From IMG/VR virus record IMGVR_UViG_3300039159_000250, positions 1 to 34,291 of that record: a stretch of DNA of 34,291 nt; one strand, 5' to 3'. The notes under the pieces were generated by a model, which was not told the origin of the DNA, did no database searches, and saw only the letters and a list, made by a program, of their open reading frames with translations. Numbering within the stretch: the first letter of the stretch is position 1; each line of letters begins with the position of its first letter. Below, piece by piece: positions 1 through 34,291 of this stretch. The stretch is from a virus. Position numbers and translations under genes: made by a program.

Positions 1-173
1 GATTCAACTAGTCTCCACTGATCTTTGTTTGGTTTAGATGGTAATTTCTTCTCATTCCAAAATAAGTTTACGAACTTATTAGTTACAAGTTGATATTCAG
101 AAAATAAGTCATCTAGCTTACTTTTCTTAAATTCTGTTATAAACTTTAATGAATGAGAAGTTGTCCGAATCAT
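1..173 (-). CDS. TnpB-like (IS605 OrfB-type) protein, N-terminal part, cut by window edge
   Basis: Only 57 codons are visible, read leftward from the ATG at 173-171 and continuing beyond position 1. The protein begins MIRTTSHSLKF and continues with LDDLFSEYQLVTNKFVNLFW and a basic stretch. This resembles the N-terminus of TnpB/OrfB transposon proteins, which begin with a short strand and then a helix carrying a pattern like 'L..L..EYQ.V.N.F.N..W'. TnpB proteins are RNA-guided DNA nucleases linked to IS605-type elements, but the catalytic RuvC residues and zinc ribbon lie outside the window, so activity cannot be judged. The start overlaps the stop of the small upstream gene as ATGA, so translation is probably coupled. 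The family call is inferred from this short N-terminus and is moderate at best. Confidence 0.45.
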   Translation of the reverse strand, partial: MIRTTSHSLKFITEFKKSKLDDLFSEYQLVTNKFVNLFWNEKKLPSKPNKDQWRLVE

Positions 174-304
174 TTTATTATTTTACCGTTTATAGAAATA
201 AATCTAATATACTCTGACATTGACATATTCAATTCTTTTGATTTAATAATAATTAGTTCTTTTTCAATTTTTGTCATTCTAATTCTTACTGAATAATCTT
301 TCAT
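170..304 (-). CDS. Small ribbon-helix-helix-like protein (44 aa) upstream of the TnpB-like gene
   Basis: A 44-residue frame runs from the ATG at 304-302 to the TGA at 172-170. A clear ribosome-binding site (TTGGAGT) lies a few bases before the ATG. The sequence has a beta-strand-like start (YSVRIRMT), a charged helix and 'LNMSMSEYIRFISINGK', which matches the CopG/Arc/MobC-type ribbon-helix-helix layout (strand, helix, turn, helix with S-x-Y-I-R). Such proteins bind DNA as dimers and often repress their own operon or mark mobilisation origins. Its stop overlaps the start of the TnpB-like gene (ATGA), and a late promoter octamer lies 25 nt upstream. The likely role is an autoregulator or DNA-binding partner of the TnpB-like protein; this is inference. 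Confidence 0.5.
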   Translation of the reverse strand: MKDYSVRIRMTKIEKELIIIKSKELNMSMSEYIRFISINGKIIK

Positions 305-329
305 TGTTACTCCAATTGGGTATACCTAT

Positions 330-337
330 TATTTATA
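330..337 (-). promoter_or_regulatory. T4-type late promoter (TATAAATA)
   Basis: An exact TATAAATA octamer lies on the minus strand, with 25 nt between it and the ATG of the ribbon-helix-helix gene, at a spacing similar to other late promoters in this window. The window encodes the gp55 late sigma factor that reads this motif in T4. Confidence 0.6.
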
Positions 338-394
338 TCCGATATTTTAATTTTATCAAACTATTTTTTTACATAAGATTTCATAAGTTTACTT

Positions 395-414
395 AACTTA
401 ACTCAAATTAAGTT
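395..414. repeat. 7-bp inverted repeat in the 160-bp gap before the RHH/TnpB-like unit
   Basis: AACTTAA and TTAAGTT flank a 6-nt loop. It lies between the end of the 89-aa gene (465) and the late promoter at 330. It could be a weak terminator for the leftward operon or a subterminal palindrome of a mobile element. There is no T-run, and the other end of any element is outside the window. Confidence 0.35.
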
Positions 415-464
415 GGTACTGTTACGAACCCGTTGATGTGGAAGATAGTTGGGTGATCTAATTA

Positions 465-734
465 TCATTTACTTGTAACTTTCGTCTGGATACCTTGAAG
501 TATTTCCCAATGCTGTTTGGAAATTAAACCAACTTGCATAAGTTGCATACCAATAATAAACCATTGAGTTGGATCAGCTTCAAGGCTACTTACCAATTCC
601 GTAATTTCTACTGAATCAGCAAATCCAATAGATTTTCCTTGGTGAGCAAAATTCTCCAAAAGTCGGAGAACAATATTCCGCAACTGTGTAGTTTCAATAT
701 TAAGAGTCTTTTTCTTGGTAATTTTCTTTTTCAT
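465..734 (-). CDS. Hypothetical protein, 89 aa
   Basis: I do not recognise this gene. The protein opens with a very basic stretch (MKKKITKKKTLN), followed by what looks like an all-helical domain (LRNIVLRLLENFAHQGK; VEITELVSSLE; WFIIGMQLMQVGLISKQHWEILQ). There is no signal peptide or convincing membrane span. It begins 4 nt after the stop of the HAD-like gene and has no obvious Shine-Dalgarno sequence, so it probably depends on coupled translation as the last gene of the 1466-465 unit. The basic tail could contact nucleic acid, but that is speculation. Confidence 0.6.
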   Translation of the reverse strand: MKKKITKKKTLNIETTQLRNIVLRLLENFAHQGKSIGFADSVEITELVSSLEADPTQWFIIGMQLMQVGLISKQHWEILQGIQTKVTSK

Positions 735-738
735 ATTT

Positions 739-1128
739 TTAGTGGGGTATTGAGTTTAGAATATTATTCCAACCATCTTTTGGATTCATCGCCCGATCAT
801 CAATGATAATATGGTAATGTGGTTTATTTTTAATTATGTTATTATATGGAATATTATAAAATTTAAGGTAGCCAACCATTTCCTCTTCAAGAGTTTGTGA
901 TGCCCATTGTTTCTCAAGGGCAGTTGGGTGGAACGCTAATAACTGACGTTTAACAGTTCCTACTACTTCTGGATTTGAACGACAACTATAAATAGTTATA
1001 GTATGTCCCGCATCATATAACTTACGTAGAACTTCAACACAACCAGGTTGTGGATCTTTTTGAATTGCTTCAGAAAATTCTAAATTAGGATCAGTAATAG
1101 TTCCGTCAAAGTCTACGTAAATTTCCAT
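739..1128 (-). CDS. HAD-superfamily phosphatase-like protein, 129 aa
   Basis: The protein starts with the HAD motif I, V-D-F-D-G-T (residues 5-10), in which the two aspartates are the nucleophile and acid/base pair. A motif-II-like serine/arginine cluster (YSCRSN, about 47-52), lysines around 100-102 and the motif IV pair I-I-D-D (108-111) follow in the right order. It is short for a HAD enzyme, with almost no cap domain, like the small phage and bacterial phosphatases or 5'-nucleotidases with a minimal Rossmann-like core. The substrate is unknown; nucleotide or polynucleotide phosphates are plausible in a replication operon. It starts 2 nt after the stop of the upstream gene, implying translational coupling. 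Confidence 0.75.
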   Translation of the reverse strand: MEIYVDFDGTITDPNLEFSEAIQKDPQPGCVEVLRKLYDAGHTITIYSCRSNPEVVGTVKRQLLAFHPTALEKQWASQTLEEEMVGYLKFYNIPYNNIIKNKPHYHIIIDDRAMNPKDGWNNILNSIPH

Positions 1129-1130
1129 AA

Positions 1131-1466
1131 TTAGTTCTTTGTAGAGTCTTCAATCTTTGGAGTTGAATCCTTACGAGATGAGAGCAAAACTGAAAGGTTG
1201 ATGTTAAGGCACTCTGCAAGTTTATCTAAAAGAACAATTGGGTTTTCTGAAATGTTCTTCTTGATTGATTCGTTAAATTTGTCAGGAGTACGTAGCCATT
1301 TTTCAGGTGCGCCACGTTCCTTTTTAACGAATTCTACGAGTTTATTTGATATTTCACCATCATCCCATACAGTTATTGTAATTTCGTAAGCCTTCTTCGG
1401 CTTCTGTGGTTTTGTTGCTTCGTCGTCGGGTACATCCGTTGACGGGTCGCGTTCTTTTCTTCCCAT
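1131..1466 (-). CDS. Hypothetical protein, 111 aa
   Basis: No family is recognised. The first 28 residues are hydrophilic, charged and proline-rich (KERDPSTDVPDDEATKPQKPKK), probably disordered. They are followed by a compact region with strands (YEITITVWDDGEIS) and helices (NKLVEFVKKERG; NPIVLLDKLAECLNINLSVLL). The ATG has a strong ribosome-binding site (AAGGAGG). A sigma70-like promoter sits directly upstream, overlapping the end of regA, so this gene heads a three-gene unit with the HAD-like and the 89-aa genes. Confidence 0.65.
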   Translation of the reverse strand: MGRKERDPSTDVPDDEATKPQKPKKAYEITITVWDDGEISNKLVEFVKKERGAPEKWLRTPDKFNESIKKNISENPIVLLDKLAECLNINLSVLLSSRKDSTPKIEDSTKN

Positions 1467-1485
1467 GATTCCTCCTTGTTAATAT

Positions 1486-1513
1486 ATTATATGAGAACAG
1501 ATAAAAAAATCAA
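1486..1513 (-). promoter_or_regulatory. Sigma70-like promoter for the 1466-465 unit
   Basis: TTGATT, a 16-nt spacer and TATAAT on the minus strand, followed by the AAGGAGG ribosome-binding site and ATG of the 111-aa gene. The -35 box overlaps the last codons of regA. Confidence 0.6.
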
Positions 1514-1926
1514 GCAGGTATTTCTGTAGTTGTTGTATTATTTAAATCGTGCCGAAATTTATGAACGATTTTGTAATTACGCTTCTCGCTATATTTCACT
1601 ACATCAATCTTCTCTTTTAGAATCTCGTCAATAGAGCCTTCAATAGTAATTAAATTCCATTTCTTTAAAAAATATACAATTGTTTTTAAACGAAGTTGAT
1701 CAATTTTACTATATGTACTTGGTTTACCTTGGAGAACAAACAACTCCTTAAAGTGACAAATACGATACTCTATATTTCCATCTTTTTCAACTTTAAAACA
1801 ATAACACGAGGGGTAAATCTTTTTACTGTCATGGTTAATGATACCAACTCGCTCTAATGTTTCGCATATAACCGAATATTCGGTTAACAATTCAACTTTA
1901 ATACCCATATCTGCAACTGTAATCAT
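1510..1926 (-). CDS. regA: RegA translational repressor
   Basis: RegA binds the start region of early phage mRNAs and blocks their translation. The central part, 'KKIYPSCYCFKVEKDGNIEYRICHFKELF', follows the T4 RegA pattern of a coil plus the conserved S-C and H-F-K-E residues, and 'LRLKTIVYFLKKWNLITIE' matches its following helix (..DSIAWLLEDWGLIEI in T4). I place the start at the ATG at 1926, preceded by GGAGG; this gives 138 aa against about 122 in T4. A longer frame from 1965 has no supporting ribosome-binding site and would run inside gene 62. The ATG shares its A with the TAA of gene 62 (TAATG), so translation is coupled. The order 45-44-62-regA is as in T4, but gene 43 does not follow here. 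Confidence 0.88.
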   Translation of the reverse strand: MITVADMGIKVELLTEYSVICETLERVGIINHDSKKIYPSCYCFKVEKDGNIEYRICHFKELFVLQGKPSTYSKIDQLRLKTIVYFLKKWNLITIEGSIDEILKEKIDVVKYSEKRNYKIVHKFRHDLNNTTTTEIPA

Positions 1927-2357
1927 TACCTGCCTCCAAAAGATTTGTGAACTTGGTTTGCCCATTCAATGCCCATAAGTTTTATGTATTCTCTAGCTTC
2001 TTTTAAAGAGCATTCGTAATATTGTGATACATCCTCTTCATATTCCTCCCCAGCAATTTGTTGTTTTATATATGGATCAAATGATGTTGTTTGTGGAATT
2101 AACTCAATTAATAATTTATAAAAGTTTTTCTTATCAAAAACATCTTGTAAGTGATTAACACAGTTAACTAATGGACATAAATCATTATTCATAGACAAAA
2201 AGCGAGAGGCTATAAAGTTATTATATACAGATTCACATTCGCTTCCTTCAACATCCAACAAATTACCCTGTTTCTTTGTTTTTATATCTCTTAATACATC
2301 AAACAAAGCAGTAGATTTAGGCTTATCTTTTTTCTTTAACCCTTCACGTTTTTCCAC
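1926..2357 (-). CDS. 62: Clamp-loader small subunit gp62
   Basis: gp62 is the single odd subunit that joins four gp44 ATPases to open the gp45 clamp. The 143-aa product has 'NFIASRFLSMNNDLCPLVNCVNHLQDVFDKKNFYKLLIELIPQ', which follows the pattern of the short gp62 proteins of marine T4-like phages (..F.VNR.LS...D....N..N.......K....L....R), and a C-terminal helix pair (YYECSLKEAREYIKLMG) of the same kind. It is shorter than T4 gp62 (187 aa). The start is GTG at 2357 with GAGG five bases upstream. It lies downstream of 45 and 44 and directly before regA, the T4 order, but is separated from 44 by an extra gene. Confidence 0.85.
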   Translation of the reverse strand: MEKREGLKKKDKPKSTALFDVLRDIKTKKQGNLLDVEGSECESVYNNFIASRFLSMNNDLCPLVNCVNHLQDVFDKKNFYKLLIELIPQTTSFDPYIKQQIAGEEYEEDVSQYYECSLKEAREYIKLMGIEWANQVHKSFGGR

Positions 2358-2379
2358 TTAAACCTCACTAGTTATTTTG

Positions 2380-3285
2380 TTATTGATCTGATTGATCTTC
2401 AACTATTACTTTTGCTTTTGCTTTTCGTCCCTTTGGAGCAACAGCGACTTGTGATGCTGTTGCTTTAACGAGTGCCATCATAGTAGTCATTTGTTCCATC
2501 ATGGCTTTATTCTGATCAGCAAGCATCTTATTTTGCTCTTGTACAGCACCCATCATTATTTGCTGTTCAGGATTCAACGGTGGGGCTTCCTCGTCAATGG
2601 ATACACCCGTTCCTGATCGTAACTTGTTCATAATCTTTCCATCTGCTCCACTAAATTGAACACCACGAAGATCGTCCGCTGTTATTTCTTCGCCACCAAC
2701 TGGTGCTGATGGAACATACGCTTGTGATGATGGTGACCCGTATTCGTTGTTTCGTAAAAGTTTATCGGGAGAAGGTGGGATACCTTGTTGCCCTGGTTGA
2801 CGTTGACCACCAAACGGTACATATGTCCAAAAATTAGACCCTTGACCCATGTTTTTAACAATAGATTGTAGTCTTGTTGCTTTTGTTCCATTAACTAATT
2901 GGTCCATCATACCTGGGCGTTTATTAAATGTTGAAAGAACAATATGTTTAGCAGTTTGTTCGTCTGTAGCAAAAACAAAGTAAAAGTTCTGAACACCAGG
3001 TTGAAAGTTTTTGGCTTCAACTCTACCTGTTGTATCAATAACCACAAGAAATATTTCCGACATAATGATATCCTTTATTGTTGTATCTATTATATCAGTT
3101 TTCTTTGTAACCGCTAATGGTTTTTGTGGTTTAGATATAATATTTGGTTTTGGTGGGATTATTGGCAAGTTTATATTATCATTTGATGATAAATTTACCA
3201 ACGATTTTTCTTCGTCTTCGTCTTTATCTTTAAGAGGAATTATAAGTTTCTTTGAACCAAATAATACTTTAAAAAAGTCTAACAT
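2380..3285 (-). CDS. Unrecognised 301-aa protein inserted between genes 44 and 62
   Basis: The ATG at 3285 overlaps the stop of gene 44 (TAATG) and has GGAGAT upstream. Residues 1-74 are low-complexity, acidic then proline-rich. From residue 75, 'MSEIFLVVIDTTGRVEAKNF...NFYFVFATDEQTAKHIVLSTF' looks like a compact alpha/beta domain, followed by a Gln/Gly/Pro-rich linker (about 160-190), a Met/Gln-rich helix (about 240-275, likely coiled coil) and a basic tail (PKGRKAKAK). The Met at residue 75 (position 3063) has its own good ribosome-binding site (AAAGGAT), so a 227-aa form may be made from inside the gene. In T4, genes 44 and 62 are adjacent; a gene between the clamp-loader subunits suggests a replisome-associated role, but no family could be named. 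Confidence 0.75.
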   Translation of the reverse strand: MLDFFKVLFGSKKLIIPLKDKDEDEEKSLVNLSSNDNINLPIIPPKPNIISKPQKPLAVTKKTDIIDTTIKDIIMSEIFLVVIDTTGRVEAKNFQPGVQNFYFVFATDEQTAKHIVLSTFNKRPGMMDQLVNGTKATRLQSIVKNMGQGSNFWTYVPFGGQRQPGQQGIPPSPDKLLRNNEYGSPSSQAYVPSAPVGGEEITADDLRGVQFSGADGKIMNKLRSGTGVSIDEEAPPLNPEQQIMMGAVQEQNKMLADQNKAMMEQMTTMMALVKATASQVAVAPKGRKAKAKVIVEDQSDQ

Positions 3286-4208
3286 TATTCACAAATCTCC
3301 TTGCAAATAGAAATTACACATGTAATAAAGTTTATTTCAGGATCAATAACAATTGAATGCCATCGGGCGGCATCTCCTACCGCCAGCATAATATTCAACT
3401 TCTTTTCATTTTTTATATCAGATGCTCTATTAAATAGTATTTTATATAAATCATTATAGTCTGCATTACCAACTATTTCTTGCCTAATTGCCTTAACATT
3501 CATTTCTTGTATATATTGAATTAACTTATTTTCAATTGCATCTCCTTCAAGATCATCTTTATATTGAAAGATGCCACCAATAGTAAGTTTTTGTAATGCG
3601 TTGATAGTGCGACGAATATCTGGATGATATTTGTTTATTAATTTAAGTAAATCATTTTTTAAATTTGGTGAAGTTATACCTTCTTGTCTGAGAATCTCGG
3701 CACACCGCCTTATAACAGATAATTTAAGTGTTTTTTCATCTGCTGTAAAAGTAAACGTCTGACATCGTGACTTGATTGGTTCAATTATTTTCTTTTCGTA
3801 GTTACATGTAAGAATGAATCTACTGTTATCAATATATTCTTCCATGGTGTTACGCATAGTTTCCATTGCTTGCCACGTCATACCATCAAACTCATCAAAG
3901 ATAACAACCCGAAGTCCCCCAAACGATGCCATCGAACAAAACGAATCAACTTTATTACGAATTACATCAACACCTTTTTCTTGTGATGCATTTATATAAA
4001 GTATATTTCCTTCGTCTGTGATTGCTTTGGCAATCAATTTAGCACATGTACTTTTTCCTGTGCCTGGACGACCACAAAAAAGTAAATGTTGTAGTGTTTT
4101 ATTATCTATAAATTCCTTAAACTTAGCGAGCATTATCGGATCACCGAGAACATCATCTAAATTTTTTGGTTTGTATTTTTGGACCCATGGGCTATCACTA
4201 ATTGTCAT
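3285..4208 (-). CDS. 44: Clamp-loader large subunit gp44 (AAA+ ATPase)
   Basis: gp44 is the ATPase that, with gp62, loads the gp45 clamp on primer-template DNA. The 307-aa product shows 'PWVQKYKPKNLDDVLG' at the start (typical of the RFC/DnaX group), Walker A GRPGTGKST (46-54), Walker B VVIFDEFDG (101-109), sensor 1 'LTCNYEKKI' and the arginine-finger SRC motif (147-149), then a helical collar domain. The length is close to T4 gp44 (319 aa). It begins 11 nt after gene 45 with an AAGGAAT ribosome-binding site, and its stop overlaps the start of the following gene. Confidence 0.95.
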   Translation of the reverse strand: MTISDSPWVQKYKPKNLDDVLGDPIMLAKFKEFIDNKTLQHLLFCGRPGTGKSTCAKLIAKAITDEGNILYINASQEKGVDVIRNKVDSFCSMASFGGLRVVIFDEFDGMTWQAMETMRNTMEEYIDNSRFILTCNYEKKIIEPIKSRCQTFTFTADEKTLKLSVIRRCAEILRQEGITSPNLKNDLLKLINKYHPDIRRTINALQKLTIGGIFQYKDDLEGDAIENKLIQYIQEMNVKAIRQEIVGNADYNDLYKILFNRASDIKNEKKLNIMLAVGDAARWHSIVIDPEINFITCVISICKEICE

Positions 4209-4219
4209 GAACAGATTCC

Positions 4220-4969
4220 TTATATGAGGGTACGAATAAAATATTCTATGTTATAAAGATTTTCGGTTTTTTTAAGTTGTATTACTTCGTGATAAATATT
4301 GAATAATGTTCCTACTGAAAGAACATTTCCAAAGTGTTCCTTATTAATTACTACCTTAAAATCCGATGTAACTTGAACAGGTATTTTCTTTATAAAACTA
4401 TTACCACGAACATCTTTATCTGCTACCGTAAGAGTTATAAAATTTTGTGATGTGTTGCTTTTAAATATTATATGTTTATGGTCAAGTTTTCCAGCAGCAA
4501 TTAAAAATTCTTTAAACGACGAATCACAAGTTAGGGTTGAAAGAATAGGTGAGTCAACATCGCCATCTTCGCCTCGCTTTATTTTTGATATATCTGCTCC
4601 GTAATAATCAAGGTAATTTTCATTTGAGCTTATTGATGCTATTTCAGGTGCCATCTTTATTTCAAACCCACTCTTAAAAATTTCTATTAACCCTACAAAA
4701 TCTTGAAGTTTTGAAATACCGTATTTAAAATCATTATTAATAGTGAATCCGTCAAGAATACTTGAATCAAAATTAATTCTTGCACAAACGGTACCAATAC
4801 TATTAAGTGAATTTATAGAAAGTGATTTCTTTTCACCTGTTTTAAACTCAAGAATTAATTTTTCAACGCCGACTTTTGTAAGTGAATTTAATGCTGTAAT
4901 AAATGCTTTGGCGTTTTCTTCTGTAAACGTTCCAGAAAGGGTTGGAATTGATGTATTCGCAATAGACAT
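4220..4969 (-). CDS. 45: Sliding clamp gp45
   Basis: The 249-aa product is placed directly before gene 44 and is the expected size for the trimeric PCNA-type clamp (T4 gp45 is 228 aa). It starts 'MSIANTSIPTLSGTFTEENAKAFITALNSLTKVG', consistent with the first helix and strand of the fold, and ends in alternating strands without catalytic motifs. In T4-like phages gp45 tethers the polymerase and also couples gp55 and gp33 to replication-dependent late transcription. A ribosome-binding site AGAAGGAAAC and a strong sigma70-like promoter (4991-5018) precede it. Assignment rests on order, length and N-terminal pattern. Confidence 0.85.
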   Translation of the reverse strand: MSIANTSIPTLSGTFTEENAKAFITALNSLTKVGVEKLILEFKTGEKKSLSINSLNSIGTVCARINFDSSILDGFTINNDFKYGISKLQDFVGLIEIFKSGFEIKMAPEIASISSNENYLDYYGADISKIKRGEDGDVDSPILSTLTCDSSFKEFLIAAGKLDHKHIIFKSNTSQNFITLTVADKDVRGNSFIKKIPVQVTSDFKVVINKEHFGNVLSVGTLFNIYHEVIQLKKTENLYNIEYFIRTLI

Positions 4970-4990
4970 ATATGGAGTTTCCTTCTATCC

Positions 4991-5018
4991 ATTATATGTC
5001 ACTGTTTACTATAGTCAA
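4991..5018 (-). promoter_or_regulatory. Sigma70-like promoter of the 45-44-X-62-regA operon
   Basis: TTGACT, 16-nt spacer, TATAAT on the minus strand, 21 nt upstream of the gene 45 ATG. It is among the closest matches to consensus in the window and separates the replisome operon from the sugar genes upstream. Confidence 0.7.
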
Positions 5019-5025
5019 TAGAACA

Positions 5026-6270
5026 TTATTCTTTTATTTTTTGAAGTAGTTGATCTTTACAATCTATTACATAACCATTATTTATAAATTTTTCAGTGTT
5101 AAAAATAATTGATGATTTTATTTCTGTTACATTTTTCCCACCAACAGTTTCAAAAAAATCAATAAGTTTTATAGGTGTTCCAAAAAAACTTATTTCATTT
5201 TCATCACTTTCATTAATATATTTAATTATATATTCTGTAAGTTTTCCAACATCTGTAGGAAAAATATATTGATCAGGGTCAGCAAGCATAGTTTCTTTAT
5301 TTTTTGCCTTATTTTTCAACTTACTTACAATATTTTGTGTATCGTTTTTGTCATTTGAAAAGAGATTAGCAACACGTATTATGTTTACATTAAGTCCTTT
5401 TAAATGATATTCCATATCTTTTTTAGATTGTGTGTAAACAGATTTGTCATTTTCTCTGAAAACATAATCTGTACTAATTTGGTAAAATTTACAACCAATC
5501 ATTTTTGATTTTTTCGCAAGAGCAACTGGTAATTCAACATTACACCAACGTACTTCATTATTATAATTAACTAATTTTTGAACATCTGTAAGTGCTATAC
5601 AATTTATAACAATCATTTTTTCGGGTTGACATATAACTGGATTTATTTTTGTTAGTTCGATAAATAATTTCTTAACATCTTCATCACAATTTAATCTCTG
5701 AAATATGGGAATAACGTGATAATTATGGTATCCCATGTTATTAAAAAGATTTTCAACAATAGCTTTACCTAGTCTACCATCAGCACCTAATATAACATAT
5801 GTTGTTAAATCATCGCTAATTTTCTCTTCGTGTCTAATTTCATCAATTGGACTTTTCTTATTTTCGCCCATAAATAGTGCATCTGGAAAATTCATAGTTT
5901 TTATTGAATTATTTTCCAAATTTCTATATGAATGAACAATACCAGTAGAAACAGAAACATTAGTTATTTTATTTGGATCTGTTATATGGTATTTCATTTC
6001 TCCTGTTTTTGGATTATATAACTGATATACCATTCTTGAATTCCAAGTAACAAATTCATCAGTTTGTGAAACATGTTCATGTGGTCCACGCAGAACTAAA
6101 GAGTTTGTTTCACTTATATAACACATTTTTGAGTTATGTGTTATGTCGGAATCTGTTCGGAAAACTTCAGATACCATTCCTCTTGTATCATTGTACGTTT
6201 TTAAGCATCTAATTTTTACCTTACCATCAAAAAATTCACAAACTGTTTGGTAATTTATTGTTTTATCCAT
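5026..6270 (-). CDS. RmlC-RmlD-like fusion: dTDP-4-keto-6-deoxysugar epimerase plus reductase
   Basis: The 414-aa product combines two steps of dTDP-deoxysugar synthesis. Residues about 20-140 form a cupin like RmlC (dTDP-4-keto-6-deoxyglucose 3,5-epimerase): 'MVSEVFR', then LRGPHEH (60-66), the equivalent of the RGLH signature with the catalytic His, then 'VYQLYNPKTGEMKYH' and a G-I-V-H-S-Y segment. Residues about 155-414 are an SDR reductase like RmlD: GADGRLG nucleotide-binding loop (162-168), STDYVF (266-271) and the catalytic Y-x3-K pair at Tyr279/Lys283. It starts 4 nt after the rmlB-like gene ends, so the two form one operon. Product stereochemistry (rhamnose or another 6-deoxysugar) cannot be read from sequence. 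Confidence 0.82.
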   Translation of the reverse strand: MDKTINYQTVCEFFDGKVKIRCLKTYNDTRGMVSEVFRTDSDITHNSKMCYISETNSLVLRGPHEHVSQTDEFVTWNSRMVYQLYNPKTGEMKYHITDPNKITNVSVSTGIVHSYRNLENNSIKTMNFPDALFMGENKKSPIDEIRHEEKISDDLTTYVILGADGRLGKAIVENLFNNMGYHNYHVIPIFQRLNCDEDVKKLFIELTKINPVICQPEKMIVINCIALTDVQKLVNYNNEVRWCNVELPVALAKKSKMIGCKFYQISTDYVFRENDKSVYTQSKKDMEYHLKGLNVNIIRVANLFSNDKNDTQNIVSKLKNKAKNKETMLADPDQYIFPTDVGKLTEYIIKYINESDENEISFFGTPIKLIDFFETVGGKNVTEIKSSIIFNTEKFINNGYVIDCKDQLLQKIKE

Positions 6271-6274
6271 ATAA

Positions 6275-7267
6275 TTATCTATAATCCTCTTTCTTCATAA
6301 AATAAAATTCTGCGGTGTGGACAATGGCATTATCAAGTTTTATATCTTTAAAATATTCGTCAATTTCTTTAGTTGTTTTTAGTGCGTAACAAAGGTCGTG
6401 GCCTAGACGATCTGGTACATATTCAATTTGTGGTGTTACGCCAGTACATAAACCTATGGCATCAGTGAGAACATCAGCTATATGATTATTTGAAACAAGA
6501 CCATTTTTATTAGCAATATGTAAAACATCAAAGTTATCAAGAATAGATATCTTATCAAGAATTATCTTCGCTGTAATATCAACAGGGGTCCATTGGCGCA
6601 TATTTAAACCTGTCCCATATACTTTTATTGATTCTCCTCTAAAAGAACGTAAACAAGAAGCAGGAAGCATCTTTTCTGGATGTTGAAACATTCCAAATTG
6701 ATTAGCCATTCTTATAAAATGTACAGGAATATTAAATGTACGACGCATCGCCATAAGATAAGCATCTTGAGCGACTTTTGATGCACTATATGGATTGCTT
6801 GGATTAAAACTACTATTTGTATTAAACCAATCCTTTTCATCAACTTCTATAGGAAGATCACCATATACTTCATCGGTTGAAATATGATAATAACTACGAA
6901 TTGAATTTAAATCATCAAACGACAAAAGTAGTCGTGACGGAATAATAGAATTTTCTTCATAATTTGCTGATGGATTAGATATGCTGTTATCAACATGACT
7001 GTTTGATGCTAAATCAAGAATATCCCAATCGTAATTTGGAGAAAATCTAGTATGATTTATCATTTCATTTATATTAATATCTAATCGTTCAATTTGTAAT
7101 CCATCACATAATTCTTTGTATATTTCACGATTATATAATGTTGCATATCCCAATTTATCAATACTAACAACACGATCATATTTAGCTCTGAACTCGGGAG
7201 TCATTTTCAAAAGCACATTAATTCCTATGAAGCCTGCTGTTCCGGTTAGTATTAGTCCATTTTTCAT
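6275..7267 (-). CDS. rmlB: RmlB-like dTDP-glucose 4,6-dehydratase
   Basis: This extended-SDR enzyme converts dTDP-glucose to dTDP-4-keto-6-deoxyglucose. The 330-aa product has the NAD-binding G-x-x-G-x-x-G loop (G9, G12, G15), the dehydratase triplet T-D-E (131-133, in STDEVYG) and Y-x3-K (Tyr160/Lys164, in YSASK). A later 'GTGLNMRQWTPVDI' matches the sugar-nucleotide-binding R-x-W/F region. The ribosome-binding site is AAGGAAAC. It lies just after gene 32 and before the RmlC-RmlD fusion. Related 4,6-dehydratases acting on other NDP-hexoses are an alternative, but the neighbour favours the dTDP pathway. A glucose-1-phosphate thymidylyltransferase (RmlA) is not in the window. Confidence 0.85.
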   Translation of the reverse strand: MKNGLILTGTAGFIGINVLLKMTPEFRAKYDRVVSIDKLGYATLYNREIYKELCDGLQIERLDININEMINHTRFSPNYDWDILDLASNSHVDNSISNPSANYEENSIIPSRLLLSFDDLNSIRSYYHISTDEVYGDLPIEVDEKDWFNTNSSFNPSNPYSASKVAQDAYLMAMRRTFNIPVHFIRMANQFGMFQHPEKMLPASCLRSFRGESIKVYGTGLNMRQWTPVDITAKIILDKISILDNFDVLHIANKNGLVSNNHIADVLTDAIGLCTGVTPQIEYVPDRLGHDLCYALKTTKEIDEYFKDIKLDNAIVHTAEFYFMKKEDYR

Positions 7268-7284
7268 AAGTTTCCTTATATATT

Positions 7285-7293
7285 ATTATAACA
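7285..7293 (-). promoter_or_regulatory. Extended -10 promoter before rmlB
   Basis: TGTTATAAT on the minus strand, immediately after the hairpin that follows gene 32. The -35 region is poor. It would give the sugar genes a transcript independent of gene 32. Confidence 0.4.
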
Positions 7294-7295
7294 AG

Positions 7296-7321
7296 AAGGA
7301 AGAGTATTTCTACTCTTCCTT
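7296..7321 (-). terminator. Hairpin between gene 32 and rmlB
   Basis: A perfect 11-bp stem (AAGGAAGAGTA / TACTCTTCCTT) closes a 4-nt loop, GAAA in the minus-strand RNA. It lies 30 nt after the gene 32 stop. The following tract is T-rich but not a clean U-run on this strand, so it may be a partial terminator, an RNA-stability hairpin or a processing site. Confidence 0.6.
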
Positions 7322-7351
7322 TTGTTATTTTGTACTTTATGCTTTAAAAAT

Positions 7352-8332
7352 TCACTTCATATCAAGATCATCAAGTTGTGCAAGTAACTCATCATCAGTT
7401 AACTGCTTTGTAGGAGCAGGTTTCTCTTTTAAAACTGGTTGACTATTCGGTACATTAACAACTGGAGAATCAAGATCCACTGCTTCGTTCAACGAAGGAC
7501 GGGAACTCATAGGACGACTTGTGGTCTGTCCTGTGGCTGAATCATATTCGCGCTCAGTCTTTACGGGTTCTCTACCTTCCATAAGATCCGTAAGTTCATC
7601 ATATGACTTTGGACCTTTTCCAAGAGCGAATTTATTAAGATCAATAATTCCATTACTAATACGATCAAGTTCTATATCATCATTGGTAATAGGAGTTGCT
7701 TCAGATGCAAAGAAACTAGACTCGTAATTAAGATGTTCGCCTTTCTTTTTAATAACAAGATGGAAATTAAATCCGTCTTGGACCGCATAAAACTTTTTAC
7801 CTTGTTCAACAAGAGCTTCCTTAAGGCGGTCATGTACCTGTGGACCCATTTCCCACACAAGAACCTTACCTTTCTGATTTCCCTTATCAATAGGACGAGG
7901 ATCTTCTACAACAAGAACATTAACAAAATAACGTGGCTTGTGATAGAAACGACGAGCAGTGTCCTCTTCGGCCTTTGATGCTGTTTTATCATTAACTTTC
8001 TTAAAAAGTTCGCGTGATTTTTCACATAGAGGGCACTTTGCTTTATTATCTAACGTAGAAGGACATAATGCAAATCTTTTTATTCCTTGTGGATTTGGAA
8101 AAATATGAACTAGTGTTTTAACCCATGGTTCATCAAGTCCACCATTTACAAATGTATTTGGAAGAATTCTGAGAACATATGTTGATTTCAACCCAACCAA
8201 TTCTGATTTGAATTTGATTTCATCATATGTTTGTTTTGGAGCCGTTTTCTGCTCCTTGGCTTCTTGTTCTGCCTTGAGCTTAGCGCGAAGCTCGTCTGCA
8301 TTAACGGTTAGATTTTTAAGTGATACTGACAT
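7352..8332 (-). CDS. 32: Single-stranded DNA-binding protein gp32
   Basis: gp32 coats single-stranded DNA during replication and recombination. The 326-aa product (T4: 301) has a lysine/arginine-containing N-terminal domain (LKNLTVNADELRAKLKAEQEAKEQK), which in T4 gives cooperativity. The OB-fold core contains the zinc site His76, Cys90, Cys100, Cys103 with the T4 spacing C-x9-C-x2-C. The C-terminal tail is acidic (DDELLAQLDDLDMK), the part that in T4 recruits partner proteins. The ATG is preceded by AAAGGAAAC and an unusual A-rich leader that may serve autoregulation. A hairpin follows the gene. Confidence 0.93.
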   Translation of the reverse strand: MSVSLKNLTVNADELRAKLKAEQEAKEQKTAPKQTYDEIKFKSELVGLKSTYVLRILPNTFVNGGLDEPWVKTLVHIFPNPQGIKRFALCPSTLDNKAKCPLCEKSRELFKKVNDKTASKAEEDTARRFYHKPRYFVNVLVVEDPRPIDKGNQKGKVLVWEMGPQVHDRLKEALVEQGKKFYAVQDGFNFHLVIKKKGEHLNYESSFFASEATPITNDDIELDRISNGIIDLNKFALGKGPKSYDELTDLMEGREPVKTEREYDSATGQTTSRPMSSRPSLNEAVDLDSPVVNVPNSQPVLKEKPAPTKQLTDDELLAQLDDLDMK

Positions 8333-8342
8333 AACGGTTTCC

Positions 8343-8370
8343 TTTTGGTTTTGGTTTTAGTTTTGGTTTA
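8343..8370 (-). promoter_or_regulatory. Unstructured A/C-rich leader of gene 32, candidate autoregulatory operator
   Basis: In the mRNA the leader is built of A-runs spaced by CC or CU, a six-base repeat of the AAAACC type copied about four times, ending in the AAAGGAAAC ribosome-binding site. T4 gp32 represses its own translation by binding cooperatively to an unstructured leader; this tract would suit that role. The regulation is inference. Confidence 0.5.
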
Positions 8371-8395
8371 GTGTTCTTCGTATAACTACATATTC

Positions 8396-8422
8396 ATTAT
8401 ACGTAGGTTATTGTAATTACAA
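8396..8422 (-). promoter_or_regulatory. Putative gene 32 promoter
   Basis: TTGTAA, 15-nt spacer, TATAAT on the minus strand, with about 60 nt of leader before the gene 32 ATG. The -35 lies inside a palindrome (ATTGTAATTACAAT), and the -10 is within one arm of a 7-bp inverted repeat (CGTATAA/TTATACG). Confidence 0.5.
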
Positions 8423-8439
8423 TAGCCTAATATTTGATT

Positions 8440-8706
8440 TCAGTTTATTGATCTCATTCTTGCGGATTCTTTTAGCATTTCTTTATGTTCAATTGTTAAT
8501 TTATCAACTGCTTCTTTTTCTGTCATATTAAAATAATTCTTCATTTCTACTACAACATCCCAAATATCAAAGCGATGTATAACAACTAAATTGTTAACCA
8601 TCTTATTATAAGCATTATTTATAACACTATTAACTTCTGATATCGGCATATTACATCTATTTGATATTTGTTCAAAAGTAAGTTGTTTTTGGCGTGAGGA
8701 TTTCAT
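8440..8706 (-). CDS. Small sigma-region-4-like HTH protein, possible gp33-type late co-activator
   Basis: The 88-aa product contains 'KQLTFEQISNRCNMPISEVNSVINNAYNKMVNNL' (about 7-41), which reads like the helix-turn-helix of sigma region 4 (L-T-x-E-x-I-A ... S-x-x-x-V-x-x-x-x-x-x-A-x-x-K-L). The rest is helical and charged. In T4 the late co-activator gp33, which mimics sigma region 4 on the RNA polymerase beta flap, is encoded next to genes 59 and 32; this gene sits directly upstream of 32. Together with gp55 it could complete the late transcription pair. It could equally be a simple DNA-binding regulator. The ribosome-binding site is AGGAACACC before the ATG. Confidence 0.5.
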   Translation of the reverse strand: MKSSRQKQLTFEQISNRCNMPISEVNSVINNAYNKMVNNLVVIHRFDIWDVVVEMKNYFNMTEKEAVDKLTIEHKEMLKESARMRSIN

Positions 8707-8728
8707 ATGGTGTTCCTGTTTGTTTAAT

Positions 8729-10156
8729 TTAAATATTAATATCTTTATTAGACTTTTTAAAAGGCACTTGTTTTGAAATAATAGATTTATTATTCATGTC
8801 TTTTAAGAGAGAATTTTGTTCATCTGTCAATTCGGCACCAACAAGTGGATCTTCACCATCAGAAATTCTCATATGGTCAAAGTCAACATGGATTTTTAAT
8901 CCACCACCATTTTTAGACCACCTTGATTTGGCTATTTCCCACCACATTTTATTTTGTTTGTCTAATTCATCATTACGACTTACCATAATCATAAGATCGG
9001 CAGTCATGGGAATTCCCATTGAATCTGATGTATTTTCAAGACCTAATTTTTCTTGATTAAATCCACCACGATTTACCTGTACAGCAGAAAACATAGGAAC
9101 TCCTAATTTACACCCTATAGCACGAACTTCTTCTGATACTGTTTTTAATTTTCCATATGAGTTATCGCTAAACGATTTACCATTAGGAATCATAAGACCA
9201 ATATAATCAACACATATAAAATCTGGTTTAAATCCGTTGCGTTTAATTTCAAATTCGCGTATCATTGAAAGAATATTATGTGCTGAAATAGAAGCTGGTG
9301 GAAACTCTTTGATAATTAATCTTCCGATATCTTTTCCACGCCTCTTTGCATCTTCTACTTTGTTTGTGATAATTTCTTTTAAACGATCAGCGTTTGCAGG
9401 AAGGTCTGCAAGTGAAATATCGGCAATGTTTGCATCTATTCTATTTGCTAACATAAAATCGTTTATTTCAAGAGTCACATAAAGTCCATTATAACCTTGT
9501 TGGATTAGACTTGCTGAAATAGCACCAAGAATTAATGTTTTACCTACATTTGTAGCAGCACCAAACATGATAAGAGACTTTGGACGCCAACCACCACCAA
9601 TACGATCATTAAGTGTGGGGATTCCAGTATCTATAACTAGCGTTTTTTCTTTTAGGTTTGATATGCGCCGGTCAATATCAGCTATATATTCAAGTCCAAC
9701 ATCATCATCAAAGTTTACGTGTGATGCTTCAAGTATCTTCTGAACCGCTTCTTGTCTTTTACCTTTTAAGAAAAGATCAGATGCTTCCATTAGGGCATTT
9801 TCAACAGATTTATCTACAATCCATTCTTTAGTCATTGAACAAAGCCAATCAAAATGTTCTTCATACTCTTTTTGATCAAATGGTATTTCAAGAGCATTTT
9901 CAATGGCATTAACTGCTTTTTCTTTTAGTTGTTCATCACCATTACAAATTTTTATTAGATATATATCACAAATCATTTCTACTGTTGGTAACTTCTGTGT
10001 TTTTAAAAAAAACTTTTTAATAGTGAGAACTACTGGTGCTACTTCTGGCGAAAAATAACTATGTTTTATTTTATCACAAAATTTACAAACAAAATCTAAA
10101 TGTCTTAAAAGTCCTTTAAGTATATAAAGTTCGTTCTTGTCTATATCTACCATCAT
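8729..10156 (-). CDS. 41: Replicative DNA helicase gp41 (DnaB-type)
   Basis: The 475-aa product (same length as T4 gp41) is a hexameric 5'-3' helicase that drives the fork and stimulates primase. After an N-terminal helical domain come Walker A GAATNVGKT (199-207), 'YVTLEI' with the catalytic Glu, the Walker B-like 'DFICVDYIGLM', and 'KSRWSKNGG' near the C-terminal arginine finger. 'GGGWRPKSLIMFGA' before Walker A is typical of DnaB-like proteins. The frame opens ATGATG, with AAGGAG upstream; either ATG is possible. It has its own sigma70-like promoter. Genes for the helicase loader gp59 and the primase gp61 were not found in the window. Confidence 0.93.
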   Translation of the reverse strand: MMVDIDKNELYILKGLLRHLDFVCKFCDKIKHSYFSPEVAPVVLTIKKFFLKTQKLPTVEMICDIYLIKICNGDEQLKEKAVNAIENALEIPFDQKEYEEHFDWLCSMTKEWIVDKSVENALMEASDLFLKGKRQEAVQKILEASHVNFDDDVGLEYIADIDRRISNLKEKTLVIDTGIPTLNDRIGGGWRPKSLIMFGAATNVGKTLILGAISASLIQQGYNGLYVTLEINDFMLANRIDANIADISLADLPANADRLKEIITNKVEDAKRRGKDIGRLIIKEFPPASISAHNILSMIREFEIKRNGFKPDFICVDYIGLMIPNGKSFSDNSYGKLKTVSEEVRAIGCKLGVPMFSAVQVNRGGFNQEKLGLENTSDSMGIPMTADLMIMVSRNDELDKQNKMWWEIAKSRWSKNGGGLKIHVDFDHMRISDGEDPLVGAELTDEQNSLLKDMNNKSIISKQVPFKKSNKDINI

Positions 10157-10172
10157 GCACGCTCCTTAAATA

Positions 10173-10200
10173 AGTATACATGAAGGAAGAAATATTACAA
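10173..10200 (-). promoter_or_regulatory. Sigma70-like promoter of gene 41
   Basis: TTGTAA, 16-nt spacer, TATACT on the minus strand, followed by AAGGAG and the gene 41 start codons. Confidence 0.5.
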
Positions 10201-10209
10201 TACGTTAGT

Positions 10210-11406
10210 TTACTTTAATGATTTACGGCCACGCTTTTTTGGATTTTCATCATTTTCCGTTTCATCAGTAGTTTCTTCTGATTTATCTGCACTAATATCA
10301 TCCACGCCATCTATAAGACCGTCAGCCGCTGATGAATATCTATTTTCTTCCGCTATTTTATCACATAATTCATTAAATGTTGGTTCCCAATTAACATCTG
10401 TATATAAGTTTCCAGTTCTGACTTTTTCACCAGTATGTTTAATGATATACCAGCCAGGTGAAGATTCAATAATAAATCCATGAACAAGAGCGTCCTCTAA
10501 AAGTCCATACCACTTATTCATACCACGAGTAAATGAAATTTGAAACTCGGCTTCTTTACCTTCAGGAATTATACGATTCTTCTTTGATCTAGCTTTAAGA
10601 ATAACACCAATAGTACGTTTTACAGTTTTTCCAGTTGCTAGATTTTCTGTCTCTTCTTTTTCTGGACGCTTGTGCATATATACAATGACAGATGCTGTGT
10701 AAAGAAATCCAGAACCTCCAGAGAATACTTGTTCTGGTGGTATAGCAGGGTTTTGGCCTGGTTTAAGGTAAATATGGTTAATAACAACCATAGTACCGTT
10801 ACAACGACCAAGTTCAGCCGTAAGAATTGCTGCAAGTGCCTTAAGTTCTTTAGCCTTCATACCTTGATCATGACCAACCTTATCATTTTCAATATCACCA
10901 TAAAGTTGCTTATCAGATACTGCATTTCCGAGAGAATCAAATATTACAAGGAGTTTTGAATCTGGAAACAGTTTATGGGTTTCGCGGAGTACCTTAACTA
11001 GATTATTTTTTATATCTGAAATGGTATAACAAAATTCTAACTTAATAATGTTCTCAGGGTCAGCACCAACCTTTATAAGCATTTCACCAATTGGTGAGTT
11101 TTCTGTTTCTACATAGATTACTATATAACCAGCTTTTTGTGCCTCTCTAGTAATGTTACATCCAAGATATGACTTACCAGTTGATTCCTCACCAGCAAAT
11201 GCGGTAATAAGTCCGGCGGGAATACCCTTACGAGGGTCGCCAGAAATTATCTTATTGAGAGCATAACTTCCAGTACTAATCCATTCTGTAACTCTAGATG
11301 TTTTTGAATCTGATAAAACAACTAAATCAGCGAAAAGCTTCTTATCTGAACCTTTAAGTGCCTTAATTACGTCAGCAGCAGTCGGTGTTTTTTGAGTTAT
11401 TGCCAT
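10210..11406 (-). CDS. uvsX: UvsX RecA-like recombinase
   Basis: UvsX forms filaments on ssDNA and performs strand exchange, starting recombination-dependent replication. The 398-aa product (T4: 391) has 'EWISTGSYALNKIISGDPRKGIPAGLITAFAGEESTGKS' with Walker A at 72-79, Walker B-like 'LLVIFDSLGN', 'MVVINHIYLKPG' (L2-type loop region), 'FSGGSGFLYTAS' and an acidic, then basic C-terminal tail. The ribosome-binding site is AAGGAG. A TATAAT lies at 11426-11431 with no good -35, so an activator-dependent (middle-type) promoter is possible. Its upstream region is shared with a divergent late gene. Confidence 0.93.
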   Translation of the reverse strand: MAITQKTPTAADVIKALKGSDKKLFADLVVLSDSKTSRVTEWISTGSYALNKIISGDPRKGIPAGLITAFAGEESTGKSYLGCNITREAQKAGYIVIYVETENSPIGEMLIKVGADPENIIKLEFCYTISDIKNNLVKVLRETHKLFPDSKLLVIFDSLGNAVSDKQLYGDIENDKVGHDQGMKAKELKALAAILTAELGRCNGTMVVINHIYLKPGQNPAIPPEQVFSGGSGFLYTASVIVYMHKRPEKEETENLATGKTVKRTIGVILKARSKKNRIIPEGKEAEFQISFTRGMNKWYGLLEDALVHGFIIESSPGWYIIKHTGEKVRTGNLYTDVNWEPTFNELCDKIAEENRYSSAADGLIDGVDDISADKSEETTDETENDENPKKRGRKSLK

Positions 11407-11459
11407 AATGCGTTCTCCTTAATCCATTATACAACATCATATAATATTTTTCTATTATG

Positions 11460-11467
11460 TATAAATA
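11460..11467 (+). promoter_or_regulatory. T4-type late promoter (TATAAATA)
   Basis: Exact octamer 15 nt before the ATG of the 407-aa gene, divergent from uvsX. The leader is short but contains an AAAGG ribosome-binding site. Confidence 0.65.
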
Positions 11468-11482
11468 TAGTAAAGGCATCAT

Positions 11483-12706
11483 ATGGACAACAATTATAAA
11501 AACCTCATCAATGATATAATTACGGACGGTATTGTTTTTGGTGAAGCATATGAAGTAGATGATAAAGAACATTTCGCCATTGCTCCTAATGATGTGGTAC
11601 GAGTTGATTTGCGCCCATTTATCAACAAAGCAGAAGCAGATTTAAGATCAGTTTATGGTGCTAACTATGATCAGATAAAAATTGATGATGTTACTGGAGA
11701 TGTTATAATAAACGGAAAGCCAGCACATACAAATAATGTCGCAAGTACCGATATTAAAACAGTAGATACTAACACTGACGAAGAAATAAATCCAAAAACT
11801 CGTGAAAATGTAGTGGAGTTTCTGAAAATGCTTAAAGCAAATGGATCTTGGGATAAACTAGGTAGTCTTGATACGGAAACTAAAAAGAATATTGCTGACC
11901 AAGTTCTTAATGCACTTACACAAATTGCGCTCCGTCAAAAAAAAGACAATATAAAAGAACAAGATATAAATTCAAAATTTGAAGAAAATATTCTTCTTGA
12001 AACACTTGTTATTTTGGAAGGTGTTAATGAAGCATATATAAGACTTGACGAATTAAAAAATATTGTCAGTAAAAAGAAAATGGCTAGTAATGTTGATAAA
12101 AAAGTTGCTCCAGCTAGTAAAACTCCAGCTAGTAAAACTCCAGCTAGTAAAGTTACTCCAGCTAGTAAAGTTACTCCAGCTAGTAAAACTCCAGCTAGTA
12201 AAACTCCAGCTAGTAAAGTTACTCCAGCTAGTAAAACTCCAGCTAGTAAAACTCCAGCTAGTAAAGTTACTCCAGCTAGTAAAACTCCAGCTAGTAAAAC
12301 TCCAGCTAGTAAAGTTACTCCCACTCAAACAACACCAGTACCCGTACCCCAAGTAAATGCGGTTGATGTGTTTAAAGACCCAGCAAAATTTGGTATAGAT
12401 GCTAATCAAGAAGATTTTAAGAAAAAGAAAGCATATTACGATACATTACGAAAGAATTATGATAGTTATAAAGCCATTCCTGGTGCTAAAAATACTGAAA
12501 TATTAGGAATAGTCAAAAGTTCAGATGATAATGCAAGTACAGTAGTAATGCAATTATTAAAGAGAACATCAACAGGTCAAGATGGTAAAGCTGTGTATGA
12601 TGATGATAAAAGTACAAAACCAGTTACTGTACCATTTAATGCAATTAAGAGACGTACACCAGCAACTAAAGCTAAAGGCTTCTTGCGCAAGTTTCTTGGA
12701 ATTTAA
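11483..12706 (+). CDS. Late 407-aa protein with a PASK/TPASK repeat region
   Basis: No family is recognised. Residues 1-200 look folded, mixed alpha/beta (DVVRVDLRPFINKAEADLRSVYG; DVTGDVIINGKPAH; ENVVEFLKMLKANGSWDKLG). Residues about 208-277 are 13 tandem copies of P-A-S-K with T, VT or VA linkers: a basic, Ala/Pro/Ser/Thr-rich, histone-H1-like disordered linker. The C-terminal part (about 290-407) is hydrophilic and ends in a basic amphipathic segment (KGFLRKFLGI). The late promoter, plus-strand orientation and lack of enzyme motifs suggest a virion or DNA-packaging protein, but nothing proves it. It lies alone among minus-strand replication genes, and its stop overlaps the stop of gene 43 (shared TTAA). 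Confidence 0.75.
   Translation: MDNNYKNLINDIITDGIVFGEAYEVDDKEHFAIAPNDVVRVDLRPFINKAEADLRSVYGANYDQIKIDDVTGDVIINGKPAHTNNVASTDIKTVDTNTDEEINPKTRENVVEFLKMLKANGSWDKLGSLDTETKKNIADQVLNALTQIALRQKKDNIKEQDINSKFEENILLETLVILEGVNEAYIRLDELKNIVSKKKMASNVDKKVAPASKTPASKTPASKVTPASKVTPASKTPASKTPASKVTPASKTPASKTPASKVTPASKTPASKTPASKVTPTQTTPVPVPQVNAVDVFKDPAKFGIDANQEDFKKKKAYYDTLRKNYDSYKAIPGAKNTEILGIVKSSDDNASTVVMQLLKRTSTGQDGKAVYDDDKSTKPVTVPFNAIKRRTPATKAKGFLRKFLGI
12104..12313 (+). repeat. Coding minisatellite: 48-nt higher-order repeat of 15/15/18-nt units
   Basis: The tract encodes VAPASKTPASKTPASK, one single VTPASK, then three copies of a 16-aa unit (VTPASK-TPASK-TPASK). Units are nearly identical at the DNA level (ACTCCAGCTAGTAAA), implying recent expansion by slippage or unequal recombination. 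All unit lengths are multiples of three, so the other frames also stay open; these are not genes. Confidence 0.95.
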
Positions 12707-15594
12707 GTTTTTTTCTTAAATATAGAAGCGAATTCGTGACAATCAAACCGTGGAAGTTCCCATTCCATAAGATTGAATAGCTTCTCCATAAGATTCAATA
12801 TAGCAACTTGAAATTGTGCATCGTAATCGATATATTGATCTATATTTAATTCACTAATCCAAGGACCTTTATATGCGATGACATTATGACTCCAGTCTGC
12901 CCCCGTTTTAAGAGCAATATATTTTATCTTATCACCATTATAAATGAAGTCATGTGCATCTTGTAAGTCGGCACGTTCTTCAAGAATCATATTATATATC
13001 ATAGCACCACGCACATGATTAGGTGTAGATTTAAACTGATCATTATTTGCAGTAAATTTATCTTTATATTTTGTAAGTCCATTCACTGGAGCAAACCTAG
13101 CAATAGCATCTGGTGGCGAATGTATGAACGTTTCACGGGTTGCTTTTATTTGTGCTACTGTATGATCACGATTCATTTTTCTTAATATATCAAATACCAT
13201 ATCCTTTAAAACCTTCTTCGCAACCATTGGAGTATTTGATCGCACAATGTCTAAACCAGTGACTTTAAGTTTATTGGCGGGAATGTTATCTTCGTCATTT
13301 AATAACCACATTGCATATTTCTTCTTTTCAAGAAAGATTGCAGATCGGGTAATTGATTCGCGTTTGAAAAATAGTTTATTGATCTTACAGTTAGCACAAT
13401 TTATAGAATAGTTAATCATATTCTCTTCAATAATACGTTGAACAAGTGGCTCAAAATTATTATTGAGGAAGTTAATAGTCCGTTCGTGCTCAATTTCATG
13501 AGATACTATTTTATCTTTATTAGTTGCTTTATCAATAGTTATGAAGTTAATATTACCGTCTTTTTGTTCAACTCTATCAACTTTATACTCGGTTTTAAGA
13601 TTTTCCATTTCTTCATCAGTGAACATACCATGTAGGGTAAAATCAAAACTTTTAAGGAACCGGCCGGCTGATACATAAACGGAATCTGTATCACCATAAA
13701 TAATAAAATCTTTGAAATTATTAGCATTAAAAGATTTTCCGATATCACTATCTTTCCATTCTGTTTGGAAGTAAGTATTAAGTCTGGTCATAGTGCGTTT
13801 TAACCCCATCTGACCAGTCAACGTAACTGCCCTAGCATTATCAACGTCGTATAATCGGGAGTACCTTGTACCTAAAAAACCATAAACAGAGTTAATTAAT
13901 ATTTTAATTGAATATTGAAGCATGTGGTAGTATTTCGCACCTTCATTATCACCATTCTTTTTACAGTCCATCATCATCTTTTTATATAGTTTTCTTTTAT
14001 CAAACCATTCAGCTACGAATTTTGGAATTACACCAACGAAATCTTGCCGATAGAATGTACCGTTAGCAGCCAAACAGTAATTATTCTTTTTAATAAGTGT
14101 GGCTATTTTCTTAACAGATGTTACTCCGTTTTTAGATCCAATGGTAAATGGTACTTCTCTATCACCATCAATAGTTACACCATTTATATATTCATATATT
14201 TGATTAACCCCTATAGAATCATTAACAGTTCCAAGTTTAGTCTCTGGACTAATATTCCAACCAATCATAATTGACGGATATAGTGAAGTTGCGTCAAAAG
14301 ACTCAACCCACTCATGTGATCCCTTCTCGGGATCAGCTACATAACCTCCAACATATCTAATATTATTTATTTTATCTAAATCTTCATCAGAAGCTAATCC
14401 GCTTTCGGCTATATCTTTAAGTCGCTTCATTTCATCAATAAGAGCGCGATTTACATCTGGAAGAACAATTTGTTCTTCAATAAGTTTTGAAATAAATGCA
14501 CCATCAAGAACACGAGTTGTTTTTGAATAGTGTTCAAAAGGGACTTTACATCCATAACAAAAAGTAATTAAAAGATCAATATAACCAAGTTTATCATCTA
14601 GTTTACGAAGAAGGTCAACGTCAATAAGATTATATTCACAATAATCTTGCCAATTTTCATAAAGTTCAGCGAAAGTACCATCAAATTTCTTTTTACCTTC
14701 TCCGATTTCTTCAATACAAATAGCATCTAACGCATATGATGATTTAATTGATGCCGTATAATTCTTATATACTTCCATAAGATCAAGACAATTTATTCCA
14801 GAAATGAAATACTGTTTTCTAAAAATGCCTTGCTTTTTATCACGTACTTCTTCTGTTCTTATGTTATCAACAGGTGACATCTGATCTACGAAAAACTTAT
14901 CTTTAAATTCTTTTTGTTCTTTATCAGAACATGCTTTAAATCTTTCATAAATCTCAGGATCGAGAATCTTTCTTGCCCTATTAACGATATACGGAAGGTC
15001 GTAATCTTGACTATTCCAACCACTGATAATATCAGGATGTTCATTACGAATAAACGTTATAAAATCACGCAGTAAATCTTCTTCTGAAATATGTATTCGT
15101 TTCTGATATTCAAATCCTAATTTAGTTTTAATAAACGTAGCGTCAAAATCTTTTTCTGCGAAAACATAAAATTTCTTATCTCTTGTAGAGTATATAGTTA
15201 TAAGAGTTATTTTTCCAAGTGCATCTGTTGGGTGTGGAAAACCATGATCAATATGAACTTCTATATCAATAAAAAATGTATTGAATTCTTTTGGTGCTTT
15301 TAATGTTTGTCCATAATAATGATTACATATAAATTTTGTTTGTAAACTTATATCAGACTCATACATTTTTACACCATATTCGTGATACTTAAGACGTTTT
15401 TCTTTAAACTGTTTCCATTTGGTAAATTCTAATTTTTTAGCTGTTTTGCCGTGAATTGTTTTATATTCACCATCTTTATCTTCAATAAAAAAATATAAAG
15501 GCATATCAGTTTCACATTGATGTTTTACACCATCTGAATATTCCCAATAAATAATTTTACTTTTTAGATAATTTGGATAAGCATATGAAAGCAT
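12703..15594 (-). CDS. 43: Family B DNA polymerase gp43
   Basis: The replicative polymerase with 3'-5' proofreading. In the 963-aa product (T4: 898) the exonuclease motifs are FFIDIEV (Asp110, Glu112), SGWNSQDYDLPY (Asp199) and YNLIDVD (Tyr321, Asp325). The polymerase motifs are A, SFDATSLYPS (Asp434); B, KILINSVYG (Lys564, Asn568); and C, YGDTDS (Asp635, Asp637). A KKKY motif follows. All catalytic residues are present, so it should be active. The ribosome-binding site is GAGGT just before the ATG. Its promoter is at 15612-15639. It follows gene 46, unlike T4 where it follows regA, and its stop overlaps that of the convergent late gene. Confidence 0.97.
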   Translation of the reverse strand: MLSYAYPNYLKSKIIYWEYSDGVKHQCETDMPLYFFIEDKDGEYKTIHGKTAKKLEFTKWKQFKEKRLKYHEYGVKMYESDISLQTKFICNHYYGQTLKAPKEFNTFFIDIEVHIDHGFPHPTDALGKITLITIYSTRDKKFYVFAEKDFDATFIKTKLGFEYQKRIHISEEDLLRDFITFIRNEHPDIISGWNSQDYDLPYIVNRARKILDPEIYERFKACSDKEQKEFKDKFFVDQMSPVDNIRTEEVRDKKQGIFRKQYFISGINCLDLMEVYKNYTASIKSSYALDAICIEEIGEGKKKFDGTFAELYENWQDYCEYNLIDVDLLRKLDDKLGYIDLLITFCYGCKVPFEHYSKTTRVLDGAFISKLIEEQIVLPDVNRALIDEMKRLKDIAESGLASDEDLDKINNIRYVGGYVADPEKGSHEWVESFDATSLYPSIMIGWNISPETKLGTVNDSIGVNQIYEYINGVTIDGDREVPFTIGSKNGVTSVKKIATLIKKNNYCLAANGTFYRQDFVGVIPKFVAEWFDKRKLYKKMMMDCKKNGDNEGAKYYHMLQYSIKILINSVYGFLGTRYSRLYDVDNARAVTLTGQMGLKRTMTRLNTYFQTEWKDSDIGKSFNANNFKDFIIYGDTDSVYVSAGRFLKSFDFTLHGMFTDEEMENLKTEYKVDRVEQKDGNINFITIDKATNKDKIVSHEIEHERTINFLNNNFEPLVQRIIEENMINYSINCANCKINKLFFKRESITRSAIFLEKKKYAMWLLNDEDNIPANKLKVTGLDIVRSNTPMVAKKVLKDMVFDILRKMNRDHTVAQIKATRETFIHSPPDAIARFAPVNGLTKYKDKFTANNDQFKSTPNHVRGAMIYNMILEERADLQDAHDFIYNGDKIKYIALKTGADWSHNVIAYKGPWISELNIDQYIDYDAQFQVAILNLMEKLFNLMEWELPRFDCHEFASIFKKKT

Positions 15595-15611
15595 TTTTTA
15601 CCTCTATTATG

Positions 15612-15639
15612 ATTTTATCCCAATGTTTTACATAGTCAA
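15612..15639 (-). promoter_or_regulatory. Sigma70-like promoter of gene 43
   Basis: TTGACT, 16-nt spacer, TAAAAT on the minus strand in the 60-bp gap between genes 46 and 43. The -35 and the bases after it (TTGACTAT) match the gene 45 promoter. Confidence 0.6.
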
Positions 15640-15654
15640 GATTATATTCAAAAG

Positions 15655-17466
15655 TTATTTTTGAGTTTGCATATCAATGATGCCTTCAATCGTCGTAAAG
15701 CCATCTTTCTTTTGAAGAACAATCATTCGGTTATAAAAATCATCACTTATAGTATTACGATGAGTAATGATATATACGGCTTTTTCTGGATATAAGACAC
15801 GAAAACCGTCCTTTAAGTAATTTAAGAAATTTTCAATTCCTTCATTATCCATTGCTGTATCTAAAACCTCATCAAGAATAAGGATATTAGTGTCTACTGA
15901 ATTTTGTAATTTAGCAAGATCCATAAGCGAAAGAAGAATGGAAATATCAATACGTTTTTTCTCACCAGCAGAAAACGACCCATATGTTCTTTCCTCGCGT
16001 GTTCTTGTATATAACTTCTCTATTAAGTTTGCATCAAAAATTACAGTCAGTTCTGAACCCATTATCTTAAGATATTGGTTTACTTTTGAATTAAAAAACG
16101 GAAGTATTTTAGATAATACAAACTTACGAACTCCTTCCTCACCAAGAATTTTTCGTAAAACATAATTATAATTATACGCTTTTGTAGAAATACCAAAAGA
16201 CTCATCAGCATCTTCAAACTTCTTTTTATATGTTTCAAGATCAATATCAGATATGACATTATTAACTAAAAACGATCTATTTTCTTCAAACCGAAGTGCT
16301 TCATTTTTTGCAAACAATGTTCCAGTCGTAACCTCAATTTGACTTTTAATATTTTTTTGAGCATCACGTGAACTTTCAAGAACAATAATTTTTTCTGAAA
16401 GTGCTTTGAATATAGCATCAATTTTTTTTATTTTTTCTTCAATTACACCTTTTTCTATAAAACACTTATTAAATAAATCTCTCTGTTCATGAACATACTT
16501 TTGAAGAATCGGGTTATCCGAAGGAACATGACATGTGGGACAATGGGGTGCGTGTTCAAGAACTTTTAATGTTTGTTCGCTTTCATTAATTGTCTTTTTT
16601 ATTATAGCTAAATCTGTTTTTGATTGAGATAATATAGAACGAGCTTGTTCACATCTCTCTTTAAAGTTTTTTATTTCTGATTCATAATCAACCGAATCTA
16701 ATTTTGATTCAAGATTACTCTTACATATAGATAATTGAATGATCGCAGAACTAATAATATTAATATTTTCAACTTTCTCATTTTCAAATTTGTCACGTTC
16801 TTTTTGAATATTTATATGACTACTTTTTGCAAGATCATATGTTTCTTTAGTACTATTTAATTTAGTTTCTGAACTTTTTACATCACCTTTCGCAATAAGA
16901 TGTCTGTCCTTGGCAATATTAGCCATTCGGCCATAAATGTTCATGTTAAGAACATCTTCAATAACTTCACGTTTCTTACTTGAGTCCATATTAAGAAATG
17001 GTGTAGAATCGTTCATATTTAGAACAATAATATTTTTAAAACATGTATGACTTATGCCAATTTTTTCAATAAGCCACCATTCAGTTTGTTTGATGGAATC
17101 CATTTTAAATTCGTGCTCTGGACCTATACCATTCAAAAATACTGAAAAAGTAGAAGGTTTTGCAGTTCGCTTCACAAGATATTCATCTTTACCAATGGTA
17201 AATTCAATAGATACTTCGCAATTTTTTTTGTTAATTTCATTAACAACTTCTTCTTTATTTACATGTTCACCACGTAATGGTTTCCCATATATAGCAAATG
17301 ATATAGCATCTACAAGCAAACTAGATTTTCCTACACCATTTCTTGTGCCATTATCAAGATTGCGTCCAGTTACAATATTTATTCCTGTGGCGTATTCAAA
17401 CTCAGTTGGAGTATTTCCATAACTCAAAAAATTTCTAATAGTTACTTTTTTGAAAAGTATTTTCAT
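15655..17466 (-). CDS. 46: Recombination endonuclease subunit gp46 (Rad50/SbcC-like)
   Basis: gp46 is the ATPase partner of gp47 in DNA end processing for recombination and host DNA breakdown. The 603-aa product (T4: 560) has the N-terminal Walker A (GVGKSS, 44-49), long coiled-coil arms (about 190-300 and 320-420) with a zinc hook CPTC (309-312) at the turn, the ABC signature SFSAGEKKR (497-505) and Walker B ILILDEVLD (528-536), all in Rad50 order. The ribosome-binding site is AAAGGA. It has a sigma70-like promoter of its own and lies 42 nt after gene 47. Confidence 0.95.
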   Translation of the reverse strand: MKILFKKVTIRNFLSYGNTPTEFEYATGINIVTGRNLDNGTRNGVGKSSLLVDAISFAIYGKPLRGEHVNKEEVVNEINKKNCEVSIEFTIGKDEYLVKRTAKPSTFSVFLNGIGPEHEFKMDSIKQTEWWLIEKIGISHTCFKNIIVLNMNDSTPFLNMDSSKKREVIEDVLNMNIYGRMANIAKDRHLIAKGDVKSSETKLNSTKETYDLAKSSHINIQKERDKFENEKVENINIISSAIIQLSICKSNLESKLDSVDYESEIKNFKERCEQARSILSQSKTDLAIIKKTINESEQTLKVLEHAPHCPTCHVPSDNPILQKYVHEQRDLFNKCFIEKGVIEEKIKKIDAIFKALSEKIIVLESSRDAQKNIKSQIEVTTGTLFAKNEALRFEENRSFLVNNVISDIDLETYKKKFEDADESFGISTKAYNYNYVLRKILGEEGVRKFVLSKILPFFNSKVNQYLKIMGSELTVIFDANLIEKLYTRTREERTYGSFSAGEKKRIDISILLSLMDLAKLQNSVDTNILILDEVLDTAMDNEGIENFLNYLKDGFRVLYPEKAVYIITHRNTISDDFYNRMIVLQKKDGFTTIEGIIDMQTQK

Positions 17467-17484
17467 AATTGAGTCCTTTCAATA

Positions 17485-17512
17485 ATTATAAATTAAACAA
17501 TAAAAATATCAA
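17485..17512 (-). promoter_or_regulatory. Sigma70-like promoter of gene 46
   Basis: TTGATA, 16-nt spacer, TATAAT on the minus strand; the -35 overlaps the end of gene 47. Confidence 0.6.
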
Positions 17513-18591
17513 TCTTTATCTTTAGTTAATGTTGCATATAGTGATGAGACATAACCAATAAAGTCTTTTTTATCTATCTTAACTTCAGTATTTTCAAGAT
17601 TTTTTATATATTCTGCAAGAAATATAAGAGGATCATTAAGTTTTGTGATGTCAGTATCTGTAACTTCTCCATCAAAAAGTTCCAATGAATTATTTTCAAC
17701 ATCTAGACGTTTAGGACCAAAAGATTCTATTTTATTAATAACTTTAGAAATAAATTGGTCTGTATATTTCTTATCAATAACTAACCGAACAAAATTACCT
17801 TTTATTCTTTTAAGTTGTTCAAAATTCTTCTGAAGTAAATCTTCAATATTAATACGGACAAAAATAGGAGAATCTAGATTTGGAATAAATTCTGTCTCTT
17901 TAGTTTCAAGATCAAAAATATGAATACCTTTAATATCTTCATAATCACCCCATGTAATATGATAAGGACATCCAAGATAAGATATATGACCATTAGTACG
18001 ACGAAGATGAAAGTGTCCAGAAAATACTCTATTAAAATTCTTAAATTTTCCCGTATCAACACCACCTTCATGGTTTATACCACAAGTGACTTCAAATCCA
18101 TTAATTTCAAAATGGCCAAGACATAAGTCGTATTTTTCTACACCTGCTGAAATTTCATGAAACTTAGTATCAGCTTCTGTTCCAGCAACAAGCCACGGAA
18201 ATGTGATTATTTTATTACCATCTATAACTTCGTTAGTAACAGAGGTAATTACTTCAACGTTAGGAAATTCACGAATAATTTCTATTGAGTTTATATCAAG
18301 ACGATTATGATAGTAAATATCATGATTACCAACCAATACCTTCCACCGAACTGATGGTAGATTGTGTTGATACCATCTAAATACTTTTATAACTGTATTA
18401 ATTGTTCTGATGTTTAAAGAGTTTCTATTATCAAAAAGATCGCCTAATATTCGTACATCAGTGATTTGTTTTTCTTTAATTACTTTTACAAGGGTTTGTA
18501 AGAAAAAGTTTTCAATTATACTTAAATACGTTTCGCTATTGCCTTTTACCCCGTAATGAATGTCAGAAATAAGAAGTATTTTATGGCCCAT
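17509..18591 (-). CDS. 47: Recombination endonuclease subunit gp47 (Mre11/SbcD-like)
   Basis: A metal-dependent nuclease that works with gp46. The 360-aa product (T4: 339) shows the calcineurin-type phosphoesterase motifs: D-I-H (10-12), GDLFD (50-54, metal-bridging Asp51), GNHD (88-91), GHFEING (about 165-175) and GHFHLRR, where GHFH is the last metal-binding motif. The ATG at 18591 has no Shine-Dalgarno sequence; instead a sigma70-like promoter ends 6 nt before it, so the transcript should start at or next to the A of the ATG (leaderless mRNA). Confidence 0.95.
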   Translation of the reverse strand: MGHKILLISDIHYGVKGNSETYLSIIENFFLQTLVKVIKEKQITDVRILGDLFDNRNSLNIRTINTVIKVFRWYQHNLPSVRWKVLVGNHDIYYHNRLDINSIEIIREFPNVEVITSVTNEVIDGNKIITFPWLVAGTEADTKFHEISAGVEKYDLCLGHFEINGFEVTCGINHEGGVDTGKFKNFNRVFSGHFHLRRTNGHISYLGCPYHITWGDYEDIKGIHIFDLETKETEFIPNLDSPIFVRINIEDLLQKNFEQLKRIKGNFVRLVIDKKYTDQFISKVINKIESFGPKRLDVENNSLELFDGEVTDTDITKLNDPLIFLAEYIKNLENTEVKIDKKDFIGYVSSLYATLTKDKD

Positions 18592-18597
18592 ATGTTG

Positions 18598-18625
18598 ATT
18601 ATACTATGTTATTATTATTCGTCAA
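18598..18625 (-). promoter_or_regulatory. Sigma70-like promoter of gene 47, positioned for a leaderless transcript
   Basis: TTGACG, 16-nt spacer, TATAAT on the minus strand, then 6 nt and the ATG. It overlaps the 3' end of gene 55. Confidence 0.65.
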
Positions 18626-19082
18626 TAGGTGTTGGTATATTAAAACTATTAAGATTATAAATTATTCGCTGATGAAGTTTTATAAACTTATCTTTAAGTT
18701 TTGAATGCTTCTTTTCTTTGTTTATAATTTGGATAAATGCGCGGTGAATAATGGTTGTACAATATGAAAAAGCATTTGGTACTTTTCCTAAAGCAACTTG
18801 ACGTTCTGCCTTAAATGATTTTGAATATTTAACTAAAAATAAAAGAGCATATCCTTTCATTTCATCAAGATATGTATAACTTTTAAAACAAGCGGCTGAC
18901 CCACAACGATCAACGTGCATTTTCCAAAGTTCACCTAGACGCTCCGACGCCTTTTGATTTTTAACATAATCTATAACTTCTTTTGTATATTCAGCATGAT
19001 CAATGTAGTATCGTGTAGGATCTGCTTGGCGTTTCCTCTTTATGATTTTAAGTGGAACTTTTTGGTCAACTTCATCGGTCAT
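18615..19082 (-). CDS. 55: Late sigma factor gp55
   Basis: gp55 directs host RNA polymerase to TATAAATA late promoters. The 155-aa product (T4: 185) carries the shortened region-2-like core: 'LGELWKMHVDRCG' then 'YLDEMKGYALLFLVKYSKSF', 'NAFSYCTTIIHRAFIQIINKEKK', matching the gp55 pattern '..Y.....EMI.DG.......F.....NP.AY.T......F...I.KE.K'. It lies immediately upstream of gene 47, as in T4-like phages, with GGAGC before the ATG. The many exact late octamers in the window fit its presence. Confidence 0.88.
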   Translation of the reverse strand: MTDEVDQKVPLKIIKRKRQADPTRYYIDHAEYTKEVIDYVKNQKASERLGELWKMHVDRCGSAACFKSYTYLDEMKGYALLFLVKYSKSFKAERQVALGKVPNAFSYCTTIIHRAFIQIINKEKKHSKLKDKFIKLHQRIIYNLNSFNIPTPIDE

Positions 19083-19102
19083 ATAATGCTCCTATAAAAA
19101 TA

Positions 19103-19111
19103 ATTATATCA
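19103..19111 (-). promoter_or_regulatory. Extended -10 promoter of gene 55
   Basis: TGATATAAT on the minus strand, about 20 nt before the gene 55 ATG with GGAGC in between. The -35 region is weak. A plus-strand TATAAT at 19133-19138 may serve the divergent glycosyltransferase gene. Confidence 0.45.
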
Positions 19112-19158
19112 TAAATTATATATTTTGTGTAGTATAATTGATTTAAAGGAATTTTTCA

Positions 19159-20202
19159 ATGTCAGATAAAAAATTTAAAACAGTTATTCTATTTCCATCA
19201 GATAAGAATGGCTGTGGATTTCATAGAACATTTGTACCTTTTAATTTCTTAACATCAAAGTTTCAATATGATTGTCCTGCTATGTTTGCGTTTATGTTTG
19301 ATTTGAATTATTTAGCAAGGGCTGATTATATACGATTTCAACGACAAGTAACTGTTCAGCAGTTAAAAGTTGTAAAAGAATATAAAAGAATGATTACACA
19401 ACTCAAATCAAGTGCAAAAATAGTTTATGAACTTGACGATCTTGTTCATGGAATCGGTGAACATAATATTCTTGCTTACCAATTTTATACAAAAACTAGG
19501 CGTAATAACCTTATTGAATTAATGAACGTAGCAGATACTGTAACTTTCTCAACACAATTTTTAAAAGATTATTATTCTACTAATTATAATATTAATCATT
19601 CTGTTGTAGTTCCTAACTTACTTCCTAAGTTTATGTGGGGAAATCTTGGAAAAAGAGACAAGTATAATAAAGGTAAGAATGGCAAGTTACGTATATTCTG
19701 GGCAGGATCATCTTCACATGTTGGTAAGGGCGGTGACTTGGAATTTCTAGTACCATTGATAAAAAAGACAGCAAATGAATTTGAATGGGTATTCTTCGGA
19801 ACAAAACCACCAGGACTAAATGATCTTGTTGAATTTCATAATTGGAAAGATTTTTATGAATTTCCTAACGCTATGGATGAAATAGATGCTGACATAGCAT
19901 TAGCTCCTATTTCAGATTCGGAATTTAATATGGCAAAATCCGATCTTAAGTTACTTGAGATGAGCGCAATTGGATTACCAACTATTTGTAGTTCGATCGG
20001 TAATAAGGGCGGTCCATATGATTTAATACCAAATATATTGACTGTTGAGAATAAAGTTGATGCTTGGTATGCTGCTATTAAAAAACTTGAATTAGATCCT
20101 TCATTAAGAATGCAATATTTAGAAGCTGGACAAGCTGAGGTCAATCGTCGTTGGCTTGAAGATCCGAAAAATCACCAAGTGTACCTTGATGTTTATAAGT
20201 GA
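19159..20202 (+). CDS. GT-B (GT4-like) glycosyltransferase, 347 aa
   Basis: The N-terminal half has 'TVILFPSDKNGCGFHRTFVPFNFL' (a glycine-rich acceptor-side loop) and 'AKIVYELDDLVHGIG', common in phage GT-B enzymes. The C-terminal half starts with 'LRIFWAGSSSHVGKGGDLEFLVPLI' and 'EWVFFGTKPPG' and ends in 'FNMAKSDLKLLEMSAIGLPTICSS', the donor-binding K-x-x-E region typical of GT4. It should move a sugar from a nucleotide donor to an unknown acceptor. The ribosome-binding site is AAAGGAA. It is divergent from gene 55, next to the position where T4 has its DNA alpha-glucosyltransferase gene (between 47 and 55), though the sequences are not visibly alike. It ends at a strong terminator. Confidence 0.8.
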   Translation: MSDKKFKTVILFPSDKNGCGFHRTFVPFNFLTSKFQYDCPAMFAFMFDLNYLARADYIRFQRQVTVQQLKVVKEYKRMITQLKSSAKIVYELDDLVHGIGEHNILAYQFYTKTRRNNLIELMNVADTVTFSTQFLKDYYSTNYNINHSVVVPNLLPKFMWGNLGKRDKYNKGKNGKLRIFWAGSSSHVGKGGDLEFLVPLIKKTANEFEWVFFGTKPPGLNDLVEFHNWKDFYEFPNAMDEIDADIALAPISDSEFNMAKSDLKLLEMSAIGLPTICSSIGNKGGPYDLIPNILTVENKVDAWYAAIKKLELDPSLRMQYLEAGQAEVNRRWLEDPKNHQVYLDVYK

Positions 20203-20229
20203 TAAAACTTTTTTATTAATATAAAAATA

Positions 20230-20261
20230 AAAGCTACTGTAGCAAATACAGTAGCTTTTTT
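20230..20261 (+). terminator. Rho-independent terminator after the GT-B gene
   Basis: A perfect 12-bp stem (AAAGCTACTGTA / TACAGTAGCTTT), 5-nt loop and six T. An A-rich flank on the other side means it could also stop leftward transcription. Confidence 0.9.
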
Positions 20262-20453
20262 AGTTCACAAGTAACTTATCTAGTTATTATTTTATATTTT
20301 TAACTTTTTAGTTCACAAGTAACTTATCTAGTTATTATTTTATATTTTTAACTTTTTAGTTCACAAGTAACTTATCTAGTTATTATTTTATATTTTTAAC
20401 TTTTTAGTTCACAAGTAACTTATCTAGTTATTATTTTATATTTTTAACTTTTT
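20262..20453. repeat. Four exact tandem copies of a 48-bp AT-rich repeat
   Basis: Copies start at 20262, 20310, 20358 and 20406. Each starts AGTTCACAAGTAACTT, contains a small hairpin (AGTAACT / AGTTATT around TATCT, one G-U pair) followed by T-rich DNA, and ends AACTTTTT. A degenerate fifth start follows at 20455. The copies have no unique spacers, so this is not a CRISPR array. The array lies between convergent genes; candidates are an origin- or iteron-like site, a recombination or packaging site, or a multi-step transcription stop. Confidence 0.95.
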
Positions 20454-20658
20454 TAGTTACTATTCTTAAATGTCTTTAAGTTACTTTCTAAGTGTCTTTT
20501 CTAGAGTAACTTCAAAGCAACTGTATATGAATTTTGTCATTAGACAATAGTCTTCTTATATATCCGAACCTGTATTTTTCGGACATCTTCAAAATTTAAC
20601 TTCGTATACGTACTTTTCATTATATATAGTGTTTATTAAATTTTCAAGACCAATATTA
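20454..20658. other. Non-coding flank of the 48-bp repeats with inverted repeats
   Basis: No gene is seen here. The AGTTACT/AGTAACT motif of the repeats recurs: AAGTTACT (20478-20485) and AGTAACTT (20505-20512) form an 8-bp inverted repeat with a 19-nt spacer, and TTGTC/GACAA (20534-20547) forms a small hairpin. TCCGA and TCGGA flank a longer loop further on. Confidence 0.6.
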
Positions 20659-22458
20659 TCAATCTTGTAAAACTACATGTTTTTTCATTGTTATTCCTCT
20701 TTTATTTAGTTCATCAGCAATGAAAAATATAATTGAATTTTCTATTTTACTAAATTTACACGTTGTATTTCTAAAGTCTGGAATTATATTTCTCCATTTT
20801 TTATGAAGCATAATTGAGTTTTTTATAAATATATTTAAATTTTCTTCATTTAAAAGATTTTTAAAACCATCAGATAGATGCGTACATGGACAATTAATAG
20901 CAAAGTTTTTAAATCCTTGTTCTATATACGATAAACATAAATCAGTACCATAACAATGAAAATTTGGAAATCTTTTTGGATCAAATCTTATATGGTTACC
21001 AGCTTTAATAATTAAACACAATTCATCAAGACACTGTACCTCTGTAAACAATTCGGTACGTGTACTTCCTGTTAAATAAATAACCCCATCACTATCATTT
21101 TTATTAGACCAACTTCCAGCCATTCCTAAAACCCCAAAATTTTTCTCGTTAATTATAAGTTCTCTTATTTTAATAAATATATCACTTAACCAATTATTAG
21201 GAACTAAAAGGTCTTGATGACACATCATAATGTATTCACCCTCAGCAATTCCTATTCCTATATTCAATGCTTCGGCGCAATTATTATATTCACCATTAAA
21301 ATTAGGCAATGTTATAATTTCAAAATTAAAATCACAATCTTGCTTTCCTAAATCATTAAGAAAGTTTATATATTGTTCCATATTATTAACTACTGTAATA
21401 ATACTAAATTTTTTACTTATACGTGATACATACTTCAATTCATTATTAAATTTACCATATAGTAAATTGTAATCTAAATGTTTTAGTTTAAGTTTCTCAT
21501 TGTTATTTGCCCAAAAACTATTTCTTGATGTATTATCATAATGATTAATAAGTGCATCACGATCACATATAATAGCATAATCATGCATTCGTATTATAAT
21601 ATTGAGTTCTACATCTTGAAAAATATCATGATATTTTTCATTAAGACCACCTACCTCCCAAAATATAGAAGATTTAATTAACATTCCAGCACATGTTATA
21701 CCATCTGTGTAGTGTATTCCGTTTGGTACATGATCAACATTACGTTTAAGATTTACATGTGTTGGTCCACCAAATGATTTATTCGCATGGTCATATATTA
21801 TTTGACCATCATGTTGAATAAGACCATCTTTATATAACATACGAGGACCACATGCACCAACTTTTCTTGTAATTGCAATACGAATAAGTGGTGTTACGTA
21901 ATCATTTATTGCTAATGTATCATTATTTTGAATAAGAAAAAAATCAGCATCTACTAATTTTAATCCATAATTATAGTTTTTAGAAAAATGATATTCACCT
22001 ACATTAATAATTTGTATAGGAAACGTATTTGGATTATTTGTAATACTATTATAGAACTGTAAAGTTTGTTTGTCAGAAGTTCCAGTATCAAAAATATAAA
22101 TTTTTGTATTTTTGTATTTTACATTTTTTATAATGCTATTAATACATTCAGAGATAAGATAATATGAGTCCTTTGAAAGAATACATATCGCAACCGATGG
22201 AATTCCTGATTTTTTATATTGTTGTACAAACGAAATAGATTTTTCAATTTCTTTTTTATTTTCATCATTATAATTTGATAATGAACTTTCATGTGTAACT
22301 AGTGTTGATACTGTATTATTAACTTTAATATTTATCGGTGTAAGTCCGTATATAGATAATTGTATAGGTCCATCAATAATTTGGCCTGGGTAAATAATTG
22401 TTTTTTTACCTTGATATACGATAGTTATTGGTTTCTGTTTTTCATTTTTAAGCTTCAT
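20659..22458 (-). CDS. Double-domain GT2 glycosyltransferase, 599 aa
   Basis: After an N-terminal strand-rich region of about 90 residues, a first GT2 domain runs from 'SVAICILSKDSYYLISECINSII' through 'FFLIQNNDTLAI' (the DxD-position motif), 'GACGPRMLYKDGLIQHDGQI' and 'GGLNEKYHDIFQDVELNIIIR', a layout common in rhamnosyltransferase-type GT2 enzymes. A second, shorter GT2-like domain begins at 'FSIITVVNNMEQYINFLNDL' and has 'GEYIMMCHQDLLVPNNWL'. Thus one protein may add two sugars, or one domain may be non-catalytic. I choose the ATG at 22458, with GAGG at a good distance, over a TTG two codons earlier; the gene overlaps the end of uvsW by 11 nt, implying coupling. Confidence 0.8.
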   Translation of the reverse strand: MKLKNEKQKPITIVYQGKKTIIYPGQIIDGPIQLSIYGLTPINIKVNNTVSTLVTHESSLSNYNDENKKEIEKSISFVQQYKKSGIPSVAICILSKDSYYLISECINSIIKNVKYKNTKIYIFDTGTSDKQTLQFYNSITNNPNTFPIQIINVGEYHFSKNYNYGLKLVDADFFLIQNNDTLAINDYVTPLIRIAITRKVGACGPRMLYKDGLIQHDGQIIYDHANKSFGGPTHVNLKRNVDHVPNGIHYTDGITCAGMLIKSSIFWEVGGLNEKYHDIFQDVELNIIIRMHDYAIICDRDALINHYDNTSRNSFWANNNEKLKLKHLDYNLLYGKFNNELKYVSRISKKFSIITVVNNMEQYINFLNDLGKQDCDFNFEIITLPNFNGEYNNCAEALNIGIGIAEGEYIMMCHQDLLVPNNWLSDIFIKIRELIINEKNFGVLGMAGSWSNKNDSDGVIYLTGSTRTELFTEVQCLDELCLIIKAGNHIRFDPKRFPNFHCYGTDLCLSYIEQGFKNFAINCPCTHLSDGFKNLLNEENLNIFIKNSIMLHKKWRNIIPDFRNTTCKFSKIENSIIFFIADELNKRGITMKKHVVLQD

Positions 22459-23908
22459 TGACAATTACCTCTTTAATATTAAAGTTAAATTTATTTAAAT
22501 TATAGTAACGTATACGAGCAGTAATATGTTTTTTTGAATGATGTGTATTCTCACCAATATCAAACAATAATAACTGATCCTTTGTAGGATGTTTTCTAAG
22601 TCCTCGTCCGACTGATTGTAATGTTTGTATCTTACTTTTACCAGATGATGCGAAAATAAGTATATGCATACGGTTTATAGAAACACCTGTTGAATAAACT
22701 CCAGTTGTTGCTACAGTAATTTGACCACCAGCAGTTTCCATATCATGGCGTACTACATTACGATCTGCAATTTTCATATCACCACATACAAAATTTGGTT
22801 TATGTCCCATTGCTTCAAGCATCTTTACTAGTCGCTCACCATGATCTATTTTTTTAACTAGAATAAGACCATTCTTTCCTTGTTTAACGTACTTATCCAT
22901 TATCTTACATATAATATTGTTACGATATTCATTGTTTTCAATAAATTCCTTCTCAATATCATATGTTATATCGGCCATATTCTCAAGTTTCTCTTTTGAA
23001 TAAATGAGTTTTATCATTGTAATCTTTAAAGGACTAATCGTTTTCTCACGCTCAAGTTCCTCGTATAAAGCTTGATCAATCACAGGACCAAGAACTCCTT
23101 GGACTAAAAGGTTATCTGTTTTTTGATCAGGCATTGTTCCCGTGAATCCGAGTCGCCATGCACAATTAATGACTTTTTCAGCAACACTACGAACAATATC
23201 GGCTTTAAGCCCATGTGCCTCATCTGCTATAAACACAGTAAACTCTTTAAGAAATGGTGCATTTTTATAAACAGATTGCCATGTTGATATAATTATTGGT
23301 TGAGTAACATCTTTTTGTAAGCCAGTAAACTTACCTAAACACGTTTCTGGTATACCGTATTTAACCATATCCTCATAGAATTGTTCAACAAGATCCAACT
23401 TCGGAACCATGATAAGAAACTTATGGTTAATGTTTTTATATCTTAAAAAGTTAACAACCATAGTAATCGTATATGACTTACCAGAACCAGTACCATGTTC
23501 ACATATACCACGTTTATGGTATAGTGCCTTAATAGCACCTCGCCACTGATAAACATAAGGGTCTAGAACAGTCAATGTTTTGTTTGTATATTCTATAAAC
23601 TCTCGCTTAAGCTCCTTGATATCTGTAAACTCTTTTTCATATCCTTCGTCAAGTTCAATATCATATTCATCACCAAAAAACGCTAGAACTTTGTCTAAAA
23701 TACCATTATAAAATCTACCAGATTCTGATATAAAATGTATCTTTCCATCCCATATTCCAGCTTTATATTTAGGCATAAACCAGTAATTATCTACTGGTAT
23801 AGAAAATCTTTTATATAGTAATTCAAGAGCACTATAATCATCGGTGACGACATGTCCCCATGTATTATTAACTTTTACAATACGCACTACTGATTTTGCG
23901 ATATTCAT
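22448..23908 (-). CDS. uvsW: UvsW helicase (SF2)
   Basis: UvsW unwinds R-loops and branched DNA and shuts off origin-dependent replication late in T4 infection. The 486-aa product (T4: 503) has a small N-terminal domain ('WFMPKYKAGIWDGKIHFI', typical of UvsW), motif I GTGSGKS (139-145), motif II DEAH (228-231), 'LGFTGTMP' (motif III), and motif VI 'QSVGRGLRKH'. Its ATG overlaps the uvsY stop (TAATG) with GAAGGG upstream. The uvsW-uvsY neighbourhood is as in T4. Confidence 0.94.
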   Translation of the reverse strand: MNIAKSVVRIVKVNNTWGHVVTDDYSALELLYKRFSIPVDNYWFMPKYKAGIWDGKIHFISESGRFYNGILDKVLAFFGDEYDIELDEGYEKEFTDIKELKREFIEYTNKTLTVLDPYVYQWRGAIKALYHKRGICEHGTGSGKSYTITMVVNFLRYKNINHKFLIMVPKLDLVEQFYEDMVKYGIPETCLGKFTGLQKDVTQPIIISTWQSVYKNAPFLKEFTVFIADEAHGLKADIVRSVAEKVINCAWRLGFTGTMPDQKTDNLLVQGVLGPVIDQALYEELEREKTISPLKITMIKLIYSKEKLENMADITYDIEKEFIENNEYRNNIICKIMDKYVKQGKNGLILVKKIDHGERLVKMLEAMGHKPNFVCGDMKIADRNVVRHDMETAGGQITVATTGVYSTGVSINRMHILIFASSGKSKIQTLQSVGRGLRKHPTKDQLLLFDIGENTHHSKKHITARIRYYNLNKFNFNIKEVIVNEA

Positions 23909-24414
23909 TAAGACCCTTCAATGCGTTTTGATTCTTGTATATTTTTAAGTGCTGTCATCTTTGTCTGTTTTAATGCCCAACAAATCTGATCAATATAATC
24001 AGTTATATTTTGTTGTTCTTGCATCATTGAATCCCAATAGATATATTCAGAGTCTTTACGAATATATGCTTCAATACCATCTTTTGTTAAAGTAACAAAT
24101 CCTTTTCCATTCTTACCTTCACGATAATCTTCATATAGTTTTGAAAAAGTGAAATTACGTTTCCGTGAAATCTTAATAAGTAAACGACGTTCAACTGCTA
24201 GTTTACTAATCCAATAATGTAGTTTTGATACGGTTTTCATATTCTCTTCAACCAATTGAAACTGATCTATTTTAAAAACATCTTCAAGTTCTTGATGAAT
24301 TTCAGTAATTTTATCTTCATAACTTTCGTTAATGTTTTTAATCGTGTTTATATGTTTCCCATCAGCATCTGGTATGATAGCATGTGTAAGATTATCTGAT
24401 TCTTGGTCGGTCAT
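23908..24414 (-). CDS. uvsY: UvsY recombination mediator
   Basis: UvsY loads UvsX onto gp32-coated ssDNA. The 168-aa product is longer than T4 UvsY (137) by an N-terminal extension. The body reads as helices: 'YEDKITEIHQELEDVFKIDQFQLVEENMKTVSKLHYWISKLAVERRLLIK', then 'YIYWDSMMQEQQNITDYIDQICWALKQTKMTALKNIQESKRIEG', whose end follows the T4 C-terminus (..A......A.K.IQ..R..EAG). Placement directly upstream of uvsW supports the call. The ribosome-binding site is GGAGAAAC before the ATG. Its promoter faces that of the divergent gene at 24475. Confidence 0.85.
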   Translation of the reverse strand: MTDQESDNLTHAIIPDADGKHINTIKNINESYEDKITEIHQELEDVFKIDQFQLVEENMKTVSKLHYWISKLAVERRLLIKISRKRNFTFSKLYEDYREGKNGKGFVTLTKDGIEAYIRKDSEYIYWDSMMQEQQNITDYIDQICWALKQTKMTALKNIQESKRIEGS

Positions 24415-24424
24415 TGTTTCTCCA

Positions 24425-24458
24425 TGGTATAATGGGTTATTACTTATATATTATACCA
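24425..24458. promoter_or_regulatory. Face-to-face divergent extended -10 promoters forming a 9-bp inverted repeat
   Basis: TGGTATAAT at 24425-24433 (plus strand) and its exact reverse complement ATTATACCA at 24450-24458 are separated by 16 nt. Each arm is an extended -10 element; the two would fire toward and past each other, one for the 125-aa gene (ATG 24475), the other for uvsY (ATG 24414). The -35 regions are weak on both sides. The arms could also be an operator. Confidence 0.55.
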
Positions 24459-24474
24459 AAAATAAAGGAAATTT

Positions 24475-24852
24475 ATGAAAACACCGTCTGATCTTATTAA
24501 TAACGAAATAGTAAAAATACAATATAATAAGGTTAATCCGATATCAGATATACAAGTAGATTTAATTTTTGAAAATATGGACCGTATAGATCCAGACTTA
24601 AAACCTCTCAGTGTTATATTAAGATCACTTATAAAGAATCTTGATGATAATAAAGTTAAAACGCTTTACATTCTTTACTATTTAAAATTTTATGGAATAT
24701 GTAATGATGACATTCTTGCTATTAGGCCAAAATATATTATTGAAGCCAATAAATTAGTAAAGATACCATTTTTGAAGAAGAAGCATAAAGAAAGTATAAA
24801 TATACTTCTAGACACGATGGGTATAAAAGGAACCTTTAATGAAAAGATTTAA
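24475..24852 (+). CDS. Hypothetical protein, 125 aa
   Basis: Not recognised. The protein looks wholly helical (LINNEIVKIQYNKV; IQVDLIFENMDRI; LKPLSVILRSLIKNL; VKTLYILYYLKFYG) with a basic C-terminal third (KKKHKES). It has no signal peptide. The ribosome-binding site AAAGGAAAT precedes the ATG. Its last 14 nt overlap the start of the 278-aa gene, so the two are probably translated together. It is the first gene of the rightward block. Confidence 0.65.
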   Translation: MKTPSDLINNEIVKIQYNKVNPISDIQVDLIFENMDRIDPDLKPLSVILRSLIKNLDDNKVKTLYILYYLKFYGICNDDILAIRPKYIIEANKLVKIPFLKKKHKESINILLDTMGIKGTFNEKI

Positions 24853-25675
24853 AGATTTTTATAGCAAGTCAAATGAACTGGAACACCCAGTACAATGGAA
24901 TGTTATATTATTTACTGGAGAATTTAATCCAATTTGTAAAGAAGAATATTACAGAACAATTGATTTTATTAAAAATTATGTAAAAAATAACCCTTCAAAA
25001 TTTTCAGAAAGTACAGATATTGGATTGTTAACATCATCTGGATCATTAAATGATATCAATACACAGATGAAATATGAACTCACTTTTGATGAACGTCAAT
25101 TTCTCGCAGGTAAGTTTTTTGGGTTTAAGATGTTTCCTATTGATTTCAACGAGTTGTTTGCGTTAGCACACTTTGATAAAGAAGAGACACTTGATAATAA
25201 GATTAATGGATCAAGTAAGTTTTTTAAAGAACAATTTGATAGTTCTAATATTTTAATAGTACTTCGTCCAAACGAAGGCAATATTGAACATGAACTGAAA
25301 CAAATATCACATAAGTTCTCTGAAAATGGTCTTAATATAGGTTTTATAGTATACGATCACACACCAACAAATAAAGATGAATACTTTAAAAAGATACCTA
25401 TTATCGGTGATATGGTAAAAGCATGTTGTTTGTTAGATTCAGACCGACCAGACGCATTAACCCTTAAAAGTTTTACATACAAATACGACCTTCAAGAACA
25501 TCTTGATAAAATTAAGATAATGCATTTCATAACACGTAACGAAAGATACGATCTAGTGTTTAAATATCTTTTTCCGGATATTAAACTACATGAGCGAGCA
25601 AATGAAGAACAAGATTATAATATTCATACCATTATGGAACTTGTTAAGAAGATGTATACCTCTAAAAATCAATAA
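24839..25675 (+). CDS. Hypothetical 278-aa protein with a degenerate nucleotidyltransferase-like N-terminus
   Basis: 'NVILFTGEFNPICKEEYYRTIDFI' (about 22-45) has the layout of the cytidylyltransferase/NadM-type loop G-x-F-N-P-x-H-x-G-H, where a helix follows the first strand. The catalytic H-x-G-H is replaced by C-K-E-E, so if the fold is right the enzyme is probably inactive or altered. The later part (SNILIVLRPNEGNIEHELKQIS; LNIGFIVYDH) continues an alpha/beta Rossmann-like pattern. It starts inside the end of the preceding gene with AAAGGAA upstream. Function unknown; the fold assignment is an inference from one loop. Confidence 0.6.
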   Translation: MKRFKDFYSKSNELEHPVQWNVILFTGEFNPICKEEYYRTIDFIKNYVKNNPSKFSESTDIGLLTSSGSLNDINTQMKYELTFDERQFLAGKFFGFKMFPIDFNELFALAHFDKEETLDNKINGSSKFFKEQFDSSNILIVLRPNEGNIEHELKQISHKFSENGLNIGFIVYDHTPTNKDEYFKKIPIIGDMVKACCLLDSDRPDALTLKSFTYKYDLQEHLDKIKIMHFITRNERYDLVFKYLFPDIKLHERANEEQDYNIHTIMELVKKMYTSKNQ

Positions 25676-25679
25676 TATA

Positions 25680-25687
25680 TATAAATA
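25680..25687 (+). promoter_or_regulatory. T4-type late promoter (TATAAATA)
   Basis: Exact octamer 20 nt before the ATG of the 925-aa gene, with a TAGGAGA ribosome-binding site in between. Confidence 0.7.
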
Positions 25688-25707
25688 GACTTATAGGAGA
25701 TTCAGAT

Positions 25708-28485
25708 ATGACCTTTTGCCCATCCTGCCGCAATACAAATGTTTATGATACTGTTCAGCGCGGCATCCAAGCATGCAACGATTGTGGAGCAGAATTCCGG
25801 AACGACATAACATTTAAAGAGGGTTCATATAATACCTTCATGGAAAATGTATTAAACACTATCGCAGAAGGTTTGCAACCACTTGCTGCATCTGCTGTAA
25901 TCAACATTCGTGATCATGTACTTGATGATAAAAATGATATTCAGTCAATTGTTGAATCTCTTATGGATTTAACAGAGAATGTCAACTCTGGAAACGAGCT
26001 TGGTTATGACCGTAAAAGTGATGTTATTGGAATTATTGAAGGTATTGAAAAGATAGTTTCTTATGCAAAAATTTTATGCCATCGCGAAGAGATTACAGAA
26101 CGTACAGCATATCGTTTAGCAATTCTTGAAGGATCGGAACCTTCATCATGGTCACGTCAACCATTACAAGTTCCTGATCTTTCTTATGATCCAGAAACCG
26201 TAGATCAACCAGGCGAAATATCTGATTTTACTCAACCATCCGCTAGTGAAATAGTAACCGATGAAGAGCCAGTATGGGAAAATGTTTCATGGATGGGTGA
26301 AGATGTTCAAGTTCGTTATGAAGAGAATAATGGAATAGGTAAGTATAATGTTAGAAGTACTAATGGTCCTATGATTACATATAACGAAGAAAGTGGTGCT
26401 CATGATGGTATTGAAAACTTCTCTGAAGAACAACTTGCTGAACTTGATGCTTCATTATCAACACCAAAGAACATTGATGATATCCAAGGACCAATTACTA
26501 GTACAGGAAACGAAGAAAATCCAGCAGTACAAGCAGAGGAACTTTCACAACCTATGATTGCAGATGAAAGTGTTATGAGTGATCTTGATATAGTTGCACA
26601 AGAAACTGCCGATTTCTTTAAGAATTCTGGTAATTTTAATCCATCATCAGATGAAATGTCAGAATATATTCAATCACGTTATCCTGAAGATGCCGGTAGT
26701 ATGGATCAGATAATTTCACAAGTTACTGAATACATCCAAGGTACACAAGATCAAGATGGTAATGGTATGTCTAATGTAGAATCATACGCAGTCACTCTTG
26801 CATCTGCTGGTGGAAATGATATGGATGAATCTCAAGTAAATGGTCCAATTGGTTCTCCAGTAGTTCCACCAGCACAAGAAGTTGGTGGTGGCCTAGATTC
26901 GGCTAAGAATGCGCCAATTTATGCACAAGTAACAAAGAACCTTAAGAATAAGATTAATCGCGGTTGTTATAGCACAAACGAAGCAAGAAAGGCATTTACA
27001 CGAGTAGCCAGAGCAAGTAGTGGTCTTAATGAAGGTAGTGACGATATTGCTGGTAAACTTCTTGCAGAATTTGAATCAACACATGTTAATGGTCAATCTA
27101 ATTCTCCTATTGTTGGTGAATCATCTTTAGACGGTGAAATGGGTATTGATATTACACCTATAGATGGAGTTGTATCACCTGATAGTGGAGATGAAGCTGA
27201 TGTTCTTACTCAATCAATTGAAGATAATGAACACGAAGAAGCAGAATCAGATGCTATTGAAGTTATTGGAACAAAGGCAGAAAAGGCACAATCAAAAGTA
27301 GAAGCAGCAGAAGAAGCAATTGAAGCACTTAAAGATGCTGTTGAAGAATTGAAAGATATTGAAGATAAAGAAAATTGCGAAGGCGATGAATGTGATATTG
27401 AAGATACCGAAGAAGATGTTGAAGAAGGTGCTGAAGATGACTTCGGAGACGTAGAAGATGATATATCTGATAACATTAGTGAAAAAATTGAAGAACTTAC
27501 TAAGAGAAAGTTTGGTACTGGTAAATATGATGGCGTAGGTCGTCCAGAAGTTATTCCTACTACATGCGAAGCAACTGGTAAAGCACCAACTCGTCATGTC
27601 GTTAAGTATGTAGGAACTGTACGTGGTGAAGATGGTAGTTGTTATGAAGAAGAACAAAAGATACCATTTACACAAGCAGAAGCAGACGAATCAGAAGTTG
27701 ATGAAAATGGTAAAAAGACGCCAATTGCCGGTGATAAGAACAATTCAGATAGTTATACAAATGAAGATTTTGAAAAGCGTCGCCCTTTAACCAAGGGAAA
27801 ACCTATTAAAGAAATGGAACGCTTTAATGGGTTTCGTTTAGGCGATAAAATCAAGGTAATTGGACATCCAACAAGTTTCACCCTAGCAAAGATTAGCGGA
27901 ACACCTGTTAAATTCACCCTTACAGAAGGAATTGTAACAATAACTGTAGACGCTATTAATGATGAATTTGAACTTGATGGTGATGCTAACCTTAAGTGGC
28001 AACGCACGTCATCAATTCTTGAAGATACTCGTAGTGTATGGGAAGCAATGGAAAAAGATATGGTAAACGAAGGATGTGCTGGTGGTGTATGTAGTATAGG
28101 AGGGCCTATGACTGCCTTGAATTCAACATCGGGAATTGGTAATGTAGCATCAGCCGGATCAATGTTTATAAGAACCCCAATCCGTACAATATCAAAAGAA
28201 ATAGCACCAAATGATATATACGCATATATTAAAAATAACAACTTACATAACTCACCACGTGGAGCAGCAATAAGTCATGTTATGAGTAACTTCATGAATC
28301 CTAATGTGGATATTGATAAGATTTATGATGATGCTGTTCTTAGTTTAAATGCAAGCAATGATTATGAATCATTAAACGAAGTAGATTCTTCATATAAGTA
28401 TGTTACAACAAGTACACGTAGTATTGATGTTGAACAGACCATTAATGATGGATATGATGCTCTTAAAAAGTTGGGAATAGTGTAA
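25708..28485 (+). CDS. Late 925-aa acidic protein with N-terminal zinc ribbon
   Basis: I do not recognise the family. Cys4, Cys7, Cys23 and Cys26 (C-x2-C-x15-C-x2-C) form a zinc ribbon at the very N-terminus. Then comes a helical region (about 40-150), long acidic and Ser/Gly/Pro-rich low-complexity stretches, a coiled coil at about 520-560 (AEKAQSKVEAAEEAIEALKD) running into a very acidic segment with a second Cys pair (CEGDEC), then a more ordered, strand-rich part (about 605-800, e.g. 'FNGFRLGDKIKVIGHPTSF') and a helical C-terminus. Late promoter and size suggest a virion or head-assembly protein, but no known homologue is evident. It could be a fusion of several small domains joined by linkers. 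Confidence 0.8.
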   Translation: MTFCPSCRNTNVYDTVQRGIQACNDCGAEFRNDITFKEGSYNTFMENVLNTIAEGLQPLAASAVINIRDHVLDDKNDIQSIVESLMDLTENVNSGNELGYDRKSDVIGIIEGIEKIVSYAKILCHREEITERTAYRLAILEGSEPSSWSRQPLQVPDLSYDPETVDQPGEISDFTQPSASEIVTDEEPVWENVSWMGEDVQVRYEENNGIGKYNVRSTNGPMITYNEESGAHDGIENFSEEQLAELDASLSTPKNIDDIQGPITSTGNEENPAVQAEELSQPMIADESVMSDLDIVAQETADFFKNSGNFNPSSDEMSEYIQSRYPEDAGSMDQIISQVTEYIQGTQDQDGNGMSNVESYAVTLASAGGNDMDESQVNGPIGSPVVPPAQEVGGGLDSAKNAPIYAQVTKNLKNKINRGCYSTNEARKAFTRVARASSGLNEGSDDIAGKLLAEFESTHVNGQSNSPIVGESSLDGEMGIDITPIDGVVSPDSGDEADVLTQSIEDNEHEEAESDAIEVIGTKAEKAQSKVEAAEEAIEALKDAVEELKDIEDKENCEGDECDIEDTEEDVEEGAEDDFGDVEDDISDNISEKIEELTKRKFGTGKYDGVGRPEVIPTTCEATGKAPTRHVVKYVGTVRGEDGSCYEEEQKIPFTQAEADESEVDENGKKTPIAGDKNNSDSYTNEDFEKRRPLTKGKPIKEMERFNGFRLGDKIKVIGHPTSFTLAKISGTPVKFTLTEGIVTITVDAINDEFELDGDANLKWQRTSSILEDTRSVWEAMEKDMVNEGCAGGVCSIGGPMTALNSTSGIGNVASAGSMFIRTPIRTISKEIAPNDIYAYIKNNNLHNSPRGAAISHVMSNFMNPNVDIDKIYDDAVLSLNASNDYESLNEVDSSYKYVTTSTRSIDVEQTINDGYDALKKLGIV

Positions 28486-28489
28486 AAAA

Positions 28490-28744
28490 ATGGAAAAAGT
28501 AGAAGTTCCAACAAACTATCTATATGAATATATAAAAGATAAAGAATATCACCGCATGACTGATATGGAAAATGCGGTGGCTATTTTGTATAATAAGTTT
28601 TCAAATAAACCAGAGAAAATAATGGAAGTGTTATTAGATGCAGTTGATAGCGAAAATAGTTCTAAGGTTTGTATGCTGGATAAGAAATATGGATACGATG
28701 GTACTATTAGTAGCATATATAAAACGGTAAAACCTACAAATTAA
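28490..28744 (+). CDS. Hypothetical protein, 84 aa
   Basis: Unrecognised. The protein is mostly helical and charged, with 'MTDMENAVAILYNKFSNKPEKIMEVLLDAV'. It begins 4 nt after the large zinc-ribbon gene and has only a distant GGGA upstream, so it probably relies on coupled translation. Confidence 0.6.
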   Translation: MEKVEVPTNYLYEYIKDKEYHRMTDMENAVAILYNKFSNKPEKIMEVLLDAVDSENSSKVCMLDKKYGYDGTISSIYKTVKPTN

Positions 28745-28754
28745 TTTATAATTG

Positions 28755-28763
28755 TGATATAAT
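28755..28763 (+). promoter_or_regulatory. Extended -10 promoter, leaderless-type, before the Hjc-like gene
   Basis: TGATATAAT, then exactly 6 nt, then the ATG at 28770. No Shine-Dalgarno sequence and no clear -35. Confidence 0.5.
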
Positions 28764-28769
28764 TTTTAT

Positions 28770-29414
28770 ATGAGTGATTTAGATGATATTCTTAATGGTC
28801 TTGATATTACAGATATCCCCAAAGATGAAATTTTAAAAGAAAAGAAGAAACGAGTTAATGGTTGCCGTAAAGGTAAAGTTGCTGAACGAGATATATGTCA
28901 TGAAATGGAAATAATGTTTCCTGGTGAAATATTTCGTAGAGTTCCGATGTCTGGCGCTTTTATGGGTGGATTTAACTTTAAAAAGAACATACATATTAAC
29001 GATGAGGCTAAAAAAACTCTAACCGGAGATATTATTACTCCGACATGGATGAAGTTTTCATTTGAATCAAAAGCATATGATGATACTCCTATGTTTCATA
29101 AAATACTTTGTGGTGAAGATAAGGATCTTGATAAATGGATTGATCAAGCTATGGGAGACGCTAATAAAGTTGATAAAAAGATGCTTATTATTTTTAGAAT
29201 AACATCAAAACGAAAAGCATTTGTATGTATTGAGCGTGAAGTTTTTAACAATTTTTGTATTAGTAGGTATGATCAATATCCACCAAATTACATTATATAT
29301 AAAAATGGCGAATATATAATTTTAGAAAAGTCTTATTTTATGGATTTATATTTCAGTAAATATAAAACTAAAGAAGATTGGTTTTATACTAAACCAAAGA
29401 CAGAATCAATATAA
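28770..29414 (+). CDS. PDDEXK nuclease resembling Hjc-type Holliday-junction resolvase
   Basis: The 214-aa product has 'CRKGKVAERDICHEM' (32-46), like the R/K-x-G-x-x-x-E-R-D start of Hjc-type enzymes with the first acidic residue Glu39. 'LTGDIITP' (Asp87) and 'FSFESKAY' (Glu99-x-Lys101) then complete the E...D...E-x-K active site. The remainder (KKMLIIFRITSKRKAFVCIER) fits the central sheet. T4 uses gp49 (endonuclease VII) to cut branched DNA before packaging; this enzyme could fill that role, or act as a homing or restriction-like nuclease. The ATG has no ribosome-binding site and sits 6 nt after a -10 element. Confidence 0.65.
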   Translation: MSDLDDILNGLDITDIPKDEILKEKKKRVNGCRKGKVAERDICHEMEIMFPGEIFRRVPMSGAFMGGFNFKKNIHINDEAKKTLTGDIITPTWMKFSFESKAYDDTPMFHKILCGEDKDLDKWIDQAMGDANKVDKKMLIIFRITSKRKAFVCIEREVFNNFCISRYDQYPPNYIIYKNGEYIILEKSYFMDLYFSKYKTKEDWFYTKPKTESI

Positions 29415-29417
29415 ATA
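29410..29417 (+). promoter_or_regulatory. T4-type late promoter (TATAAATA)
   Basis: Exact octamer 23 nt before the ATG of the 142-aa gene, overlapping the stop of the nuclease gene; ATAAGGAG ribosome-binding site in between. Confidence 0.7.
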
Positions 29418-29440
29418 GATTAATATAAGGAGCATTTTCC

Positions 29441-29869
29441 ATGGAAATTAATGATATAAAAAAGAAGTGGGCATCAATAGAGCAAAAGCTTAATGAGTCC
29501 AGTAAAGAACTTTATGGTAACAATGGCTGGAAAGTTAACTCCGATCCACTTCATAAAGGTGCTAAAGTAGAGATTGGAAAAGATGGTGCCGAAGAAGCAG
29601 CTGATGAGTTTGATGCAAGTAAAAAAATGGATACTGCTCCAGTAAATAAAAATAAAGAAGGCGCTGAAGAAGCACCTACTGAATTTGAGGGTAGTAATAA
29701 AGCAACTGGTCAAGTTGGTATAGAACGTAAAGAAGGTGCTGTTGGTGGTGCTGAAATTGCAAAGAAAGGTTATGATGCACCATTATTCCGTAATAAGGTT
29801 CGTGGTATATTTGGATTATCTCTTGATGATAAACTAAATAAACCAAATGGTGGCAAGTCAAGTCTTTGA
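29441..29869 (+). CDS. Late repeat protein A, 142 aa (paralogue of the next gene)
   Basis: No known family. 'KLNESSKELYG' near the N-terminus and 'LFRNKVRGIFGLSLDDKLNK' near the C-terminus recur in the next gene. Between them, a G-A motif preceded by K-D or K-E appears at residues 47, 72 and 97, a spacing of exactly 25 residues, each followed by an E/A-rich and acidic-aromatic stretch (EEAADEF, EEAPTEF, VGGAEI). The protein is otherwise hydrophilic and probably extended. Late promoter plus AAGGAG suggest strong late expression, as for a minor virion or internal head protein; that role is inferred only. Confidence 0.75.
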   Translation: MEINDIKKKWASIEQKLNESSKELYGNNGWKVNSDPLHKGAKVEIGKDGAEEAADEFDASKKMDTAPVNKNKEGAEEAPTEFEGSNKATGQVGIERKEGAVGGAEIAKKGYDAPLFRNKVRGIFGLSLDDKLNKPNGGKSSL

Positions 29870-29901
29870 TAAAAAAGTTTAAAATAATAAATAGTATCTG
29901 A

Positions 29902-29909
29902 TATAAATA
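29902..29909 (+). promoter_or_regulatory. T4-type late promoter (TATAAATA)
   Basis: Exact octamer 21 nt before the ATG of the 175-aa gene, with TAGGAGA in between. Each of the two paralogues thus has its own late promoter. Confidence 0.7.
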
Positions 29910-29930
29910 TAACATAATAGGAGATTACTC

Positions 29931-30458
29931 ATGGCTGTACCAACACTCAAAGAACTCAAGGCACTTAAGCAAAAGTTGCAAGAGTCATCAAAGCAGTCTT
30001 ATAAAGGCGCACGTTTAACACCTGAAGGTGGTAAGGATTTTAGTCGTACCAAAACTGGCAAGACTGCACCAACCGAAGTCAACCGCGAAGAAGGTGCTGC
30101 TGCTGGTGTAAAAGAAGTTGGTACAAGCTACGGTAAGGGTGGCGAACCAGAAGGCACTAGTGTAAAAGCCGTCAAGCGTCCTGATGGTGCCAAGGGTGCT
30201 GTTAAGGAATATAAAGCAGAACAAACTGCTCAAGGTGCCGATAGTAAAGAAGACTCTCGTAAAGAAGGTGCTGGCGCAGCTCCAAAAGAATGGCTCAAAC
30301 CATCAGAATTTCGTGACAAGCTTCGTTCGTCACTTGGTCTACCATTGACCGATAAACTCAATAAGGGTAATGATGGACTGAATAAGGCTGAAAAGGGCGG
30401 TTCTACTGAAGCCAATAAGGCTGGTACACCCGCTAAGGTTGCCGAAATTAAGAAGTAA
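29931..30458 (+). CDS. Late repeat protein B, 175 aa (paralogue of the previous gene)
   Basis: It shares the termini of its neighbour: 'KLQESSKQSYKG' near the start and 'EFRDKLRSSLGLPLTDKLNK' at 126-145. Three G-A repeats lie at 53-56 (EEGA), 84-87 (PDGA) and 111-114 (KEGA), each followed by a small-residue run and a K-E. The protein is rich in Lys, Gly, Ala and Glu, without hydrophobic core segments. The coding sequence uses noticeably more C and G in third positions than neighbours, which may reflect high expression or a different origin. It has its own late promoter and ends before a strong terminator. Confidence 0.78.
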   Translation: MAVPTLKELKALKQKLQESSKQSYKGARLTPEGGKDFSRTKTGKTAPTEVNREEGAAAGVKEVGTSYGKGGEPEGTSVKAVKRPDGAKGAVKEYKAEQTAQGADSKEDSRKEGAGAAPKEWLKPSEFRDKLRSSLGLPLTDKLNKGNDGLNKAEKGGSTEANKAGTPAKVAEIKK

Positions 30459-30479
30459 TATCCTTTATAAGTATGTTAG

Positions 30480-30509
30480 AAAAAGCCACTCATCATGAGT
30501 GGCTTTTTT
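30480..30509 (+). terminator. Rho-independent terminator after the late repeat genes
   Basis: AAAAAGCCACTCAT pairs with ATGAGTGGCTTTTT, ending in six T. The A-rich left flank makes it symmetrical and possibly bidirectional. Confidence 0.92.
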
Positions 30510-30511
30510 CG

Positions 30512-30539
30512 TTGCTTAATTTATTGTGTAATATATAAT
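30512..30539 (+). promoter_or_regulatory. Sigma70-like promoter of rnh, positioned for a leaderless transcript
   Basis: TTGCTT, 16-nt spacer, TATAAT, then exactly 6 nt and the ATG at 30546, directly after the terminator. Confidence 0.6.
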
Positions 30540-30545
30540 AGACAT

Positions 30546-31469
30546 ATGAAAAAAGTTTTATTAATTGATCTTGGTCATCTTGCACACAGATATCTTTATG
30601 CAAAATCAGCAGATATAAAAGCAGCTGGATATGGTTACCTTCGATTGATGATTCTTGGTCATGGTATTTTTCAGTATATTTCACAATTTCGCCCTAATGA
30701 AGTATATATTGGTGTTGATTATAAAAAATCGTGGCGTAAAGAATTAACAACAATATATAAAGCCCAACGTGCTGGACTTCGTGAGAAATCGTCTGATGTA
30801 ATTGATTGGGATGGATTTTATATATTTATGGAAGATTTTGTACACGAATTACGTGAGACATTTCCTTTTCATACTCCACTAGTTCCACACCTTGAAGCAG
30901 ACGATGTTATAGGATGGCTTGCTAAAAATTTACCAGCAGAACATGAGAAAATTTTAGTTTCTGGTGATGGTGACTATGTTCAGATGCTTAAATATCCTAA
31001 TGTCAAACTATGGTCACCTAATCAGAAAGGTTATGTTTCTGGATTAGATCCTGAGCGCGAGCTTATGATAAAGATTATATGTGGTGATAAATCAGATAAT
31101 ATTCCTGGTTGTCGTAAAGGTGTTGGTGAAAAGAAAGCAATTAAGCTTATAGAATCTGGTGAACTTTTGAAGCTTCTTAATGAAATTGATGGTGATGGAA
31201 AGCCATGTGAATTTCGTAGAAATTATGATAGAAATATGAAACTTGTTGATATTGAACTTGTTCCAGCCGGACTTAATAAGCGACTACAAGAACATCTTGT
31301 AACATATGAACTTGCTGATGGGTCAAAATTTTATGATTATCTAATTAAACATCGTTTACGTGAAATGATTGACAATATTGAAAAATTTAGAAATATCATG
31401 AGGCCACTTATTCCAGTTAAAGATATGTCAGATATATTTAAAAAATGTCATCTTCGGTCAATATCTTAA
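30546..31469 (+). CDS. rnh: RNase H / 5'-3' exonuclease (FEN-1 family, T4 Rnh-like)
   Basis: It removes RNA primers from lagging-strand fragments. The 307-aa product (T4: 305) starts 'MKKVLLIDLGHLAHRYLYA' with the first metal Asp8. It has 'YIGVDYKKSWRKELTTIYKAQR', the 'LEADDVIGWLAKN' and 'VSGDGDYVQML' acidic motifs, and the H3TH-type 'CGDKSDNIPGCRKGVGEKKAIKLI'. A frame start 17 codons earlier lies inside the terminator hairpin and is rejected. There is no Shine-Dalgarno sequence; the promoter placement predicts a leaderless mRNA. The last 32 nt overlap the convergent gene 4. Confidence 0.92.
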   Translation: MKKVLLIDLGHLAHRYLYAKSADIKAAGYGYLRLMILGHGIFQYISQFRPNEVYIGVDYKKSWRKELTTIYKAQRAGLREKSSDVIDWDGFYIFMEDFVHELRETFPFHTPLVPHLEADDVIGWLAKNLPAEHEKILVSGDGDYVQMLKYPNVKLWSPNQKGYVSGLDPERELMIKIICGDKSDNIPGCRKGVGEKKAIKLIESGELLKLLNEIDGDGKPCEFRRNYDRNMKLVDIELVPAGLNKRLQEHLVTYELADGSKFYDYLIKHRLREMIDNIEKFRNIMRPLIPVKDMSDIFKKCHLRSIS

Positions 31470-31893
31470 AATCCCAACCATGACGATCACAAAAAGCCTT
31501 TGCTGCTGTCCATTTGGCTTTATTCATATTCCACGCCATAGCTTCATATAAAATTGTTTTCTGTTGTTTACCTTTTGAAATAACAGGAGCTATGGTTTGC
31601 TTCTTTGGTTTTAATTCAATTAATATAGTTTTAATTCCAGTTGGTGTTTTTGCTCGTATTAAAAAATCTGGATGATAATTCCACACCGTATTTGTGTTAG
31701 GGTTCATGTATGGTATAAGAGGTTGTTCACTTATCCACTCTAATATATTATCATTCATATCAAATTGTCGCATCACTCTAAATTCCCATTGTGATCTAAA
31801 AATAATTACATTACTTCCTTTATATTTTTGTGGATTAAGTGGTTTATATACACCCTTTCTCCACTTAGATTTTCCAACATGTAATTTTGACAT
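31438..31893 (-). CDS. 4: Head completion protein gp4
   Basis: T4 gp4 is needed to finish filled heads before tail joining. The 151-aa product (T4: 150) matches the family's order: 'YKPLNPQKYKGS', 'RSQWEFRVMRQFDMNDNILEWISEQPLIPYMNP', 'HPDFLIR', 'ILIELKPKKQT', 'YEAMAWNMNKAKWTAAKAFCDRHGWDFKILTED'. The H-P-D (74-76) and E-x-K (93-95) residues form a restriction-endonuclease-like active site. The ATG at 31893 has no ribosome-binding site; a -10 element lies 6 nt upstream, inside a palindrome shared with the divergent gene. It is oriented against its neighbours rnh and 20. Confidence 0.92.
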   Translation of the reverse strand: MSKLHVGKSKWRKGVYKPLNPQKYKGSNVIIFRSQWEFRVMRQFDMNDNILEWISEQPLIPYMNPNTNTVWNYHPDFLIRAKTPTGIKTILIELKPKKQTIAPVISKGKQQKTILYEAMAWNMNKAKWTAAKAFCDRHGWDFKILTEDDIF

Positions 31894-31917
31894 AAATAGA
31901 TTATAATACTATTTATG
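31891..31917. promoter_or_regulatory. 27-bp palindrome containing both divergent start codons (gene 4 and the 150-aa gene)
   Basis: CATAAATAG and CTATTTATG are perfect 9-bp arms around ATTATAATA. The outer CAT/ATG are the two start codons themselves. The centre is TATAAT read in either direction (6 and 7 nt from the starts), and each arm also holds CATAAATA, one base from the late octamer. Confidence 0.7.
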
Positions 31918-32367
31918 AACCTTCTATCAGGAAATATTGGCGGAATTGAATTTCCTAGTATGAAACGAGGTCATTTTTACCGATTTACATATACAAATTT
32001 AGAATCTGATATGAAGAAACCAATGATGGTTAATCCGATTATCGTATTCTCTGCACTTGATAACAATCGTAAGATTCATGGACTTGATTTGCGCATACTA
32101 CGTAATCCATATGTTTTCATTGAAGATTACCAAAAGTTTTACTACGATAATGGTACAATTAATGAAATGATAACACCAGAGCATAAACATGCCTTTAGTT
32201 TTAAAATTTTAAAAGCTTTGTTTATACGTAATCCTGACGTTCAATCATCATGGAGAATATATAATCCATCTTATATGAAACATATAAAAGATATAAATAT
32301 AGATGAGACTATAAAAGAACTTCATAAATTTAATAAAGTTCGTAACTCAAATATGGGAGTAATATAA
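31915..32367 (+). CDS. Hypothetical 150-aa protein upstream of the portal gene
   Basis: The family is not certain. 'MKRGHFYRFTYTNLESDMKKPMMVNPIIVFSALDNNRKIHGLDLRIL' (16-62) recalls a group of small phage proteins with the pattern G-x-x-Y-x-F-x-Y ... P-x-I-h-h ... h-G-L-D/N-h-x-h-L, usually found near head and baseplate genes. The rest is basic and aromatic. It is divergent from gene 4 across a 21-bp gap, lacks a ribosome-binding site, and its TAA overlaps the portal ATG (TAATG), so it is likely co-translated with the portal gene and structural. Confidence 0.65.
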   Translation: MNLLSGNIGGIEFPSMKRGHFYRFTYTNLESDMKKPMMVNPIIVFSALDNNRKIHGLDLRILRNPYVFIEDYQKFYYDNGTINEMITPEHKHAFSFKILKALFIRNPDVQSSWRIYNPSYMKHIKDINIDETIKELHKFNKVRNSNMGVI

Positions 32368-34100
32368 TGGCTGTAGGTGACTATTTCATGTATCGCGGTG
32401 GCCTAAATAAACGCCTCCAGAATCTTACTCCACAAGAGCAACAGCAAGTAGTTACTGTACGTAAGTCAATAATGACTGCCTTGAGTAATGGTGACCCCAA
32501 GGAAATTAAAAAAGACAAAAGTAAAGTTGCTGTATCAGAATTAAAAGATATTGCCGTAGGTGATTTTCAAAGTCAATTAAATATATTTTCTAAGTTAATA
32601 TATCGTGTTGAGAACAATAAAAAAGAACGTCTGCGTATGTATCGCGAAATGGCAAAATACCCCGTCGTTTCATTTGCTGTTAATGAGCATGTAAATGAAG
32701 CCGTAAATTTTGATGATGATGGAAATTGCGTACAGCTTAAGATTAAGAATAAATCAATTAATGAAGATGAACATCAACGCAAAACTATACAAGCAGAGTT
32801 TAAAACATTGATGTTTGATACTATTAAGATAAATGACAGTGTTGATCGTTGGTATCGTGACTTCATGACTGATGGTGAGATATTTTTTGAAAAAATTATT
32901 GATAACGATAACCCTGAAGGTGGTATTACTCGTATCAAAAAGTTAATGACCCAACTCGTTTATCCTGTGTATGGTGATTTAGAAGCTGAGGAAATTTATT
33001 TTTATACATATCATTCACAACAAACTCAAGAACTTATACAGTTACCAAAAGAAATGGTAGCATATGCAAACAGTGGTCTTACCGAGTTTTCTGAAAATGA
33101 ACAAGACATATCTATTTATTCATTTCTTGAAGTTGCTAAAGTTACATATCGTCGCTTAAAACTTCTTGAAGACGCTCTTATCATTTATCGTATCATTCGC
33201 GCACCAGAGCGTCGTATATTTAATATTGACGTTGGTAATCTTCCAAAGGCCCGTGCTGAACAGTATATGAAAGAAACTATTGCGAACCATCGCCAAAAAA
33301 AGTTTTTTGATCCGTCTACTGGGGATGTAACTGAAGGTCTTGACCCTATTGCAATGACTGAGGATTATTATTTTCCTGTATTTGCAGGTGGTAGAGGATC
33401 AAAGGTAGAAACACTACCAGGCGGTCAACATCTTGATCAGATACAAGACGTTGAATTCTTCCTTAAGCGTATGTATCTTGCTATGAATATTCCTATGTCT
33501 CGTTGGGGCGAGGATAAAAAGGTACAATTTGGTGCTCAAGGTGATATCAATCATGATGAATTAAAGTTTCTTCAAGATGTCAAAAGATATACAAAAAGAT
33601 TTAGTAGATCATTAAAAGATATTTTTATGTCTCATTTAAAACTCAAAGGAATCGTTGATGAATTTGGTATTGGTGATGAAGATTTGGATATTCATATGTT
33701 TAGTAATAATCTTTACGAAATGTTCTTACAAGCAAAAAAGCTTGCTTTGAAGTTTGAAGTCTTTAAGAATTTTGAGAATCTTATTGACACTGATAATAAG
33801 CCACTATCACAAGAATGGGTTATCAAGAAATATCTTGATATGGAAAATAATGATTGGGATGAAAATATAAAACTTCGTAACGTTGAACGCGAAACTGCCA
33901 AAAGAGAAGCAGTAGAAGCAGAAGGTGGCGGTGATGGTGGAGGACTTGGTGGAGGACTTGGTGGAGGACTTGGTGGAGGACTTGGTGGAGGACTAGATGG
34001 AGGCGATAGTGGTGGATCGTCTGATATGGGTGAAACCCCAGAAGCTGATACTTCGGATCCTACAAATACTGAACCTACACCAGATGTAAAACCATCATAA
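32367..34100 (+). CDS. 20: Portal protein gp20
   Basis: The dodecameric portal is the DNA gateway and the start point of head assembly. The 577-aa product (T4: 524) has the family's stem and clip features: 'YREMAKYPVVSFAVNEHVNEAV', 'DRWYRDFMTDGEIFFEKIID', 'YSFLEVAKVTYRRLKLLEDALIIYRIIRAPERRIFNIDVGNLPKARAEQYMKE', 'FDPSTGDVTEG', 'GRGSKVETLPGGQHLDQIQDVEFFLKRMYLAMNIPMSRW'. The C-terminus is unusual: after residue about 515 it becomes Gly-rich with five GGGL repeats and an acidic Thr/Pro tail. The ribosome-binding site is GGGAG before the overlapping TAATG. Confidence 0.94.
   Translation: MAVGDYFMYRGGLNKRLQNLTPQEQQQVVTVRKSIMTALSNGDPKEIKKDKSKVAVSELKDIAVGDFQSQLNIFSKLIYRVENNKKERLRMYREMAKYPVVSFAVNEHVNEAVNFDDDGNCVQLKIKNKSINEDEHQRKTIQAEFKTLMFDTIKINDSVDRWYRDFMTDGEIFFEKIIDNDNPEGGITRIKKLMTQLVYPVYGDLEAEEIYFYTYHSQQTQELIQLPKEMVAYANSGLTEFSENEQDISIYSFLEVAKVTYRRLKLLEDALIIYRIIRAPERRIFNIDVGNLPKARAEQYMKETIANHRQKKFFDPSTGDVTEGLDPIAMTEDYYFPVFAGGRGSKVETLPGGQHLDQIQDVEFFLKRMYLAMNIPMSRWGEDKKVQFGAQGDINHDELKFLQDVKRYTKRFSRSLKDIFMSHLKLKGIVDEFGIGDEDLDIHMFSNNLYEMFLQAKKLALKFEVFKNFENLIDTDNKPLSQEWVIKKYLDMENNDWDENIKLRNVERETAKREAVEAEGGGDGGGLGGGLGGGLGGGLGGGLDGGDSGGSSDMGETPEADTSDPTNTEPTPDVKPS
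33936..33995 (+). repeat. 12-bp coding repeat x5 in the portal gene (GGGL)
   Basis: Five tandem copies of GGTGGAGGACTT (the last ends in A) encode GGGL five times in the C-terminal tail of gp20. Near-perfect identity suggests recent expansion. Confidence 0.95.
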
Positions 34101-34113
34101 ATATAAGGAATTT

Positions 34114-34291
34114 ATGAAAAACAGATTAGATGAAAATACTTATATAACACTCAAAGCACATAAACTTGGTCTTTCTTCAGAAGATTTGAAGTCTGTTTGG
34201 AGTTCATCAGAATCACAACAAAAGATGGAAACTCCAGAGTTACCAGAAAAAGATCCAGCATTCACACGTAAGGTGATGGATCGTTTTGATA
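34114..34291 (+). CDS. Start of the gene after portal, cut by window edge
   Basis: Fifty-nine codons are visible (MKNRLDENTYITLKAHKLGLSS...), hydrophilic and unrecognised. AAGGAAT precedes the ATG, and a near-late octamer CATAAATA lies at 34096-34103 over the portal stop. In T4 the genes after 20 encode prohead core proteins and the protease gp21, so an assembly role is plausible by position alone. Confidence 0.6.
   Translation, partial: MKNRLDENTYITLKAHKLGLSSEDLKSVWSSSESQQKMETPELPEKDPAFTRKVMDRFD

Follow-up and report, generated by a model that had tools for sequence, protein, structure and literature searches.

The nearest comparable module is that of the Stephanstirmvirinae (phi92, Phapecoctavirus), in which dTDP-rhamnose genes are found, as here, in the DNA-metabolism region, there beside ribonucleotide reductase genes, and in which a GT-B glycosyltransferase near pol I is about 27% identical to the GT4-type enzyme of the window. 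The rmlB-rmlA-rmlC-rmlD module of these phages differs in that RmlC and RmlD are separate, classical proteins, RmlA is included, the site is not in a T4-type replisome cluster and RmlB belongs to another clade. A Patescibacteria operon (L212) resembles the window in that a cupin of the same family fills the RmlC slot beside RmlB and RmlD, although cupin and RmlD are separate genes there, RmlB is of the canonical clade and the context is cellular, with GT2 genes. Staphylococcal CapF, whose substrate is derived from UDP-GlcNAc, likewise joins an SDR reductase and a metal-type cupin in one chain, with the domain order reversed. In the fusion described here the cupin comes first and the SDR part is of RmlD type; domain order and SDR type together rule out a classical CapF function. 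Mimivirus R141 (PDB 6vlo) is among the matches of the RmlB encoded in the window; R141 and L780 of this eukaryotic giant virus form a two-protein route to UDP-L-rhamnose, with a single SDR epimerase-reductase and no cupin. The DNA glycosylation of T4 and RB69, finally, also relies on early T4-like genes for sugar attachment, and differs in that a hydroxymethylase is not conserved in the window lineage and that a GT4 enzyme is present instead of the T4 alpha/beta-GT type.

Phage rml genes, including those in a DNA-metabolism region, are already known. What is new is the cupin-RmlD fusion with its non-classical cupin, the fixed site in a T4-type replisome cluster and the lock-step inheritance with the GT4 enzyme; an identical module was not found described in our literature searches. 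Sugar-nucleotide genes of phages are usually seen as patchy auxiliary cargo, whereas here the replisome, a deoxysugar branch and a glycosyltransferase that matches it have been passed on together throughout a lineage, which makes glycosylation appear basic to the life of these phages.

The window is an entire IMG/VR contig (G000) of 34,291 b with no end repeats. Its minus-strand cluster has the order gp43, UvsX, gp41, an 88-aa ORF, gp32, RmlB, cupin-RmlD, gp45, gp44, a 301-aa ORF, gp62 and regA (Table 1). The genes for gp44, gp62, regA, gp41, UvsX, gp43, gp46/47 and gene 55 were assigned via Pfam/PHROGs and gp32 by Pfam, while gp45 was assigned by position, size and a weak PDB trend in which the RB69 clamp is the best match (E 0.13). 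The two sugar ORFs, of 414 and 330 aa and separated by 4 nt, thus lie between genes 32 and 45, where a preliminary description of this DNA had placed a deoxysugar operon. At 739-1128 the window also holds a 129-aa HAD-phosphatase-like ORF (phrog_1238), and a similar stretch is found within a 627-aa nucleotidyltransferase protein of G006 (L011).

Table 1. Coordinates of the features discussed, with the basis of each assignment
Feature	Position	Strand	Basis
gp44 clamp loader large subunit	3285..4208	-	PF00004, PF21328
gp45 sliding clamp, downstream neighbour	4220..4969	-	Position, size; weak PDB profile matches to RB69/T4 clamps, E 0.13-0.28
Fusion of N-terminal metal-motif cupin (aa ~1-147, RmlC-equivalent) and C-terminal RmlD-type reductase (aa ~155-414)	5026..6270	-	PF14667, PF04321 above cut-off
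Cupin domain, H64-x-H66-x4-D71 ... H113-x3-N117	5830..6270	-	Six-member alignment
RmlB-type dTDP-glucose 4,6-dehydratase, 330 aa	6275..7267	-	TIGR01181, Pfam, PDB, catalytic motifs
TGTTATAAT, extended -10-like element immediately upstream of RmlB	7285..7293	-	Sequence
Hairpin AAGGAAGAGTA-GAAA-TACTCTTCCTT after gp32, likely gp32 terminator	7296..7321	-	Read in sequence
gp32 ssDNA-binding protein, upstream neighbour	7352..8332	-	PF08804 E 1.4e-19
Gene 55-type late sigma factor, GT4 neighbour	18615..19082	-	phrog_12791/234
GT4-type (GT-B) glycosyltransferase, divergent from gene 55	19159..20202	+	phrog_7162 E 3.5e-37; 20-row alignment
Double GT2 glycosyltransferase with N-terminal ~45-86 aa domain	20659..22464	-	PF00535 E 2.7e-14, PF13712 E 1e-8

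The dehydratase matches TIGR01181 over its full length (E 2.6e-55), passes the Pfam cut-off for Epimerase and GDP_Man_Dehyd and matches dTDP-glucose dehydratases in the PDB (1g1a, E 2e-38). The motifs GxxGFIG, TDE and YSASK are invariant in the alignment of relatives, DRxGHDxxYAL is kept, and the protein has the extended-SDR set of GxxGxxG, TDE and YxxxK, in line with the earlier reading of an RmlB-like enzyme with an intact NAD loop and Y-x3-K pair. In the tree, in which bacterial RmlBs were thinly sampled, the phage RmlBs group in a clade of their own (support 100/100), to which those of phi92 and Patescibacteria do not belong. Since the score on TIGR01181 (187.8 bits) is below the equivalog cut-off (365.1) and the clade is divergent and separate, we name the protein RmlB-type and not an RmlB equivalog. 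The strong profiles, the conserved motifs and the presence of full-length genes in the contigs exclude chance resemblance or gene decay. Between the window and L004, dN is 0.17 for RmlB, 0.28 for the fusion and 0.20 for gp45, with dS saturated and dN/dS therefore unreadable.

In the fusion, PF14667 matches the cupin at aa 27-136 and RmlD is matched at aa 159-358. The reductase half reaches 71.3 bits on PF04321 (cut-off 27) and 61.6 bits on TIGR01214, under the equivalog cut-off of 224; Y279 and K283 of the Y-x3-K pair are invariant, as are the motifs GAxGRLGK, S[ST]DYV and Y-x3-K among relatives (GADGRLG, ISTDYVF and YTQSK in the window). The PDB RmlD 1vl0 matches this half with E 5e-17 and is also the top Foldseek match of the AlphaFold model of the fusion (pLDDT 89). 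The cupin half carries a germin-like metal motif (HxHx4D...Hx3N), with H64, H66, D71, H113 and N117 invariant in the six-member alignment, and is matched by PF14667 in all six members. It does not reach the gathering score of PF00908 (RmlC), which matches in two of the six members with a best E of 0.06; the cupin of G012 scores 12.7 bits against a cut-off of 27. Cap5F is the only PDB match of the cupin profile. The RG-x-H context of the RmlC catalytic His is retained, R61, G62 and H64 being invariant, while the catalytic Tyr, at the position after the second cupin motif where we take it to lie in RmlC, appears swapped for Ser/Thr. By its PF00908 score the cupin half is not a classical RmlC, and the label fits its likely function and not its family membership. 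Of the RmlC-RmlD-like fusion proposed previously, the RmlD part with its NAD loop and Y-x3-K pair is intact, whereas membership of the RmlC family fails with the missed PF00908 score. The fusion had no match in PHROGs, and a full-length counterpart was not found in the cultured-phage collection.

Standalone homologues of this cupin occur near RmlB in three of three Patescibacteria genomes; they pass PF00908 there, as no other protein of these genomes does, and one of these genomes (L212) has a complete cupin-RmlB-RmlD-RmlA operon followed by GT2-like genes. This makes an RmlC-equivalent function the best guess for the phage cupin and dTDP-L-rhamnose the likeliest product, and suggests that Patescibacteria have an alternative cupin of RmlC type. 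We infer the exact sugar from this, and a dTDP-L-rhamnose-type product of the operon is likely; with the cupin below the PF00908 score and the apparent loss of Tyr, the epimerisation could be of another kind and the end product another sugar, such as 6-deoxytalose or 6-deoxyallose. The search for a thymidylyltransferase gene that had been recommended gave a divided answer: RmlA homologues, 38-41% identical to phi92 RmlA, are present in G006, G028 and G029, but none was found in the 71.5-kb contig nearly identical to the window (G001), in the 214-kb G012 or in the other, partial contigs searched. Where none was found, dTDP-glucose of the host may be used. In G028 (332 kb), RmlA lies beside the gene for a PAAR-like spike protein and a small protein with the N-terminal domain of the double GT2 enzyme (L222:5002-6687), which hints at a structural-gene setting.

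In IMG/VR scans the fusion was found in 13 loci, and further contigs were reached through a search with the GT4 glycosyltransferase; the contig set holds several near-duplicates and amounts to about a dozen lineages and not to twice that number. In every contig covering the region, with lengths of 8 to 332 kb (records of 116.5, 136.8, 214.2 and 331.8 kb among them), the operon sits between gp32 and gp45, and the order gp41-(small)-gp32-RmlB-fusion-(0 to 3 ORFs)-gp45-gp44 is kept wherever the contig reaches, with small ORFs occasionally intervening between RmlB and the fusion. Within the syntenic contigs identity falls to about 42-45% for RmlB and to 24% for the clamp. A 71.5-kb relative (L002), 99% identical to the window, adds genome on the left side, and in G032 the fusion is kept and an RmlB match is absent. 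Pairwise identities correlate with those of the helicase gp41 at 0.79 for RmlB, 0.83 for the fusion and 0.91 for GT4, as compared with 0.85-0.96 for other replication genes. The divergence of the operon thus tracks that of the helicase, as befits an old core of genes passed on vertically, and synteny and correlation together rule out a recent single acquisition. A large uncultivated family of T4-related phages has, as a fixed part of its replication cluster, a two-gene operon that looks capable of making an activated sugar of rhamnose type, along with sugar-transferring enzymes of its own.

A GAPDH-RmlB-fusion arrangement is also present on a 4.5-kb contig of a 'Candidatus Komeilibacteria' MAG (L049:262-3630). 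In the tree this RmlB falls inside the phage clade (support 94/95), and the full fusion occurs in only one of 380 genomes of that phylum. This makes transfer from a phage or misbinning likelier, and we reject Komeilibacteria as donor or host.

The two glycosyltransferases noted earlier elsewhere in the window were confirmed as a GT4-like and a double GT2 enzyme. GT4 was found in eight of the ten operon contigs searched, the other two (G001 and G007) not covering the gene 55 region. Conversely, the GT4 query retrieved 25 contigs at an identity of at least 48%, and all of these that extend beyond gp32 carry RmlB, the fusion or both, while distant homologues (24-30%) are mostly without them. The mean pairwise identity of GT4 (0.56, over fewer contigs) is higher than that of gp41 (0.47). 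The GT4 model (pLDDT 90) gave PglA, MshA, BshA, SdgB and TarM as Foldseek matches in the PDB, enzymes that act on small molecules, lipids, teichoic acid or protein; the T4 DNA glucosyltransferases are not among the best matches, and of two viral 'DNA alpha-GT' entries the first comes only at rank 27 and the second at rank 42. The double GT2 gene is conserved beside UvsW in relatives, and its N-terminal domain recurs in a small protein whose gene adjoins that of RmlA in G006 and G028, which tentatively ties this enzyme to RmlA. GacB is an example of a GT4 rhamnosyltransferase with TDP-L-rhamnose as donor (PMC6802508). A distance of ~12 kb separates the operon from the glycosyltransferases, which are paired with it through co-conservation only; this co-conservation supports the earlier suggestion that they make up a phage glycosylation system, and we infer that GT4 and the double GT2 enzyme use the sugar of the operon. 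A second, variable glycan cluster is seen in G001 at 15.7-24.1 kb (L012:15709-19056, L013:53-5123), with a GDP-mannose dehydratase, a methyltransferase, an SDR epimerase, a DegT aminotransferase and GT10-, GT7C- and GT21-like enzymes.

As to timing, in close relatives of the window gp32 is followed by the hairpin and then directly by the TATAAT element and RmlB, and equivalent stems of changed sequence precede RmlB in L005, L008, L025 and L084. TATAAT is found at most 80 nt upstream of RmlB in 16 of 22 regions and a late motif in one (some contigs counted twice), and upstream of GT4 in 18 of 19 regions, with a late box in one (a few contigs counted twice). Late-type TATAAATA boxes precede u407, u278, u925, u142, u175 and the u150/u151 pair, and are enriched before ORFs, with 7 of 34 in the window against about 0.6 expected and 21 of 117 in G006 against about 1. 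The presence upstream of sigma-70-type TATAAT and not of the late TATAAATA box supports early or middle expression. The predicted promoter motif matches agree in this for operon and GT4, and the early expression proposed for the operon is borne out to that extent. Directly downstream of cupin-RmlD, several relatives encode a conserved lipoprotein of ~270-300 aa with a lipobox, a coiled coil and about three membrane stretches (L012:12394-13203, L004:7901-8821, L025:5582-6487, L217:15696-16538 and L084; located elsewhere in G001), with a late-type TATAAATAC box at the gene in several cases; it is possibly a spanin-like or exclusion protein.

We propose an early, phage-encoded dTDP-6-deoxysugar pathway in which phage glycosyltransferases modify an acceptor borne by the phage, a proposal that we regard as evenly poised between right and wrong. 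RmlB would convert dTDP-glucose, provided by host RmlA or in some relatives by phage RmlA, to the 4-keto-6-deoxy sugar, which the cupin half of the fusion would epimerise and the RmlD half would reduce, most likely to dTDP-L-rhamnose; GT4, and probably also the double GT2 enzyme, would then transfer the deoxysugar to an acceptor brought by the phage. The conservation of the module across many phages of very different genome sizes argues for an acceptor carried by the phage. Together with the weakened case for DNA, this leads us to prefer a virion protein glycan, although we put its chances a little short of even. Early expression neither singles out nor excludes virion decoration. Virion protein glycans are known in mycobacteriophages (Freeman et al. 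2023, cited by PMC12619734). The moraphage jumbo lineage is described as having four core glycosyltransferases, and its description mentions neither rhamnose nor dTDP (PMC12619734). With three or four genes named for joint testing, the question of what phages glycosylate early in infection becomes answerable.

It is unlikely, in our estimation, that the sugar is instead placed on phage DNA, as rhamnosylated or deoxysugar-modified bases protecting against restriction and CRISPR like the glucose or arabinose of T-even phages. The position in the replication cluster, the early-type upstream motifs and the core conservation would suit this, as would the thymidylate-synthase family genes in G001, G006, G007, G026, G028 and G029. 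However, the hydroxymethylase search called for in the preliminary description was not encouraging: a PF00303 gene was not found in the 214-kb G012, which has the full module and may be incomplete, nor in several partial contigs, and the PF00303 protein of G001 looks like an ordinary thymidylate synthase in which the Asn of FNISSYALL is kept. T4 dCMP hydroxymethylase has Asp at this position. The best Foldseek matches of GT4 also speak against DNA as acceptor. DNA modification was proposed by Olsen et al. for phapecoctaviruses and phi92-like phages (PMC7552041), yet phi92-like phages are described as exceptionally RM-susceptible (PMC8594841). In a bolder version, the T4-related lineage, with its jumbo phages, would use a dTDP-deoxysugar for an obligatory glycosylation of its own DNA or of a component coupled to replication, without hydroxymethylated bases, and the operon would be a hallmark pair of the replisome cluster; this seems to us decidedly improbable. 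Near a thymidylate synthase gene of the near-identical relative, L002:11810-12343 encodes a nucleoside 2-deoxyribosyltransferase-like protein (PF15891, E 2.8e-32).

An early change of the host envelope, through a rhamnosylated surface polysaccharide or lipid carrier that excludes superinfection or spares progeny from adsorbing to debris, we likewise consider unlikely, even if envelope polysaccharides typically involve GT4/GT2 enzymes together with Rml genes, the fold of GT4 resembles that of PglA, TarM and the like, early expression is compatible, and G001 has its separate variable glycan cluster. One conserved enzyme set over phages of very different size, with presumably varied hosts, is hard to fit with a host-specific acceptor, and a flippase or polymerase was not seen among the genes examined. 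Of the earlier view that early expression favours DNA modification or host-surface alteration over virion decoration, the host-surface part stays conceivable, while the DNA part is weakened by G012, G001 and the phi92-like phages, and an early timing is no argument against virion decoration. That the pair only tops up the host sugar pool as classical auxiliary metabolic genes, with no dedicated phage glycosyltransferase, is very doubtful, for although rmlB/rmlD are reported as auxiliary in Patescibacteria phages (PMC12911398) and rmlB/C in trench viruses (PMC9529941), auxiliary genes are usually patchy, whereas this operon has a constant place in the replication cluster, descends vertically and goes together with GT4.

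In one relative the DNA polymerase is interrupted by a 371-aa ORF (L221:14551-18855), the downstream piece starting with an intein-like C-terminal end (..ILVHNSCYVN), and similar splits of the polymerase are seen in L057 and L065.
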